Assembly: GCF_030409835.1 (NCBI RefSeq)
Contig: NZ_JAUFQO010000012.1
Location: 1-64,000, forward strand
DNA: 64,000 nucleotides
DNA from: Lutimonas halocynthiae
GTDB lineage: Bacteria > Bacteroidota > Bacteroidia > Flavobacteriales > Flavobacteriaceae
Direction of reading: 5' to 3'
Shown here piece after piece: positions 1 to 64,000 of the stretch (position 1 is the stretch's first letter; every line of letters starts with the position of its first letter). The notes below the pieces were generated by a model, which had not been told where the DNA came from, ran no database searches, and was given only the letters and a program-made list of their open reading frames with translations. The position numbers and the translations under genes were made by a program.

Positions 1-1930
1 TGAGAATGTGAAGCTTACTGCTTCTGGAGCAGATGGATATTCATGGAGCACTGGTGACAGTACTTCTGAGATCACAGTTAATCCTGATAAGACCACGACT
101 TATACGGTTTCAGTAACAGATGGTATCACAACAGATGAGGCTAAGGTAACGGTAACAGTTAATGAGGTAAATGCCGATGCAGGAAAAGATGTAACGATTA
201 CCGAGGGTGAAGAGGTTACCCTTACTGCATCCGGAGGAGATAGTTACTTGTGGACCAATGGCGAGACTACAGAAAGCATTACTGTTAGTCCTTCAGAATC
301 AACAGTATTTGAGGTTACAGTAAGCTCAAACGGTTGTGAGGATACAGATCAGGTTAAAGTAAACGTTAAGCCAAACATACCACCAGTAGTACCAGGAATA
401 AGTGAGAATCTAAGTATTTGTAAAGGTGAGAATGTGAAGCTTACTGCTTCTGGAGCAGATGGATATTCATGGAGCACTGGTGACAGTACTTCTGAGATCA
501 CAGTTAATCCTGATAAGACCACGACTTATACGGTTTCAGTAACAGATGGTATCACAACAGATGAGGCTAAGGTAACGGTAACCGTTAATGAAGTAATCGC
601 TAATGCTGGAAAAGATGTAACGATTGCCGAGGGTGAAGAGGTTATCCTTACAGCATCAGGAGGAGACACTTACCTCTGGAATACGGGAGAAACGAGTTCT
701 AGTATTACAGTGAGTCCGAAGGAGTCCAAAACATATAGCGTAACGGTTAGTTCAAATGGTTGCGAGGATACTGACCAAGTTAGCGTACGTGTAGAAACTA
801 ATGATCCTGAAATCATACCAGTAATAGCAGAATTAAGCAAAGATATTAGTATCTGTTCAGGAGAATCTGCAGTACTAACTGCAAATGGAGGGTCTACCTA
901 TTCTTGGAATACAGGAGCTAGTACATCAGAAATTACAGTAAGTCCAACAAAGACGACAATTTATACTGTTTCCGTAACAGATGGTATCACAACAGATGAG
1001 GCTGAAGTAACGGTAACGGTTAATGAGGTAAATGCCAATGCGGGTAAAGATGTGACAATCACCGAGGGTGAAGAGGTTATCCTTACAGCATCAGGAGGAG
1101 ATACTTATCTATGGACTACGGGAGAAACAACATCTAGCATCACCGTGAGTCCGAAGGAATCAGAAACATATGACGTAACAGTTAGTTCAAATGGTTGCGA
1201 GGATACAGACCAAGTTAGCGTACGTGTAAAGACTAATGATCCTGAAATCATACCAGTAATAGCAGAATTAAGCAAAGATATGAGCATCTGTTCAGGAGAA
1301 TCTGCAGTACTAACTGCAAATGGAGGGTCTACCTATTCTTGGAATACAGGAGCTAGTACATCAGAGATTACAGTAAGTCCAACAAAGACGACTACTTATA
1401 CTGTTTCAGTAACAGATGGCATCACAACTGATGAGGCTGAAGTAACGATAACAGTAAATGAGGTAAATGCCTATGCAGGAAAAGATGTAACGATCAGAGA
1501 GGGTGAAGAGGTTATCCTTACAGCATCAGGAGGAGACACTTACCTCTGGAATACGGGAGAAACAACATCTAGCATCACTGTGAGTCCGAAGGAATCAGAA
1601 ACATATGACGTAACGGTTAGTTCAAATGGTTGCGAGGATACGGACCAAGTTAGCGTACGTGTAGAGACTAATGATCCTGAAATCATACCAGTAATAGCAG
1701 AATTAAGCAAAGATATTAGTATCTGTTCAGGAGAATCTGCAGTATTAACTGCAAATGGAGGGTCTACCTATTCTTGGAATACAGGAGCTAGTACATCAGA
1801 AATTACAGTAAGTCCAACAAAGACGACTACTTATACTGTTTCAGTAACAGATGGTATCACAACAGATGAGGCTAAGGTAACAGTAACAGTTAATGAGGTA
1901 AATGCCGATGCAGGAAAAGATGTAACGATC
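1..1930 (+). repeat. Near-identical tandem DNA repeats inside the surface-protein gene (435- and 426-bp periods)
   Basis: Bases 1-156 recur without change at 427-582 (period 426). Units beginning with atgatcctga lie at 801, 1236 and 1671, an exact 435-bp spacing (145 codons), and differ at only a few positions. Periods are multiples of three, so gain or loss of a unit keeps frame. Modules downstream of about 1930 are more diverged at DNA level, so the upstream units look recently duplicated or homogenised. Confidence 0.9.
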
Positions 1931-3043
1931 AGAGAGGGTGAAAGCACAAAGTTAACTGCAAACGGAGGAAATTCTTACCAATGGAGTACTGGTGAGAATG
2001 CAAAAAGTATAATAGTAACGCCACATCAAACAACAGAGTATGAAGTTGAAGTTAAAAAAAACGGATGCATTTCATTTGACACTGTAAGAGTTAATGTAAT
2101 ACCTCTTGAGAATTCAAGCTTTACTGTTTCGGCTGGTAATGATATTAGTATTTGTCCAGGGGAAAATGTTAGTCTTTCAGCATCAGGAGGATCGATTTTT
2201 AAATGGAATACAGGAGCTTCAAGTAAGTCAATAAATGTTAGTCCTAAAACAACGACAACTTATGCTGTGGAGGTTTCAGATGGCAAGAATAAGGCTACTG
2301 CAGAGGTAACTGTAGAAATTCATAACGTTGATGCTACTATCGGAGAGAATAGAACAATTGATAGAGGTGATCCAGTCACTTTAACAGCGGGTGGAGGCGA
2401 ACAATATGAATGGAGCAATGGTTCAACATCAAAATCAATAACTATAAGCCCTCTAGAGACTAAAATATATTCTGTAACAGTTTTTAAAAATGGATGTCAG
2501 GATACGGCGAACGTACAAGTTACTGTCAATAAAGAAAATGATAATTTAGATTTTACGCCACCGGTTGCTGATGCGGGATCTGATGTTACAATTTGCTTAG
2601 GAGAAAGTACGGTTTTAGAGGTAAAGGGAGCCGGTTCTTTTCTTTGGAGTACAGGTGACAAAACTACATCTGTTAAGGTGAGCCCTAAAAGAACGACTAC
2701 TTATGAGGTTCAGGCTCAAAACGGAGATGTTACGGTTACGGATACAATTGTTGTATATGTTGAATCTTGCCCTGAAACGAACGATGAAGTAGCTGATTTA
2801 AAACTGGTTGTTTATCCAAATCCATCAAATGGATTAGTCACTATAGATATTAAAGGAGCTGAAAAATCACTTGAGTTGGAACTCTTCGATATGAATGGAA
2901 GGTTGATCCATAAGGAAAAAATTGACGCAAGGTATCAGCAGATAAATAAAGAAGTAGATCTTTCAAGATTACCCAAAGGAATGTATCTCCTTCGTTTATA
3001 TAATATCGAGCAAAATGTTGTAAGTAAAATATTACTCGTTTAA
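2..3043 (+). CDS. T9SS-exported surface protein with tandem Ig/PKD-like repeats (5' end outside window)
   Basis: The reading frame is open from the left edge, so the true start and signal peptide lie upstream. About 1013 residues are visible. They consist of repeated ~70-residue modules with the pattern SICxGE..LTASGG..Y.WSTG..T..I.VSP..TTTY.V.V, typical of Bacteroidota extracellular Ig/PKD-like folds. Modules alternate in pairs, giving a ~145-residue super-repeat. The C-terminus has a clear T9SS type A sorting domain: VVYPNPSNG, then LFDMNGR, then LPKGMYLLRLY, ending KILLV. T9SS cargo crosses the outer membrane and is attached to the surface or released. No catalytic motif is visible in this part; an enzyme domain could lie upstream. 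Inferred role: adhesin, or stalk of a larger surface enzyme. A hairpin terminator follows. The next gene encodes a protein with the same modules. Confidence 0.9.
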   Translation, partial: ENVKLTASGADGYSWSTGDSTSEITVNPDKTTTYTVSVTDGITTDEAKVTVTVNEVNADAGKDVTITEGEEVTLTASGGDSYLWTNGETTESITVSPSESTVFEVTVSSNGCEDTDQVKVNVKPNIPPVVPGISENLSICKGENVKLTASGADGYSWSTGDSTSEITVNPDKTTTYTVSVTDGITTDEAKVTVTVNEVIANAGKDVTIAEGEEVILTASGGDTYLWNTGETSSSITVSPKESKTYSVTVSSNGCEDTDQVSVRVETNDPEIIPVIAELSKDISICSGESAVLTANGGSTYSWNTGASTSEITVSPTKTTIYTVSVTDGITTDEAEVTVTVNEVNANAGKDVTITEGEEVILTASGGDTYLWTTGETTSSITVSPKESETYDVTVSSNGCEDTDQVSVRVKTNDPEIIPVIAELSKDMSICSGESAVLTANGGSTYSWNTGASTSEITVSPTKTTTYTVSVTDGITTDEAEVTITVNEVNAYAGKDVTIREGEEVILTASGGDTYLWNTGETTSSITVSPKESETYDVTVSSNGCEDTDQVSVRVETNDPEIIPVIAELSKDISICSGESAVLTANGGSTYSWNTGASTSEITVSPTKTTTYTVSVTDGITTDEAKVTVTVNEVNADAGKDVTIREGESTKLTANGGNSYQWSTGENAKSIIVTPHQTTEYEVEVKKNGCISFDTVRVNVIPLENSSFTVSAGNDISICPGENVSLSASGGSIFKWNTGASSKSINVSPKTTTTYAVEVSDGKNKATAEVTVEIHNVDATIGENRTIDRGDPVTLTAGGGEQYEWSNGSTSKSITISPLETKIYSVTVFKNGCQDTANVQVTVNKENDNLDFTPPVADAGSDVTICLGESTVLEVKGAGSFLWSTGDKTTSVKVSPKRTTTYEVQAQNGDVTVTDTIVVYVESCPETNDEVADLKLVVYPNPSNGLVTIDIKGAEKSLELELFDMNGRLIHKEKIDARYQQINKEVDLSRLPKGMYLLRLYNIEQNVVSKILLV

Positions 3044-3061
3044 AATCGCTTTAAATTATTT

Positions 3062-3094
3062 AAAATGCCATCATTTTTGATGGCATTTTTTTTT
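3062..3094 (+). terminator. Rho-independent terminator after the repeat surface protein
   Basis: A 9-bp stem (aatgccatc, 3064-3072, with gatggcatt, 3079-3087) and a 6-nt loop are followed by an uninterrupted T run to 3094, starting about 20 bases after the stop codon. Confidence 0.85.
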
Positions 3095-3270
3095 GTTTAT
3101 AAATAAGCCATGTTGAGTTTTACAATATAATCTAAAATCCTTCGTTTTATTATGCACTGAACATCGAAACCCTTTGAATTTTGGTGTAAGTCTCCCTGAA
3201 TTTAGCAATAAAAAATAATGCATAGAAATTATGCTATGGAATATTATTGTCATTAATGGAAAGTAACACT

Positions 3271-6200
3271 ATGAAGATTAAACTTATTATACTCTATCTG
3301 TTTTTATATTCCTTTGGGGCTTATGCACAGGAAACTCCTCCGGTTTTATCTAATTTCCGAATTGAGAATGATCAGCGAAACAGGGTGTATTTTGATAGCG
3401 GTCAGCCAATCAAAGGATCCAACGTTGTTGGGTTTAAAATTTCTGGGAATTCATTAATTGGTATAAATATTAATTCTGGTCAAACTACAGGCCATTATTT
3501 TTCTGTCTCGAAACCTTTTACTTTTTGGGATAATAATACGATTCGTTATGAAGGAGGAAGCAATTTATCAGATGTTAATTCTAACCTTCTTAACAATTTC
3601 ACTTTAAAATATATTTCAAATAACATTAATGAGCCGATAGGGAATGGGAAAATATTTTATGTTTCTGTTAATGGTCTCGATTCAAATAGTGGTTTAGAGT
3701 TATCGCAAGCTTGGAGGACTATCAGGAAAGCCGCAGAGAAGGCCAGAGAAGGAGATGTTGTCTATATTGAAGCCGGAGATTATGGAAATGAATATGTAAT
3801 TATAAAAAATAGTGGAACAAATAAAAATCCAATTAAATTTATTGGATTTGAAAATACGCCAGGCGATCGCCCCATATTGAATCGGTCACAAACCACATCT
3901 TTTTCCCCTAATAAAATGCCTTATATCCACTCCATAAGTTTGGATGGAAACGGTATTAACTTATCTGGAAGAAAAAATATCATTATCAAGAATATCCAGG
4001 TTGAAGGTTATAATGATGGCATTGTTTTGAGATCAGATGCGAGTTATAATGTTCTCGACAATGTCTATGCTAAAGGTGCTAAAAGAATGGCTATTAACGG
4101 TTTTTCAAAAGGGTCTATTAGTAATACATACCGATCTGTCTATCTTGCTAACACATCTGCTGTAGGAATAAGAATCTCTGGAGAAAGGCATTTAATTGAG
4201 GATTTTTATGTTTCTTCTAATGGTGTGAAAAGTATGGATTATTATATTTCTTTATATGGTGGACATACAGGTACAGGGAACATCGTTCGAAATAGTTCAG
4301 TTGTACGGGATCCTAGAGATTCTCATACCGGACATGGTATTTCTGTTAAAGCAGAAGGTTATCCACTAGAACATACATTAATTGAAAATTGTCAAATACA
4401 AGATGTAGGACAAGGAATAGAGTTAAGACATCATCAAGTAAAATATACTATTGTCAGGAATGTTACAGCAACTGGAAATAGAAATTCAACTTCAAATTTA
4501 ATTACATTTCGGGATGACACTAGTGATAATGTAGTAGAAAATTGTACTGCTAAAGGTGTTTATGAAGGTATTCGTTTTCTCATGAATAAAGGAGAAGATT
4601 TAGGAATCCAGGGAGGTGGTCACCGCAATAAAATTATCAATTCAATTTTTGATAATTGTCGATACAATATCACAGTGAATGGTTTAGGAGGGACCCCACT
4701 TGAAAGTACTTTTAATGAGTTTCTAAATTGCACATTTTATAACTCGGATTATATGTTTGCGCTGCCTATTTCATATGGGAAGACAAATAAATTCATCAAT
4801 TGCATTATAGATAAGGTTAAAAAGAATGTCTATGGAAATGGTAAATTATCCGCTGAATTTAATTACTCTAATTTTTATCAAAGCTTTTCAAAACCAGCCG
4901 GGTTAAGTAATATGTCAAAAAATCCAAATTTTGAAAATTCTGAAAAAAGCAATTTTAGATTAAAGGAGAACAGTGAGTTAATCGATAAGGGTTTAAAATT
5001 GAAGGAAGTAAAAGTTGATTATGACGGGAATCATCGACCGCAGGGAAATGGCTTAGATATAGGTGCATTTGAGTACAATGACTCTTCCACTTCTTATATC
5101 GACCCTAACGCAGGACCTGATCAGTCGATTTGTAGAGGAGAACAAGTTACTTTAGTCGCAAGTGGCGGAAGCAGTTATAAATGGAGTACTGGGCAAACAA
5201 CTAAACAGATTGAGGTAAGTCCTGAGTCTACAACTATTTACACAGTAGTTGTAAATAGCGGAAATGCTAGCGGTTCTGATGAGGTTACGATAAATGTAGT
5301 TGATATTCAGGCTGATGCTGGTCAGGATAGAAATATCACTAAAGGAGATGAAATTACCTTGACAGCAAGTGGCGCAAAAAATTATATATGGAGTAATGGA
5401 ATGACAGGTAGTAGAATTTCTGTTAGCCCGGATGAAACAACTGTTTATACTGTTACTGCAAGCGAGGGTGATTGTCAATCTACTGATGAAATTACCGTAA
5501 CGGTTAGTGATAAAGTTCAGGTTGACACACCGACTGTGGTTGCCAATGCCGGACTAGACCGTACTATTTGTAATGGCGAAACTGTAGTTTTATCTGCAAG
5601 TGGAGGTTCCTCATATTTATGGAGTACAGGAGCACGTACAAAAAGTATCGAAGTTAGCCCGAATGAATCTAATAAGTATGTTGTCACGGTATCAGAGGGT
5701 TCAGTTACTGATACTGATGAAGTTTTGGTAGAGGTAATTTCAGTTAAGGCCAATGCAGGAAATGATGTAAGTATCAATCAAGGTGAGTCTGTAAAACTTT
5801 CGGCATCTGGGGGTACTGACTATTTGTGGAGTAATGGAGCCAGAACAAGTAGTATTGTCGTGCAACCTTCAAATACTCAGATTTATTCTGTTCAAGTAAG
5901 CAATGGAAATTGTTCAGATGAAGATAAAGTTGAGGTTAAGGTTTTACAACAAATACTTAATCCAAGTTCAAGTGTTATAGATGCAGGAGAGGACCAAACG
6001 ATATGCTTTGGAGAATCTCTTACACTCAATGCCCAAGGAGCTAATAATTATCAATGGAGTACTGGTGAAAGTGGTAATCAAATAGTTGTAAACCCTCTCA
6101 GAACCGAAACATATAATGTTACAACAGTATTAAATGGTGTGACTATATCAGATTCAATAACTATCACTGTCGAAAATTGCGATTCAGATTCAGCGGATGA

Positions 6201-6465
6201 CAATTCCTTTGAAGGCGATTTGAGCATACAGTTATTCCCTAATCCAACATCTGGGATAATCAAAATTCAAACATCTACTGTTAATTCAGATACAGACATG
6301 CATCTTATTAATATGAATGGAAAAATATTATACCAGGAAACCTTAAAATCTCAACAAGGAAATTTCGGGAAACAACTTGATCTTTCGAATTATACAAAGG
6401 GGATCTATTTTCTTAGATTTTTTAGTGATCAGGAACAATTGGTTAAAAAGATTGTACTTATATAA
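3271..6465 (+). CDS. Secreted parallel beta-helix protein with Ig-like repeats and T9SS sorting domain
   Basis: I place the start at the ATG at 3271 because it gives a clean signal peptide (MKIKLIILYLFLYSFGAYAQ); an in-frame TTG at 3247 and ATG at 3256 would only add a polar extension. The product is 1064 residues. From about residue 124 comes FYVSVNGLDSNSG, the typical opening of right-handed beta-helix (DUF1565/pectate-lyase-like) domains, followed by helix coils with many N-rich turns and ending near GLDIGAFEY (residues ~600-608). From ~611 there are several Ig/PKD-like modules (SICRGE...YKWSTG) like those of the upstream gene. A T9SS type A domain begins near residue 988 (LFPNPTSG...LINMNGK...YTKGIYFLRF). 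Beta-helix proteins of this type are often polysaccharide lyases or glycan-binding proteins; I see no diagnostic catalytic residues, so substrate is unknown. Confidence 0.9.
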   Translation: MKIKLIILYLFLYSFGAYAQETPPVLSNFRIENDQRNRVYFDSGQPIKGSNVVGFKISGNSLIGININSGQTTGHYFSVSKPFTFWDNNTIRYEGGSNLSDVNSNLLNNFTLKYISNNINEPIGNGKIFYVSVNGLDSNSGLELSQAWRTIRKAAEKAREGDVVYIEAGDYGNEYVIIKNSGTNKNPIKFIGFENTPGDRPILNRSQTTSFSPNKMPYIHSISLDGNGINLSGRKNIIIKNIQVEGYNDGIVLRSDASYNVLDNVYAKGAKRMAINGFSKGSISNTYRSVYLANTSAVGIRISGERHLIEDFYVSSNGVKSMDYYISLYGGHTGTGNIVRNSSVVRDPRDSHTGHGISVKAEGYPLEHTLIENCQIQDVGQGIELRHHQVKYTIVRNVTATGNRNSTSNLITFRDDTSDNVVENCTAKGVYEGIRFLMNKGEDLGIQGGGHRNKIINSIFDNCRYNITVNGLGGTPLESTFNEFLNCTFYNSDYMFALPISYGKTNKFINCIIDKVKKNVYGNGKLSAEFNYSNFYQSFSKPAGLSNMSKNPNFENSEKSNFRLKENSELIDKGLKLKEVKVDYDGNHRPQGNGLDIGAFEYNDSSTSYIDPNAGPDQSICRGEQVTLVASGGSSYKWSTGQTTKQIEVSPESTTIYTVVVNSGNASGSDEVTINVVDIQADAGQDRNITKGDEITLTASGAKNYIWSNGMTGSRISVSPDETTVYTVTASEGDCQSTDEITVTVSDKVQVDTPTVVANAGLDRTICNGETVVLSASGGSSYLWSTGARTKSIEVSPNESNKYVVTVSEGSVTDTDEVLVEVISVKANAGNDVSINQGESVKLSASGGTDYLWSNGARTSSIVVQPSNTQIYSVQVSNGNCSDEDKVEVKVLQQILNPSSSVIDAGEDQTICFGESLTLNAQGANNYQWSTGESGNQIVVNPLRTETYNVTTVLNGVTISDSITITVENCDSDSADDNSFEGDLSIQLFPNPTSGIIKIQTSTVNSDTDMHLINMNGKILYQETLKSQQGNFGKQLDLSNYTKGIYFLRFFSDQEQLVKKIVLI

Positions 6466-6956
6466 TTACACCAGAGACTTTATTAATACGTTGATTATTT
6501 TTTTGACCGATGTGTTGTTGATTCAAGAATTTGAATAGTGGTTTTTGAGTGTTAATATAGCTTGAAAAAAATTGCATTACTGATGGCAATTTACCAGATA
6601 ATAAACCGTTATAGGATTAATTATCTCAAATATGAGAAATTGAATATATAGAAAACAAAATTTAGCTTAATAGATTCCCCTATGAAAATCAATTTGAAGA
6701 ATATTCAAAAAGGTATTCGAAACTACATGTCAAATGACACGATATTACATTGATTCTAATCAATAATCGTATCAGTATTTTATACTGATAATTCGTCATT
6801 TTTAATTATTCGGAGGATTTATTTATGTTATTTTTGGCTCTTTCTTTTTTAAAGGAAATGAGCTATTTATTTTTGAACTTGGTCATATGAATTGTGACTG
6901 AGAACGGCGAAGCCGTAGCTGATTATTAGGATGATGAATAATAAAAATAATAAGAT
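6466..6956 (+). other. AT-rich leader region of the polysaccharide locus with two adjoining hairpins
   Basis: No gene of normal size is seen in this 491-base gap. It holds two abutting inverted repeats. The first, at 6739-6770, has outer acgat/atcgt and inner attgatt/aatcaat. The second, at 6770-6790, is tatcagtat/atactgata with a 3-base loop. Two TAnnTTTG boxes (6829-6836, 6868-6875) are candidate promoters for the locus. A short hairpin (acggc-gaa-gccgt, 6904-6916) lies in the expected leader. A 9-codon mini-ORF (6931-6960) starts ATGATGAA and overlaps the first gene by ATGA. Confidence 0.5.
6829..6836 (+). promoter_or_regulatory. Candidate -7 promoter box of the polysaccharide operon
   Basis: The octamer tatttttg matches the Bacteroidota -7 consensus TAnnTTTG. 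It lies about 120 bases before the first gene. No convincing -33 box was found, and a second match occurs at 6868-6875, so which one is used is uncertain. Confidence 0.35.
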
Positions 6957-7940
6957 ATGAAAAATTTTGGGCTCATTGGAGTTGGCGGATACGTAGCCGT
7001 GAGGCATTTGCGAGCAATTAAGGAAACCAATAATAATTTACTGGTCGCTTTAGATAAATTTGATAGTGTTGGGATAATGGATAGTTTTTTTCCTGATGCT
7101 TCATTTTTTGTTGAATTTGAAAGGTTTGATCGCCATGTAGAGAAGCTTAAGCGAAAGAAACATGTTGATTTGGATTATATAAGTATTTGTACTCCAAATT
7201 ATTTACATGATTCACATATCAGAATGGCATTAAGAAGTGGGGCACATGCTATTTGTGAAAAACCTCTTGTTTTAAACCCTTGGAATTTAGATGCGCTGGC
7301 AGATATTGAAAATGAATATGAAAAAAAGGTAAATACAATCTTACAATTAAGATTGCATCCAAGTATCATAGCCTTAAAGGAAAAAATAGATAATGGTCCT
7401 AAGGATAAAATTTATGATGTAGATCTTACCTATTTGACCTCAAGAGGTAATTGGTATTTTACGTCATGGAAAGGTGATGTGACTAAATCTGGTGGAATTG
7501 CATCAAATATTGGTATTCATTTTTATGATATGTTATCCTGGGTATTTGGAGATGTAAAATCAAATAAGGTGCATTTGCATGCACATGATAGGGCCTCTGG
7601 ATTATTGGAATTCGAAAAGGCAAGAGTCAGATGGTTCCTCTCAATTAATTATGACGTATTACCGGAAAAAATAAAAGAAAAAGGCCAGACAACTTATAGG
7701 TCTATAACTGTCAATGGTGAAGAAATAGAATTCAGTGATGGATTTTTCGATCTGCATACACTGAGTTATGAGAATATTGTAAAAGGTGAAGGATTTGGTC
7801 TTAAAGATGCGAGGCAATCAATTGAGATTGTTCATGATATTCGAACAGCTGAAGTCCAACCTTTAACAGGTGATTATCATCCGATGGCAAAACTTCCATT
7901 AAACAATCATCCGTTTAAAAACGGAAGTAGTTCCTTTTAA
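6957..7940 (+). CDS. wlbA: UDP-GlcNAc(A) 3-dehydrogenase-like oxidoreductase (WlbA/WbpB family)
   Basis: A Gfo/Idh/MocA-type NAD-dependent oxidoreductase of 327 residues, the usual length. The N-terminal Rossmann motif has the WlbA-like form GVGGYVAVRHLRAIK, followed by DKFDSVGI, SICTPNYLHD, the family EKP motif (CEKPLVLNPWN, ~residues 99-109) and LQLRLHPS. These match WlbA/WbpB, which oxidise the 3-OH of UDP-GlcNAc-uronic acid on the way to 2,3-diamino-uronic acids. This is the first gene of the polysaccharide operon. The other steps of that route (6-dehydrogenase, aminotransferase, N-acetyltransferase, epimerase) are not in the window, so they must be encoded elsewhere or the product is different. 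Family assignment is firm; exact substrate is inferred. Confidence 0.88.
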   Translation: MKNFGLIGVGGYVAVRHLRAIKETNNNLLVALDKFDSVGIMDSFFPDASFFVEFERFDRHVEKLKRKKHVDLDYISICTPNYLHDSHIRMALRSGAHAICEKPLVLNPWNLDALADIENEYEKKVNTILQLRLHPSIIALKEKIDNGPKDKIYDVDLTYLTSRGNWYFTSWKGDVTKSGGIASNIGIHFYDMLSWVFGDVKSNKVHLHAHDRASGLLEFEKARVRWFLSINYDVLPEKIKEKGQTTYRSITVNGEEIEFSDGFFDLHTLSYENIVKGEGFGLKDARQSIEIVHDIRTAEVQPLTGDYHPMAKLPLNNHPFKNGSSSF

Positions 7941-7966
7941 TAAAATAACTAATTAAATAAATTTTT

Positions 7967-8752
7967 ATGAAAACAGTAATTCTAGCGGGTGGATTCGGAA
8001 CTCGATTAAGCGAAGAAACAGGTGTGCGTCCAAAACCTTTAGTCGAAATTGGTGGTATGCCAATTATCTGGCATATAATGAAAATGTATTCTCACTATGG
8101 TCACAATGATTTTATTATCTGTTGTGGGTATAAGGGCCATATGATTAAAGAATTCTTTGCAGATTATTTTTTAAGGCATTCGGATGTTACATTCGATATA
8201 AAGAATAATAAAATGAAAATCCATACTAACGCTATCGAACCATGGCAAGTTACCCTAATTGATACAGGTGAGAACAGTATGACTGGAGGTAGAATTAAAC
8301 GGATTAAAGAATATGTGGGGAATGAAACTTTCTTCTTAACCTATGGAGATGGTGTAAGCGATGTGAATTTTAAGGAGTTATTAGATTTTCACAACGAAAG
8401 AAAAGCATTTGCCACTTTGACTGCAGTTCAGCAACCAGGTAGGTATGGAGCTTTTAATCTTGAGGATAAGAATGATAAAATCACTCATTTTAGAGAAAAA
8501 CCAAAAGGAGATGGTCATGAAACCGCTTGGATTAACGGTGGATTTTTCGTTTTAGAACCAGAAATATTTGATTATATTGAAGGCGACGATACTACTTGGG
8601 AAAGAGAACCTATGGAAGCTTTAGCAAAAGAAAAGCAATTGAATGCTTTTAAACATGAAGGCTATTGGCAAAGTATGGACTCATTGAGAGACAGAACAGT
8701 ATTAGAGCAAATTTGGAGAGAAGGTAATCCGCTTTGGAAAAAATGGTCATAA
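7967..8752 (+). CDS. rfbF: Glucose-1-phosphate cytidylyltransferase
   Basis: This enzyme makes CDP-glucose from CTP and glucose-1-phosphate. The 261-residue length is typical for RfbF. The N-terminal nucleotide-binding loop GGFGTRLSEETG is followed by RPKPLVEIGG, then TYGDGVSDV, the metal-binding aspartate region, and INGGFFV. It is followed by the CDP-glucose 4,6-dehydratase gene after only 10 bases, the classical pair that commits glucose to CDP-6-deoxyhexose synthesis. The start is the only sensible ATG, 26 bases after the previous stop. Confidence 0.95.
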   Translation: MKTVILAGGFGTRLSEETGVRPKPLVEIGGMPIIWHIMKMYSHYGHNDFIICCGYKGHMIKEFFADYFLRHSDVTFDIKNNKMKIHTNAIEPWQVTLIDTGENSMTGGRIKRIKEYVGNETFFLTYGDGVSDVNFKELLDFHNERKAFATLTAVQQPGRYGAFNLEDKNDKITHFREKPKGDGHETAWINGGFFVLEPEIFDYIEGDDTTWEREPMEALAKEKQLNAFKHEGYWQSMDSLRDRTVLEQIWREGNPLWKKWS

Positions 8753-8762
8753 AACAAGTTAT

Positions 8763-9863
8763 ATGATAAACTTTGAATGCTACAAGGATAAAAAAGTCCT
8801 AGTTACCGGACACACTGGGTTTAAAGGAAGTTGGATGAGTCAATGGCTATTGCAGCTGAATGCTGATGTTTATGGCTATGCCCTTCAACCTTCAACGACT
8901 CCTAGTTTGTATGATCAATTGGGTTTAGAGGATAGAATGACCAACAAGATTGGAGATATTAGAGACTTGGATATGTTAAAACAATACATCGCTTCAATAG
9001 AACCTGATATCATTTTTCACCTTGCAGCCCAGCCTTTGGTTAGAGATTCTTATTTAGACCCCGTTTATACTTGGGAAACAAATGTTAATGGTACTATGAA
9101 TGTCATGGAAGCTGTTAGACAACTTGGACTTGAGACTAATATTGTTGTGATAACTTCGGATAAATGTTATGAGAATAAGGAATGGATTTTTGGTTATAGA
9201 GAGAATGATGCCTTAGGAGGATATGATCCATACTCTGCCAGTAAAGGAGCTGCAGAAATAGTAGTTTCATCTTGGAGGAGATCATTTTTTAATCCTAAAG
9301 AGTTTAAAAATCATAAGGTGAAATTATCATCTGCACGAGCTGGAAATGTCATCGGAGGAGGTGATTGGGCTAAAGATAGGATAATTCCTGATTGTGTCAG
9401 AGCCCTAATGAAATCTGAAGAGATTCAAGTCAGAAACCCTCTCTCTACAAGGCCATGGCAACATGTTCTTGAATCACTGGGAGGATATTTACTTTTAGGA
9501 CGCTCACTTTTGATTAGTCCAGAAAGCGAAAACGATAAGCTCTGTGGCGCTTTCAATTTTGGACCTTACGGGACATCTAATAAGCCAGTGGAAGCTCTTG
9601 TTAATGAGGTTTTGGAGCATTGGAATGGAAGTTGGAATTACAAAAAAGAAGATGCTTTTCACGAAGCTTTTCTTTTGAATTTAAACATTGATAAGGCAAC
9701 ACAAACCATAGGGTGGAGCCCGGTCTGGAATTTTAAAGAGACTATAGAAAATACGATTTCATGGTATAAATTGATTTCTGAAAACCCTGAATTGGCACTA
9801 GAAGTTACCAACAAACAGATTGAAAAATATTCACACACTTTTATTGAAAATTTAAATGGTTAA
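8763..9863 (+). CDS. rfbG: CDP-glucose 4,6-dehydratase
   Basis: An extended SDR enzyme of 366 residues converting CDP-glucose to CDP-4-keto-6-deoxyglucose. Visible are the NAD-binding TGHTGFKGSW, HLAAQPLVR, the TSDKCYEN segment, and the catalytic YxxxK as YSASK (~residues 157-161), then RAGNVIGGGDW, all in the RfbG pattern. It lies between rfbF and an epimerase gene that begins 3 bases after its stop, so translation is probably coupled. Confidence 0.95.
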   Translation: MINFECYKDKKVLVTGHTGFKGSWMSQWLLQLNADVYGYALQPSTTPSLYDQLGLEDRMTNKIGDIRDLDMLKQYIASIEPDIIFHLAAQPLVRDSYLDPVYTWETNVNGTMNVMEAVRQLGLETNIVVITSDKCYENKEWIFGYRENDALGGYDPYSASKGAAEIVVSSWRRSFFNPKEFKNHKVKLSSARAGNVIGGGDWAKDRIIPDCVRALMKSEEIQVRNPLSTRPWQHVLESLGGYLLLGRSLLISPESENDKLCGAFNFGPYGTSNKPVEALVNEVLEHWNGSWNYKKEDAFHEAFLLNLNIDKATQTIGWSPVWNFKETIENTISWYKLISENPELALEVTNKQIEKYSHTFIENLNG

Positions 9864-9866
9864 AAC

Positions 9867-10394
9867 ATGAAATTTACAGCTTTAGAATTAGAGGGTGCGT
9901 TCGTAATAGAAGTGGACAAAATGGAAGACCAAAGAGGTTTTTTTGGCAGGTTATGGTGTGAAAAGGAATTTAAGGATCATAACTTAAATACCAATATTGT
10001 TCAATCAAATGTGTCTTTATCCAAAAAGAAAGGAACCCTAAGAGGAATGCATTTTCAGCGAGGTTCGCATGCAGAGACAAAATTTGTACGATGTACAAGA
10101 GGGTCTGTTTATGATGTAATCGTTGACCTGAGACCTGATTCTCCTACCTATAAAAGATGGTGTGGTGTTGAATTGACAGCCGATAATTACAAAATGATCT
10201 ATGTGCCCGAAAATTTCGCACATGGATTTTTAACTTTAGAAGATAATTCAGAAGTTTATTATATGGTAACTCAATTTTATAGTGCTGAGCATGAAGGGGG
10301 ACTTCATTACAATGATTCGGACATCAATATAGAATGGCCAATTGAAATAAATGAAATTTCTGACAAGGATGATAAGCATCCAAAATTTATTTAA
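9867..10394 (+). CDS. dTDP-4-dehydrorhamnose 3,5-epimerase family protein (probably acting on a CDP-4-keto-6-deoxysugar)
   Basis: A 175-residue cupin-fold RmlC-like epimerase. It shows DQRGFFGRLW, RGMHFQRG with the catalytic-type His (~residue 63) and YVPENFAHGFLTLED. RmlC proteins act on dTDP-4-keto sugars, but this gene sits directly after rfbFG with no rmlA/B/D in the window, so a CDP-4-keto-6-deoxyglucose substrate is more likely. That is inference from context. Whether it epimerises C3, C5 or both cannot be read from the sequence. Confidence 0.88.
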   Translation: MKFTALELEGAFVIEVDKMEDQRGFFGRLWCEKEFKDHNLNTNIVQSNVSLSKKKGTLRGMHFQRGSHAETKFVRCTRGSVYDVIVDLRPDSPTYKRWCGVELTADNYKMIYVPENFAHGFLTLEDNSEVYYMVTQFYSAEHEGGLHYNDSDINIEWPIEINEISDKDDKHPKFI

Positions 10395-10408
10395 AATAAA
10401 AAAACATA

Positions 10409-11698
10409 ATGTTAGTAGACGCATTTTTAAAGAAAAGAGAAGCAGCAAATAACCCCATTAGAGTTGGAGTTATAGGTGCTGGTGAAATGGGCAAAGGGTT
10501 AATTAATCAGATCCATAAGCATACGACTGGAATGGAAGTTTCAGTTACGTATAGCAGGAATTTGGAAAAGGCCTTGGATTGCTATAAAATCGCAGGTATC
10601 GATAATTATAGAATTGTAGAGAATATTGCAGAGCTTCAGGATGCCTTGAATATGGGGATTTCAGCAATTACCCAGGATATAGACATTTTGATAGCGTCAG
10701 ATGATTTGAGTTTATTGGTTGATATGACTGGATCAATTGAATTCTCTACGCAATTGACCTACGACGCTATTAAGAACAATAGAAATATTCTTTCCTTTAA
10801 TGCTGAACTGGATGCTACTATTGGGCCAATATTAAAACATATGGCGGTGGGAAAAGGAGTGAAATACTCAATAGCAGAAGGTGACCAACCAGGTTGTACA
10901 ATGAACTTGTATAGGTTTGTTAAAAACATGGGGTTTGAGCCGCTTGTATGTGGTAATATCAAAGGTATGTTAGATCACTACAGAAACCCAGATACCCAAG
11001 AAGGATTTGCCAAGTCATGGGGGATGTCTCCATATATGGCAACAAATTTTGCTGATGGTACCAAAGTAGCCTTTGAGCAAGCATGTATTGCGAATGCCAC
11101 AGGAATGAAAGTCGGGAAAAGAGGTATGTATGGATTCGAATCTACTGAACATGTTGATAATCTTACCCATTTATATGATGTTGATGAATTGAGAAGACTC
11201 GGAGGTGTGGTTGATTTTATTGTTGGTGCTAAACCTGGGCCAGGTGTTTTCGTTTATGCCACTACTGATGATCCACATAAGGTTAAGTATTTAGAATACG
11301 GAAAATTAGGTAAAGGACCGCTCTATAATTTTTATATCCCTTACCACCTTTTATTTTTTGAAATACCAACATCAATAGTAAGAATGATAGATCTTGATGA
11401 TGATATTTGTTCCTCTAAAGCTGGACCCGTGGTTGAGGTTTTGGCTAAAGCTAAGGTAGATTTAAAGAAAGGAGATGTTCTAGATGAAATAGGCGGGTTT
11501 AAAACATTTGGAATATGTGAGAATTCTGATGTAGCAAGACAAGAGAACCTGTTACCAATGGGGCTGGCAAAAGGGGCTGTGCTAAAAAGAGATATTCCTA
11601 AAGATCAAATAATTACTTTTGACGACGTTATTTGCGAAGACGATACACTTATTATGAAATTGTGGAAAGAGCAAGATGAATACTTCAGTACTCGCTAA
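10409..11698 (+). CDS. DXR-like (DRL) / SAF-domain NAD(P)-dependent oxidoreductase
   Basis: A 429-residue protein with an N-terminal homoserine-dehydrogenase-like Rossmann domain (GVIGAGEMGKG, ~residues 19-29), a central region containing SIAEGDQPGCTMNLYRF and a C-terminal SAF-like domain (~335-425, LKKGDVLDEIGG ... GLAKGAVLKRDIPKDQ). I recognise it as the family that includes Brucella DRL, an alternative 1-deoxyxylulose-5-phosphate reductoisomerase. Here it follows rfbF-rfbG-epimerase by 14 bases, so its job is more likely a reduction or reductive skeleton rearrangement of a CDP-linked sugar than isoprenoid synthesis. Family call is fairly sure; reaction is unknown. Confidence 0.75.
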   Translation: MLVDAFLKKREAANNPIRVGVIGAGEMGKGLINQIHKHTTGMEVSVTYSRNLEKALDCYKIAGIDNYRIVENIAELQDALNMGISAITQDIDILIASDDLSLLVDMTGSIEFSTQLTYDAIKNNRNILSFNAELDATIGPILKHMAVGKGVKYSIAEGDQPGCTMNLYRFVKNMGFEPLVCGNIKGMLDHYRNPDTQEGFAKSWGMSPYMATNFADGTKVAFEQACIANATGMKVGKRGMYGFESTEHVDNLTHLYDVDELRRLGGVVDFIVGAKPGPGVFVYATTDDPHKVKYLEYGKLGKGPLYNFYIPYHLLFFEIPTSIVRMIDLDDDICSSKAGPVVEVLAKAKVDLKKGDVLDEIGGFKTFGICENSDVARQENLLPMGLAKGAVLKRDIPKDQIITFDDVICEDDTLIMKLWKEQDEYFSTR

Positions 11699-11731
11699 TC
11701 ACCTCTTTTTAATAAATTTTAAATTCATTTA

Positions 11732-13207
11732 ATGGAGTTAAAAATTCTTGCTAAGAATACTGTAATTCTAGCTAGTCCAAAAGTTTTAAAGTTTGTAGTC
11801 GGGATATTGAGAGCAAAATTCGTTGCGATATATCTTGGCACTGTTGGTGCTGGTATTATTGACCAATTAGTTTATATTATCAATCAAATTAGAAATGTTT
11901 CATTAGCCAGTTTGCCTGATGGAATGGTCAAATTGATTGCTGAACAAAACGGCAAGGGATTCGATGTCGTTAATATTGCCAAAATAATAAAAACATATAT
12001 TCTAATGGTTATTCCTTTAACCATAATGATGACAGTTTTGGGTTATTACTTTTCTGATGTTATAACTTTATATGTATTTGGAGATATTAAGTATAAAACC
12101 TATTTTCAAATAGGTTTTCTGGCATTCCCAGTTACAGTTTTAACTACCACTGCAAGGGCACCGTTGAAGGCTTTTAAAGAGATAAAATCTTTTGCGATAA
12201 CCGAAATATTGGTTATATCAATAAATTTAATGATTTTCATTCCATTAATTTATTTTTTTAAAATCCCAGGGGCTGTGGTTTATGTTACACTATCCTATGT
12301 TACCGCTTTTTTTGTTACATATTTTCTGATGAGGAAAAATGTAATGATAAAATATAATATTTCCTTTGGGGATATAAAAAAAGCAGTTTTTGATAAGCCT
12401 ATATTTAAGCAATTAATGTCATATATGGGAGTAGGGGTGTTAGGGGGTACGTTTTTTATTTTTACTGAAATAACAACTAGATCAATAGTGGTAAACGAGT
12501 TGGGGATTAATCAACTAGGTATTTACTCTCCGATAACAGCATGGGCAGGACTATTTGTAGGATTTATATTACCTTCGGTTTATACCTATTTGTATCCAAG
12601 GCTTAGTGAATCAAAGACAGATGAAGAAATTATTAGAGTGATTAATGCCGTAATAAGATTGATTACTTTTGTTGCCTTACCTTTTATTATTGTGGGAATT
12701 TCTATCAGAGATTGGATCATTCCCTTATTTTATAGTATGGAATTTATTGAAGCCACCAATTACCTTCCATTTCATTTTGGCTCATTGATGTTTTTTATTT
12801 GGAGTTCAATACTATCTCAGTTATTTTACGCTACGGGTAGATTAAAGAGTTACTTAATATTCGGCTTGACAATAAATACAATAAGTCTTTTATTAGTTTA
12901 TTATTTAGTTCCAATTATTGGACTTTTTGGGTACATGGCAAAATTTACAATTATCCCGTTATTGACTTTAGTGACATATTTTTTGTTTTGGAGATATGAA
13001 ATCAAATTGAGGTTAGAATCATCAAATATTCAAATAGTGGTATATACATTTTTATGTTCTATCATTTTATTACTTTTAAAAGACACCCAGATTTATCTGC
13101 AAGTAGTTGGATTTATATTAATTGGGATGCTTTATTTTTTGCTGAGAAAAAAAGAAAAGGATTTTATTATGAAAAAAGTAAGTGGAATTTTTAAAAGAAA
13201 TAATTAA
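11732..13207 (+). CDS. wzx: Wzx-type O-antigen/capsule flippase
   Basis: A very hydrophobic 491-residue protein with about 12-14 predicted membrane helices and short polar loops, the profile of the polysaccharide transport (MOP/MATE-like) family. The N-terminal region (ASPKVLKFVVGILRAKFVA) resembles flavobacterial O-antigen translocases. It would move lipid-linked repeat units across the inner membrane for polymerisation by the adjacent polymerase. It follows the nucleotide-sugar genes by 33 bases and ends 6 bases before the next gene. Confidence 0.85.
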   Translation: MELKILAKNTVILASPKVLKFVVGILRAKFVAIYLGTVGAGIIDQLVYIINQIRNVSLASLPDGMVKLIAEQNGKGFDVVNIAKIIKTYILMVIPLTIMMTVLGYYFSDVITLYVFGDIKYKTYFQIGFLAFPVTVLTTTARAPLKAFKEIKSFAITEILVISINLMIFIPLIYFFKIPGAVVYVTLSYVTAFFVTYFLMRKNVMIKYNISFGDIKKAVFDKPIFKQLMSYMGVGVLGGTFFIFTEITTRSIVVNELGINQLGIYSPITAWAGLFVGFILPSVYTYLYPRLSESKTDEEIIRVINAVIRLITFVALPFIIVGISIRDWIIPLFYSMEFIEATNYLPFHFGSLMFFIWSSILSQLFYATGRLKSYLIFGLTINTISLLLVYYLVPIIGLFGYMAKFTIIPLLTLVTYFLFWRYEIKLRLESSNIQIVVYTFLCSIILLLLKDTQIYLQVVGFILIGMLYFLLRKKEKDFIMKKVSGIFKRNN

Positions 13208-13213
13208 TTATAA

Positions 13214-14584
13214 TTGAAGACAAAAGGCAATCAACATAAATTAGTTGATCATTTATTCTGGATTTCATTTTTAGTATTTACTAATCCTGGAGGAATTTTG
13301 ATGGCAATGGGTGCAGGTGACACTGATGGAGGGATAAATATTACGGATGTGTTGATGGTTGTTCTTTTAGGGTGTTATTTGTCTCTAGTGGCAAAAAACG
13401 ATATTTTTAATGATGAGTCTTTTTCAACATTAATTAAATTTATCTCAATATTATTAATTTATTATTTGTTAGTTTTTGGTTTTTTCGTTCCAATCCTTAA
13501 AAGTAATTCCAATTATCTACCTATGGTGGCATTTATTAAAATGCGACACGGTATAGTCAACGTAATGTTGGTTTTTATTGTTTACGAGTTCTTCTTAAGA
13601 AGCTTCAAGTTATTTTTTAAATATTTTTTGTATTTGTCTATTGCAGTTATGATTATGTTTTTGATTACAACCATGTCTGGAATAGAAATATTACCGATAA
13701 AAACAATGGATAGGTCTTTTGTTGATACACAAAGACTTTTAATGGTCAATTATGGGTTGTTGCCACTATTAATCCCCATGGGAGCAATTGTTTTTATGTT
13801 TAAGTTCAAGATAAAGTATAAGAAACTTATTTTGATTGCATTTGTCTTAATGTTTATTGTGTGGTTATTATCATTAATAAGGCGCAATATTTTTGGCACT
13901 TTTATATATATATTACTTGCATTAATGTTGAATAACTATCTTCAACACAAAGCATTGGTCTCTATTCAAAAAATATTCAAAATTATTTTTTATGCTATTT
14001 TTCTCATAGGTATCATTCAATTGACTTTCCCAAAATATCTTGAAGCTGGGATTGTTGCAGGTGAAGAGACCATTAATGTAATTAAGTATGGAGAAACTAA
14101 AGGTGGCCGTAAGGATACAAGGCTTGGCTTTGGTAAAGATTTTATGCAAAACTTAATTAAAGAAAATTATGTTTTTGGCACAGGATTTGACAATCGCTGG
14201 AGAACAAGTGAAGGAGATAAAGCAGGTTATGAAGCTTCTGATTACCCATTATTGTCAGCGATTGCAATGTCTGGTATAATAGGACTATTGTTCTTTTTAC
14301 CAATTTATATAGTATTGATTAAAACCTTGCATTATGACATAAAATATCTAAGAAAGAACAAATTAAATACAAATTCTTTAGAATCATTTTTTATTATATT
14401 ATTCATACTTTATTTTATATATGATTTAATGCAGTACATGAATTGGTTTTTACCCTTGTCATTATTCAGCCATGCAGGCCATAAATCATGGTTTATTTTT
14501 ATTGCAATGTACTTTGCATCGAGAAGATTATTTTATTATAAATATGAACCCCAAAACCAAAGTTTAGAAATTTCAAAAAGTTAA
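13214..14584 (+). CDS. wzy: Wzy-type O-antigen/capsule polymerase (O-antigen ligase-like membrane protein)
   Basis: A 456-residue protein with about 10-11 membrane helices and a large periplasmic loop containing GTGFDNRWRTSEG before YPLLSAIAMSGIIGLLFF, the layout of Wzy/WaaL-type proteins. Sequence conservation in this family is weak, so the call rests on topology and position directly after the flippase gene. I use the TTG at 13214 as start because the first in-frame ATG (13303) would remove the first membrane segment. Confidence 0.75.
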   Translation: MKTKGNQHKLVDHLFWISFLVFTNPGGILMAMGAGDTDGGINITDVLMVVLLGCYLSLVAKNDIFNDESFSTLIKFISILLIYYLLVFGFFVPILKSNSNYLPMVAFIKMRHGIVNVMLVFIVYEFFLRSFKLFFKYFLYLSIAVMIMFLITTMSGIEILPIKTMDRSFVDTQRLLMVNYGLLPLLIPMGAIVFMFKFKIKYKKLILIAFVLMFIVWLLSLIRRNIFGTFIYILLALMLNNYLQHKALVSIQKIFKIIFYAIFLIGIIQLTFPKYLEAGIVAGEETINVIKYGETKGGRKDTRLGFGKDFMQNLIKENYVFGTGFDNRWRTSEGDKAGYEASDYPLLSAIAMSGIIGLLFFLPIYIVLIKTLHYDIKYLRKNKLNTNSLESFFIILFILYFIYDLMQYMNWFLPLSLFSHAGHKSWFIFIAMYFASRRLFYYKYEPQNQSLEISKS

Positions 14585-14588
14585 GTTA

Positions 14589-15545
14589 ATGGAAGATTTA
14601 GTTGTTGTTGTTTTATTGAATTATAATCAAAATGATTATACTTTAAAATGTATCGAATCCTTGTTGAAATCAGATTATAATAATTTTAAAATATATCTAA
14701 TTGACAATGGGTCAACTGTTGAAAACGAGATGGAGTTGTCAAGAAAGCTACCTAAAGATAATAGGCTGGTTTATACAGTATTGAAAGATAATATTGGTTA
14801 TGGTAAAGGAACAAATTATATATTAGATAAGGCTTTGGAATGTGATCCACAATATTATTTAATCATGAACAACGATACTATTATAGACAAAGGTGCTATA
14901 AAGGAATTGGTCAGTACAAGTAAAGAGTATAATGACGAAGCATTGGTGACAGGAAAAGTTTATCATTATGACCAACCAGAGAAATTACAATTTGTTGGTT
15001 TTAGATATATCAACAAAAAAAACTTGTCTTATGTTAGAATGGGAGTGGATGAAGTTGACAATGGACAATATGAAGGAACTGTTGAACGAGATATGATTGA
15101 TGATATATTTGTTTTACATTCCGCAAAAGTATATAAGAAGATAGGAGGGTACTCCCCTTATTTTTGGGTTAATGGCGTTAATATTGATCGAGCTTTACGT
15201 GCTATGGAAAATGGTTTCAAGTTAGTTTACACATCTAAAGCCATTCTTTGGCATAAGGGCAGTGTCTCTATAGGAGGCAGAGATAAAAACCCGAAAATTG
15301 GATTTTGGGATGTGCAAAGCAAACTGATGATTCGTTATATTCATTTAAGTAAATCAAGATTTCTTTCATCATATTTTAGGATTTTATTTAATGATGTCTC
15401 GCGGACATATATAAAATCGAAGTATTATAAATGGTTTAAAGGAGAAGATTTTACAGAATATGCAAATGCAAAATTCAAAGGACTGTTCTATTTCAATCGA
15501 TGGGTAGTTCTCAAAAACGAAAATACAGGTTATATACCTAAATAA
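14589..15545 (+). CDS. Family 2 glycosyltransferase (rhamnosyltransferase-like)
   Basis: A 318-residue GT-A enzyme. It starts with VVVLLNYNQNDYTLKCIESLL and LIDNGS, the usual nucleotide-sugar-binding start of GT2 enzymes. The metal-binding DxD equivalent is in LIMNNDTI (~residues 95-102). The later WHKGSVSIGG segment is characteristic of the WcaE/RfbN-like branch. It begins 4 bases after the polymerase stop. Donor and acceptor cannot be deduced. No membrane helix is evident, so it probably works at the cytoplasmic face of the membrane. Confidence 0.88.
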   Translation: MEDLVVVVLLNYNQNDYTLKCIESLLKSDYNNFKIYLIDNGSTVENEMELSRKLPKDNRLVYTVLKDNIGYGKGTNYILDKALECDPQYYLIMNNDTIIDKGAIKELVSTSKEYNDEALVTGKVYHYDQPEKLQFVGFRYINKKNLSYVRMGVDEVDNGQYEGTVERDMIDDIFVLHSAKVYKKIGGYSPYFWVNGVNIDRALRAMENGFKLVYTSKAILWHKGSVSIGGRDKNPKIGFWDVQSKLMIRYIHLSKSRFLSSYFRILFNDVSRTYIKSKYYKWFKGEDFTEYANAKFKGLFYFNRWVVLKNENTGYIPK

Positions 15546-15655
15546 ATTAATGAAAGGTCGGCTCAATGTGTCTTATAGATTGGAGCGTTGGCCAAAGTTA
15601 TTTTTTTAATCCAGAACCTTATATTCACATCCAAAAATTAATTTCCTTAAATAAA

Positions 15656-15681
15656 ATCACCTTGTTAAGAGCCAAGGTGAT
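15656..15681 (+). other. Perfect 9-bp hairpin between two glycosyltransferase genes
   Basis: atcaccttg (15656-15664) pairs with caaggtgat (15673-15681) across an 8-base loop, 20 bases before the next start codon. No T run follows, so it is unlikely to be a normal terminator. It could be an attenuator, processing site or stability element in a 155-base gap of an otherwise tight operon. Confidence 0.5.
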
Positions 15682-15700
15682 CATCTCAACTTATTTATAG

Positions 15701-16576
15701 ATGGAAGAAAAAATCAGTGTTGTTATCCCGACTTTTAAAAGACCGGATCGATTAACTAGAGCATTAAACAGTGTTTTAAATCAGACTTATTCAAATTTTG
15801 AGATTTTGGTAATCGATGATGATAATATGGGTGAAGAATCATTAAATGTAGTAGAGAATTTTAATGATGACCGTATAATGTTTTTCAAAAATAATAGATC
15901 CAAAGGAGCCAATGGTGCGAGAAATATGGGAGTTATTCATGCCACAGGAAATTTTATCGCCTTTTTAGACGATGATGATGAGTGGCTACCAATTTATTTA
16001 GAAAGCCAGCTTAAAACATTAGAGTCGACAGATAAAATGACAGGTATGGTTTATGGAGGCTATTTGTTGGAGAAGAATAATAATTGGAAAGAGAATTTTC
16101 AGAACAAAGAAGGAGATTTATTTTCAGCTATCATTTTGGACCAAGTATATATTGGAGCGAGCTCTAATATATTTATTAAAAGAGAGGTCATTGATCATGT
16201 TGGTTTATGGGATGAAGAGCTTCTTCGGCAGCAGGATCTGGAATTTTTGATTAGGGTCTTTGATAAATACTTGACTGTATTTAATCCAAAAATTATTTTA
16301 AAAGTTTATGGTCATAACGATCCAGCCCCAATTAAAAGTTTTAATTCGCGCGAAGTTTTTTATAACAAAGTTCAGAATCAATTAGAAAAGTTATCTGAAT
16401 CAGAAAAAAGAGCCTTTATTTCAATTCATTTTAGAAGACAAGCATTGTATAAGTTGCAAATGTCTGATTTTATTGGTGCAAAAGAAAATTGGTTAAAGGC
16501 TTTCCATCATAAAAAGTTTTCCTTCAAAAAAGATGCAAAACTTTGCCTGGCGCTTCTAAAGTTATTGCCTTATTAA
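15701..16576 (+). CDS. Family 2 glycosyltransferase
   Basis: A 291-residue GT2 enzyme with an ISVVIPTFKRPDRLTRALNS start, LVIDDD and the acidic metal site FLDDDDEW (~residues 88-95). A QQDLEFLIR segment matches the conserved ED/QxL loop of this class. It lies after a 155-base gap that carries a hairpin, and before an acyltransferase gene 10 bases downstream. It should add one sugar to the lipid-linked repeat unit. Specificity is unknown. Confidence 0.88.
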   Translation: MEEKISVVIPTFKRPDRLTRALNSVLNQTYSNFEILVIDDDNMGEESLNVVENFNDDRIMFFKNNRSKGANGARNMGVIHATGNFIAFLDDDDEWLPIYLESQLKTLESTDKMTGMVYGGYLLEKNNNWKENFQNKEGDLFSAIILDQVYIGASSNIFIKREVIDHVGLWDEELLRQQDLEFLIRVFDKYLTVFNPKIILKVYGHNDPAPIKSFNSREVFYNKVQNQLEKLSESEKRAFISIHFRRQALYKLQMSDFIGAKENWLKAFHHKKFSFKKDAKLCLALLKLLPY

Positions 16577-16586
16577 ATAATGATTT

Positions 16587-17987
16587 ATGATATTTAATTC
16601 AATTGATTTTGCTATTTTTTTACCAATTGTTTTTATTTTATATTGGATTATATCCAGCAAAAATTTAAAACTTCAAAATACGCTCATTGTAGCATCGAGC
16701 TATTTTTTTTATGGGTGGTGGGACTGGAGATTCCTAACGCTAATATTATTTAGTACAATCGTAGATTTTATTGTTGGTAAACAAATATATAAAGAGAAAG
16801 ATGAGTTTAAGAAAAAAATATTTTTGTGGATAAGTATATCCGTGAATTTAGGCTTTTTGGGATTTTTTAAATATTATAATTTTTTCCTATCCAGTTTTGG
16901 TGAATTGTTTACATTTTTTGGAATACCGATGAATGCTGAAAGATTAAATATTATCCTACCAGTTGGAATTAGTTTTTACACTTTCCAGACATTGAGTTAT
17001 ACGATAGATATTTATAAGGAAAAATTAAAACCAACTAATGATTTTGTTGCTTTCTCGGCCTTTGTAAGTTTTTTTCCTCAATTAGTTGCGGGCCCTATTG
17101 AAAGAGCTGTTGATCTTTTACCTCAATTTTCAAAACAAAGAACTTTTAGTTATGAGGATATGTCTAAAGGATTAAAAATGATGTTGTGGGGTTTTTTTAT
17201 GAAAATTGTGGTTGCCGATAGGTTGTCGCTTTATGTAGATGAAGTATACGGAAACATTGATATCCATTCAAGTTTGTCCTTGGTCGTCGCAACACTATTC
17301 TTCTCGATTCAAATTTATTGTGATTTTGCCGGATATTCCTTGATAGCAATTGGTTTAGCCAAATTATTTGGATTTGATCTTATGGAAAATTTTCATCGCC
17401 CTTATTTAGCAACAACATTCAAAGACTTTTGGAGTAGATGGCATATATCTTTATCAACTTGGTTTAGAGACTATTTATATATTCCTTTAGGTGGAAATAG
17501 GAACGGAGTGGCTCGGACAAATTATAATCTTCTCATAACTTTTATAATTAGTGGTTTGTGGCATGGTGCCAACCTGACATTCATCATCTGGGGGTTTTTG
17601 CATGGCCTTTTTTTGGTGATCGAAAAGACCTTCAATAAAATATCTTTTCCAAATATGTTGAAAATTGTGTTGGTATTTGTTTTCACAAATTTTGCATGGA
17701 TATTTTTCAGAGCAGATTCATTGAAAGATGCATTTGATGTAATTCAAAGCATTTTTAGTCAATCAGATCATTCTTTTTATTTGGGTGACAAGGGTATTTT
17801 TGGATTTAGTATTATGGCAATTATTATTTTATTGATCAATGATTTTGTAGCAGAATATTATAATAAAGTAAAATTATTCAATAACAAAAATATTGTGATT
17901 AGATACACTTCAATAGTCTTTATAGTCTTATATATTATCGCATTTGGAGTTTTTGACAATAGCCAATTTATTTATTTTCAGTTTTAA
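16587..17987 (+). CDS. MBOAT O-acyltransferase (AlgI/PatA-like), copy 1
   Basis: A 466-residue membrane-bound O-acyltransferase with about 10 helices. Conserved signatures are YGWWDWRF, LPVGISFYTFQTLSYTID, FFPQLVAGPIER and the catalytic-type His in SGLWHGAN (~residue 322). It ends NSQFIYFQF, a common end for this group. MBOAT proteins of the alginate type pass acetyl groups across the membrane to a periplasmic SGNH partner, which is encoded here just downstream. A second, clearly homologous MBOAT/SGNH pair lies at 22699-25136, so the polymer is probably acetylated at two positions or by two acyl groups. Confidence 0.92.
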   Translation: MIFNSIDFAIFLPIVFILYWIISSKNLKLQNTLIVASSYFFYGWWDWRFLTLILFSTIVDFIVGKQIYKEKDEFKKKIFLWISISVNLGFLGFFKYYNFFLSSFGELFTFFGIPMNAERLNIILPVGISFYTFQTLSYTIDIYKEKLKPTNDFVAFSAFVSFFPQLVAGPIERAVDLLPQFSKQRTFSYEDMSKGLKMMLWGFFMKIVVADRLSLYVDEVYGNIDIHSSLSLVVATLFFSIQIYCDFAGYSLIAIGLAKLFGFDLMENFHRPYLATTFKDFWSRWHISLSTWFRDYLYIPLGGNRNGVARTNYNLLITFIISGLWHGANLTFIIWGFLHGLFLVIEKTFNKISFPNMLKIVLVFVFTNFAWIFFRADSLKDAFDVIQSIFSQSDHSFYLGDKGIFGFSIMAIIILLINDFVAEYYNKVKLFNNKNIVIRYTSIVFIVLYIIAFGVFDNSQFIYFQF

Positions 17988-17998
17988 AATTGAACTTT

Positions 17999-18934
17999 AT
18001 GTTAAAATTATTTAGAAGGATTTTAGTTCTGATAATCATAATTGCCTTATTAGACATCGGATTTGGTTTTTTGCTTGGAAGGATAATGGATATGTCACCA
18101 GATGGGCGGTATTATAAAGCCAAATATAGTTTGGAGAAATGCGAAGAAGATCTTGTAATTTTTGGAAATTCAAGGGCCGAGACAAACTATGCTCCATTTG
18201 TTTTTGAGGATTCTTTGAATCTATCATGTTGGAATACAGGTCGAGGAGGTCAAACTTTACCTTTTTGGATTGCCATGAAAAATGGATTGTTAAAGCGATA
18301 TAGCCCGAAGACAGTCATAATAAATGTTGAAAGTGATTTTTTAATTCCCAATCTTGATGAAGCTTATGAAAGAGCTGGATTTTTAAGGCCTTTTTATTAT
18401 AAGCATCCTGAGATTAGACCAATTATTGATAAAATATCTTTTTTTGAAAAATATTTGATGATTAGTCAGTTGTATTCATATAATTCAAGTTTTTATTATT
18501 TGCTACGTCCCTTTTTAATTAAAGGTATAGATGGAAATCGCAATGATAAAGGATGGAAAACCAAAAGCGGAAACATTGCCAATACTGAAAATTTAGAGAT
18601 CGAACATATCAACAGAAACAATAAAAAAATAAATGATAATACGCTAAAAGAGTTTAATAATTTTATTAATTCACTTGTTGATCATGGATGTGAAATTTAT
18701 GTTGTTATCTCTCCAATTTATGGTGAAAATATTGAATCGACTTCTAGCATGGAATATTTAGAATCTATGGATATGCTTACAGTAATTAATTTGGGAAATA
18801 AAAGTGATTTGTATAATAATCCAAATTACTTTAAAGATCCGGGCCATCTCAATGTGCAAGGAGCTATAGAATTTTCTAAAATATTGAGTCATAAAATATT
18901 GGATTTCAAGAGAGCAGATAATATTATAAGATAA
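17999..18934 (+). CDS. SGNH/AlgX-like periplasmic acyl-transfer partner of MBOAT copy 1
   Basis: About 311 residues from the ATG at 17999; an in-frame TTG at 17990 would add three residues. One N-terminal membrane anchor (MLKLFRRILVLIIIIALLDI) is followed by an SGNH fold. Block I is IFGNSRAETNY (Ser ~57) and the C-terminal catalytic block is DPGHLNVQG (~278-286). It starts 11 bases after the MBOAT gene. Such membrane-anchored SGNH proteins finish the O-acylation of polysaccharides outside the cytoplasmic membrane. Sequence is poorly conserved, but the catalytic blocks and pairing are clear. Confidence 0.8.
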   Translation: MLKLFRRILVLIIIIALLDIGFGFLLGRIMDMSPDGRYYKAKYSLEKCEEDLVIFGNSRAETNYAPFVFEDSLNLSCWNTGRGGQTLPFWIAMKNGLLKRYSPKTVIINVESDFLIPNLDEAYERAGFLRPFYYKHPEIRPIIDKISFFEKYLMISQLYSYNSSFYYLLRPFLIKGIDGNRNDKGWKTKSGNIANTENLEIEHINRNNKKINDNTLKEFNNFINSLVDHGCEIYVVISPIYGENIESTSSMEYLESMDMLTVINLGNKSDLYNNPNYFKDPGHLNVQGAIEFSKILSHKILDFKRADNIIR

Positions 18935-19032
18935 TATTTGTTTTGAGTATAATCTTATTAAGATGAAATCGTTAAACCAAAATGTAATTGATCCACAAAT
19001 AGATCACAGATGGTTAAAATTTAAATTATTAT

Positions 19033-19623
19033 ATGAATAAAACACTTCTGAATTTATACTTGTCAATTAAGCATGGCATGATAGTAATTCAATCATATTT
19101 TAGAAAATCAAATTATTCAAGTAAGGTTTTTTGTATTGGATATAATAAAACTGGAACAACCAGTCTTGGTAAATCTTTGGAGTTATTGGGCTATAGAAAC
19201 AGTTCATTTAATCGAACGATTTGGAGGAATTACTATGCCAAAGGGAATACAAGTGAAATACTAAAATATGCTTCAAAATTTGATTCGTTTGATGATTTGC
19301 CGTGGTTGAAAGAAGATATGATTCCGGTTCTAGATCAAACATTCCCTGGCAGTAAATTTATTTATCTAGAACGTGACGAGGAATCTTGGAAAAAATCCAT
19401 GTATAATTGGAGGTATAAAACTTTTGAAGAGTATCCCGATTTAGAAGAGAGTTTTAATGACTATCAGCGTCATAAAAGTTTTGTAATGAATTATTTTAAA
19501 AATCGATCCAAAAATGACTTTCTGATATTGGACATAAAGGATAAAGTTGGTTTCAAGAAATTATCTGAGTTTCTAAATAAAAAAGTTATTAGAGATGATT
19601 TTCCACACTTCAATAAAACATAG
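19033..19623 (+). CDS. PAPS-dependent sulfotransferase family protein
   Basis: A short (196-residue) sulfotransferase-like protein. The 5'-phosphosulfate-binding loop is GYNKTGTTSLGKSLE (~residues 36-50) and the 3'-phosphate-binding segment resembles FIYLERDEESWKKSMYNW (~109-126). The family transfers sulfate from PAPS to hydroxyls or amines. In a polysaccharide locus the natural inference is sulfation of the repeat unit, which would suit a marine organism. It is preceded by a ~100-base gap with no clear regulatory feature. It lacks a signal peptide, consistent with cytoplasmic action on lipid-linked sugars. Confidence 0.85.
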   Translation: MNKTLLNLYLSIKHGMIVIQSYFRKSNYSSKVFCIGYNKTGTTSLGKSLELLGYRNSSFNRTIWRNYYAKGNTSEILKYASKFDSFDDLPWLKEDMIPVLDQTFPGSKFIYLERDEESWKKSMYNWRYKTFEEYPDLEESFNDYQRHKSFVMNYFKNRSKNDFLILDIKDKVGFKKLSEFLNKKVIRDDFPHFNKT

Positions 19624-19667
19624 AAAAGAAGGCTAGTAAATTTTTCATTCAAAAAAAATAGACAAAA

Positions 19668-20831
19668 TTGAGTAAGAAGAAAAAATTATTGATAATATCT
19701 AGTGGATTTCCAAATGAATCAGGGGATTACCTAGCGCATACTTTTGTCAAAGGATTCGCAAATGAAGCAAAGGATTATTTTGACGAAGTCATTGTTTTGG
19801 CGCTACTACCATTGGTGCCAAAAGTGATTAAGAAAAGGATGAATGCCTATGAGAAGACTTTGCAAAGTTATTCATATGACAATATTAAAGTATTATATAG
19901 AACCTATCCATATTTACCAGTCTGGCCTGTGAATAAATTTAAAGGCAAAATTGCTCACATGTTTTTATCAAAGGAGGTTTCTAAATTGATTGATGAAGAC
20001 ACGGTAATCCATGCTAATTTCACATCTCCAGCTGGGGTTTTTGCCCATCATTTGACCAAAAACCGTAAAAATGGATTCGTTTTAACTGTTCATGAAGACC
20101 ATAATTGGTTAGTAAATGAAATAAGGAGTTCAAATGTCGACTTAGTTAATACATGGAAAAATGCAAACGCAATTATTAGAGTTAATAAACTTGATATAGG
20201 ACTTCTCAACCCTTATTGCGATAATTTAATTACGATACCTAATGGCTATGATCATCGGAAGTTTAAACAATTGGATAAAGATCAGTGTAGAGAAAAACTT
20301 GGTATAGAAAACGACAAAAAGGTTATAGTCAATATAGGGTTTTATAAAGATCAAAAAAATCAAAAATTACTTGTTGCTGCGATCAAGTCAATTCCAATAG
20401 ATATTCGAAAAAATTTACTTTGTTATATCATTGGTGGAGGACCTTTACACCAGGAACTAAATGAGCAAATCCATAACTTAGGTCTAGAAGCTGTTATTAA
20501 GCTGACTGGACAAGTGAAGCAAGATGAATTGCCTTTCTATTTAAATGCTGCTGATTTATTCTGTTTATCAAGTGATTCAGAAGGTAATCCTACTGTAATG
20601 TTTGAAGCTTTAGGCGTTGGACTTCCTTATATAGGAACAAGTGTTGGAGGTGTGCCTGAAATAATTACATCAGAGGATTACGGATTAACTTGTGAACCAG
20701 GGGACAAAGAGGCTCTTAGCAACATCATCAAACAGGGTATTTTAAAGGCATGGAATAAGAATAAGATTTTGAGTTATGCTAAAGAGTATACTTGGAAGAA
20801 TATTTTTTTAACAACACAAAAACATTATTGA
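19668..20831 (+). CDS. Family 4 glycosyltransferase (GT-B)
   Basis: A 387-residue GT-B enzyme. The N-terminal domain begins ISSGFPNESGDYLAHTFVKG, and the C-terminal domain shows NIGFYKDQKNQ, GGGPL and the E-x7-E motif in SEGNPTVMFEALG followed by VGGVPEII. This is the pattern of retaining GT4 enzymes. The start is a TTG (19668), because the first in-frame ATG lies deep in the first domain. It ends 11 bases before the amidotransferase gene. Donor sugar is unknown. Confidence 0.88.
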   Translation: MSKKKKLLIISSGFPNESGDYLAHTFVKGFANEAKDYFDEVIVLALLPLVPKVIKKRMNAYEKTLQSYSYDNIKVLYRTYPYLPVWPVNKFKGKIAHMFLSKEVSKLIDEDTVIHANFTSPAGVFAHHLTKNRKNGFVLTVHEDHNWLVNEIRSSNVDLVNTWKNANAIIRVNKLDIGLLNPYCDNLITIPNGYDHRKFKQLDKDQCREKLGIENDKKVIVNIGFYKDQKNQKLLVAAIKSIPIDIRKNLLCYIIGGGPLHQELNEQIHNLGLEAVIKLTGQVKQDELPFYLNAADLFCLSSDSEGNPTVMFEALGVGLPYIGTSVGGVPEIITSEDYGLTCEPGDKEALSNIIKQGILKAWNKNKILSYAKEYTWKNIFLTTQKHY

Positions 20832-20842
20832 AATTTTAATTT

Positions 20843-22666
20843 ATGTGTGGTATAACAGGGATAGTAAATTTTAAGAACCAGAAGGTTCAAAAAAGTAAGA
20901 TTGACTCGATGATGGCTCAGATGAAACATCGCGGGCCGGATGATGAGGGGATTTTTATTGAAGATAGTATTGGTTTTGGTTTTGTGAGGCTGAGCATCTT
21001 GGATTTAAGTCCAGCAGGTCATCAGCCTATGTTTAGTCATGATGATAGATATGTTATTATCTTCAATGGCGAAGTCTATAATTATATTGAAATAAGAGAA
21101 GAACTTAAACATAAATATACATTTAATTCGGGATCAGATACCGAAGTGATTTTAGCAGCTTACCAAGAATGGGGTGAGGCCTGTCTGGAAAAGTTCAATG
21201 GAATGTTTGCATTAGCTATTTATGATCGGGAAACTCAAGATATATTCGCTGCAAGAGATAGATTTGGTATAAAGCCCTTTTATTATTATTCGGATGATGA
21301 TCAATTTATTTTTGCATCAGAAATTAAATCCATATTGCCATTATTGGATAAAAAGGAGCCAAATGATAAAATTATTTTTGATTACCTTTTGTTCAACAGA
21401 ACCGATCATTCGGAAGAAACTTTCTTTAAAGGGATAAAAAAATTAAATCATGGATCCTTTTTGAAAATTTCTAATCAAAAAGTTACTGAAAAAAAGTGGT
21501 ATGATTTATCTGAGAAGATTGTTAAAGAAAAAAACTTATCACCAGAGGAGTATAGAAAACTATTCAAGGATTCTATCAAGTTAAGATTAAGGGCCGATGT
21601 TCCGGTGGGCGTATCGCTAAGCGGAGGAATTGACTCCTCTTGTATCGTATCTTCTGTAGTTGAAGATTTTCAATTAAAAGATCTCAATACTTTCTCAGCT
21701 GTTTACGGAAAATCGGAAACTTCTGATGAGAGCGAATATATTGACGAGTATAAAGGTATTGTGAAGAATATGTTTTACACGACACCAGATGCAGAAAGTT
21801 TTTTCAATGATTTTGACAGTTTTATAGATGCCCATAATGAGCCTGTACCGGATATTGGTCCATATGCTCAATTCAAGGTGATGGAACTAGCTTCAGAGCA
21901 TGTTACCGTAACATTAGATGGACAGGGGGCTGATGAACAATTGGCGGGATATCATTACTTTTTTGGAAGTTATTATCTTGAACTAATTAAAAAAATGAAA
22001 TTGATAAAATTATTTCAAGAAAATGTTTACTATTTAAAAAAGCATAATTCACTCAATGCAATTAAATTTTTCTTTTATTATTTATTACCATCATCACTTC
22101 AGAACAAAGTTGGAAGCCAAAAATTTCCATCAATAAATGAATCTTTTTTTAATAGGTATAAAAGAAGCTCGGATGTGAATAAGAAATTATACAGTCCTAA
22201 AAATTTAAATCAATTACTCTTTCAGCATTTTGAATACAAACTAGAGCATTTACTCAGATGGGAAGATTTGAATTCTATGCATTTTTCAATAGAATCCAGA
22301 GTGCCATTTTTAGATCATAGACTCGTAGAAGCAACATTATCGACTCCTTCAGATCAAAAAATCCATAAGGGTGAAACCAAACATTTATTAAGAAAAGCAC
22401 TGGAAGATATATTACCTCATAAAATAGCCAATAGAAAAGATAAAAAAGGGTTTTCAAACCCAAGAGAAAAATGGTTTAGAACAAAAGAATTCAGTACTTA
22501 TATCTTAGAGCTAATCAACTCGGATAGTTTTAAGGAACGAGGCTATTTTAATAGTAAAATCGCAAATATTCAATATCAAAAGCACTTGGAAGGAAAAGTA
22601 GATATTTCCAAGGAAATTTGGAAATGGGTGAATCTAGAACTTTGGTTTAGAAAATTTATAGATTAA
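20843..22666 (+). CDS. asnB: Asparagine synthase (glutamine-hydrolysing) family amidotransferase
   Basis: A 607-residue class II amidotransferase. MCGITGI exposes Cys2 as the glutaminase nucleophile, RGPDDEG and the NGEVYNY loop follow, and the ATP-pyrophosphatase loop SLSGGIDSS (~residues 258-266) opens the synthetase domain. Length is normal for the asnB branch found in O-antigen and capsule loci, such as WbpS-like proteins. In this setting it most likely converts a sugar carboxylate (uronic acid) to an amide rather than making asparagine; this fits the uronic-acid-type WlbA homologue in the same operon but is inferred. Confidence 0.88.
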   Translation: MCGITGIVNFKNQKVQKSKIDSMMAQMKHRGPDDEGIFIEDSIGFGFVRLSILDLSPAGHQPMFSHDDRYVIIFNGEVYNYIEIREELKHKYTFNSGSDTEVILAAYQEWGEACLEKFNGMFALAIYDRETQDIFAARDRFGIKPFYYYSDDDQFIFASEIKSILPLLDKKEPNDKIIFDYLLFNRTDHSEETFFKGIKKLNHGSFLKISNQKVTEKKWYDLSEKIVKEKNLSPEEYRKLFKDSIKLRLRADVPVGVSLSGGIDSSCIVSSVVEDFQLKDLNTFSAVYGKSETSDESEYIDEYKGIVKNMFYTTPDAESFFNDFDSFIDAHNEPVPDIGPYAQFKVMELASEHVTVTLDGQGADEQLAGYHYFFGSYYLELIKKMKLIKLFQENVYYLKKHNSLNAIKFFFYYLLPSSLQNKVGSQKFPSINESFFNRYKRSSDVNKKLYSPKNLNQLLFQHFEYKLEHLLRWEDLNSMHFSIESRVPFLDHRLVEATLSTPSDQKIHKGETKHLLRKALEDILPHKIANRKDKKGFSNPREKWFRTKEFSTYILELINSDSFKERGYFNSKIANIQYQKHLEGKVDISKEIWKWVNLELWFRKFID

Positions 22667-22698
22667 AACTTTTTTAATAATTAATAAACACTCTTTTA

Positions 22699-24147
22699 AT
22701 GTTATTTAACTCCTTGGATTTTGCCATATTCTTGCCTATAGTATTTATACTGTACTGGTTTGTGACGAATAAGAATCTCAAGCTTCAAAATTTGCTGATC
22801 GTTGTAGCAAGTTATGTGTTTTACGGATGGTGGGACTGGCGCTTTTTATCTTTAATTCTTTTCAGCACCTTAGTGGATTACACAGTGGGCATGAAATTGA
22901 AAGATGAGAGTCGAAGTTCAAGACGAACTACCTTACTTTGGATTAGTATTTGTGTGAATTTAGGTTTCTTAGGTTTCTTTAAATATTACAATTTCTTTCT
23001 TGATAATTTTGTTACAGCATTTCGATTTTTCGGAAGCGAGTTTAATGTGAGTAGCTTGAATATTATACTTCCGGTAGGAATAAGTTTTTATACTTTTCAA
23101 ACCTTGAGTTATACTATTGATGTTTATAAAAAGAAACTTGAACCTACTAAGGATTTTGTTGCTTTTGCAGCTTTTGTAAGTTTCTTTCCACAATTAGTAG
23201 CCGGCCCTATTGAAAGGGCAACCAATTTACTACCTCAGTTTTATAAAAAAAGAACCTTCGATTATAACAAAGCTGTTGATGGCTTAAAACAAATCTTATG
23301 GGGTATGTTTAAAAAGGTTGTTATTGCCGATAATGCCGCACAGATTGCTAATGAAATTTTTAATAATTCAGGAGATTATTCAGGTAGTACCCTCGCTGTT
23401 GGAGCGCTGTTCTTTGCGTTCCAAATTTATGGTGATTTTTCTGGATACTCGGATATTGCAATTGGTACATCTAGACTCTTTGGTTTTGATTTGATGAAGA
23501 ACTTTGCCTTTCCATATTTTTCAAGAGACATTGCAGAGTTTTGGCGTAGATGGCATATTTCATTATCAACCTGGTTTAGGGACTATTTATATATACCCTT
23601 GGGTGGAAGTAAAGGAGGGACAAGGATGAAGGTTCGTAACACTTTTATCATTTTTATTGTCAGTGGATTTTGGCACGGAGCGAATTGGACATTTATCGTT
23701 TGGGGAGCATTGAATGCTATTTATTTTCTACCCTTACTATTGACCAAGAAGAACAGGCAAAATATTGAAGTTGTAGCCGAGGGTAAGTTGCTGCCGGGTT
23801 TGAAGGATGTTTTTAAAATACTGACCACGTTTGGATTGACACTTATTGCCTGGGTCTTTTTTAGAGCTAGAGATATTGGACATGCTTTTGATTATTTGGC
23901 AGAAATGTTCTCTACATCAATATTTACGAGTGTGAGTTTTGAAGGCCAGGAGAATCTGATGAATATGACTTATATACTGATCTTTTTTATAGTTATTGAA
24001 TGGCTAGGAAGAGATCAGGAACACGCAATTGCCCGGTTGGGTCAAAATTTCAAACGACCGATCAGATGGGCAATTTATTATGGAATACTTCTATTGATGA
24101 TCTATATGCGAGGTGCCCAGCAAGAGTTTATTTACTTTCAGTTTTAG
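22699..24147 (+). CDS. MBOAT O-acyltransferase (AlgI/PatA-like), copy 2
   Basis: A 482-residue multi-pass protein strongly similar to the product of 16587-17987. It shares the FNSxDFAIFLPIVFILYW start, YGWWDWRF, LPVGISFYTFQTLSYTID, AGPIER, HISLSTWFRDYLYIPLGG, SGFWHGAN (catalytic-type His ~ residue 324) and the EFIYFQF end. Divergence is greatest in loops, so the copies have probably specialised. Its own SGNH partner follows after 50 bases. It is expected to supply acyl groups to the periplasm for a second modification of the polymer. Confidence 0.92.
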   Translation: MLFNSLDFAIFLPIVFILYWFVTNKNLKLQNLLIVVASYVFYGWWDWRFLSLILFSTLVDYTVGMKLKDESRSSRRTTLLWISICVNLGFLGFFKYYNFFLDNFVTAFRFFGSEFNVSSLNIILPVGISFYTFQTLSYTIDVYKKKLEPTKDFVAFAAFVSFFPQLVAGPIERATNLLPQFYKKRTFDYNKAVDGLKQILWGMFKKVVIADNAAQIANEIFNNSGDYSGSTLAVGALFFAFQIYGDFSGYSDIAIGTSRLFGFDLMKNFAFPYFSRDIAEFWRRWHISLSTWFRDYLYIPLGGSKGGTRMKVRNTFIIFIVSGFWHGANWTFIVWGALNAIYFLPLLLTKKNRQNIEVVAEGKLLPGLKDVFKILTTFGLTLIAWVFFRARDIGHAFDYLAEMFSTSIFTSVSFEGQENLMNMTYILIFFIVIEWLGRDQEHAIARLGQNFKRPIRWAIYYGILLLMIYMRGAQQEFIYFQF

Positions 24148-24197
24148 TGAATTGAAACCAACCAACGAATTTAATTTAGAATTAACAAAGTATTGAT

Positions 24198-25136
24198 TTG
24201 AGAAAATTTATAGTTAAAATAGTCATCTTTTTTATCGTATTTGGGCTTATTTTTCTTTTTGGGATTATGTTGCCTGCAACGCCAGCAGCAAAAAATAATA
24301 TGTTGGCATATAAGACACAGAAAGATTCCCTTTTGGCAAATGTTGCGTCCCCGAGAATAATTTTTGTTGGTGGATCTAATCTGGTTTTTGGTTTAGATAG
24401 TGAAAGGTTTAAAGATGAATTCTCGTTGAATCCCATAAATGCCGGACTTGCCGTTAACTTTGGATTATATTTTATGATGGAAGATGTTTTGACATATATA
24501 AGACCAGGTGATTATATAGTCTTAGCTCCAGAATATCAACATTATTACGGAAAGAATGCCTTTGGAGGAAATGATCTATTAAGATTGTTGATGGATACAG
24601 ATAAGGACGGTTTCAAAAATTTGTCCTCGGGTCATATTCCAAATTTAATGAAAGCTGTTCCTGTTTATTTTTTAGGGAAGTTTAATTGGAATCAATATTT
24701 CTATAATAATGATCATAACGTATATGGTAAACATATTTTTAATCAATACGGTGATTCAAATTTTCATTGGGGTCTGAAGCAAAGAACGTTTCCGTTAGTT
24801 AATCCTCTAAAAGGCCCGATTAATAATTCGGTTATAGAAGCTATAAAGACATTTGACAATCAAATTAAGGATAAAGGCGCAACATTATTTGTGACGTATC
24901 CTGGCTTTCAAGAATCTTCTTACCAACTGATTAAAAATGAGATAGAAATGGTGCAATTTGCTTTGGAAAAGGCTGACTTAGAAATTTTAGGAACACCAAA
25001 ACGCTATGTCATGCCAGACTCTTTGATGTTCGATCAAATCTATCACCTTTCTAAACAGGGGGTAGACAGAAGAACTTCCTTTTTGATTGAAGATTTGCAT
25101 GGATCTGATTTTTTAAATAGCAAAAGCAATAAGTAA
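24198..25136 (+). CDS. SGNH-like periplasmic acyl-transfer partner of MBOAT copy 2
   Basis: A 312-residue protein with an N-terminal membrane segment (FIVKIVIFFIVFGLIFLFG). A block I-like motif is FVGGSNLVFGLDS (Ser ~60) and the C-terminal Asp/His block is FDQIYHLSKQG (~275-285). The start is TTG at 24198; no in-frame ATG precedes the membrane segment. It pairs with the preceding MBOAT gene, as SGNH copy 1 does, but the two SGNH proteins are only distantly alike, which supports different acceptor sites. Confidence 0.75.
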   Translation: MRKFIVKIVIFFIVFGLIFLFGIMLPATPAAKNNMLAYKTQKDSLLANVASPRIIFVGGSNLVFGLDSERFKDEFSLNPINAGLAVNFGLYFMMEDVLTYIRPGDYIVLAPEYQHYYGKNAFGGNDLLRLLMDTDKDGFKNLSSGHIPNLMKAVPVYFLGKFNWNQYFYNNDHNVYGKHIFNQYGDSNFHWGLKQRTFPLVNPLKGPINNSVIEAIKTFDNQIKDKGATLFVTYPGFQESSYQLIKNEIEMVQFALEKADLEILGTPKRYVMPDSLMFDQIYHLSKQGVDRRTSFLIEDLHGSDFLNSKSNK

Positions 25137-25183
25137 AATAATGGATGGTATCTAAGACGTATTATTTTTAGATTATTCAAAAC

Positions 25184-26518
25184 ATGGTAGAAGCGATATA
25201 TAAATATATATTTAAGAAATATCTGGCGCTTAAGTTTGTCAAGCTTAAGTTTCCAGTGAGTCCTTATAAGATTCTGGCAGAGTTACATCAAAGTCAATAT
25301 TGGTCTAGAGAAAAGATGAAATCTTACCAGTTTGATAAACTGAGAAGCTTGATAAATTCAGCAAACAAAGATGTCAATTATTATAGAGACAGGGTGAAGG
25401 ATTATGACTTGAAATTGTTAGATCTGGATGATTTTTCTAAATCATATCCAATCTTATCAAAAAGAGATGTCCTCGATAATTCTTATTTGTTAAGGAATAA
25501 CCATGTCATCAATAAGTTTAGACATTCAACAAGTGGGTCTACGGGCCAACCTTTAACTGTTGAGATATCGGGATTGGCAGAAGCCTATAGGCTCGCCGGT
25601 AAAATGAGGTTTTACAATTGGTGGGGTGTTGATTTTCACGATAAGAGTGTATTGATATGGAAGTTAAAACAAGTTGATAATAAAGGCCTTCCTTATACCA
25701 AAAACATAAAAAGAGTATTGAAAAATAGGTTAGATCTGGATATATTTAATTTAAATGATGAGACCGTTTCTGACTTTGTGACTAAAATTGATGACTTTGG
25801 GCCAAAATATATAAGGAGCTATAAATCGGGTCTTTTTGAATTGGCCAGATTGATGGATAAACATAATTTGAGATTTAAGATTTCAAGTATCAAAGTGGCT
25901 GTTGTTACCTCTGAGGTATTAATTCAAGAAGAACGTGACTATATAAAAAATATATTAGGGTGTAAAGTGGCGAATGAGTATGGGTCAGCTGAAGGCGGGT
26001 TTTATGCCGGTGAGTGCCAACATGGTTCAATGCATATCAACGAGGAATTGAGCTTTTTATCCACAGACCAAGAAAACAATACCTGTGTCACTGAATTAAA
26101 TAATTTAGGTACCCCATTGATCAATTACTTTAATGGTGATAAAATAGTGATCTCAGAAGAATTCTGTTCTTGTGGAAAGACATCAAGAATTATTAAAGAA
26201 GTCGAGGGCAGAATAAGTGATTTTATATTATGCCAGGATGGATCCAGAAAAAGTTCTTTAATCTTATCTTACATTATTCGTGAGTCAATGAATTCAAAGT
26301 ATCATGGAAGTATTAAACAATTTCGAGTAGTTCAAAACAAGAATCATTTCCTCCTGGAGATGGTTCCTGGCTTGGCATATAATGAAAAGATTGAAGAAGT
26401 GATCAAGAATGAAATGCGAAGTGAAATAGGTAAAGATATTGAAATTGATGTTCATGTTACTGAAGCAATAAGTAGAGAGGCAAGTGGTAAACTCAGGTAT
26501 TTTATAAGAAAAAGCTAG
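25184..26518 (+). CDS. Phenylacetate-CoA ligase-like (CapK/PaaK family) adenylate-forming protein
   Basis: A 444-residue ANL-superfamily protein. The phosphate loop is HSTSGSTGQPL (~residues 114-124), followed by NEYGSAEGGF and, near the C-terminus, RISDFILCQDG. A CSCGK segment may bind metal. This is the CapK branch often found in polysaccharide loci, where the substrate is unknown. It lies after the second acylation pair, so activation of an acyl or amino-acid group for attachment to the sugar is conceivable. The 250 bases downstream hold a new promoter, so it is likely the last gene of its transcript. Confidence 0.85.
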   Translation: MVEAIYKYIFKKYLALKFVKLKFPVSPYKILAELHQSQYWSREKMKSYQFDKLRSLINSANKDVNYYRDRVKDYDLKLLDLDDFSKSYPILSKRDVLDNSYLLRNNHVINKFRHSTSGSTGQPLTVEISGLAEAYRLAGKMRFYNWWGVDFHDKSVLIWKLKQVDNKGLPYTKNIKRVLKNRLDLDIFNLNDETVSDFVTKIDDFGPKYIRSYKSGLFELARLMDKHNLRFKISSIKVAVVTSEVLIQEERDYIKNILGCKVANEYGSAEGGFYAGECQHGSMHINEELSFLSTDQENNTCVTELNNLGTPLINYFNGDKIVISEEFCSCGKTSRIIKEVEGRISDFILCQDGSRKSSLILSYIIRESMNSKYHGSIKQFRVVQNKNHFLLEMVPGLAYNEKIEEVIKNEMRSEIGKDIEIDVHVTEAISREASGKLRYFIRKS

Positions 26519-26532
26519 GTTTTAAGTGTATG

Positions 26533-26576
26533 GAATAGATTCGTTTTGCAGAAGAATTTTGTAGAATAGATTCGTT
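26533..26576 (+). repeat. 13-bp direct repeat with 31-bp spacing upstream of a promoter box
   Basis: gaatagattcgtt occurs at 26533-26545 and again at 26564-26576, a 31-bp period close to three helical turns. The second copy ends 16 bases before a TATATTTG -7 box. This is the geometry of a paired activator or repressor site. Confidence 0.5.
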
Positions 26577-26592
26577 CAATTCATTTTTTGAT

Positions 26593-26600
26593 TATATTTG
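26593..26600 (+). promoter_or_regulatory. Candidate -7 promoter box before the T9SS esterase gene
   Basis: tatatttg fully fits TAnnTTTG. Transcription would start near 26607 and leave a leader of about 200 bases containing a conserved box, a mini-ORF and a hairpin. Confidence 0.5.
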
Positions 26601-26626
26601 CTGGAAAGAAAAAGAAATTAATTAAG

Positions 26627-26653
26627 TCAATTTTGTCAACCCCTCATGATGAA
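26627..26653 (+). promoter_or_regulatory. Conserved leader box, copy A (with mini-ORF start)
   Basis: This 27-base segment matches 32048-32074 at 26 positions, including the uninterrupted tcaacccctcatgatgaa. The last eight bases, ATGATGAA, begin a mini-ORF in both copies. Both copies lie 35-40 bases after a TATATTT-type promoter box. Role unknown. Confidence 0.7.
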
Positions 26654-26678
26654 TTACTTGAATCTTCTCACGAAGTAA
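26646..26678 (+). CDS. Possible 10-residue leader peptide
   Basis: ATGATGAAT... encodes MMNYLNLLTK and stops at TAA. The stop codon lies inside a perfect 8-bp hairpin (gaagtaaa 26672-26679 with tttacttc 26684-26691, loop gtca). The initiation region is the conserved leader box. It may be a regulatory leader peptide; translation is not proven. Confidence 0.35.
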   Translation: MMNYLNLLTK

Positions 26679-26810
26679 AGTCATTTACTTCTTCATAAAT
26701 TCATTTATTTTTTGGGGATTGCCAGAATTTTCAAATCGAATTATAGTTAAGAAATATCCTCTTAATCTATGAAATTTGTCAAAATGATTGTTATGATTCT
26801 ATATCGACAT

Positions 26811-29800
26811 ATGAAGAAAGTATTGAATTCGTCTATCTCCGGTTCGAAAATCATAAGTCTATTCTTTTTTTTAATATCTCTGTCACTATTTGGGCAAGTA
26901 GAATTTACTAAAATACCACTTGACAATCAATTGGTTGCAAGAAATGGAGTTACAGGTATTGTTGAATTTGAAGGTACAGTTTCAAATTTAACACCTTATA
27001 ATGATATCAAAATAGTTAGATATAGAGATGGGATTAATAATGGTGAATTCACTTATGAGTTGAATAATCCTGGAGGTATATCAAACTTTGCATCTAATAG
27101 CGACATTACTATTGTTGCCGAAACGAAAAATTATTCCTTTGAAATCTATGGTCTGACTGATGACCCTCCTTTTCCTAATCCGAGTATACCGGATGTATTG
27201 ATTGCAACTATCTCAAACGTTGTAGCAGGAGATGTTTATATTATTCAGGGGCAGTCGAATGCAGTAGCAAATATAAGAGATGGCGTGGGACCCCAAAGCA
27301 ACTTTATTCGGGTTTATGCCAGTGGGACAGAAACATTCTCGAAGTTGCAAACCCAAGACGTTTGGTCAATTGCCAACGTGAATTCAGGAAGTGAAGTATT
27401 AGGAAATACTGGGCAGTGGGGAGCTAAAATAGCTAGTTTAATTATTGATAAATACGATATTCCAGTAGCAATTTTTAATGGAGCCCGTGGAGGTAAATTT
27501 ATTAACTATTTTACAAAAGACTATGACGGTATTTATGAGTCAACTCCGGCTACTAATAACTACTTTAGATTGAAATACAGGTTGGATAGAACTGGTTTAG
27601 GAAGTGCGGTAAAGGCAATATTTTGGTCTCAGGGCGAGAATGTGAGTCAAACAGTAAGTGATTATAAATTAGCTTTTGAGGACTTAAGAACTAGTTGGCT
27701 TAGTGATTTTTCTGGAGTGAAGCAATTTTACATTTTTCAAATTAGCAATGGTTGTAATGCTTATTACAATACGAACACCCTATTATTACACGTTACTAAG
27801 GAGGCACAGAGGCAGTTGGCCGAAGAGAATAATGATATCCAAATTATGAATACAGACGGTCTAGAACAGTATTTGGACGGAGGCAGCTTAGGGTTTTGCC
27901 ATTTTGTATATAATAATGGTTACGAAGGTTTTGGAGAAAGAATATTTCCGCTTGTTGATTCATATTTTTATACAGACACCCCGGTTGAACCCGAATATTT
28001 ATCTCCGAATATAACAGATGCCTACTTAATTGATGACGTAACTTTAGTATTGAATACAGATGCAGAAAAACTATATATTGATAATTCCACTGAAGCCATT
28101 AAGAATTTTGTCTTAGACGGAAATGGCACCATAATGGACGCCTATACTTCTGGAAATCAGATTGTTTTTACTTTGTCAGAATATCCTGGAGTCAATGCCA
28201 AAATTTCAAATATAGGAGCATTACCTGGAGTCAATGATAATCTTATTACCAATGCTACTAATGATGTTGTTGGGCCAGAAATATTGTCATTTTATGAATA
28301 CTCAATTAGGAGTGATTTAATAACAATATGGAATAATAATGCTTGGTCTAATGGTTCTCCAACTGATTCAAAAAATACCATTATTGATGATGATTATAAT
28401 GGAATTAATGCTGATTTAATTACAAAAGATTTGAAAGTTAATGCAGGTAGCACATTAAATTATAATACAAATTCTAATAATAGTGTTATTGTAAATGGGA
28501 ATATGGTCATAAATGGGAATTTTATTGTGGGCGATATTGAATCATTGATTATTGATGACGTTAATGCTGACGTAGAAATTAGTGGTAGCTACCGGAAAAT
28601 TGAAAAATCAACGGAGTTAACGAATAACTTTGACGTGACATATTGGTCGTCGTCAGTAGAAAACACTAATATCAACGATGTTTTTATAACAAAAGGAGTT
28701 AATAGTAGCCGAATATTCTATTATGATTTGTTTAAGGAAAACCCTTTATATACAGGTGATTACATTGATTACAGACATTGGCATAACGCACTAGGTTCGG
28801 ATCAAATGACTCCTGGTCAAGGATTTTCTGTTGACGGCCCTGAAGATGCAACGTCAGGTACTCAACTGGAAGTTGAGTTTACTGGTAAGCCAAATTACAA
28901 GGACATTTCTATTCCAATAGGTACAGCGCCAAGTGTGTTAGATGATAATGATAGGACAAATTTAATTGGGAACCCTTACCCATCGGCCATTAGTGCAGAT
29001 CAATTTATATCTGCAAATTCTTCTATTAAAAACGGAACCCTTTATTTATGGTCGCATGGTACTGAATACGGAGGCGATCAGTATGATCCTGATGATTATT
29101 TAACGTATAATTCACTCGGAGGAAATTTGAGCGACATTGAATTGCCCTATTTCATAGCTTCAGGACAAGGCTTTATGATTTTAACCGATGTGTCAAATGG
29201 AACTATTAATTTTGAAAATTCTATGCAGGTTACAAATAATAATACAGAGTTCTATAAATCTAGAAAGAAGAAGAAAGGGCCTTCTGTGAACGATGTGACA
29301 AAACGGTTATGGCTTAAACTATTAAAGAACAATGCTGCCAGAAAGGAAATTTTAATTGGATATTCAGATGGTGGCTCTGAATCAGTCGATTACGGACTCG
29401 ACGGAAAATTAATCAACACCGAGGCATCACTTACTTTTTATTCTTTAATAGACAATGAGAAATATGCTATACAAGGATTAGGGAGAAGGGTAGTTGGGAA
29501 GCCTGTAAAATTAGGGTTTAGCTCCCTTGAAAGCGGGAATTTTAAGTTGGGAATAGCAAAAACTCAGGGGTTCGGACAGAATAAACGAATCTTTCTAAAG
29601 GATAGAAACACTGGTTCGATACATGATTTGAGTAAGTCAGATTACGAGTTTTTCATAAGTAAAGCAGGAGACTTTCCAGATCGTTTTAGTATTCGATTTG
29701 TTGGTGGAAACGAAAATTACGGTGATTATATCAAAAATGTTTTGAAGGTCACTAATAATTCAAATGGTTTTAAATTTAATGGACCCCACGACGTTAAAGA

Positions 29801-29963
29801 AATAAAGATATATGATATCTATGGAAGGGTTATTTATCATTCATTTCCAAATAATAATAGTTTTAATATTCGACTGAATAAAGTTAAAAAAGGGACCATT
29901 GTAATTATTCGATCAATAATGAAAAATGGCCATATTCATACCCATAAAATGATTAAAAAGTAG
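26811..29963 (+). CDS. T9SS surface protein with sialate O-acetylesterase-like (SGNH) domain
   Basis: The frame opens at 26769, but I prefer the ATG at 26811, which gives a signal peptide ending ISLSLFGQ; the longer form puts a charged 14-residue extension in front. The product is about 1050 residues. An SGNH carbohydrate-esterase domain shows IIQGQSNA (~residues 144-151), the ARGG loop and FWSQGEN (~270-276), with a possible catalytic His in the later CHFVYNNGYEGFGE. Then comes a large module shared with the giant protein at 36577-43647: IEKSTxL, VTYWSS, NPYPxAI, LW(S/T)HGTE and QGFMI. It ends in a T9SS-like domain (IKIYDIYGR...). It may trim O-acetyl groups from the polymer acylated by the neighbouring MBOAT systems; that is inference. 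Confidence 0.85.
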   Translation: MKKVLNSSISGSKIISLFFFLISLSLFGQVEFTKIPLDNQLVARNGVTGIVEFEGTVSNLTPYNDIKIVRYRDGINNGEFTYELNNPGGISNFASNSDITIVAETKNYSFEIYGLTDDPPFPNPSIPDVLIATISNVVAGDVYIIQGQSNAVANIRDGVGPQSNFIRVYASGTETFSKLQTQDVWSIANVNSGSEVLGNTGQWGAKIASLIIDKYDIPVAIFNGARGGKFINYFTKDYDGIYESTPATNNYFRLKYRLDRTGLGSAVKAIFWSQGENVSQTVSDYKLAFEDLRTSWLSDFSGVKQFYIFQISNGCNAYYNTNTLLLHVTKEAQRQLAEENNDIQIMNTDGLEQYLDGGSLGFCHFVYNNGYEGFGERIFPLVDSYFYTDTPVEPEYLSPNITDAYLIDDVTLVLNTDAEKLYIDNSTEAIKNFVLDGNGTIMDAYTSGNQIVFTLSEYPGVNAKISNIGALPGVNDNLITNATNDVVGPEILSFYEYSIRSDLITIWNNNAWSNGSPTDSKNTIIDDDYNGINADLITKDLKVNAGSTLNYNTNSNNSVIVNGNMVINGNFIVGDIESLIIDDVNADVEISGSYRKIEKSTELTNNFDVTYWSSSVENTNINDVFITKGVNSSRIFYYDLFKENPLYTGDYIDYRHWHNALGSDQMTPGQGFSVDGPEDATSGTQLEVEFTGKPNYKDISIPIGTAPSVLDDNDRTNLIGNPYPSAISADQFISANSSIKNGTLYLWSHGTEYGGDQYDPDDYLTYNSLGGNLSDIELPYFIASGQGFMILTDVSNGTINFENSMQVTNNNTEFYKSRKKKKGPSVNDVTKRLWLKLLKNNAARKEILIGYSDGGSESVDYGLDGKLINTEASLTFYSLIDNEKYAIQGLGRRVVGKPVKLGFSSLESGNFKLGIAKTQGFGQNKRIFLKDRNTGSIHDLSKSDYEFFISKAGDFPDRFSIRFVGGNENYGDYIKNVLKVTNNSNGFKFNGPHDVKEIKIYDIYGRVIYHSFPNNNSFNIRLNKVKKGTIVIIRSIMKNGHIHTHKMIKK

Positions 29964-30026
29964 TTTATCTTTATAAACACAATTTAATTTATTGATCATT
30001 TCCTCAAATTTTCTAAATTGCATTAA

Positions 30027-31103
30027 ATGAAAATATTAATAGATATTGGTCATCCTGGTCATGTACATTATTTTAAGAATCTTATAACAGAGCTGACAAA
30101 AGACGGGCATGAATTTTTGATTGTCGCAAGAGATAGGGATGTTATCATAAGGTTATTGGAAAAATTGAATTTACCCTATATTAATAGGGGGAAGGGAAGT
30201 AATTCAAAAATCGGAAAACTTTTATATATGTTGAAAGCTGATCTTCAGATTTTGAGGGTCGCCATGAAATTTAAACCTGATTTATTTTTAAGTTTTTCAA
30301 CACCCTATGCGGCGCAAGTATCCTCTATGCTTGGAAAACCGCATATTGCGTTGACAGATACCGAGCATGAAGATGGTATTCTCTCAAAATTTACATACCC
30401 TTTTACTGAGGCTATTTTGACTCCAAAGAGTTATCTAAATGATTTGGGAGAAAAGCATATAAAATTTAACAATGTCATTGAGGGCTTGTATTTACATAAA
30501 GATTATTTCGAACCGGATCCTGATATAAAGAAGATTCTAGGATTAGAAAAAAATGAGGAGTATGTCGTCATTAGATTTGTGTCATGGAATGCGCATCATG
30601 ACGTTGGACATGCAGGCTTAGACAACAAGGCTAAATCAGATTTAATCAAAGTTTTAGAACCAAGATTTAAAATATTCATTTCTTCTGAAGGAGATTTGCC
30701 AAATGAATTTGTTCCTTATAAGATAGATATTTCACCAGAAAAAATGCACGATGTACTAGCTGAAGCATCTCTTTTTATTGGAGAAAGCGCAACTATGGCA
30801 TCAGAAAGTGCTCTACTAGGTACTCAGGCTGTTTATATAAATTCTCTGCCTTTAATGGGTTATTTGGCATTTGAACAGGAAGCGGGTCTATTAAGACATT
30901 TTGAATCTTCAAATGGGGTAGTAAGCTATGTTGCTCAGATTGCAGAAAATAATAATGTCAAGGATGAAGCAAAGGAAAAATCAAGAATGATGCAGCAGGA
31001 TTTTATTAGCCCTACAAAATTCCTTAATTGGTTTATATCTAGTTACCCATCAAGTATGGAAACCTTGATTAATGATCCAAATTACGAATCAAGGTTTAGA
31101 TAA
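30027..31103 (+). CDS. DUF354 family glycosyltransferase-like protein
   Basis: A 358-residue protein starting ILIDIGHPGHVHYFKNL, the DUF354 signature, with a two-domain GT-B-like layout: SFSTPYAAQVSSMLG and LTDTEHE in the first half, and a GESATMASESALLGTQAVYIN segment (quoted to show the donor-site-like Ser/Glu-rich loop) in the second. DUF354 proteins occur in polysaccharide loci of archaea and bacteria and are thought to be glycosyltransferases, although biochemistry is scarce. It is followed after 36 bases by the NodB-like gene, and the two probably act together. Confidence 0.82.
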   Translation: MKILIDIGHPGHVHYFKNLITELTKDGHEFLIVARDRDVIIRLLEKLNLPYINRGKGSNSKIGKLLYMLKADLQILRVAMKFKPDLFLSFSTPYAAQVSSMLGKPHIALTDTEHEDGILSKFTYPFTEAILTPKSYLNDLGEKHIKFNNVIEGLYLHKDYFEPDPDIKKILGLEKNEEYVVIRFVSWNAHHDVGHAGLDNKAKSDLIKVLEPRFKIFISSEGDLPNEFVPYKIDISPEKMHDVLAEASLFIGESATMASESALLGTQAVYINSLPLMGYLAFEQEAGLLRHFESSNGVVSYVAQIAENNNVKDEAKEKSRMMQQDFISPTKFLNWFISSYPSSMETLINDPNYESRFR

Positions 31104-31139
31104 TCATCTAGAATACTGCTACATAAACAAATTAAATAA

Positions 31140-31895
31140 ATGGATTTTACTGTAAAAAAATACACGGAGTTATTAGATACTCTTATTGAACAAAATTACT
31201 CATTTCAGACATTTGATGCCTATCTGAAAAAAGCCAATGATAAGGTGGTTATGCTTCGTCATGATGTTGATGATTTGCCAGGCCATTCTTTAAGATTTGC
31301 AAAGATTCAGCATGAAAGAGGCGTTAAGGGCGTGTATTATTTCAGAGCTGTTCCGCAAAGTTGGGATGTAGCTATTATAAAAGAAATTGCCTCTTTAGGA
31401 CATGAAGTAGGATATCATTATGAGACCATGGATACAGCTGGTGGTAATATAGACATGGCATGGGATCAATTCAAGCAACATTTGGAGGACTTAAGGAAAT
31501 TGGTTCCTGTAAGCACCATTTGTATGCATGGGAGCCCAAGATCAAAGTTTGATAATAAAGAAATATGGAAGAAATATGATTATAAGACATTGAACCTCAT
31601 CGGTGAACCTTATTATGATATCGATTTTGATAAAGTTTTATATTTTACCGATACGGGACGAAGATGGGACGGATTCAAAGTAAGTGTTAGGGATAAAGTA
31701 AAATCTAATTATGATTATACTTTTCACGCGACTGATGATATTATTTCTGCTCTAAAAAAATCTACATTACCAAATCAGTTTATGTTTAATTTTCACCCAC
31801 AACGCTGGCATGATAATAATATTCAGTGGACGAAAGAACTCATTATTCAAAACGCTAAGAATGTCGTTAAAAGAGTTTTCTTTGTTTCAAAATAG
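31140..31895 (+). CDS. Divergent polysaccharide deacetylase (NodB-fold) family protein
   Basis: A 251-residue protein with a NodB-like opening, MLRHDVDD (~residues 37-44), then LGHEVGYHYETMD and a C-terminal FHPQRWH that fit the metal-binding and catalytic positions of carbohydrate esterase family 4 relatives. It has no signal peptide, so it would act in the cytoplasm, for example on a nucleotide- or lipid-linked sugar. The typical HSxxH motif is not obvious, so activity is uncertain. It lies between DUF354 and the sugar transferase gene. Confidence 0.75.
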   Translation: MDFTVKKYTELLDTLIEQNYSFQTFDAYLKKANDKVVMLRHDVDDLPGHSLRFAKIQHERGVKGVYYFRAVPQSWDVAIIKEIASLGHEVGYHYETMDTAGGNIDMAWDQFKQHLEDLRKLVPVSTICMHGSPRSKFDNKEIWKKYDYKTLNLIGEPYYDIDFDKVLYFTDTGRRWDGFKVSVRDKVKSNYDYTFHATDDIISALKKSTLPNQFMFNFHPQRWHDNNIQWTKELIIQNAKNVVKRVFFVSK

Positions 31896-32009
31896 ATAGG
31901 TAATGTATCAAGCTTTTATCTTGAGAGAAATCAGGCTTATTTACGCCATGAAATAAGGACTAGTCATTAATAAAATGAATAAAATATTTTCTTTTTTAAG
32001 GAAAATGTG

Positions 32010-32017
32010 TATATTTA
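32010..32017 (+). promoter_or_regulatory. Candidate -7 promoter box before the HTH/sugar transferase gene
   Basis: tatattta agrees with TAnnTTTG except for the last base. It has the same position relative to the conserved leader box as the better promoter at 26593-26600, which supports it. Confidence 0.4.
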
Positions 32018-32047
32018 CCGCTTAGAAAAAGAATTTAAATAATATCT

Positions 32048-32074
32048 TCAATTTTATCAACCCCTCATGATGAA
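32048..32074 (+). promoter_or_regulatory. Conserved leader box, copy B (with mini-ORF start)
   Basis: This matches 26627-26653 at 26 of 27 positions (g to a at the ninth base). Its aacccct (32059-32065) can pair with aggggtt (32117-32123). The latter can alternatively pair, as ttttagggg (32113-32121), with cccctaaaa (32184-32192) just before the downstream start codon. Two mutually exclusive folds are therefore possible. Confidence 0.65.
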
Positions 32075-32204
32075 AATTGGTTACTTATCAATAGTACGAA
32101 TTACCAAAATTATTTTAGGGGTTATTATATTGAAATTAGAACAGGGAAATATTGTTCTTAAGGAAGAGTATTTTCATGTTAATCCCCTAAAACAATTGCT
32201 ATGA
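32067..32204 (+). CDS. 45-residue mini-ORF overlapping the sugar transferase start (ATGA)
   Basis: The frame starts ATGATGAAA within the conserved leader box and is open for 45 codons. It begins MMKIGYLSIVRITK, has a hydrophobic IILGVIIL stretch and ends NPLKQLL. Its TGA (32202-32204) overlaps the ATG (32201) of the sugar transferase gene, the arrangement used for translational coupling. It matches no family I know. It could be a small protein, a coupling leader peptide or the remnant of an upstream extension. Random occurrence is possible, but the conserved start and exact ATGA junction argue for translation. Confidence 0.5.
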   Translation: MMKIGYLSIVRITKIILGVIILKLEQGNIVLKEEYFHVNPLKQLL

Positions 32205-33703
32205 TAACAAAATTACAAAAGCCTACTTTTTTTGATGATCTTAAAGGGCCAAGTTACCGCAGTAACTTTCTGAGTCCCATTAATAGATCGAATGGATTCC
32301 CTCAAACAAAAAAGATTTTCACAAAAGATGAGAAAGTCCGAATTGTTATTGATGGGCAGAGTAATGTTATTCCAATTGAAAAATTGTGCCAGAAAGAAGG
32401 TATTTCGATTGGGACATTTAATAAATGGACAAAAGAATTTTTATCGGCATCAGCTTTAAATGCAAAAGAAGGAGTTGAAACTGATAAAAGAGCCGCTGAT
32501 GAGAAGTTTCGTGTTGTAATAGAAGGAAAATCCGGAACAACAAGTATAGCTGAAATATGCAGGCGCGAAAATATAACACAAGAGATATTTTTAAGTTGGT
32601 GTGAAGATTTCTTATTGGTAAGAAATAGGAATTCAATCATCCATAAATTAAATAACCCGCTTTATCAGAAAAACAGAGAGCTCATCTCTAATTTTTCAAG
32701 CCTTGCGGTGGTTAAATATTGTGAAAACTATGTAAATATTAGTTCTGCCAAATCTTTGGTTGTTTTGAAGTCAAATAGTCGTCGTCTTGAGGATGTTCAA
32801 GACCTGAACAATGTGGTGAGTCTGCAAAAAATAAATGATGTAAGATTTGTCAACAAATATTTGGAAAAAGTTAACGGAAAACTTGAGAACGGTGGAATCA
32901 TGGTTGGTTGTTTTGAGACTTTTACTGCAAGAAGACAGAGAATGTCTATTAATAAAATTCCGGTATTGGGAAGTATTTATTTTGCAGCAGAGTTTTTGAT
33001 TAAACGAATTCTTCCAAAAGTGTCCTTCACAAAGAAGTATTATTTTGACATTACTAAAGGTAATGATAGGCTGCTTTCAAAAGCAGAGGGTTTAGGTCGT
33101 TTGGTAAGTTGCGGATTTAGTATTATGGATTATAAAACCATTGACGGAATCTTATATTTTGTAGTCAAAAAAGTAAGAGAGCCGTATTTTGATGAAAGTC
33201 CAAGTTACGGCCCAGTATATAAAATGCCACGATTAGGTAAGAATGGAAAAATGATTGGAGTGTACAAGTTCCGAACAATGCACCCTTATAGCGAGTATTT
33301 ACAAGATTATATTGTTAACGCTTATGGTTATGCAGAAACAGGAAAGCCTGCCAATGATTTTAGAATCCCTAAATGGGGTAAATTTATGAGAAGATTGTGG
33401 CTTGATGAAATACCACAGTTATTTAATGTATTGAAAGGAGAATTAAAACTTGTTGGAGTGAGACCGGTTTCGGAAAGGTATTTTCAGGATATCCCTAAGG
33501 AAATGCAGAAATTGCGATTGACTCAGGTTCCGGGTTGTGTTCCTCCTTATGTTGCTTTAAATAGAGAAGGTAACGTTATGAGTGTTCTTCAATCTGAAAA
33601 AGAATATCTGGAAGAAAAGATAAGAAATCCTTATACTACTGATATGAGGTATTTTTTAAATGCGATATTTAACATTGTATTTAAGCATAAACGGAGTGCT
33701 TAA
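32201..33703 (+). CDS. Initiating sugar transferase fused to two transposase-type helix-turn-helix modules
   Basis: A 500-residue protein with three parts. Residues ~38-83 and ~99-139 are two similar HTH modules of the IS3/IS911 OrfA (HTH_Tnp_1) type (KVRIVIDG...IEKLCQKEGIS...FNKW and KFRVVIEG...IAEICRRENIT...FLSW). Residues ~160-325 look like a decayed methyltransferase-like region (LENGGIMVGCFET, LGRLVSCGFSIMD). Residues ~330-500 are a bacterial sugar transferase catalytic domain: YKFRTMHPYSEYLQ, FMRRLWLDEIPQLFNVLKGE, LVGVRPVSERYF. The last part should transfer a sugar-phosphate to undecaprenyl phosphate. The usual membrane hairpin is not obvious; residues 252-275 are the nearest candidate. 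The HTH part suggests a nucleic-acid-binding, possibly autoregulatory function. A strong terminator follows. Confidence 0.88.
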   Translation: MITKLQKPTFFDDLKGPSYRSNFLSPINRSNGFPQTKKIFTKDEKVRIVIDGQSNVIPIEKLCQKEGISIGTFNKWTKEFLSASALNAKEGVETDKRAADEKFRVVIEGKSGTTSIAEICRRENITQEIFLSWCEDFLLVRNRNSIIHKLNNPLYQKNRELISNFSSLAVVKYCENYVNISSAKSLVVLKSNSRRLEDVQDLNNVVSLQKINDVRFVNKYLEKVNGKLENGGIMVGCFETFTARRQRMSINKIPVLGSIYFAAEFLIKRILPKVSFTKKYYFDITKGNDRLLSKAEGLGRLVSCGFSIMDYKTIDGILYFVVKKVREPYFDESPSYGPVYKMPRLGKNGKMIGVYKFRTMHPYSEYLQDYIVNAYGYAETGKPANDFRIPKWGKFMRRLWLDEIPQLFNVLKGELKLVGVRPVSERYFQDIPKEMQKLRLTQVPGCVPPYVALNREGNVMSVLQSEKEYLEEKIRNPYTTDMRYFLNAIFNIVFKHKRSA

Positions 33704-33718
33704 TGAATTAAGTTTATA

Positions 33719-33752
33719 AAAAAAGGAACCCCAAACGGGTTCCTTTTTTTTT
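33719..33752 (+). terminator. Rho-independent terminator after the sugar transferase gene
   Basis: An 11-bp stem (33721-33731 with 33737-33747; core gaaccc/gggttc), a 5-base loop and a T run to about 33752. It separates wzc from the genes upstream. Confidence 0.9.
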
Positions 33753-33943
33753 GAATTAAGCACAGTTTTTGATCGGTTAATGGTGTCATAAAATTATGCT
33801 TTTTCAGATTGCTTAGCTGCATTTTGAAAAAGTACTTGAATTAAAAAAGATCAATAAATTGCATAAATAGTAGTGGATGTCACAATTTTATTATTTTTAC
33901 GCGTTATTTACACATACAATTAGGGGTAAATTAAATTATATAT

Positions 33944-36325
33944 ATGGCTATCGGACATTTTTCAGACAAAAGTTTTGATAATACGAAAAACTTTAAACAG
34001 GTTATTGAGAAGTATGCGACTCACTATAGGTGGTTTATCGCAAGCGTTTTATTTTTTGGAATTGTGACGTTTATTACTGTCCAAACCATGACTCCAAAAT
34101 ACTTTATAGGTGCATCTATTCTAATCAAGGAAATTGAGCAAGGTAAATCCATTTCAGATTTGTCTTCTTTTGAAGACCTTGGCCTCTTTGGAAGTGAAGA
34201 CAGATCTTTGGAAAATGAAATCCAGATATTAAAATCACGAAATTTAATGCACAATGTAGTAAAGGAGCTTAAATTGAACGTTCTCTATTATATAGAAGAC
34301 TCACCATATGATAAGGAGCAATATCCTAACTTTCCGTTACTTCTCACTATTCACTCAAGTAATTTTCCTATTGATGACATAAAAACTGAATTTAGAATTA
34401 AGATAATCTCAGCTACAGAATTTGAATTTGTTGATTTTGATGACAATTCTTTAACTGAAAAAACCTTTAAGGAAAAATTTCAAGCAAATTTAGGTAATGA
34501 TGATTTTTCGAATGAAAGTAGAATAAGCATCAATCTTAACCCTGATTATGACAATGAGCTGATTGGAGAAACCGTCTTAGTAAAAATGTTTCCTGTCGAT
34601 AGAGCAATCGATTACTTTATGACAACAATAGGCATTAAACCAATTAATGAAAAGCTATCTCGGGTTTTAAATATCTCTTTGGAGGAATCTATAAAGGAAA
34701 AAGGTATTGCCATAATCAATAATTTAATTGAGCAATACAATGCGGATGGGATGAATGATAAGAATTTAGTAGCTCAGGCTACAACCGATTTCTTGGATTT
34801 GAGATTGGAGTTGATTTCTAACGAATTGATAACAATAGAAGGCACAGCAGAACAGTTTAAGTCTAAAAATCAAATGCTTGATTCTGAAAAAGGAGCTAAT
34901 TATTATCTTGAGTCATCTTCTTTGAATGAAAGAGATTTAGTAGCAGCTAATACACAGATGCAACTCATTAGTTATATGCTTGAAGAGCTAGATAAAAGAG
35001 GGAGAAGTGAATTGTTGCCTGGTAATATTGGTTTGTCTGATGTGGGCATTATCAATTTAATCTCTGAGTATAATGAACTTGTATTGCAACGAAATAGAGT
35101 TATGAAAAGTTCTAGTGTTCGCAATCCCATAATTGTTGGAATAGATTCTCAACTTGAGGTTTTAAAGAAAAATTTGAGTAGTAGTTTGAGTTCCTTGAAA
35201 TCATCTTCTGAAATTCAGATTAGAGCCCTAAATACACAAGGAGGCAAAATAAGTTCAAGAATTGCATCTGTTCCAAGAACTGAAAGAGAATTTAAGGATA
35301 TAGTACGCCAACAGGAAACTAAAAATGCATTGTATCTTTTTTTATTACAAAAAAGAGAAGAGTCAATTCTATCAAATGCTGTCAATGTTGAAAAAGCCAA
35401 GGTTATAGATAGGGCATACAGTAATGGACTTCCTGTATATCCTAAGAAAGGAATCTTATATGTGGCTTCGATTTTATTTGGGTTTTTATTGCCAGTTGGA
35501 ATAATTTATATAAAGAATCTTCTCGATACAAAAGTGCATGATGAAAATGACATCTCAAGATTGGGAATTCCATATTTGGGAGATGTGCCGCAAACATCTG
35601 TAAAGAGTGATCACTTTATTAAGGATATTGATAATTCGAGTGTAGCTGAGGCATTCCGCTATATTCGAACAAATATTAACTTTATGCTTGACAATAAGGA
35701 AGCATGTAAGACAGTATTTGTAACTTCAACTCAGAGTGAAGAGGGAAAAACTTTTACTGCTATTAATTTAGCTTCTTCGTTAGCTATTTCCGGAAAGAAA
35801 ACTTTACTGATAGGCATGGATTTGAGAGCTCCAAAGATTAATAAATATTTGGATCTTGAAGATTTATTAGGTGTCACAAATTATATAAAAAATGAGAATT
35901 TGTCATTGAAGGAAATCACTGAAAAATATACATCTATTCATCAATTGCATTTGATAAATTCTGGAGATATTCCGCCAAATCCTGTAGAATTGCTGATGAG
36001 TAAGAGAGTTGATCAAATGTTTGAAGAGGCAAAGAAAGTATATGATTATATTATTGTAGATACTGCTCCGGTTGGAATGGTTACGGATACGATGCAAATT
36101 AGCAAGTATGCGGATTTAACTATATATGTTGTGAAATCAAATTTCTTAGATAAAAGGATGCTTCATATTCCAGAGAAATTATTCAAAGAGAAAAAGCTCA
36201 TGAATATGGCTATGTTGATTAATGGGACTGATCATAGCAGAGGTGCCTATGGCTATGGCTATGGATACGGTAAAAATAAAAAGAAAAATATATTACAAAA
36301 ATATGCTGTTAAATTGGGTTTTTAA
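33944..36325 (+). CDS. wzc: Wzc-type polysaccharide co-polymerase / BY-kinase
   Basis: A 793-residue inner-membrane protein. A Wzz domain with a first membrane helix (~residues 27-48) is followed by a long periplasmic coiled-coil region, PRTEREF just before the second membrane helix (~505-525), then a cytoplasmic tyrosine kinase. The kinase has Walker A SEEGKTFTA (~597-605), Walker A' LLIGMDLRAPK, and Walker B YIIVDTAP. The tail ends in a tyrosine cluster (GAYGYGYGYGK), the autophosphorylation site. It controls chain length and assembly together with Wzx/Wzy. Wza is not adjacent. It stands alone between two terminators. Confidence 0.95.
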   Translation: MAIGHFSDKSFDNTKNFKQVIEKYATHYRWFIASVLFFGIVTFITVQTMTPKYFIGASILIKEIEQGKSISDLSSFEDLGLFGSEDRSLENEIQILKSRNLMHNVVKELKLNVLYYIEDSPYDKEQYPNFPLLLTIHSSNFPIDDIKTEFRIKIISATEFEFVDFDDNSLTEKTFKEKFQANLGNDDFSNESRISINLNPDYDNELIGETVLVKMFPVDRAIDYFMTTIGIKPINEKLSRVLNISLEESIKEKGIAIINNLIEQYNADGMNDKNLVAQATTDFLDLRLELISNELITIEGTAEQFKSKNQMLDSEKGANYYLESSSLNERDLVAANTQMQLISYMLEELDKRGRSELLPGNIGLSDVGIINLISEYNELVLQRNRVMKSSSVRNPIIVGIDSQLEVLKKNLSSSLSSLKSSSEIQIRALNTQGGKISSRIASVPRTEREFKDIVRQQETKNALYLFLLQKREESILSNAVNVEKAKVIDRAYSNGLPVYPKKGILYVASILFGFLLPVGIIYIKNLLDTKVHDENDISRLGIPYLGDVPQTSVKSDHFIKDIDNSSVAEAFRYIRTNINFMLDNKEACKTVFVTSTQSEEGKTFTAINLASSLAISGKKTLLIGMDLRAPKINKYLDLEDLLGVTNYIKNENLSLKEITEKYTSIHQLHLINSGDIPPNPVELLMSKRVDQMFEEAKKVYDYIIVDTAPVGMVTDTMQISKYADLTIYVVKSNFLDKRMLHIPEKLFKEKKLMNMAMLINGTDHSRGAYGYGYGYGKNKKKNILQKYAVKLGF

Positions 36326-36347
36326 AAAAGTGTGAATCAAAGAATTT

Positions 36348-36386
36348 AAAAGGAAGAAAATAGCTGCATTTATCTTCCTTTTTTTT
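36348..36386 (+). terminator. Rho-independent terminator after wzc
   Basis: aaaaggaaga (36348-36357) pairs with tcttcctttt (36373-36382) across a 15-base loop and runs into a T tract, about 25 bases after the wzc stop. Confidence 0.75.
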
Positions 36387-36533
36387 GTTCTTAATCTAAA
36401 AAAATCAACATCTCAAAGATTTTTCGTATTTTGCCGATTCGATTCATGCTATGATAGTCGAAACCCAAGGAAATATGTTATATAAGGTGTTAATAAATTC
36501 ATTTAAATTCATTTAAATGGTCATTAATTTATT

Positions 36534-36541
36534 TATATTTG
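36534..36541 (+). promoter_or_regulatory. Candidate -7 promoter box of the giant repeat protein gene
   Basis: tatatttg fits TAnnTTTG exactly and lies 36 bases before the ATG, leaving a short leader of about 30 bases. Confidence 0.5.
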
Positions 36542-36576
36542 TGTAATATTTCAAAATTATTAAATTTTAATTCTGT

Positions 36577-39500
36577 ATGATGAAAAAGTTACTCTTAATT
36601 TTAATTATTGTCCTCTCCTCTTCCTTTGCCTTTGGTCAGGAAATTACCCTGTCTACAACTTCAGCAAGTGCTACATGGTCTCCAAGAAGTATTGCTAATT
36701 CAGGGACAGATCTTGTTTGGGAAGCTAGCAATGCGCTGATTGGAACCTTAACCCAAACCGCGAATGTGCCTACCTTTGATTTTAGTTCAAATGATGGAAG
36801 TCCAATTGCTATATCAGTTACAAGTGCAGATAATTTTGCAGGATTAACGAGATTTCAAGTATATACTTTAGAGGTTACCGCTATTGACTTGACGGATGCC
36901 ACGCAACTTGAAAATATTCATATAAGTAATAATCAAATTTCCGCTTTAGATATAAGCACCTTAGGAAACTTAGAGTTGTTAATAGCGAGTACTAATAATT
37001 TGTCTAGTCTTGATATTTCGAACAACAGTAATCTAACAAGATTGGAATTGGCTAGTAATTTGTTAACCTCTACGATTCTTGATGCGCTTCTTGTACAAGT
37101 GGATGTTTTTAATGAAACTGATGGGATTCTTACACTATCTGGAAATCAAGGTTTAACGCAAGCTGTTGCAACAAATTACAATAGTTTAATCGGTAAAGGC
37201 TGGACGATTGATGTTCCAGTTCCAGGCCCACCAGTTACTGCGACTATTACGTTGACTACTACTAGTTCTAGCGATGTTTGGGCTCCGAGAAGTATTACAA
37301 ATACCGGTAATGCATTTACATGGGAAGCTACAAATGCTTTGATTGGTACTCAAACCCAAATTGCGAATGTTCCTACTTTTGATTTTAGCGCAAATGATGG
37401 CAGTCCAATCAGTGTTACAATTACAAGTAATGATGGTTTTACAGGATTAACAAGATTTCAAGCATATACTTTAAATATAACTGACTTAGATCTTTCTGAA
37501 GCTATCGAATTACAGAATATTCATATTGGTAACAATCAATTAACAAGTATTGATATAAGTTCACTGCCTGATTTAGATTTATTTAGAGCTGGGACAAATG
37601 GAATTACATCTTTGGATATACAAAATAACCCTCTTTTAACCAGAGTTGAGATGGAGGCAAATTTATTGCCATCCGCAGAGTTAAATGGATTAATAAATCA
37701 ATTAGATGCTTTTGGACAAACAGGAGGAATATTAACCGTTTCTGGAAATCAAGGGATTACAGAAGATGCACAACCAGGCTATGATAATTTGATTACAGAT
37801 GGATGGTCAATTGATGTGCCAGCTCCAGGACCACCTGTTATTGCAACAATGACAATAACCACAACTTCTACTAGTGCTTCATGGGGTCCAAGAAGTATAA
37901 CCAATACAGGTAATGCATTTACTTGGGAGGCAACAAATGCCTTGATTGGAACTCAAACTCAGGTGGCTAATTCTCCGAGTTTTGATTTCAGTGCTAATGA
38001 TGGAACTCCAATTAATATTACTATAACAAGTAACGATGGTTTTGTAGGCCTTACAAGGTTTCAAATGTATACATTGGATATTACTGAGATTGATGCCACT
38101 GCAGCTGTTGCTTTGGATAATTTTCATGTTCAAGCCAATAATATTTCAAATATTGACATCAGTACATTGTCAGATTTAACTTTTTTCCGTGCTTCAGGAA
38201 ATAATATTGCAAGCCTTGATATTTCAAATAATTCTAATTTAAACAGATTAGAAGTCGACAATAATGTGTTGACTTCAACAGAATTAGATGCAATAGTAAA
38301 TCAATTGGATGCATTTGGTGAAACTGACGGTATTTTGAACCTTGCAGGAAATCAAGGGATAACAGAATCAGCACAACCTGGATATGATAATTTGATTGCA
38401 GATGGTTGGACAATTGACGTTGATGCACCAGGACCGCCTGTTATTGCAACGATTTCAATTACAACAACATCTACGAGTAGCGCATGGTTTCCAAGAAGTG
38501 TTACAAACACGGGTAATGCTTTTGTATGGGAAGCTACTAATGCTGTGATTGGTACACTTACACAAACAGCTAATGTGCCAACTTTTGATTTTAGTGGTAA
38601 TGATGGAACACCAATCTCTATTACTGTAACAAGTAATGATGGTTTTTCAGGGTTGACAAGATTCCAGGTTTATACATTGGATATAACTGCAATTGATGCG
38701 TCAGCTGCTACGCAGTTAGATAACTTCCATATACAGTCAAATAATATATCTGCTATTGACATCAGTACACTGACCAATGTAACTTTCTTCAGAGCTTCTG
38801 ACAATAATGTATCTAGTTTGGATATTTCCAATAATACCTTGCTGAACAGATTGGAGATAACAAATAATAATTTGAGTTCAACTGAGCTTGATGCTATTGT
38901 GAATCAATTGGACGCATTTGGTGAAACAGATGGTATTTTAAATATAGCCGGTAATCAAGGTATCACAGAGTCTGCCCAACCTGGATATGACAATTTAATT
39001 ACTGATGGCTGGACTATTGATGTCGATGCTCCAGGCCCTCCAGTTATTGCAACAATGTCGATTACAACAACTTCAACTAGTAATGCATGGTCACCAAGAA
39101 GTGTAACAAATACGGGTAATGCCTTTGTATGGGAAGCAACAAATGCTTTGATCGGTACATTGACACAGACATCAAATAGTCCTACATTTGACTTTAGTGC
39201 CAATGATGGAAGTCCTATTAGCATTACTGTAACAAGTAATGATGGGTTCTCAGGTTTAACTAGATTTCAAGTCTATACATTAGATATAACGGCTATTGAT
39301 GCAACTGCAGCGACAGAATTAGGAAATTTTCATGTTCAAAGTAATAATATATCAGCAATAGATATTAGCACAATGTCAAACCTCACTTTTTTCAGAGGTC
39401 TTGACAATAACATAGCTACTTTGGATATTTCTAATAATTCTTTGCTCACAAGAGTTGAAGTAGAAAATAACAATTTGACTTCTTCAGAACTTGATGCGAT

Positions 39501-42500
39501 TGTGAATCAATTGGATACTTTTGATTTAAATGATGGGATACTAAATATTTCTGGAAATGAAGGAATTACTGAATCAGCGCAACCAGCTTATGATAATTTG
39601 ATTAATAAGGGATGGGCAATTGATGTCGACGCACCTGGACCTCCAGTTATTGCCACTATGTCTATTACAACAACTTCAACAAGTAATGCCTGGTCACCAA
39701 GAAGTGTTACAAATACAGGTAATGCACTAGTATGGGAGGCAACAAACGCCTTGATAGGAACTTTGACACAAACAGCTAATGTTCCAACTTTTGATTTTAG
39801 TGCTAATAACGGAAGCCCTATAAGTATTACTGTAACATCAAATGATGGGTTAACCGGATTGACAAGGTTTCAGATCTATACTTTAGATATTACTGCAGCA
39901 GATTTGACCCAAGCAACAAATTTAGAGAATCTGCATATTGGGAACAACCAAATTTCTAATATTGACTTAACACCATTGAATAATTTGAATTTCTTTAGAG
40001 CAGGGACTAATAATTTAACTGCTTTAGACATATCTGGCAATAGTTTATTGACTCGTCTTGAATTATTGGATAACGCCATGACTACTGCTGAATTAGATGC
40101 AATTGTAAATCAACTTGATACTTTTGGACTATTGGATGGAATTCTTGATATAGGCGGGAATGAAGATTTATCCTTTGCGGCTCAGCCTGCTTTTGATAAT
40201 TTAATTTTGAACGGCTGGACAATTGATGTAGATGCTCCAGTAGCTCCTGTATTGACAACGATGTCAATTACTACAATCTCAACAAGTAATGCTTGGTCAC
40301 CAAGAAGTGTCTCAAATACGGGGAATACATTGGTATGGGAAGCAACAAATGCTTTGATAGGTACTTTGACTCAAACGGCTAATGTGCCAACATTTGATTT
40401 TAGTGCTAATAATGGAACTCCAATAAGTATCACTGTAACAAGTGACGATGGATTTGGAGGATTGACCAGATTTCAGGTTTACACCCTTGATATTACTAAC
40501 ATTGATGTAAGTGAAGCTACTTCATTATCAAATTTCCATATTCAGAGTAATGCTATTTCTGATGTGGACATTAGTGCCTTGAATAATCTTACTTTTTTCA
40601 GAGCCAATGACAATAACCTTACAGCCTTGGATGTGTCGAATAATAGCGTTCTGACAAGACTTGAATTAACTGGTAATAATTTAACTACTGATGAACTTGA
40701 TGCAATTGTGAACCAATTAGATGTGTTTGGAGAGTTAGATGGTATACTTGATATCGCTGGAAATGAGTCTTTATCATTTGCTGCTCAACCTTCCTTCGAT
40801 AATTTGGAAACAAAAGGTTGGACTATAGATGTAGATGCTCCGACAGCTCCAGTTTTCAATACCATTACTATGTCTACAGTTTCTAATAGCAATGCATGGT
40901 CGCCTAGATCGGTTACAAATTCAGGTAATGTTTTAGTTTGGGAAGCATCAAATGCTTTAATTGGAACCTTGACTGAAACTTCAAATGTTCCAACATTTGA
41001 TTTTAGTGCTAATAATGGAAGTCCCATTAGCATCACCGTAACCAGTGATGATGGATTTGGAGGGCTTACAAGATTTCAAGTTTACTCTCTGGAAATAACG
41101 GATATTGATGCGACTGAGGCCGTGGCATTAAGTAATTTCCATATTCAGAATAATGATATTGCAACTATTGACATCAGTACATTGTCAGATTTGAGCTTTT
41201 TTAGAGCGAATCTGAATAATTTAACGGTGTTGGATATTTCAAATAATAGTGCTTTAAACAGATTAGAGTTAACAGACAATTCCCTAACTTCAAATACACT
41301 TGATGCCATCGTCAATCAGTTAGATGTTTTCGGTGAATTCGATGGAATATTGACTATTGAAAATAATCTGGGGCTGACATTAGCTGCCCAACCTTCTTAT
41401 GATAATCTGATTGCAAAAGGATGGTCAATTGATGTAGGTGTTCCAACGGATAATGAAATTATGATCAGTCAATACTACCACGGTTTTGGTGGAAACGACC
41501 AATGGCTAGAAGTCACGAATATTTCGGGTGAAGCAATAGCGGCCGGAAGGTTTTATCTCGCTTTATTTGAAGATGATATTGCTAGATCAGGAATCATAGA
41601 AACAGCCTCTCCTTCTCAGAATACAGTTATCCCAGCTATGGCAGCTGGTCAGACTTTATTGTTTAGAAATGTTGCTGCCGTATCACCTTCTGCAGGGAAT
41701 ATTGGTGGTGCTACGCAAATAAATTCTCCGGTATGTACTTTTACAGGTGATGATGTCATTTTAATATCGACTACCAATAACAGTTCTTCTTATAATAACA
41801 GGGTTGAAATTATTGGTGATGTCTCTGCAAGTCCGGGAACGGCTCCTGATGGTTGGGGTGCAACTTCTTCTTTTATAAAAGGTGGTTGTTCATCGGAATT
41901 ACCTCATCTGGATTTTGATGAGTCTGATTGGAGTTTTATATTACTGTCTGATGTTGATGCAGCTATTGCTAATACGAATTTAGCTTTAGGTACACAGGTA
42001 GTTGGGCCTACAATTTATAACGGTACTACTTGGTCTAATTTACAACCTGATCAATCTAGAACGGCAACTATTGCCAGTTCATTTACTGGGGCTCCTTCGA
42101 ATTTTATTTCTTGTAATTTGACAATTAATAATGGAGTAAACGTTGTTTTTGACTCTAATGGAGCGACAAGCTTTAGTATAGTGATCTATGGTGATTTTGT
42201 CAATAGTGGAAGTTTAACTATTGGTGATACCGAGTCGCTTGTAGTTTATAACCCCAATGCAAATATTGGAGTAATAACTAAAATTGAAAAATCTACACCT
42301 CTTGATAACATCATGGATGTGACTTATTGGTCATCCCCGGTCATAGGATCTCAAATTAACACAATTTTTGCAGGTGTAGATCCAACCAGATTATTTGATT
42401 ACCGAGCTGGTGATGTGAATCCGGATTATGGAGCTGCTTCTAATTATAAGTATTGGTGGTTGTCTTCAGGGAGTATGGATATCGCGAAAGGGTATACGGC

Positions 42501-43647
42501 ACCTGGTGCATCGACTGGTGTTCAAACTTTGACATTTACAGGTGTTCCTCATAATGGTCCTTTTACAAAGAATGTTTTCTTTAGTGGAACAATCGATACA
42601 GGGACGGCAAATGAAAACTTTAATTTACTTGGAAACCCTTACCCAGCAGCTATTGATATGCAGAGAATCTTAATAGATAATACGACAGTGAATGAAATAG
42701 CTTTATGGACGCATGGAACAGAAGTTGATCCAGATACTGGCGAATACTTTGATGGTGATTATATATTTTATTCTGCTGCAGGATCAACAGATGGCGTAAC
42801 AAAGAATATTGCCTCATCTCAAGGTTTTATGATTAGAACTGTTGCTTTTGGTGGTATCAATTTCGAAGACAGTTATAAATTGATAGGAGATAATGATCAG
42901 TTTTATAAATCAAATAATTCTAAGAAGAAGGAGTCTGTTGCAAAAGCTGATGAGGAAGATAAGGTATGGTTACGCATGGTTCATGGAACTGAAAAGAATG
43001 ATATCTTGATTGCTTTTGTTGAAGGTGCTACGGACGGATACGATATGTATTATGATGCCTTAGGTAATTTATATGATTCTAATATTAGTCTTTTAGAAAA
43101 GAATGCAAAATTTTATTCTAAGATTAATAGTGACAAATATGTAATTCAAGGTTTAAGCGAATTCGGAGCTTCTAAGAATATTGATCTTGGATTTGATACT
43201 AAAAAAAGTGGTTGGTTCAAAATCAGTATTAATAAAAAACAGGGAGCACTTAGCGAAGCGGATATTTATTTAGTTGATACGTATTTGAACATTAAACATG
43301 ATTTGAATAAATCAACTTACGAATTTGAAGCTGATAAGTCTGGAGAATATTCTGACAGGTTTAGATTAGAGTTTGTAAATAAAAATTATGATTTAGGACC
43401 TGAAGAAATTATTGACGCCAATAGATTTACAATTACTAATGAATTTGATATCATGAGTGTGGTATCAGGAAAAACTGTGAATGAAATTAAAGTATATGAT
43501 CTTTTAGGTAGAATGATTATTCAAGAAGTTCCTAAAAAATCTTCATTCCAATTAAATACTAGTAATGTAAGAATTGGAACAGTTATGTTGATCGAGGCGA
43601 GATTAGAAGATGGAAGTATGATCAATACAAAATCAATTAAGTATTAG
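36577..43647 (+). CDS. Giant T9SS surface protein with eight ~200-residue leucine-rich repeats and a lamin-tail domain
   Basis: A 2356-residue protein with signal peptide MMKKLLLILIIVLSSSFAFG. Residues ~22-1620 hold eight repeats of about 200 residues, each opening with an ITTTSTSxAWSPRSVTNTG-like strand region and LVWEATNALIGTLTQ, continuing with a short leucine-rich segment (LDISNNSxLxRLExxxN) and closing with DELDAIVNQLD and GWxIDVDAPGPP. From ~1628 comes a lamin-tail-like domain (MISQYYHGFGGNDQWLEV). The C-terminal ~600 residues share a module with the esterase protein at 26811-29963 (IEKSTPL, VTYWSSP, NPYPAAI, LWTHGTE, QGFMI) and end in a T9SS-like strand domain (IKVYDLLGRMI...). Likely a surface adhesin or matrix protein. 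Confidence 0.9.
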   Translation: MMKKLLLILIIVLSSSFAFGQEITLSTTSASATWSPRSIANSGTDLVWEASNALIGTLTQTANVPTFDFSSNDGSPIAISVTSADNFAGLTRFQVYTLEVTAIDLTDATQLENIHISNNQISALDISTLGNLELLIASTNNLSSLDISNNSNLTRLELASNLLTSTILDALLVQVDVFNETDGILTLSGNQGLTQAVATNYNSLIGKGWTIDVPVPGPPVTATITLTTTSSSDVWAPRSITNTGNAFTWEATNALIGTQTQIANVPTFDFSANDGSPISVTITSNDGFTGLTRFQAYTLNITDLDLSEAIELQNIHIGNNQLTSIDISSLPDLDLFRAGTNGITSLDIQNNPLLTRVEMEANLLPSAELNGLINQLDAFGQTGGILTVSGNQGITEDAQPGYDNLITDGWSIDVPAPGPPVIATMTITTTSTSASWGPRSITNTGNAFTWEATNALIGTQTQVANSPSFDFSANDGTPINITITSNDGFVGLTRFQMYTLDITEIDATAAVALDNFHVQANNISNIDISTLSDLTFFRASGNNIASLDISNNSNLNRLEVDNNVLTSTELDAIVNQLDAFGETDGILNLAGNQGITESAQPGYDNLIADGWTIDVDAPGPPVIATISITTTSTSSAWFPRSVTNTGNAFVWEATNAVIGTLTQTANVPTFDFSGNDGTPISITVTSNDGFSGLTRFQVYTLDITAIDASAATQLDNFHIQSNNISAIDISTLTNVTFFRASDNNVSSLDISNNTLLNRLEITNNNLSSTELDAIVNQLDAFGETDGILNIAGNQGITESAQPGYDNLITDGWTIDVDAPGPPVIATMSITTTSTSNAWSPRSVTNTGNAFVWEATNALIGTLTQTSNSPTFDFSANDGSPISITVTSNDGFSGLTRFQVYTLDITAIDATAATELGNFHVQSNNISAIDISTMSNLTFFRGLDNNIATLDISNNSLLTRVEVENNNLTSSELDAIVNQLDTFDLNDGILNISGNEGITESAQPAYDNLINKGWAIDVDAPGPPVIATMSITTTSTSNAWSPRSVTNTGNALVWEATNALIGTLTQTANVPTFDFSANNGSPISITVTSNDGLTGLTRFQIYTLDITAADLTQATNLENLHIGNNQISNIDLTPLNNLNFFRAGTNNLTALDISGNSLLTRLELLDNAMTTAELDAIVNQLDTFGLLDGILDIGGNEDLSFAAQPAFDNLILNGWTIDVDAPVAPVLTTMSITTISTSNAWSPRSVSNTGNTLVWEATNALIGTLTQTANVPTFDFSANNGTPISITVTSDDGFGGLTRFQVYTLDITNIDVSEATSLSNFHIQSNAISDVDISALNNLTFFRANDNNLTALDVSNNSVLTRLELTGNNLTTDELDAIVNQLDVFGELDGILDIAGNESLSFAAQPSFDNLETKGWTIDVDAPTAPVFNTITMSTVSNSNAWSPRSVTNSGNVLVWEASNALIGTLTETSNVPTFDFSANNGSPISITVTSDDGFGGLTRFQVYSLEITDIDATEAVALSNFHIQNNDIATIDISTLSDLSFFRANLNNLTVLDISNNSALNRLELTDNSLTSNTLDAIVNQLDVFGEFDGILTIENNLGLTLAAQPSYDNLIAKGWSIDVGVPTDNEIMISQYYHGFGGNDQWLEVTNISGEAIAAGRFYLALFEDDIARSGIIETASPSQNTVIPAMAAGQTLLFRNVAAVSPSAGNIGGATQINSPVCTFTGDDVILISTTNNSSSYNNRVEIIGDVSASPGTAPDGWGATSSFIKGGCSSELPHLDFDESDWSFILLSDVDAAIANTNLALGTQVVGPTIYNGTTWSNLQPDQSRTATIASSFTGAPSNFISCNLTINNGVNVVFDSNGATSFSIVIYGDFVNSGSLTIGDTESLVVYNPNANIGVITKIEKSTPLDNIMDVTYWSSPVIGSQINTIFAGVDPTRLFDYRAGDVNPDYGAASNYKYWWLSSGSMDIAKGYTAPGASTGVQTLTFTGVPHNGPFTKNVFFSGTIDTGTANENFNLLGNPYPAAIDMQRILIDNTTVNEIALWTHGTEVDPDTGEYFDGDYIFYSAAGSTDGVTKNIASSQGFMIRTVAFGGINFEDSYKLIGDNDQFYKSNNSKKKESVAKADEEDKVWLRMVHGTEKNDILIAFVEGATDGYDMYYDALGNLYDSNISLLEKNAKFYSKINSDKYVIQGLSEFGASKNIDLGFDTKKSGWFKISINKKQGALSEADIYLVDTYLNIKHDLNKSTYEFEADKSGEYSDRFRLEFVNKNYDLGPEEIIDANRFTITNEFDIMSVVSGKTVNEIKVYDLLGRMIIQEVPKKSSFQLNTSNVRIGTVMLIEARLEDGSMINTKSIKY
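36640..41440 (+). repeat. Eight ~600-bp tandem coding repeats
   Basis: Repeat openings fall about 600 bp apart, for example near 37855, 38455, 39058, 39658 and 40261. DNA divergence between copies is moderate, with many synonymous changes, so the array is older than the near-identical repeats at 1-1930. Confidence 0.85.
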
Positions 43648-43678
43648 AATAATTTTGCCAAAATAAACTAACCTTATT

Positions 43679-43707
43679 AAAACCGCCTATTTAGGCGGTT
43701 TTTTTAT
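43679..43707 (+). terminator. Rho-independent terminator after the giant repeat protein
   Basis: aaccgcct (43681-43688) pairs with aggcggtt (43693-43700) across a 4-base loop, followed by seven T residues. Confidence 0.9.
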
Positions 43708-43797
43708 ACCTATTTGTGAATACTTGCCTTCAAATGACTAAGTAAAGAATCCTCTATTAGAGGCAATACTTAAACATTATGTAATTTTTTTACTAAC

Positions 43798-43810
43798 TTA
43801 GTTGGAATAA
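43798..43810 (+). promoter_or_regulatory. Shared motif ttagttggaataa, copy 1 (upstream of the AraC-type regulator)
   Basis: The 13-mer lies 23 bases before the start codon and recurs exactly at 45029-45041 before the cupin gene. Both copies are followed 11-18 bases later by an AACCyTTwA-like string. It could be an autoregulatory binding site. Confidence 0.5.
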
Positions 43811-43833
43811 TCTTACAATCAAACCTTTAGACT

Positions 43834-44937
43834 ATGCCTATTTATATGGACAGACACGACCTCGATGAGAATATAGACGCTGAGCACGTGGCTAGAATTC
43901 ATCAGGAGGATTTAAAATTTGAACATGAATTTGGCTGCAAGGGGCTTACATATTGGTATGATGGTCCAAGAAAGACTGCATTTTGCTTAATTAATGCTCC
44001 AAATAAGGAAGCTTTAACCGCTATGCACAACAAAGCCCATGGTGCAATTCCAAATAGTATCATTGAGGTGAATCCAGGGCTTGTAGAATCATTTTTGGGT
44101 CGTATAGTAGATCCATCTCATGAGGATGGTATGAATGAGTTACCGATTATAGACGATCCTGCGTTCAGAATTATTATGATGATTAAAGTGAGTCATAGTA
44201 AACTAACGGGTTTGAACGATAAAACTCAAAAAGAATTATTGTTTGATTTTCACGGCCTTGTGATAGATCAGATATCTCATTTTAAAGGCCGTTTGGTAAA
44301 AGATACAACAGATTCTAGTTTAATTTCATTTAGGTCAGTTTCAGACGCCGTAGAATGTGCCTCTCTTGTATATTCTGAATATAAATCTTTAGATTATTCA
44401 CCTGAGAATCATTCTCTTCATATTGGAATAAGTTCAGGTCTTCCTGTTACCGGAGGGAAGGGGTTTTTTGAAGAAACAATAGTTGATGCCGAAAGGTTAT
44501 GTAATGTTGTTTCAGGAGGTGTTGTAATGTCATCAGATGTGTTTGAAATGAGTAACAATACTTTTTTAAATGATAAAATGAAACAAAATTTCTTCAGGTC
44601 TTTAAAGCCTTCTGATGAAAAATTTCTCTCGGGTTTGATTGATTTTATGGAAAAATCTTGGAATAAAACCAATCTTAAGGTTGATCATTTCAGCGATGCA
44701 TTGGGCTTAAGTAAATCGCAATTATATAGAAAAGTAAATTTTCTAACAGGTAAGTCATTAAATATTTTTTTGAAGTCTTACAGACTTAAGAAAGCGATAA
44801 GCATGATAGAGACCCATAAAGGTAATATTTCTGAAATAGCATTTGATTCGGGCTTTAATAGTGCGGCCTATTTTTCTAAATGCTTCGTGGACACATACGG
44901 TATACTTCCCTCTGAATACGCTAAGACAAGAATTTGA
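43834..44937 (+). CDS. DUF4242 - cyclase-like - AraC-type transcriptional regulator
   Basis: A 367-residue three-part protein. Residues ~1-92 resemble the DUF4242 family (MPIYMDRHDLDENIDAEHVARIH and a Cys/His-containing core), whose known members include a nickel-responsive protein. Residues ~108-235 look like a degenerate class III nucleotidyl-cyclase fold (FHGLVIDQISHFKGRLVKDT, HIGISSGLPVTGG) without the usual metal-binding aspartates, so it probably senses rather than makes cyclic nucleotides. Residues ~265-367 are a two-helix AraC DNA-binding domain (LGLSKSQLYRKV, ISEIAFDSGFNSAAYFSKCF). It likely regulates the cupin gene 140 bases downstream and itself, given a shared upstream motif. Confidence 0.85.
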   Translation: MPIYMDRHDLDENIDAEHVARIHQEDLKFEHEFGCKGLTYWYDGPRKTAFCLINAPNKEALTAMHNKAHGAIPNSIIEVNPGLVESFLGRIVDPSHEDGMNELPIIDDPAFRIIMMIKVSHSKLTGLNDKTQKELLFDFHGLVIDQISHFKGRLVKDTTDSSLISFRSVSDAVECASLVYSEYKSLDYSPENHSLHIGISSGLPVTGGKGFFEETIVDAERLCNVVSGGVVMSSDVFEMSNNTFLNDKMKQNFFRSLKPSDEKFLSGLIDFMEKSWNKTNLKVDHFSDALGLSKSQLYRKVNFLTGKSLNIFLKSYRLKKAISMIETHKGNISEIAFDSGFNSAAYFSKCFVDTYGILPSEYAKTRI

Positions 44938-45028
44938 ATGAATTGGAAAGATTTAATTATGACCCATAATTAGGTTTTATTGAATCAATTGTAGAATTGT
45001 TTTTATGGTATATATAATAGCTTTATCA

Positions 45029-45041
45029 TTAGTTGGAATAA
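45029..45041 (+). promoter_or_regulatory. Shared motif ttagttggaataa, copy 2 (upstream of the cupin gene)
   Basis: Identical to 43798-43810, 36 bases before the cupin start codon. This supports common control of the regulator and cupin genes. Confidence 0.5.
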
Positions 45042-45077
45042 AGAATTCCAAATGTTGTTAACCCTTTAATATGTATT

Positions 45078-45554
45078 ATGAAAAAAAGCGTCTTTTATCC
45101 AAATCGTACAATATTAGTTATTGTTTTAGTAATTTTTACAATGAACTTCTCTTATGCTCAAATGAGCGCAGCAGAATCAGAAGAAAGTTCCGTACTCAAA
45201 TCTTTCAAAGATAAGTCTTTAGTTTGGGGAGATTGCCCGCCATTTATGCCTGAAGGCTGCAATATTGCTGTTCTTCATGGAGATCCTAGTAAAACTGATT
45301 CAGATGTATTATTCAAAGTAAATGGTCATTCCAGTATTCCGAACCATTGGCATAATTCACATGAAAGGATGGTCTTATTAACCGGTAAAATGGAAGTTAC
45401 TTATAAGGGTGAGGATAGCAAATTAATGAAGGTTGGTGATTTTGCATATGGTCCGGCGAAAAAACCGCATTCAGCTAAATGCTTGAGCAAAGAACCTTGT
45501 ATTTTGTACATTGGTTTTGGAGAACCTGTTGATGCGTTTGAAATTGAAGATTAA
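45078..45554 (+). CDS. Secreted cupin-domain protein
   Basis: A 158-residue protein with a signal peptide (charged start, hydrophobic TILVIVLVIFTM, end near FSYAQ). The single cupin domain keeps the metal ligands: motif 1 is NHWHNSHERMVLLTGKM (HxH, Glu and Gly in place) and motif 2 is GDFAYGPAKKPHSAKC. ChrR-like anti-sigma cupins and small dioxygenases share this fold; no reaction can be named. It follows the AraC-type regulator and shares an upstream 13-mer with it. Its stop is only 7 bases from that of the convergent gene at 45562, without a clear terminator. Confidence 0.85.
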   Translation: MKKSVFYPNRTILVIVLVIFTMNFSYAQMSAAESEESSVLKSFKDKSLVWGDCPPFMPEGCNIAVLHGDPSKTDSDVLFKVNGHSSIPNHWHNSHERMVLLTGKMEVTYKGEDSKLMKVGDFAYGPAKKPHSAKCLSKEPCILYIGFGEPVDAFEIED

Positions 45555-45561
45555 AGACAAC

Positions 45562-46275
45562 CTAAGGAGTAATATATTCTAATTTTAGCCTGCCAAGAAG
45601 CTCAATCATTTTGTCTTTGTTTTCGATTTCGCAGACGATATAATCGAAATGGTAATTATATATGAGTATGACTAAGCCTCTTTTTTTAAGCAAATCATTG
45701 TTTCGGTGGAGGTAATCGTAGGCATACTCATCGGTTCTAGCTTGATAAAACTTTAGTTTTTCGAGAATCAATAACTCATTAATAGCCTTCTGAGCAACTT
45801 TGGCCTTTTCACTATATGCCATTAATCTCTCATAAGTGAGTATTTGTGTAATGGCCCAATGCATATAAATGAACTCGTCCTCAGTAACGGTCCATTTTGC
45901 TAAATACGGATTTGGTTCGAAATTTGGGTCTTCAAATTTTATCTTAACTCCCCAGTTTTTAATGGTTTTTAGGGAATAATCTTTATATACAAAATCAAAT
46001 TTTTGAGGGTTTGACACTGCAAGCCACAATTTGTTTGCCAGGTCACTCTTTTCATTTTCTGAAAATGATTCTATTGTCAGTAGATCAACAAGCTGAACAA
46101 ACAGGTCTCTGTCAATGTCAAACTCTTTTGTCTTGGGTAAAATCTTAGTGTAATTCCTTAATTTACTCTTGAAATGAATCTCAGTATAATCTTTTTGCTG
46201 GGCGAAGACACAGACACCATAAAATAGGGTAATAAATAAAAATATGGCTTTTCTCACTTTGTCTCGAATTAACAC
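45562..46275 (-). CDS. Secreted protein of unknown function, paralogue 1 of a tandem pair
   Basis: A 237-residue protein with a signal peptide (AIFLFITLFYGVCVFAQ). I do not recognise the family. It aligns along its whole length with the product of 46391-47125: both have a LWLAVSNPQKFDFVYKDYS-like segment, NWG, EPNPYL(A/T)(K/D)WTV, an AxxxIL core, and an IxVCxIxxKxxxxxL end. It is mixed alpha/beta with many charged residues and no enzyme motif. The pair is transcribed in the same direction, but a strong terminator separates the upstream paralogue from this one, so each probably has its own promoter. Confidence 0.8.
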   Translation of the reverse strand: MLIRDKVRKAIFLFITLFYGVCVFAQQKDYTEIHFKSKLRNYTKILPKTKEFDIDRDLFVQLVDLLTIESFSENEKSDLANKLWLAVSNPQKFDFVYKDYSLKTIKNWGVKIKFEDPNFEPNPYLAKWTVTEDEFIYMHWAITQILTYERLMAYSEKAKVAQKAINELLILEKLKFYQARTDEYAYDYLHRNNDLLKKRGLVILIYNYHFDYIVCEIENKDKMIELLGRLKLEYITP

Positions 46276-46338
46276 ATTGAATCTGATTCCTTTTAAAACG
46301 ATAAGTACATCCGATTATTGGGTAAATTTAAAAAAAAA

Positions 46339-46366
46339 AATCTGCTTTAAATTAATAAAGCAGATT
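46339..46366 (-). terminator. Rho-independent terminator of the upstream paralogue (minus strand)
   Basis: An 11-bp stem (aatctgcttta 46339-46349 with taaagcagatt 46356-46366) with a 6-base loop is flanked on the left by an A run (46330-46340), which reads as a T tract on the minus strand. Confidence 0.85.
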
Positions 46367-46390
46367 AATGAGGGGAACTTTAGAAAGAAA

Positions 46391-47125
46391 TTAGGGTTGA
46401 ACTAATTCCCATCTAAACTTTTCGAATAAATCCGTAAGTTGTTCTTTGCTGTTTATGTCGCAAACAATGATGTTATAATATCCTTTAGTTACTAATGCAA
46501 CCAGGCCTTCTTTTTGTAATTCTACGTTCACACTTTCAATATATGAATAAGCCCAGTCATCGTCTTGTGGGGCTGAAAATTTAAAATCCTTAGTAATTAA
46601 TAACTCATTAAAGGAAGAGGCTACGCTGTCAGCATCATCTCCATAGGTCATCAATTGAAAATATTCTAGGATTTTATTCAGAGCAAGTTGAAAATACGGA
46701 TATTCGTCATCGCTTACTGTCCAATCGGTAAGATAGGGATTCGGTTCTAGTACAATTTCGCCGTTAGCATTCTCTGATCCCCAGTTTTTATTAGAGGAAA
46801 CAGCAAAATCCTTAAAGACATAATCGAAGACTTTTGGTTTGGCCATGGCCAACCAAGTCTTGTAAACGATTTCATCTTGTTCTGCTTTAGTATAGATGTC
46901 TTTACCAAGTAGTTTGACGATTTCAGTTAAGAGCTGTTTTTCAATACCAAGTTCTGAAGTTCTTGGTTCAGCTTCTTTATATTTATAGATATAGCTCCTA
47001 AACTCAACATTCGAATAATCCATTTGTCCGAATGATGCAAAGGAGAAACCTATCAATATGTAAATTGAGAGTAGTTTTCTTTTCATATAAGCAATTTCGT
47101 TCAACTTCCTTTTTATGACAAACAT
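46391..47125 (-). CDS. Secreted protein of unknown function, paralogue 2 of a tandem pair
   Basis: The 244-residue frame may really begin at the internal Met at about residue 14 (MKRKLLSIYILIGFSFASFG), which gives a better signal peptide; coordinates give the longer form. It is homologous over its full length to the product of 45562-46275 (KTWLAMAKPKVFDYVFKDFA, NWGSEN, EPNPYLTDWTV, NIIVCDIN). The duplication is old, as identity is modest. No known domain is recognised. Confidence 0.8.
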   Translation of the reverse strand: MFVIKRKLNEIAYMKRKLLSIYILIGFSFASFGQMDYSNVEFRSYIYKYKEAEPRTSELGIEKQLLTEIVKLLGKDIYTKAEQDEIVYKTWLAMAKPKVFDYVFKDFAVSSNKNWGSENANGEIVLEPNPYLTDWTVSDDEYPYFQLALNKILEYFQLMTYGDDADSVASSFNELLITKDFKFSAPQDDDWAYSYIESVNVELQKEGLVALVTKGYYNIIVCDINSKEQLTDLFEKFRWELVQP

Positions 47126-47606
47126 AAAACACTAATATTTAGATTATTACCTTAATACTAGTTGATCAGTTTTACTAAAAAAATCATTGAACTTTAGGGG
47201 ATTCAACTATTTTCTTAAGGCGAATATACTAATAACAGTCGAATTGGCAAAATATTGCCATGAGTTAATGCCATTAAAATTAGATTGTTAGCTTTTCAAA
47301 TACCTTATTTAATAGATATAGCCGGCTTATTGAGTAGGGTATTATCTTCATCTTCTTACAGACCGTCATGAAGATGACGGTTTATTTATGAGCTCTTTTT
47401 TTGTGCAACTTCTGACATTTCAGTAACTATTTCCTTTTTTCGAACTCGTTTCTCTTGACCAATATTGATAAGGACTAAAGTTAAATCAATCTTTTTGACA
47501 TTTGTTTTAAGGTAATGAGCATTGTTTAAATATGTATTAGCCAAATAAATTGCTATTTTTATATTACTTTTGAAATGATTGAGATATTTTAATTTATTAA
47601 TTAAGG
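47126..47606. other. Divergent intergenic region with an 8-bp hairpin
   Basis: This 481-base gap lies between a minus-strand and a plus-strand gene, and no coding sequence is seen. It contains a perfect hairpin (accgtcat 47362-47369 with atgacggt 47374-47381, loop gaag) followed by TTTATTT. A candidate -7 box tacttttg (47565-47572) serves the downstream lipoprotein gene. The rest is AT-rich without recognisable structure. Confidence 0.5.
47565..47572 (+). promoter_or_regulatory. Candidate -7 promoter box of the lipoprotein gene
   Basis: tacttttg fits TAnnTTTG and lies about 35-40 bases before the start codon. No good -33 box was seen. Confidence 0.4.
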
Positions 47607-48116
47607 ATGATTATGAAAAACATGTTTATAAAAGGAGTGGTATTAAGTTTTCTGTTAGTATTGGTAGCTTCTTGTAATACTAATCAAGAGAAATCAACAG
47701 AAAAAGAGGTCGATTTAGAACAAATAAAAAAAGAAATTCAAGCCAGGGAAAATGAGTTTGCCGAAATATATAATAGTGGAGAGTTGAAAAAAATTGGCTA
47801 TTATGCGGATGATGCTATTACTTTTTATCAAAATATGGCTCCGATAACCAATAAAGAGGAACGATTAGAATTTTTGAAACCTGATTTGAATTCAAATTCT
47901 AATAAGATCTCATTCAAAACAAATGAGGTTTTTGCAACCAAATATGGAGCTCAGGTGGTAGAAATTGGTGCTTATACCGTAGTTGATTCTACGAATGCGG
48001 TTATAAGTACAGGAAATTATATGAGTCTGTTTGAAAAAAGAGATGGCAAATATGTATGCCTTAGAGATATGAGTGCTTCTGATATGCCTTTTGATGATTA
48101 TCAGGATGAGGAATAG
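47607..48116 (+). CDS. Lipoprotein with SnoaL/DUF4440-like (NTF2-fold) domain
   Basis: A 169-residue protein. A second ATG at 47613 is an equally good start. The lipobox is in LLVLVASCN, with the Cys at about residue 23, so the mature protein would be membrane-anchored. The rest matches the small NTF2-like pattern of DUF4440/SnoaL proteins: a helix with ENEFAEIYNSGE, YYADDAITFYQN, then strands ending GNYMSLFEKRDGKYVCLRDM. Such proteins often bind small ligands. No catalytic residues are identified. A bidirectional terminator follows. Confidence 0.82.
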   Translation: MIMKNMFIKGVVLSFLLVLVASCNTNQEKSTEKEVDLEQIKKEIQARENEFAEIYNSGELKKIGYYADDAITFYQNMAPITNKEERLEFLKPDLNSNSNKISFKTNEVFATKYGAQVVEIGAYTVVDSTNAVISTGNYMSLFEKRDGKYVCLRDMSASDMPFDDYQDEE

Positions 48117-48138
48117 GTATAAAAAATCTATAAAAAAA

Positions 48139-48171
48139 AAGGCTGTTCATTTTGAACAGCCTTTTTTTTTA
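48139..48171. terminator. Bidirectional terminator between convergent genes
   Basis: ggctgttca (48141-48149) and tgaacagcc (48153-48161) pair across a 3-base loop. An A tract lies before and a T tract after, so it can stop transcription from both sides. Confidence 0.92.
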
Positions 48172-48191
48172 GGTTTAAGTGCAATTAAAGC

Positions 48192-49301
48192 TTAGCGTCT
48201 TCTACCGCCTCCGCCACCTCCGCGTGATCGACTAGCGCTCGAAGATCTTGATGGTGATGAAGATCTTGATGCAGAAGATCTATTTGACGTACTCGGTGAT
48301 GAGGATCTTGCTGATTGTGACGCAGAAGATCTATTTGACGTACTCGGTGATGAGGCCCTATTAGAAGATGAGGCTCCACTTTTTGTACGTCCAGATGATG
48401 TTGATGGTTTTGTTGACGACCTGTTAGAAGCGTTAGCTCCTGATCCACGACCAGCTTGTGAAGTTGATGGGCGTGAACCACCTTTCCCAGCAGTATTAAA
48501 GTTGCCTTTATTGACATTGTTATTTACTTTATTAGAGGTATTTCTTTTGTTATTATTGTAATTGTTGATAGTGTTACGATTATTGACATTAATGTTGACA
48601 GATGTATGCCCACGACCACCATGATAATGCCCATGATGATGCCAATGATTATGCCTGTAAATTCCAATTCCAATTACGGCAACGGGTCTCCACCAGTAAG
48701 GATTGTATCCATAATAATAAGGTGTGGAATAAGGTACATATGTAGTCGAATAGACATATTGAACTACCGGTGTTGATTCAACAACTATTACCTCAGTTGT
48801 TGCTGCTACATTAACAGTAACAGGGTCATCACCTACATAGGCAGGGTTCGCTGTAACTGAATCTGTTGGCTGCGAAACGGGTTCAACTATATAATCTTTA
48901 CCATATAAAGTCTCATCACCTTTGATGAACATTGTTACCTTACCTGCTGAATCTTTTGACACCGAGATAATGGCAATATCCTGAGTTTCTTTTTCACTTA
49001 TATCATCTTGAAGTACAAACAAAAAATTATCTCCATCTTTTTCGGTTACAACTTTAATGAAATCAGCGTTACCATCTTCATTCAGATCTAAATTGACAAT
49101 TCCTGCTTTTTCCTCATTCAACGACTTTTCAAAATCTTCAATAGTCTTTGACTTTTGGAAAAGGTCTAACACGGCGTAAAGATCTAAGTCATCTCCAGGC
49201 AAGCCCAATAAGGGTTCGTCACTCTCGCCTGTTTGTGAAAAAGAAGGCAAGCTAATTAAACTCAACATTAGTATTAAAATTGGCAAATATCTGGTTTTCA
49301 T
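48192..49301 (-). CDS. Secreted protein with His-rich centre and Ser/Arg/Gly-rich low-complexity tail
   Basis: I start at the Met at 49301 because it gives a signal peptide (MKTRYLPILILMLSLISLPS); the frame extends ten residues further upstream to 49331. The product is about 369 residues. The N-terminal half contains VNLDLNEDGNADFIKV, a calcium-loop-like repeat, within a beta-rich domain. The middle is Tyr/Trp-rich (PYSTPYYYGYNPYWW) and His-rich (HNHWHHHGHYH), possibly metal-binding. The final ~130 residues are Asn-, then Ser/Arg-rich and end GGGGGGRRR. Two 34-base stretches (48271-48304, 48322-48355) are identical, showing recent repeat growth. Similar secreted proteins occur in Bacteroidota without known function. 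Confidence 0.75.
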   Translation of the reverse strand: MKTRYLPILILMLSLISLPSFSQTGESDEPLLGLPGDDLDLYAVLDLFQKSKTIEDFEKSLNEEKAGIVNLDLNEDGNADFIKVVTEKDGDNFLFVLQDDISEKETQDIAIISVSKDSAGKVTMFIKGDETLYGKDYIVEPVSQPTDSVTANPAYVGDDPVTVNVAATTEVIVVESTPVVQYVYSTTYVPYSTPYYYGYNPYWWRPVAVIGIGIYRHNHWHHHGHYHGGRGHTSVNINVNNRNTINNYNNNKRNTSNKVNNNVNKGNFNTAGKGGSRPSTSQAGRGSGANASNRSSTKPSTSSGRTKSGASSSNRASSPSTSNRSSASQSARSSSPSTSNRSSASRSSSPSRSSSASRSRGGGGGGRRR

Positions 49302-49536
49302 AATATTATTTTTTGATTTTTCCCGATCCAAATCGGAATGTGAACTTTTGATTTTTAATGCATTGTTAGTTTAGCTATAATTTACTGACATCCACCAAAA
49401 AAAAGATCAAAATGATTTTTCAACTGTAACAAAGATATGAGATTAAAAAAATATACCGTTATGTTTCAGTTAAATTTCGTTTCGTGATAAATCTACCGCT
49501 CCGCTTTCTATAAGCTAAGAGATAAATAAAGATAAA

Positions 49537-49564
49537 AAAACCATGAGGCTTAAGTCATGGTTTT
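49537..49564 (-). terminator. Terminator of dnaN (minus strand)
   Basis: aaaaccatga (49537-49546) pairs with tcatggtttt (49555-49564) with an 8-base loop. On the minus strand the stem is followed by a T tract (A run 49534-49540). Confidence 0.8.
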
Positions 49565-49603
49565 ATAATTATAGCAGAAAAACAGCTATGAAATATATTT
49601 GAT

Positions 49604-50722
49604 TTAATTGCTCAACATTACTGGCATAACAAGCATGGTAATTTCCTCTCCTTCTTCTAATCCGTCAATAGGGGTAAGAATACCAGCTCTATTTGGCAAA
49701 GACATTTCTAAAAGAATATCATTTGAATTTAAATGATTCAACATTTCAAGTAAAAAACGAGAATTAAAACCAATTTGCATATCGTCACCTTCGTAACTAC
49801 AAAGCAATCTTTCGTCTGCTTTATTTGAAAAATCCAGGTCTTCAGCTGAAATTTTTAATTCAGTACCTGCCATTTTAAGTCTAATCTGATGGGTTGTTTT
49901 ACTAGAGAAGATAGATACCCTGCGCACTGAATTATAAAAAGAATTCCTGTCAAGGGTTAATTTGTTCGGGTTTTCTTTAGGTATTACCGCTTCATAATTA
50001 GGATACTTTCCATCAATTAACCTGCATATAAGTGTACTATTACCGAAGCTAAATTTAGCATTGGTATCGTTATATTCAATAATAACATCCTCATCATTTC
50101 CTGAAAGAATGTTTTTCAAAAGAGTTAATGGTTTTTTAGGCATGATAAACTCTGCCACTTCATTTGCACTCACATCTTTTCTAATATACTTTACCAGTTT
50201 ATGTGCATCTGTTGCCACAAAGATCAAGCTTTCAGGGCTCAATTGAAAGAACACCCCGCTCATTACAGGTCTCAAATCATCGTTGCCAGAGGCAAAAATT
50301 GTTTTTGAAATGGCACTTGCTAAAATACTTGCTTTTAAGGTAGTGCTGCTTGGTGCCTCAAGTTCAACAGCCTTTGGAAATTCTTCTCCATCAGCATAAG
50401 CTAATGCATATTTCCCACTGTCTGAACTGATTTCAATAGTATTATTGTCTTCAACTTTAAATGTAAGTGGTTGTTCCGCAAAAGTCTTCAGAATATCTAA
50501 AAGTAAGCGAGCGGGAACAGCGATAGCTCCATGAGCATCAGCTTCAACATCGATCGAGGTACTCATAGTTGTCTCCAAATCTGAAGCTGAGATCCTCAAC
50601 TGGTTATCAGTTAACTCGAATAGAAAATTGTCAAGTATTGGTAAGGTGTTGTTGGTATTGATTACGCCACCTAATATTTGTAACTGTTTCAATAATTGAG
50701 AACTGGAAACTATAAACTTCAT
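49604..50722 (-). CDS. dnaN: DNA polymerase III beta subunit (sliding clamp)
   Basis: A 372-residue protein, the normal clamp length, with three repeated clamp domains. It starts MKFIVSSSQLLKQLQILGGVI and keeps the family landmarks: LPILDNFLF, a domain-2 FATDAHKLVK loop and the C-terminal end PIDGLEEGEEITMLVMPVML (typical MPMR-like end). The clamp tethers polymerase III to DNA. It is not next to dnaA here; in many flavobacteria dnaN lies near gldG, which agrees with the gene order further right. It is transcribed alone and closed by its own terminator. Confidence 0.97.
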   Translation of the reverse strand: MKFIVSSSQLLKQLQILGGVINTNNTLPILDNFLFELTDNQLRISASDLETTMSTSIDVEADAHGAIAVPARLLLDILKTFAEQPLTFKVEDNNTIEISSDSGKYALAYADGEEFPKAVELEAPSSTTLKASILASAISKTIFASGNDDLRPVMSGVFFQLSPESLIFVATDAHKLVKYIRKDVSANEVAEFIMPKKPLTLLKNILSGNDEDVIIEYNDTNAKFSFGNSTLICRLIDGKYPNYEAVIPKENPNKLTLDRNSFYNSVRRVSIFSSKTTHQIRLKMAGTELKISAEDLDFSNKADERLLCSYEGDDMQIGFNSRFLLEMLNHLNSNDILLEMSLPNRAGILTPIDGLEEGEEITMLVMPVMLSN

Positions 50723-51086
50723 CCTTTTTATTTTATAATATGTTTGTATTACTGTTGTAATCTATTCTTTATGATTAAATGATCCTTCAAGATCGTGAAA
50801 AATCAATAAAACGCGTTTCACGCTCATGGCCGAAAACAACAGGCTTACAAATATATTATTTTAATGTTGAAAACTGAAAATTTATTTAGCTTGTTAATGA
50901 ACATTCTGAAAATGTTAAGTTTTTCTTAATACGCATGAAACCACACTATATTTCTTTAGATTTGTTCCGATATGCTTTCGAATAAAGATTAATTGAACAT
51001 CTTACATTTTAAAGCATAAGACCTGTAACTGCTGAAGTTTTTTCAAATGCTTAATGTTTCAGAGAATTAAAAATAAAAACACACTT
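50723..51086. other. Divergent promoter region between dnaN and the PIG-L operon
   Basis: No gene is seen in this ~360-base gap. On the minus strand TATATTTG at 50848-50855 is a candidate dnaN promoter with a ~120-base leader. On the plus strand tagatttg (50957-50964) is a candidate for the PIG-L operon. The rest is AT-rich. Confidence 0.45.
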
Positions 51087-53603
51087 ATGACCAAATTGTT
51101 ATTGTCATTTTCCCTATGCCTTTTCATGCTGTTACCCATTCATTCTCAGGCTCCTGAGAAGCCAAATTCGGCAGAGATTCATGAGGCAATTAAGAAGTTG
51201 AATTTTTTAGGTTCGGTTTTATACTTGGCAGCGCATCCAGATGATGAGAATACACGAATGATTTCGTATTTTTCGAATGAAGTCCATGCGAGAACAGCTT
51301 ATTTATCAATTACCAGAGGAGATGGAGGACAGAACCTGATTGGTCCTGAAATTAGAGAATTATTGGGTGTCATTCGAACAAATGAATTGCTGAAAGCCCG
51401 TGAAACCGACGGAGGGGAACAATTTTTTACACGCGCTAATGATTTTGGTTATTCCAAGCATCCAGATGAGACTTTGGAAATATGGAATGAAGAAATGGTG
51501 ATGAACGATGTGGTTACTGTGATTAGAAAATTCAGGCCAGACATTATTATTAACCGTTTTAATGCTGAATCAGCAGGCAAGACGCACGGGCATCATACAT
51601 CATCTGCAATGTTAAGTACTGAGGCATTTGATCTTGCTGCGGATGCTTCATATAAAACGGAATCATACCAACCCTGGACAACACAGCGATTGTTTTTTAA
51701 CACCCATTGGTGGTTTTACGGCAGTCGTGAAAATTTTGAAAAGGTAGATAAATCTGGAATGTTATGGTTTGATACCGGAGTGTATTATCCTTCTTTAGGA
51801 TTGTCTAATTCAGAAATAGCTTCTTTAAGTCGAAGTATGCATAAATCGCAAGGTTTTGGAAGTACTGGTTCTAGAGGAACTGATAAAGAATATGTGCAAT
51901 TGCTTAAGGGTAAAATGCCAGAAGATAAAAACAATGTTTTTGAAGGGGTTGATACAAGTTGGCTTAGGGTAGAAGGAGGAGAAGCTATAAAGATGATCAT
52001 GGATAAAGTTCAAAAAGATTTTGATTTTAGCGATCCATCCAAAAGCATTCCAGATTTACTAAAGGCTTTATCATTGATTGAAGATTTGGAAGATACCCAT
52101 TGGAGGGAAATCAAATTAAAGCAAATAAAGAAAATTTTGACAGCTTGTTCTGGCCTATACTTAGAAGCGGTTGCAACAAATTCTTATGTCACCAAAGGCG
52201 AAGAGATTTCAGTTAAAATAGAAGCGATAAACAGGAGTGAACAAAAAATGAAGCTTTTGACTGTTGAGCAACTTCCTTTACATAGCAGTACTGATTTAAA
52301 TAAAGAATTGCAAAATAATATTTCTATCAAGGAGGAATTGAATATGCATGTGGATGATAAGGCTATTTTAACATCTCCTTATTGGTTAAAAGAAAAAGGT
52401 AGTCTTGGTATGTACAGCGTGCAAGATCATTCGCTTATCGGCAACCCAATTTCTGTTCCAGCTTATAAAATACTGTTTCGGATAGATTTTGAAGGAACTA
52501 CAGTAGATTTTGAACGAGATATAATTTATAAATTTAATGATCCGGTTAAAGGGGAGGTGTATCAACCTTTTGAGATTGTTCCGGCTGCCGTAAGTCATAT
52601 AGCTTCAAAAGTGGTGATCTTTAATGATGACCAGCCGAAGGAGATTCCAGTTAAAATTAAAGGATTGAGAGACAATGTTACAGGTGAAGTTGTATTAAAC
52701 GTCCCGAAGGGATGGAAAGTTTCACCTCAAAACTTTGATTTTCAATTGAAAAATAGAGGAGAGGAATTAGATGTGATATTTACCGTGGTTCCCACTGAGG
52801 AACAAAGTGAAGGATATATAAAACCTTCAGTCAAAATCGACGGTAATGATTATGACAAATCAATGGTAGAGATTAATTATGACCATATACCAAAACAATC
52901 TGTTTTGTTACCTTCCGAATCAAAGGTTGTTCGTCTAAATCTTGATAAAAAGGGAGAATCTATTGCTTATATTAAAGGAGCAGGTGATGAGGTGCCTAAA
53001 TATTTAAAACAAATTGGTTATGAAGTGACTGAAATCGCTCCAGAAAATATTTCTGTTAACAACCTGCTTGCATATGACGCTGTAATTCTTGGAATTAGGG
53101 CCTATAATACAGTGCCTGAATTGAAAATGAAGCAAGCGGCGATTTTAGAATATGTCAAACAAGGAGGTAATGTTATCGTTCAATACAATACGAGCCATAG
53201 TTTGGTAGTAGAAGATAACCTGGCACCCTATGAATTAGAATTGTCCAGGGATAGAATTACTGATGAAAATGCCAAAGTGACTTTTGTGAATGAAGCACAT
53301 GAAGTGCTCAACTACCCAAATAAAATAACTTCAGAAGATTTTGACGGCTGGGTTCAAGAAAGAGGATTGTATTTCCCAGATAAATGGGGAAAAGAATTTT
53401 CACCGGTTATTTCCTTTAAGGAAAATGGGGATAAACCTATGGAAGGTAGCCTTCTTGTTGCTAAATATGGAAAAGGGCATTATATTTATACAGGACTATC
53501 GTTTTTTAGAGAATTACCAGCTGGTGTCCCTGGAGCCTATAAATTATTGACCAATATGATCTCAATTGGCAAGAATGATTTTGAAACCCAACTAAAAGAA
53601 TAG
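51087..53603 (+). CDS. Secreted PIG-L/LmbE-family deacetylase with C-terminal GATase1-like region
   Basis: The start at 51087 gives a clean signal peptide (MTKLLLSFSLCLFMLLPIHS); the frame opens 11 codons earlier at 51054. About 838 residues. The N-terminal PIG-L domain shows the zinc/catalytic motif AHPDDENT (~residues 49-56), TRGDGGQN and HGHHTSSA. A long middle part has beta-sandwich character, including a COG1470-like region (VLNVPKGWKVSPQNFDF). The last ~220 residues contain GIRAYNT and YVKQGGNVIVQYNT, like the class I glutaminase/ThuA fold. PIG-L enzymes remove N-acetyl groups from GlcNAc-type compounds; here the enzyme is exported, so it may act on external amino sugars. A tiny membrane protein and a sodium symporter follow in the same operon. 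Confidence 0.9.
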   Translation: MTKLLLSFSLCLFMLLPIHSQAPEKPNSAEIHEAIKKLNFLGSVLYLAAHPDDENTRMISYFSNEVHARTAYLSITRGDGGQNLIGPEIRELLGVIRTNELLKARETDGGEQFFTRANDFGYSKHPDETLEIWNEEMVMNDVVTVIRKFRPDIIINRFNAESAGKTHGHHTSSAMLSTEAFDLAADASYKTESYQPWTTQRLFFNTHWWFYGSRENFEKVDKSGMLWFDTGVYYPSLGLSNSEIASLSRSMHKSQGFGSTGSRGTDKEYVQLLKGKMPEDKNNVFEGVDTSWLRVEGGEAIKMIMDKVQKDFDFSDPSKSIPDLLKALSLIEDLEDTHWREIKLKQIKKILTACSGLYLEAVATNSYVTKGEEISVKIEAINRSEQKMKLLTVEQLPLHSSTDLNKELQNNISIKEELNMHVDDKAILTSPYWLKEKGSLGMYSVQDHSLIGNPISVPAYKILFRIDFEGTTVDFERDIIYKFNDPVKGEVYQPFEIVPAAVSHIASKVVIFNDDQPKEIPVKIKGLRDNVTGEVVLNVPKGWKVSPQNFDFQLKNRGEELDVIFTVVPTEEQSEGYIKPSVKIDGNDYDKSMVEINYDHIPKQSVLLPSESKVVRLNLDKKGESIAYIKGAGDEVPKYLKQIGYEVTEIAPENISVNNLLAYDAVILGIRAYNTVPELKMKQAAILEYVKQGGNVIVQYNTSHSLVVEDNLAPYELELSRDRITDENAKVTFVNEAHEVLNYPNKITSEDFDGWVQERGLYFPDKWGKEFSPVISFKENGDKPMEGSLLVAKYGKGHYIYTGLSFFRELPAGVPGAYKLLTNMISIGKNDFETQLKE

Positions 53604-53606
53604 ATT

Positions 53607-53720
53607 ATGAAGGAATCTGATGAAGTATCCGGTAAATGGACAAAAATGTATACCTACATGCTGATCGCTAATGCATTGTACATTGTTATTTTTTATTTAA
53701 TTACACAATATTATTCTTAA
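53607..53720 (+). CDS. 37-residue single-pass membrane protein between PIG-L and symporter genes
   Basis: ATG at 53607, TAA at 53718-53720. It starts MKESDEVSGKWTKMYTYM and continues with a hydrophobic LIANALYIVIFYLIT helix to a QYYS end. It lies 3 bases after the deacetylase stop and 3 bases before the symporter start, so it fits exactly into the operon. Small one-helix proteins before SSS-family transporters can be accessory subunits; that role is inferred. Confidence 0.8.
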   Translation: MKESDEVSGKWTKMYTYMLIANALYIVIFYLITQYYS

Positions 53721-53723
53721 TCC

Positions 53724-55397
53724 ATGGCAATTTTAGATTGGTCAGTTTTATTGATTACCCTATTGTTCATAGTGGTCTATGGATCATGGAAGACCAAGGG
53801 TAGTAAAAATGTAAAGGATTTTATCAAAGGAGGAAATGAGGCAAAATGGTGGACAATTGGCCTTTCTGTAATGGCGACTCAGGCTAGTGCAATCACTTTT
53901 TTATCTACTCCCGGTCAGGCATTTCATAGTGGAATGGGATTTGTTCAGTTCTATTTTGGACTTCCTTTGGCCATGATCATTATTTGCGTGGTATTTATAC
54001 CCATATATCACCGACTTAAAGTTTATACGGCATATGAATACCTTGAAAGCAGGTTTGACTTAAAAACAAGGTCATTAGCTGCTATTTTATTTCTCATACA
54101 AAGGGGTCTGGCAGCAGGGATAACTATTTTTGCTCCTGCGATTATTTTGTCTGCTGTCTTAGGATGGGATTTACTTACTTTAAATATTATCATTGGTGTT
54201 CTTGTTATCATATACACAGTTAGTGGTGGTACCAAAGCTGTAAGTGTGACACAGAAACAGCAGATGGCGATTATTTTTATTGGAATGTTCGCAGCTTTCT
54301 TTATTATTATAAGTTATCTACCAGAAGACATTTCCTTTTCAAAAGCGATTCAAATAGCCGGGGCAAGCGGAAAAATGGAAGTACTTGACTTTTCTTTTGA
54401 CCTGAATAACAGGTATACCATTTGGACCGGATTCCTTGGAGGGACATTTTTAATGCTGTCCTATTTTGGTACAGATCAATCTCAGGTGCAGCGTTATTTA
54501 TCCGGAAAGTCTATCAGAGAAAGTCAGTTGGGATTATTATTTAATGGATTTTTGAAAGTGCCTATGCAATTCTTTATATTGTTGGTAGGTGTTATGGTTT
54601 TCGTTTTTTATCAGTTTAACGCGTCACCCCTGAACTTTAACCCTGCAGCAACTGATGCGGTTAAAAGTTCGGTACTGGCAGAAGAGTATCATTCTCTGGA
54701 AGAAAAGCATCGCCATATTTCTGAACAGAAGAAAGAACTTCAATTTAGTTTTGCAGATAACCCAGATGATCAAAGTATTAAAGAACAAATAAAAGTACTT
54801 AACCAAGAAGAAATTGACAACAGGGAAGCGGCTAAAGAGATCATTCTTAAAGCAGACCCAGCGCAAGAGGTTAATGATAAGGATTATGTCTTTATTCATT
54901 TTATTCTCAATAACCTGCCGAGAGGGCTTATAGGTTTGTTGCTGGCCGTAATTCTTTCTGCAGCCATGTCATCTACTGCTTCAGAATTAAACGCATTGGC
55001 GGCTACAACTACTATGGATCTCTATAGAAGAAATGATAAACATGAAAGGACCGATATGTACTATGTTAAGGTAACAAAGTGGTTCACACTGGCGTGGGGT
55101 ATATTGGCAATATTGGTAGCAAGTGTGGCAAATTTGTTCGATAACCTTATTCAATTGGTCAATATTATTGGATCAATCTTTTACGGGAATATTCTTGGAA
55201 TATTTTTGATAGCCTTCTTTATAAAAATGGTGAGAGGGAATGCCGTATTTATGGCTGGTATCATTACACAGGTATTAATTATTTGGGTCTTTCAAATGGA
55301 TATACTTCCTTATTTGTGGTTGAATTTATTGGGCTGTGCACTTGTAGTCATATTGTCTGTAATGATCCAACTGTTTTCAAAACGGAAAACGGTATAA
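53724..55397 (+). CDS. Sodium:solute symporter (SSS/SGLT family)
   Basis: A 557-residue protein with about 13 membrane helices. It shows the SSS pattern: KGGNEAKWWTIGLSVMATQASAITFLS (here divided: GLSVMATQASA is the sodium-site helix), GGTKAVSVTQKQQ, FGTDQSQVQRYLSGKS and AMSSTASELNALA. An unusual hydrophilic, Glu/Lys-rich segment of about 80 residues (~305-385), probably coiled-coil, interrupts the helices before the YVFIHFIL helix. It probably imports a product released by the secreted PIG-L deacetylase. A bidirectional terminator follows. Confidence 0.9.
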   Translation: MAILDWSVLLITLLFIVVYGSWKTKGSKNVKDFIKGGNEAKWWTIGLSVMATQASAITFLSTPGQAFHSGMGFVQFYFGLPLAMIIICVVFIPIYHRLKVYTAYEYLESRFDLKTRSLAAILFLIQRGLAAGITIFAPAIILSAVLGWDLLTLNIIIGVLVIIYTVSGGTKAVSVTQKQQMAIIFIGMFAAFFIIISYLPEDISFSKAIQIAGASGKMEVLDFSFDLNNRYTIWTGFLGGTFLMLSYFGTDQSQVQRYLSGKSIRESQLGLLFNGFLKVPMQFFILLVGVMVFVFYQFNASPLNFNPAATDAVKSSVLAEEYHSLEEKHRHISEQKKELQFSFADNPDDQSIKEQIKVLNQEEIDNREAAKEIILKADPAQEVNDKDYVFIHFILNNLPRGLIGLLLAVILSAAMSSTASELNALAATTTMDLYRRNDKHERTDMYYVKVTKWFTLAWGILAILVASVANLFDNLIQLVNIIGSIFYGNILGIFLIAFFIKMVRGNAVFMAGIITQVLIIWVFQMDILPYLWLNLLGCALVVILSVMIQLFSKRKTV

Positions 55398-55408
55398 TCA
55401 CATAAAAA

Positions 55409-55436
55409 AAGCCTCAATGAAATTGAGGCTTTTTTA
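55409..55436. terminator. Bidirectional terminator between symporter and DUF2911 genes
   Basis: aagcctcaat (55409-55418) pairs with attgaggctt (55422-55431) across loop gaa, with an A tract before and a T tract after. Confidence 0.92.
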
Positions 55437-55451
55437 ATAATTCAGTTTTTA

Positions 55452-55943
55452 CTATTCAACATCAATATGTAAACGGGCTTTGTCCCAGGCAAAAACGATA
55501 CCTGTTTTATCTACCGCGTACATAAGTTGTTCTTGAACGCTACTGTCAAATTCTGGTTTCACCATCACTCTTGCAGCATCATCTGATTCAGCATAAGAAT
55601 ATGCACCCCAGCCGTCATTCTTTTTGTTAAAAATGGCAACCCATTCACCTGATTCTTTAGGAATTATAAAAAATCCATATTTTCCTGCAGCTATGGTCTT
55701 GCCTCCGATTTTAACATCTTTGTCAAATGAAATCGTTGTATTTTCATTTGCTCCAGCACGCCATACCTGATCATACTTTTCAAGATCTCCCCATACGGTT
55801 CTGCCTTTTACACTAGGTGCTCCATAATCAATCATAACTTTCGTTCCGTTGATGTCTCCTTTTGTTTGAAGTCTTGGGCTTTTTTGAGCGCAACTTATTG
55901 AAACGACAAAAAAGAAGGCCAAAAGTAAATTTATTTTTTTCAT
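55452..55943 (-). CDS. DUF2911 secreted protein, short form
   Basis: A 163-residue protein with signal peptide (INLLLAFFFVVSISCAQ; the Cys in SISCAQ could also be read as a lipobox). The DUF2911 core is visible: KVMIDYGAPSVKGRTVWGDL, YDQVWRAGANENTTISFDKDV, AAGKYGFFIIPKES and EWVAIFNKK. The domain has no established function. It follows the larger DUF2911 gene by 9 bases and is probably cotranscribed with it. Confidence 0.9.
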   Translation of the reverse strand: MKKINLLLAFFFVVSISCAQKSPRLQTKGDINGTKVMIDYGAPSVKGRTVWGDLEKYDQVWRAGANENTTISFDKDVKIGGKTIAAGKYGFFIIPKESGEWVAIFNKKNDGWGAYSYAESDDAARVMVKPEFDSSVQEQLMYAVDKTGIVFAWDKARLHIDVE

Positions 55944-55952
55944 AATCTTGAT

Positions 55953-56795
55953 CTATTTAGTCCACTCTGCAATGGATTCTTTATTCATTTTTGTATAATC
56001 AGCATTTCCTGCTTTTTCAGAAGCCGCTAATGAAACTTTGGCAGTTTCAACTGCACCTTTCTTATCACCAAGATCAGCTTGGATCAATGATTTTTGACGA
56101 GACATCCAAAAAGCATCCGGATTCATCTCTACAGCCTTTGTAACCCATTCTAATGCTTTGTTAAGATCTTTTCCAGAACTTCTGTAATAAGAGGCTGCGC
56201 TAAAATATTCATTAGCTGAAGGCCCTGCCATCGCTTTTTCAATACTTGCAACTGCCATATCATCCGTTGGAGTTTCAATTTTTGTCGAAACGAGCGTATT
56301 ATCCCACATGATATACATATTTCCTGAAACGCCATCGGAAAGATCTCCAAAAGCAATCGAGAAATTTTCAGCTGGATGATCCATTGTATTCACTTTCGCA
56401 GTCACTCTTAAAGCAACTTTCGTGTCATCTAATTCTGCCGGAGCTCCTCCAGCCTGATATTCTGTATAGAAAATGATTTCCCAACTCTCTTTATTTGGAA
56501 TGGTTAAAATGGCATAAGTACCTTTTTTTAATTCTTTTCCGTCAATTTTTAAATCTGAATCAGTTGTAAATTGAGTTCTCATGTTCGCACCAGTTCTCCA
56601 TACTTTACCAAAAGGAACTAGATCTCCGAAAATGGTTCTTCCGCGCTTGGCAGGTCTTGAATAATCAACAGATACTTCTGAAAGACCAATGGTTTGGTGA
56701 ACTTTAGCCGATGGGCTAGGTTGGGGTGTTTGGATTTGCGCTTGCATCGTGAAAGCGCCAATTAATAATAATAGCGTAATTAGTTTAGATTGCAT
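55953..56795 (-). CDS. DUF2911 secreted protein with TPR-like C-terminus
   Basis: A 280-residue protein with signal peptide (LITLLLLIGAFTMQAQ). A DUF2911 domain covers ~residues 25-180 (VDYSRPAKRGRTIFGDLVPF, VWRTGANMRTQFTTDSDL, GTYAILTIPNKESWEIIF). The last ~90 residues form helical repeats (LNKALEWVTKAVEMNPDAFW, KKGAVETAKVSL) typical of tetratricopeptide repeats. Together with the short DUF2911 gene it forms a two-gene operon. Function is unknown. Confidence 0.9.
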   Translation of the reverse strand: MQSKLITLLLLIGAFTMQAQIQTPQPSPSAKVHQTIGLSEVSVDYSRPAKRGRTIFGDLVPFGKVWRTGANMRTQFTTDSDLKIDGKELKKGTYAILTIPNKESWEIIFYTEYQAGGAPAELDDTKVALRVTAKVNTMDHPAENFSIAFGDLSDGVSGNMYIMWDNTLVSTKIETPTDDMAVASIEKAMAGPSANEYFSAASYYRSSGKDLNKALEWVTKAVEMNPDAFWMSRQKSLIQADLGDKKGAVETAKVSLAASEKAGNADYTKMNKESIAEWTK

Positions 56796-56915
56796 AGATT
56801 TTAGTTTTTGTTAATAAAGCTTAAAATTACATGAAATATGGGGTATCCATGCGAATTCCTAAATGTTTTAACAAAATTTTATGAAGGCTCACATTAGAGC
56901 AAGTGCGTTATAATC

Positions 56916-58568
56916 TTAGCTATAGCGTCTTTTTCTGAGCAGATTAAAAAGCCATCCAAACCCAAATAAAAGAACAAGAGGAAAAACAAGATTGATCAAT
57001 TGCCAATAGGACCTTTCTTCAAAAGCTTTTTCTTTATCTAAAAATTGTATTTGAAGGGATTTTGATCTAAGGTCGAGCAGGCCTTTATCATCAATTAAAT
57101 AATGAATACTATTTAATAGAAAATCGATATTACCAAAATTTTGATTGGTCCACTTGTCTTTATCCAAAGGAAGCGGTTCTCCTCTTAAAGTTTCATTTAT
57201 CGCGATATCACCATCTCCGATGATGATCATTTTATTTTGTTCTCCTTCTTGTTTATAAGCATCGAGCTTAAAGGGTAAAATTCGATTCTTATAAGCTGAA
57301 TTAAAAGAACCTTCCAGTAATACGCCAAAATTAGTGTTGGCATCTTTAAAGTCGTTTTTGTCTGGTTCAACAGCAATTTCGTTCAAGGCAATGTTAGTTG
57401 GTGTTCCAATAATTTTTGACAAAGGAGAGGATTGCAAGAGAACCGTTTTCTGTATTTGATTGTCTAGCATATCCAGGCTGCTCGGAAATTTCATCAGAAC
57501 AGGGTCGATATTTTTTGTAATAGCATGCGTGTTGTCTGCAAAGATCAAAGGGAAATAATGCCACAAAAAATCTTGGTATTGTACTTGATTTCCTGTATTT
57601 CCGGCAGCCAATCTGATGGAGCTGCTATATAAATCCTTCGTAACGTTATAATTAATTCTGACTCCATAACTGAAAAGCATGTCAGTAAGATTCAAATCTC
57701 TATTAAAAGCTAAGGTTTTGCCGCTTTGCATAAGACTGTCCATTTCAGCATAAACATTATCAATCAACCAAAGGGTTTTACCGCCTTGCATGATGTATTG
57801 ATCTAAAACCAGTTTTTCCTGTTCATTAAAGCTTTGAGAAGGCTTTACTATGATTGAAAGATCAAACTGATTAAGGTTATATAAGGTTTGTTCAGGATTT
57901 GCTTCAACAGAATCTAAAGTAAACTCAGCGAGTTTATAATGTTCTCCAAGGCTTTTAAGAAAGCTGTATAGATATACATCATCGGGTTGTCCATTACCCT
58001 TAAGAATGGCAATCGAATTGCTTTTTTCTGTGCTGATCTTATGAATAGCATTGGCAAATTCATATTCGAGGTTTTCTATCGAAGATTGAAGTTGTTGTTC
58101 TTGTCCTTGCCCTGCAGCAATGGCGTCAACTAAAAGTGGCACGTTTTCTTCTTTGTCGTCAAATTTGATTATCGCCCATGGAAATATAACCGCCTCTGAC
58201 ATTTTACCTTCTTCCTGTACAGTAAGACGGCTAGGTTGCAGACCTTTTTTGATCAACGCTTTGGAAGCACTTGTGGGGTCAATAAATCTGAACTGAACAA
58301 GGTCGTTTATCTCATTGAGTTCCAAAAGAAATTGATTGGTTTCAATCTGAAGGCGTTTGAACTCTGCAGGGAATTCTCCTTGAAGGTATACTTTGATCTG
58401 AAGCGGTTTCTCAATACCTTCTATTAGATCTATAGTCGCATCAGATAAGGTGTATCTTTTGTCATGGGTAAGATCGAAACGTTTATAGACGTATAAACTC
58501 ACAATATTGATCAGGACCAAGAAAATAAGTACAATGAATATGTTGCTATATGATTTATTTCTACTCAT
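56916..58568 (-). CDS. gldG: Gliding-motility ABC transporter substrate-binding component GldG
   Basis: A 550-residue protein with an N-terminal membrane helix (IFIVLIFLVLINIVSLYVY), a large extracytoplasmic domain (KPLQIKVYLQGEFPAEFKRL, LKGNGQPDDVYLYSFLK) and a C-terminal helix ending LLRKRRYS. This is the GldG pattern and length. With GldF and the ATPase GldA it forms an ABC transporter needed for gliding in some flavobacteria. gldA is not in the window, as is usual. It starts 15 bases after gldF. Confidence 0.93.
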   Translation of the reverse strand: MSRNKSYSNIFIVLIFLVLINIVSLYVYKRFDLTHDKRYTLSDATIDLIEGIEKPLQIKVYLQGEFPAEFKRLQIETNQFLLELNEINDLVQFRFIDPTSASKALIKKGLQPSRLTVQEEGKMSEAVIFPWAIIKFDDKEENVPLLVDAIAAGQGQEQQLQSSIENLEYEFANAIHKISTEKSNSIAILKGNGQPDDVYLYSFLKSLGEHYKLAEFTLDSVEANPEQTLYNLNQFDLSIIVKPSQSFNEQEKLVLDQYIMQGGKTLWLIDNVYAEMDSLMQSGKTLAFNRDLNLTDMLFSYGVRINYNVTKDLYSSSIRLAAGNTGNQVQYQDFLWHYFPLIFADNTHAITKNIDPVLMKFPSSLDMLDNQIQKTVLLQSSPLSKIIGTPTNIALNEIAVEPDKNDFKDANTNFGVLLEGSFNSAYKNRILPFKLDAYKQEGEQNKMIIIGDGDIAINETLRGEPLPLDKDKWTNQNFGNIDFLLNSIHYLIDDKGLLDLRSKSLQIQFLDKEKAFEERSYWQLINLVFPLVLLFGFGWLFNLLRKRRYS

Positions 58569-58583
58569 AATTGATATAAGCGC

Positions 58584-59309
58584 TTATTGTTTTAGATCAA
58601 AATTTGTTTTGGTTAGAAAAAGAAAGAAAAACGTAATACTTAAAAAATATACGAGGTCTTTCGTATCTATAATTCCCCTGCCAATATTTACGAACCTGGC
58701 ATGAAGCCCAAGGTTCTTTATTTCAAAATTTCCTATGCTCCCAAGATCTCCAATGGCTTCGAAACCATAGAACATAAAAAATGACAAAACCAGTCCAATA
58801 ATAAAAGCGACAATTTGGTTATCAGATAAGGTAGAGCTGAACATTCCTATGGCTGTTATAGAGCTGGCTAAAAAAAGCAATCCAAAATAGGATCCAACAA
58901 TACTGCCAAAATCAACACTATTGGGGGTTCCTGCCAATTGAAAGACAGTATAGACATAAGTTAAGGTGGGCAATAGGGCAATTAGAATTAAGAGCAAGGA
59001 GCCAAGGTATTTACCTAGTATAATGTCCCAGCTACTTATAGGTTTCGTCTTGATTATTTCAATAGTACCGAGTCTAATTTCATCAGAGAAAGTTCTCATT
59101 GTAATAGCCGGTATCATAAATATGAAAAACCAAGGTGTAATGAAAAAGAAGCTGTTCAAGTCGGCAAATCCTGCATTCAGAATATTAAAATCACCTTTAA
59201 ATACCCATAAAAACAATCCGTTTATCAACAAGAAGATTGCAATAACCAAATACCCTATAGGTGTTGCGAAGAATAAATTAAGTTCTTTTTTTAAAATTGC
59301 TAACATCAA
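58584..59309 (-). CDS. gldF: Gliding-motility ABC transporter permease GldF
   Basis: A 241-residue ABC-2-type permease with six membrane helices. It starts with MLAILKKELNLFFATPIGYL and has the cytoplasmic segment TMRTFSDEIRLGTIEIIKTKPIS, both typical of GldF. Partner of GldG, encoded just downstream, and of the absent GldA ATPase. It follows the small ABM-type gene by 25 bases. Confidence 0.95.
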   Translation of the reverse strand: MMLAILKKELNLFFATPIGYLVIAIFLLINGLFLWVFKGDFNILNAGFADLNSFFFITPWFFIFMIPAITMRTFSDEIRLGTIEIIKTKPISSWDIILGKYLGSLLLILIALLPTLTYVYTVFQLAGTPNSVDFGSIVGSYFGLLFLASSITAIGMFSSTLSDNQIVAFIIGLVLSFFMFYGFEAIGDLGSIGNFEIKNLGLHARFVNIGRGIIDTKDLVYFLSITFFFLFLTKTNFDLKQ

Positions 59310-59334
59310 TTATTATTTACGATTCATTGATTTG

Positions 59335-59637
59335 TTAAGGATGATTCAAACTTACAATTTTATCTACACTCCAAGCCTCAGCTTTTTCAGTGAACATTTT
59401 TCTTGTATCAGTCCAGACTTCCTTAAAAAAAGAAGATTTTCTATATCGATCAAGGTCGTCTTCTGAATTCCAATAACTATAAGTAAAAAAAATAGCGGGA
59501 TTCTCTTTATCCTGATATAATTCAAGTAATTGGCATCCTTCGAAATTGATGATTTTTTCCTTAATACTGTGAAAACGATTTTGAAAATCATCTATTTTTT
59601 CATCAGCAAATGTCATTTTTACGATTCTTACCAGCAT
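59335..59637 (-). CDS. Antibiotic-biosynthesis-monooxygenase (ABM)-fold small protein
   Basis: A 100-residue dimeric alpha/beta-barrel type protein. It starts MLVRIVKMTF, with a central FEGCQLLELYQDKENP and FFTYSYWNSEDDLDRYRKS, the usual ABM order. Family members include heme-degrading and quinol monooxygenases as well as proteins without enzyme activity. It sits in the operon between the SAM-hydrolase-like gene and gldF, a conserved flavobacterial order, so it may be a housekeeping passenger rather than a gliding gene. Confidence 0.88.
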   Translation of the reverse strand: MLVRIVKMTFADEKIDDFQNRFHSIKEKIINFEGCQLLELYQDKENPAIFFTYSYWNSEDDLDRYRKSSFFKEVWTDTRKMFTEKAEAWSVDKIVSLNHP

Positions 59638-59645
59638 ATGATCAT

Positions 59646-60476
59646 TTAAATAAAACGAATTGTAACATTGTCTCGATAGTCAAGGCCGAGCAGGTTAGAT
59701 GCACCTCCAACTGTTTTTAGATTACTTCGATAGATAGAAATTTCCAAATAGTTGGCACAATTGAAAATGGCCAGCTTTTTACCATCATCTTGTCTTTTGT
59801 CAAGAGGAATGTCAAAGTCAACGAGATCATTATATTTCTCGTAAATTTTGATGAATTTATAATTTCGCGCTTTTATTTCAAAAGGCCTTCCTTTTCCAAC
59901 ATTTTGGAAGATTGACTTAGATATATTACTGATTACATTACCAAAATTGTCTATATAAATTATACTCCCGACAATCTGATTTTTTTCTGTATTCACCTGA
60001 GGTTGAATCTCATAAATTTTCTTAATGTCGTCAATTCTCTTGCCGATTACTTCTAATGTACCGCCTCTTGCGATATGGCAGGCAACCTTTATGAAGATTC
60101 CAAGAATAGATAATTTATCATCTTCAGGTTCTTGTATGGTAATCTCAACAATTTTATCAGGATTGATTTCATTGGTGATCATCGATAAAATTCCATTGTC
60201 GCAACAAATGAAAAACTGCTCATCCATCTGAATGGCAATAGGTTTGTTCTCAACGCTGATTTCAGAATCAACACCTACGATGTGTATGGTGCCTGCAGGA
60301 AAATTTTTATATGCATTTTTAAGAATATAGGCCGTTTCTGTTATACTGAAAGGAGTGATATCATGCGAAATGTCTACAATACGAACTTCTTTTAACTCGC
60401 TGTAAATCGACCCCTTGACAGCACCAACGAAGTGATCTTTAGTACCAAAATCGGTTGTTAAAGTTATGATCGGCAT
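59646..60476 (-). CDS. SAM hydrolase / SAM hydroxide adenosyltransferase family protein (DUF62)
   Basis: A 276-residue protein with the family start ITLTTDFGTKDHFVGAVKG, the VDISHDI loop, and the C-terminal domain motif YIDNFGNVISNI. The family cleaves S-adenosylmethionine to adenosine and methionine using hydroxide, and is related to fluorinases and chlorinases. The halogen-specific insertion of fluorinases is not apparent, so ordinary hydrolase activity is expected. First gene of the minus-strand operon with ABM, gldF and gldG; divergent from phoH. Confidence 0.92.
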   Translation of the reverse strand: MPIITLTTDFGTKDHFVGAVKGSIYSELKEVRIVDISHDITPFSITETAYILKNAYKNFPAGTIHIVGVDSEISVENKPIAIQMDEQFFICCDNGILSMITNEINPDKIVEITIQEPEDDKLSILGIFIKVACHIARGGTLEVIGKRIDDIKKIYEIQPQVNTEKNQIVGSIIYIDNFGNVISNISKSIFQNVGKGRPFEIKARNYKFIKIYEKYNDLVDFDIPLDKRQDDGKKLAIFNCANYLEISIYRSNLKTVGGASNLLGLDYRDNVTIRFI

Positions 60477-60546
60477 ATTTTCTTAATGATTCCGGATGGG
60501 GTGATATAATATTTTTAACTATTGGTAAATTACTGTTAAAATGTGC

Positions 60547-60554
60547 TATTTTTG
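60547..60554 (+). promoter_or_regulatory. Candidate -7 promoter box of phoH-purC
   Basis: tatttttg fits TAnnTTTG. A TTG at 60522-60524 is a possible -33 element at a slightly long spacing of 22 bases. It lies about 75 bases before the phoH start. Confidence 0.45.
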
Positions 60555-60627
60555 TTGTACAAATCTAATCAAATTAAAATAGTAAAAAAGCACTTAAGGC
60601 TTAATTTTTAATCTAAATATTTTAGGA

Positions 60628-61572
60628 TTGAACGAAAGAATTATTGAATTGGAGGATATAGCTCCAAGTGAATTTTTTGGCACCCATAATCGCAATATAG
60701 AGTTAGTCAAAAAATCATTTCCAAAATTGAAGATTGTAGCACGCGGAAATAAGGTTAAAGTATATGGAGAAGCCATCATGCTTGATGAATTTGAAAAGAA
60801 GTTCAATTCATTAGTTACTTATTATCACAGGTATAATAAACTCGACGATAATAGCATAGAACGTATTTTATCGACTGTTGTGCAAGACAAAAATTCAAAA
60901 CTTTCAGATGGTGTATTAGTACATGGAGTTTCAGGAAGACTTATCAAAGCACAATCTGTTAACCAAAGAAAGATGGTTGATCTGATGAAGGAGAACGATA
61001 TGTTATTTGCAATTGGGCCTGCAGGTACAGGAAAAACCTATACAGCTGTAGCATTAGCAGTTAGGGCTTTGAAAGAACGAGAGGTTAGAAGGATAATATT
61101 GACCAGACCAGCGGTTGAATCAGGTGAGAACCTTGGGTTTTTGCCGGGTGACCTTAAAGAGAAATTGGATCCATATATGCAGCCTTTATACGATGCATTA
61201 AGAGATATGATACCATTTGAAAAGCTGGAATCATTTCTTGAAAACGGAACCATACAAATTGCTCCTTTGGCTTTTATGAGAGGAAGAACTTTGGATAGCG
61301 CCTTTGTCATTTTAGATGAGGCACAGAATACGACGCATAACCAAATGAAGATGTTTTTAACCCGAATGGGAAAACAAGCAAAATTTATTATCACAGGTGA
61401 TCCGGGTCAGATTGACCTTCCGCGAAAGCAGATTTCAGGTTTAAAAGAGTCTTTATTAGCACTAAAGGGCTTAAATGGAATTGGTTTTGTGCATCTTGAT
61501 GAAAAAGATGTGATCAGGCACAAACTTGTTAAAGATATTATCAATGCCTATAAAAATATTGAAATAGATTAA
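60628..61572 (+). CDS. phoH: PhoH family ATPase (PhoH-like)
   Basis: A 314-residue protein. The N-terminal KH-like part (PSEFFGTHNRNIELVKKSFP) is followed by the P-loop AIGPAGTGKTYTAVA (~residues 131-145), RPAVESGENLGFLPGDL and the Walker B FVILDEAQNTT. These are typical PhoH features; the family is linked to RNA metabolism and stress. The start is a TTG at 60628, because no ATG exists between the upstream stop and it and the first in-frame ATG would delete the conserved N-terminus. purC follows after 21 bases. Confidence 0.93.
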   Translation: MNERIIELEDIAPSEFFGTHNRNIELVKKSFPKLKIVARGNKVKVYGEAIMLDEFEKKFNSLVTYYHRYNKLDDNSIERILSTVVQDKNSKLSDGVLVHGVSGRLIKAQSVNQRKMVDLMKENDMLFAIGPAGTGKTYTAVALAVRALKEREVRRIILTRPAVESGENLGFLPGDLKEKLDPYMQPLYDALRDMIPFEKLESFLENGTIQIAPLAFMRGRTLDSAFVILDEAQNTTHNQMKMFLTRMGKQAKFIITGDPGQIDLPRKQISGLKESLLALKGLNGIGFVHLDEKDVIRHKLVKDIINAYKNIEID

Positions 61573-61593
61573 GTAATCGAATAATATAATCAA

Positions 61594-62547
61594 ATGAATA
61601 CCATTAATAATACAGATTTTAATTTCCCTGGTCAAAAAGAGGTTTATAAAGGGAAAGTGAGGGAAGTTTACAATATAAATGATGAGTACCTGGTAATGGT
61701 GGCCAGTGATCGCTTATCGGCTTTCGATGTGATTATGCCAAGACAGATTCCATATAAAGGACAGATTTTGAATCAGATTGCCGAAAGCATGCTCAACGCA
61801 ACCAAAGATATTGTGCCAAACTGGTTATTGGCTTGTCCTGACCCGAATGTTGCCGTTGGACATCTAGCGAAACCATTTAAGGTAGAAATGGTTATAAGAG
61901 GATATTTATCCGGTCATGCATGGAGAGAATATCGCGATGGGAAAAGAATTATTTGTGGAGTGGCCATGCCCGATGGAATGAAAGAAAATGACAAATTCCC
62001 TGAACCGATAATTACACCTTCTACGAAAGCTGATGATGGGCTTCATGATGAAGATATTTCAAGGGAAGATATTATTGCCCAGCAAATTGTATCTGAAGCA
62101 GATTATTTAGTTTTGGAAGATTACACTAGAAAATTATTCCAGAGAGGAACTGAATTAGCAGCCCAAAGGGATTTGATTTTGGTGGATACAAAATATGAAT
62201 TCGGTAAAAGTAATTCTGGCGAAATAATTTTGATAGATGAGATCCATACGCCGGATTCTTCAAGGTATTTTTACGCTGAAGGATACCAGGAAAGACAAGA
62301 TAATGGCGAGATGCAGAAACAACTTTCAAAGGAATTTGTGCGACAATGGCTTATCAGCAATGGCTTTCAAGGACTTGAAGGGCAGCAAATTCCAGAGATG
62401 TCAGATGAAAAAATTCTTGAAATATCTGATCGATATATAGAATTATTCGAAAACATAACGGGTCGTTCCTTTGAAAAAGGAGATACCAGTAATCTTCTGG
62501 AGAGAATAGGAAAAAATGTAAATTCCTATTTGACTAAACTCGCTTGA
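61594..62547 (+). CDS. purC: Phosphoribosylaminoimidazole-succinocarboxamide (SAICAR) synthase
   Basis: A 317-residue enzyme that joins CAIR and aspartate with ATP in purine synthesis. Landmarks are [41 protein letters not shown] and LVDTKYEFG. Length matches the longer eukaryote-like form common in Bacteroidota, not the ~237-residue Escherichia type. It lies in the phoH transcript and meets the PLP enzyme gene tail to tail. A weak 12-bp inverted repeat with one G-T pair (62580-62607) overlaps the end of the latter and may serve as terminator. Confidence 0.96.
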
Positions 62548-62584
62548 TAAATTATAATATTATACTATAGTTTTTTTATATGGC

Positions 62585-63799
62585 TCATACGTTTGTATGG
62601 GCCATAATTTTCAAACTCTCTAAGCAAAATTTCATATCCTCATAAGTTCGTTCAATGTGATTGTCGAGACCTATAGAGAATCTGATAAGGCCACTAGTCA
62701 AGCCCATTTCTTCTTGTTCCTCTATTGGGATTTCAGAGGAAGTCGCAGTTCCGGGGGCGTTGAATAATGTTTTGTAGAAGCCAAGACTAACAGCTAAATA
62801 ACCAAGATTTCTTTCTTGCATTAATTCCATTAATTCATCAGCTTTCTCCAATGAACCAGCATCAAGAGTAAGCATTCCTCCATAACCATATTCTTCATTA
62901 TAAAGCGATTGATATAATTCATGCTGTGGATGACTTGGAAGCCCTGGATATATTATTTTGTAGCCATCTTTTTCAAATTGCTGGGCTAAATACATAGCGT
63001 TTTCACTATGTTTTTTCATTCTTATATGTAGTGTTCTTAAGTTTTTCAGTACGCTTGCTGCGCGCAAACTGTCCATTACCGGACCAAGCAACATACTGGC
63101 CCCATCATTCACATTTTTTAAATCTTCGATGAATTGATTTGAGCCGCAGATTACACCACCTACGGTATCACTTGTGCCATTAATGAATTTGGTAAGGCTA
63201 TGGATAACAACATCAGCTCCCAGAATGACTGGAGATATTTGCAAAGGAGAAAAGGTATTGTCAACTATTAATTTGAGATTATTCTCCTTAGCTATTTTAG
63301 AAAGCGCTCGAATGTCGGCAACTTCCAATAGAGGGTTACTGATACTTTCTATATATAGAATTTTTGTATTTTTTTGGATAGCAGCTGCTACTTTATCCAG
63401 ATCTGTGATGTCTACAAACGAAGTGTCAATCCCAAATTTTGGTGTAAAATTTTTAAGAAAGGCATAGGTTCCTCCATATATGGTTCTAGATGAAACAATG
63501 TGGTCACCTTGAGAACAGATTTGCAATAAGACAGAAGAGATGGAACCCATTCCCGAGGAAGAGACATTTGCGGCTTCAGTTCCTTCCATGGCTGCTAAGG
63601 CTTCACCCAAATATAAGTTAGACGGGCTACTGTGCCTTGAATATAAATAACACCCCTCCAAATTACCTTCAAAGGTATCAATCATCGATTTAGCCGCTAA
63701 AAAAGTGTAGGTTGAAGAATCAGAAATTGACGGGTTTACCCCTCCAAATTCACCAAAATATTGAAGATCTTGAATATTATCTGCTGGATTGAAACTCAT
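62585..63799 (-). CDS. Cys/Met-metabolism PLP-dependent enzyme (cystathionine gamma-synthase / methionine gamma-lyase family)
   Basis: A 404-residue fold-type I PLP enzyme. It shows YLYSRHSSPSNLYLGEALAAMEG-like start elements (YSRHSSPS near residue 53, in place of the usual YSRxxNPT), LIVDNTFSP with the PLP-ring aspartate, and the Schiff-base lysine in HSLTKFINGTSDT. This family covers cystathionine synthases and lyases, methionine gamma-lyase and sulfhydrylases; I cannot choose between them. It is divergent from an Lrp/AsnC-like gene, which often regulates amino-acid enzymes of this type. Confidence 0.9.
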   Translation of the reverse strand: MSFNPADNIQDLQYFGEFGGVNPSISDSSTYTFLAAKSMIDTFEGNLEGCYLYSRHSSPSNLYLGEALAAMEGTEAANVSSSGMGSISSVLLQICSQGDHIVSSRTIYGGTYAFLKNFTPKFGIDTSFVDITDLDKVAAAIQKNTKILYIESISNPLLEVADIRALSKIAKENNLKLIVDNTFSPLQISPVILGADVVIHSLTKFINGTSDTVGGVICGSNQFIEDLKNVNDGASMLLGPVMDSLRAASVLKNLRTLHIRMKKHSENAMYLAQQFEKDGYKIIYPGLPSHPQHELYQSLYNEEYGYGGMLTLDAGSLEKADELMELMQERNLGYLAVSLGFYKTLFNAPGTATSSEIPIEEQEEMGLTSGLIRFSIGLDNHIERTYEDMKFCLESLKIMAHTNV

Positions 63800-63897
63800 A
63801 ACGATTGATTTTAATGTTCCTTATAAGTGTAAAATTACGAATCACTAGTGAAAAAATCAATAGTTATATTTTAATATAGATAATAAATCTATTTTTT

Positions 63898-63912
63898 AAC
63901 TAAATATTAGTT
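63898..63912. promoter_or_regulatory. Palindrome in the divergent regulator/PLP-enzyme promoter region
   Basis: aactaa (63898-63903) and ttagtt (63907-63912) form a 15-bp AT-rich palindrome with centre ata. It lies between two divergent genes, one a likely Lrp/AsnC regulator, whose family binds such AT-rich palindromes. Candidate operator. Confidence 0.35.
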
Positions 63913-63965
63913 ATATTCGAAGTTTGACTAAAGAAAATATTCGTTAACTAGATAATATATCATTT

Positions 63966-64000
63966 ATGTTAGATACCATTGATAATAGGATTTTGACCTT
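63966..64000 (+). CDS. Probable Lrp/AsnC-family transcriptional regulator (only first 11 codons in window)
   Basis: ATG at 63966 opens MLDTIDNRILT and runs off the edge. The start resembles Lrp/AsnC proteins (M-L-D-x-x-D-x-x-I-L). The position, divergent from a Cys/Met-metabolism enzyme, fits. Only 11 residues are visible, so the call is tentative. Confidence 0.5.
   Translation, partial: MLDTIDNRILT

Follow-up and report, generated by a model that had tools for sequence, protein, structure and literature searches.

The open reading frame at 32201-33703 (plus strand) of the window, the 64,000-nucleotide stretch of Lutimonas halocynthiae DNA analysed here, encodes a 500-residue initiating sugar-phosphate transferase fused to helix-turn-helix (HTH) modules related to those of IS3-family OrfA proteins. 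Comparison of its ten distinct orthologues indicates that this HTH and PGT architecture, seen in a small group of flavobacteria, is real and that selection has maintained the modules within a single clade. Both parts, the initiating PGT and the IS3-type HTH, are of known kinds. We tentatively propose, at rather less than even confidence, that the initiating sugar transferase is a trigger enzyme that would bind its own leader as well as a second leader at 26.6 kb, the state of the enzyme thereby being coupled to expression of the locus.

Domain architecture

HTH module 1, of IS3 OrfA type, spans residues ~38-89 (32312-32467) and module 2 residues ~95-140 (32483-32620), both, like the domains that follow them, on the plus strand. 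The modules match HTH_Tnp_1 (PF01527), a feature of IS3-family OrfA proteins, and AF2 predicts a trihelical unit in each case; no PDB sequence matched the HTH pair at 0.01. A shortened, class I methyltransferase-like middle domain follows (residues ~160-327, 32678-33181), which is without a Pfam match and is common to HTH-less relatives in the phylum. The C-terminal part is a monotopic PGT catalytic domain (residues 336-500, 33206-33700) scoring 87 bits against PF02397, for which the curated cut-off is 27; the match begins at profile position 35. All ten orthologues match PF02397 at 0.1, and the pair D402-E403, which we take to be the catalytic pair of the monotopic PGT superfamily, is invariant in all ten rows. 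In the AF2 model the catalytic region mostly has pLDDT below 50.

The transmembrane bundle of large PGTs is absent: no 19-residue hydropathy window exceeds 1.6 in any of the ten orthologues, the best value in the window protein being 1.41 at residues 253-271, within the middle domain, and PF13727 gave no match at E ≤ 1 in the frame. Nor does hydropathy show a strongly hydrophobic helix immediately N-terminal to the catalytic core, where monotopic PGTs would have a re-entrant membrane helix. The initial annotation had read two IS3/IS911 OrfA-type HTH units and an initiating sugar transferase domain in this frame, naming structure prediction, a survey of relatives and conservation as checks; both parts are confirmed by Pfam, the HTH folds are predicted by AF2, the architecture recurs in the ten orthologues, and the modules are conserved where the linker between them is not.

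Distribution of HTH and HTH-less forms

After removal of duplicates, eight of the ten distinct HTH enzymes carry two modules and two (L021 and L008) carry one, which in both aligns to module 2, the type retained in single-module relatives. The gene is present in five of 22 genus genomes at 1e-20, in all five with HTH. Wider sampling gave matches in six of 299 family genomes at 1e-30 (three with HTH), in eight of 395 order genomes at 1e-15 (two with HTH), and at 26 places in 25 of 395 phylum genomes at 1e-12. Three of these last are HTH enzymes and one is an OrfA-like frame lying at the end of a locus; in the remaining 22 the match starts no earlier than profile position 37, so that the HTH module is missing. 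A single-sequence scan of genome contigs, for which two of the six search peptides lay inside the HTHs, gave seven loci, each with at least one module. Within this sampling, HTH enzymes come from the window's own genus, a second genus of the same family (G119), the MAG records L015, L018 and L020, and G776, a genome of another family of the phylum; the G776 sequence is identical to L021, and mis-binning is possible. L018 and L020 are two different HTH-enzyme loci on contigs of one MAG (DAOUPQ01) and appear to be paralogues. Among plasmid records, 684 match the enzyme, none across more than 80% of its length.

Among the relatives without HTH, open frames run to 247-405 residues; eight longer ones (L084, L086-L088, L090, L091, L093 and L095, from other phylum genomes) have 648-684 residues and an N-terminus that by eye is hydrophobic and of membrane type. 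Since relatives thus have either short frames or membrane-type N-termini, the N-terminus of the enzyme core is exchangeable.

Conservation and selection

Mean pairwise identity among the eight two-module proteins rises and falls along the chain: 28% for residues 1-38, 47% for HTH1, 11% for the linker, 59% for HTH2, 31% for residues 140-205, 68% for the middle domain and 83% for the catalytic domain. By the NG86 method, dN/dS is 0.11-0.23 for HTH2 in five pairs and 0.23-0.77 for HTH1 in the four pairs with finite dS. The conserved positions mostly belong to the fold core (V106, I119, C120, I125, F130, W133), and exposed recognition-helix positions, for example 71, 72 and 74 in the first module and 128, 129, 132 and 135 in the second, vary among orthologues. 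Such variability speaks against one common target. The N-terminal 155 residues have a pI of at least 8.7 in seven of the ten HTH enzymes; that of L015 is acidic (pI 5.3), yet its leader element core is identical to the window's. Net charge is negative for module 2 in 9/10 proteins, for module 1 in 5/8 and for the OrfA stretches in 6/8.

A conserved fold core beneath a variable recognition face is what would be expected if the modules no longer bound nucleic acid and served instead as a scaffold, for dimerisation, control of catalysis or partner binding, in place of a membrane-type N-terminus. Elsewhere the same enzyme core is preceded by a hydrophobic N-terminus or by nothing, and parallels exist: in the available parts of PMC10942596 and PMC12802240, the large monoPGT WbaP is described as dimeric, with an accessory domain that binds nucleotides, and EpsZ as controlled by a partner. 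A scaffold would, however, leave unexplained the co-occurring leader described below, its second copy and the basic N-terminus of seven of the ten members, and we regard it as a serious but on balance unlikely explanation.

Origin of the HTH modules

The HTH pair alone matched 12 of the 299 family genomes: three with the HTH enzyme, eight with an OrfA of 113-123 residues, and one (L033) with a short stretch containing two stops. Identity of the sister-genome OrfA proteins to the HTH pair is 28-48%, and 41-48% in OrfA matches of 43-57 residues. An rve integrase frame adjoins the OrfA gene in all eight sister loci; in L024 and L029 this frame is fragmented, and in L026 it runs off the end of the locus. 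Each module averages 42% identity to the eight OrfA HTHs, the best single values being 63% (module 1) and 51% (module 2), and the modules are 41% identical to one another; a 43-column tree is compatible with either copying of the module or a second capture. At the window gene itself IS context is absent: no OrfB integrase gene adjoins it, its neighbours are polysaccharide genes, and the window genome has no other match to the HTH pair at 0.001. Descent of the modules from OrfA of Bacteroidota IS3 elements is supported by the matches to OrfA proteins of IS3-type elements with their rve neighbours, in keeping with the earlier proposal that the pair represents domesticated transposase DNA.

Genomic surroundings

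The gene lies within a polysaccharide locus (~6957-36325) that includes sugar-nucleotide, flippase-like, glycosyltransferase, MBOAT and asparagine-synthase-like genes. Upstream is a 251-residue protein (31140-31895, plus strand), deacetylase-like by eye and without a Pfam match at 1e-5, of which a homologue is present in the same stretch in eight of nine orthologous loci, a count on which it bears that the L017 contig starts only 518 bases upstream of the gene. The homologue adjoins the gene in L015, L016, L021 and L071 and is 2 to 4.3 kb off in L018, L019, L020 and L069. Downstream, a Wzc-like protein (GNVR + AAA_31; 33944-36325, plus strand) is conserved in seven of nine orthologous loci, the exceptions being L018, where the locus ends too early, and L071, which has none. 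Beyond it, 36577-43647 encodes a protein of 2356 residues that contains long internal repeats and matches nothing in Pfam at 1e-5; repeats related to these come after Wzc in L017/L074 and L069.

A leader element that accompanies the enzyme

The leader (32010-32200, plus strand) contains a promoter-like TATATTTAC at 32010-32018, assigned by eye, followed by GAAAAAGAAT and a conserved element, TTCAATTTTATCAACCCCTCATGATGAAAATTG, at 32047-32079. The orthologue 5' regions have in common, with variation, a TATxTTT-like promoter box, GAAAAAGAA and TTTTATCnnCCCCTCATGATGAAA, and the element sits between the promoter-like box and the start codon. A sequence-only model, R1, was built from nine leaders; it scores the window element at 33.3 bits (E 1.4e-7 in the genome), this copy having been among the sequences used to build it. 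At the thresholds used only one other copy was found in the genome, at 26624-26656 (plus strand). It precedes another gene of the same polysaccharide locus, that for a 1064-residue SASA-domain protein (26769-29963, plus strand), and among the genomes examined is present only in the window genome. A third pattern match in this genome is coding.

R1 matches upstream of eight of the ten HTH-enzyme genes at E ≤ 1.8e-6, all eight being in its training set. For L021 the E-value is 0.25, the element being visible by eye, and for L008, a one-module enzyme from another genus, there is no match. No match at E ≤ 0.005 was found at 29 HTH-less loci, where the best values, 0.0091 and 0.067, both fall on the strand opposite the enzyme gene. 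Across the 22 genus genomes, with 150 of 550-2651 candidates scored in each, R1 gave E ≤ 2.1e-5 in all five with the gene and nothing at 0.01 in the 17 without it (best 0.016 in G303, inside a coding frame).

Several further candidates were set aside. Two possible leader copies in G299 (C83 and C359; E 0.004 and 0.008) are located in intergenic repeats; the repeat arrays L121 and L122 of that genome have inverted segments, AAGGAGAGAA ... TTCTCTCCTT. A family-wide pattern search gave, among the matches listed, seven single matches outside the window genome and nine for the reversed control, and the former are therefore taken as chance. In the genus pattern search, 7 of 11 matches resemble a coding start at 81.5 kb of the window genome, the one match that was checked. 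Derivation of the leader from IS3 ends was rejected, there being no likeness to the ends of sister IS3 elements: both G255 element ends read TGT..CTTCAG..TGAACT, with no CCCC in the 60 bases shown, as is also true of the G150 copies. A small upstream ORF was likewise discarded; several leaders contain a frame that reads like SILSTPHDE or ends over the start codon, but by eye these frames have no start codon in common. At gathering scores, Rfam models matched nothing in the window.

A leader is transmitted together with the gene that follows it, and this one may be the target of a different factor. Joint inheritance would account for the co-occurrence if the element were unrelated to the HTHs and were instead the target of, for example, a NusG paralogue of the UpxY/RfaH type. 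The genome does have a second NusG-family protein (L124; G000 contig C1, 223360-223899, minus strand), UpxY/RfaH-like by context, beside genes that by eye are Ugd-like and Wza-like and constitute a separate polysaccharide locus. R1 nevertheless finds no copy in the C1 stretch, and the second copy of the element precedes a different gene of the HTH-enzyme locus itself, so that service to another factor strikes us as improbable, though to be taken seriously. This explanation and the protein scaffold are the chief rivals of the trigger enzyme.

Leader structure

The C-rich part of the element is complementary to AGGGGTT at 32117-32123 (plus strand), an equally long match occurring in 9 of 1000 shuffles. 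In four of ten leaders the match between this segment and the leader sequence downstream of it exceeds that of shuffled controls (W32 9, L015 2, L007 14 and L017 38 of 1000), with no excess in the other six. A stem is predicted in all ten leaders with the element and none in L008; five of the ten single stems beat 95% of shuffles and five do not. The leader fold z is -2.07. A fixed hairpin around the C-rich segment shows no covariation (0 pairs changed on both sides in nine rows) and a version slid by 3 scores higher, and this hairpin was not used as evidence of structure. Separately, TTTTAGGGG (32113-32121) can pair over nine bases with CCCCTAAAA (32184-32192) just 5' of the start codon.

These features would suit an N-terminus that recognises the leader transcript and so regulates translation, with pairing of the C-rich segment to the downstream G-run and of TTTTAGGGG to CCCCTAAAA, as would the position of the element between promoter-like box and start codon. 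The six leaders without excess complementarity, the five unexceptional stems and the lack of in-register covariation count against such a role, and the HTH_Tnp_1 domains known to us are DNA binders; we consider it distinctly improbable. That the N-terminus is a neutral leftover of a read-through IS insertion, or reflects a wrong start codon, can be dismissed almost entirely: HTH-less relatives do exist, but all ten genes start with ATG, the first residues are alike in most rows, and conserved modules around an unconserved linker, with low HTH2 dN/dS, do not fit neutral sequence.

A possible trigger enzyme

In the trigger-enzyme proposal, the enzyme would, we infer, catalyse formation of the first lipid-linked sugar at the inner membrane face. 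The part of its population not engaged at the membrane would use the tandem HTHs, substituting for a dimeric OrfA, to bind nucleic acid, the putative targets being its own leader (32010-32200) and, in the window genome, the 26.6-kb leader. Through a presumed switch, and with a presumed direction of control, the state of the enzyme would thus be coupled to expression of its own gene and of one more gene of the locus.

In favour of a trigger enzyme we count the predicted HTH folds, the conserved islands around a free linker, kinship with IS3 OrfA without IS context, the co-occurring leader element, its second copy in the locus and the basic N-terminus in 7/10. Against it we count the inheritance of the leader with its gene, the variable recognition helices, negative module charge, the acidic L015 N-terminus, a leader unlike IS3 ends, the R1 results for L008 and L021, a second copy in one genome and a hairpin without covariation. 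The idea of the initial annotation that the HTH pair controls the polysaccharide locus is suggestive only: both leaders that it named share the element, found nowhere else in the genome at the thresholds used and co-occurring with the HTH enzyme, and the varying recognition-helix positions weigh against it. No sign was noticed of the processed N-terminal fragment that the annotation also envisaged. As given in the available portion of PMC3299598, the OrfA of IS2 is reported as a repressor of the promoter that drives it and IS911 OrfA is said to be without repressor function, the latter counting against our proposal; the accessible part of PMC2909936 identifies the IS911 HTH as its specific DNA-binding domain. 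The fuller history, in which the enzyme captured one and then two IS DNA-binding modules and came to regulate the locus in which it lies, acting on a leader element dedicated to it, we offer with greater reserve, as a scenario about one-third likely.

Relation to known systems

The window enzyme shares with monotopic PGTs (PF02397; PglC, WcaJ, WbaP) a catalytic domain with the invariant DE pair and VGVRPVS, and a polysaccharide locus with Wzc-like, flippase-like and glycosyltransferase genes; it differs in having neither PF13727 nor a strongly hydrophobic segment, and in its shortened methyltransferase-like domain and HTHs. With IS3-family OrfA proteins (IS2, IS911) it shares the trihelical HTH and HTH_Tnp_1, but OrfB does not adjoin, the module is doubled in eight of ten members and it is fused to an enzyme. 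PutA and BirA likewise combine an enzyme and a DNA-binding domain in a single chain, although the enzyme class and HTH type are different, and DNA binding by the window enzyme is putative. Both are treated as enzyme-regulators in the part of PMC6978683 available. In the EpsZ-EpsW system of Myxococcus control also acts at the initiating PGT but, in the available text of PMC12802240, through a separate response regulator after translation, whereas the extra domain here is an HTH in cis; the same text states that regulatory domains, receiver domains among them, may be present in small monoPGTs. No description of an HTH-PGT fusion was found in the literature searched; the family survey of O'Toole et al. 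2021, outside that search, may mention such fusions.

The accessible text of PMC12802240 presents as an open question how cells adjust the start of surface-polysaccharide synthesis to a limited supply of undecaprenyl phosphate and sugar nucleotides. Where control at the initiating PGT is described, there and in the available part of PMC10942596, it works through phosphorylation, sensing of nucleotides or a partner protein. With a head of DNA-binding type built into an initiating PGT, feedback passing directly from enzyme to gene could be tested, and an IS-derived domain would have been recruited by a metabolic enzyme. On the fuller history outlined above, surface-glycan synthesis would have a trigger enzyme at its committed step.
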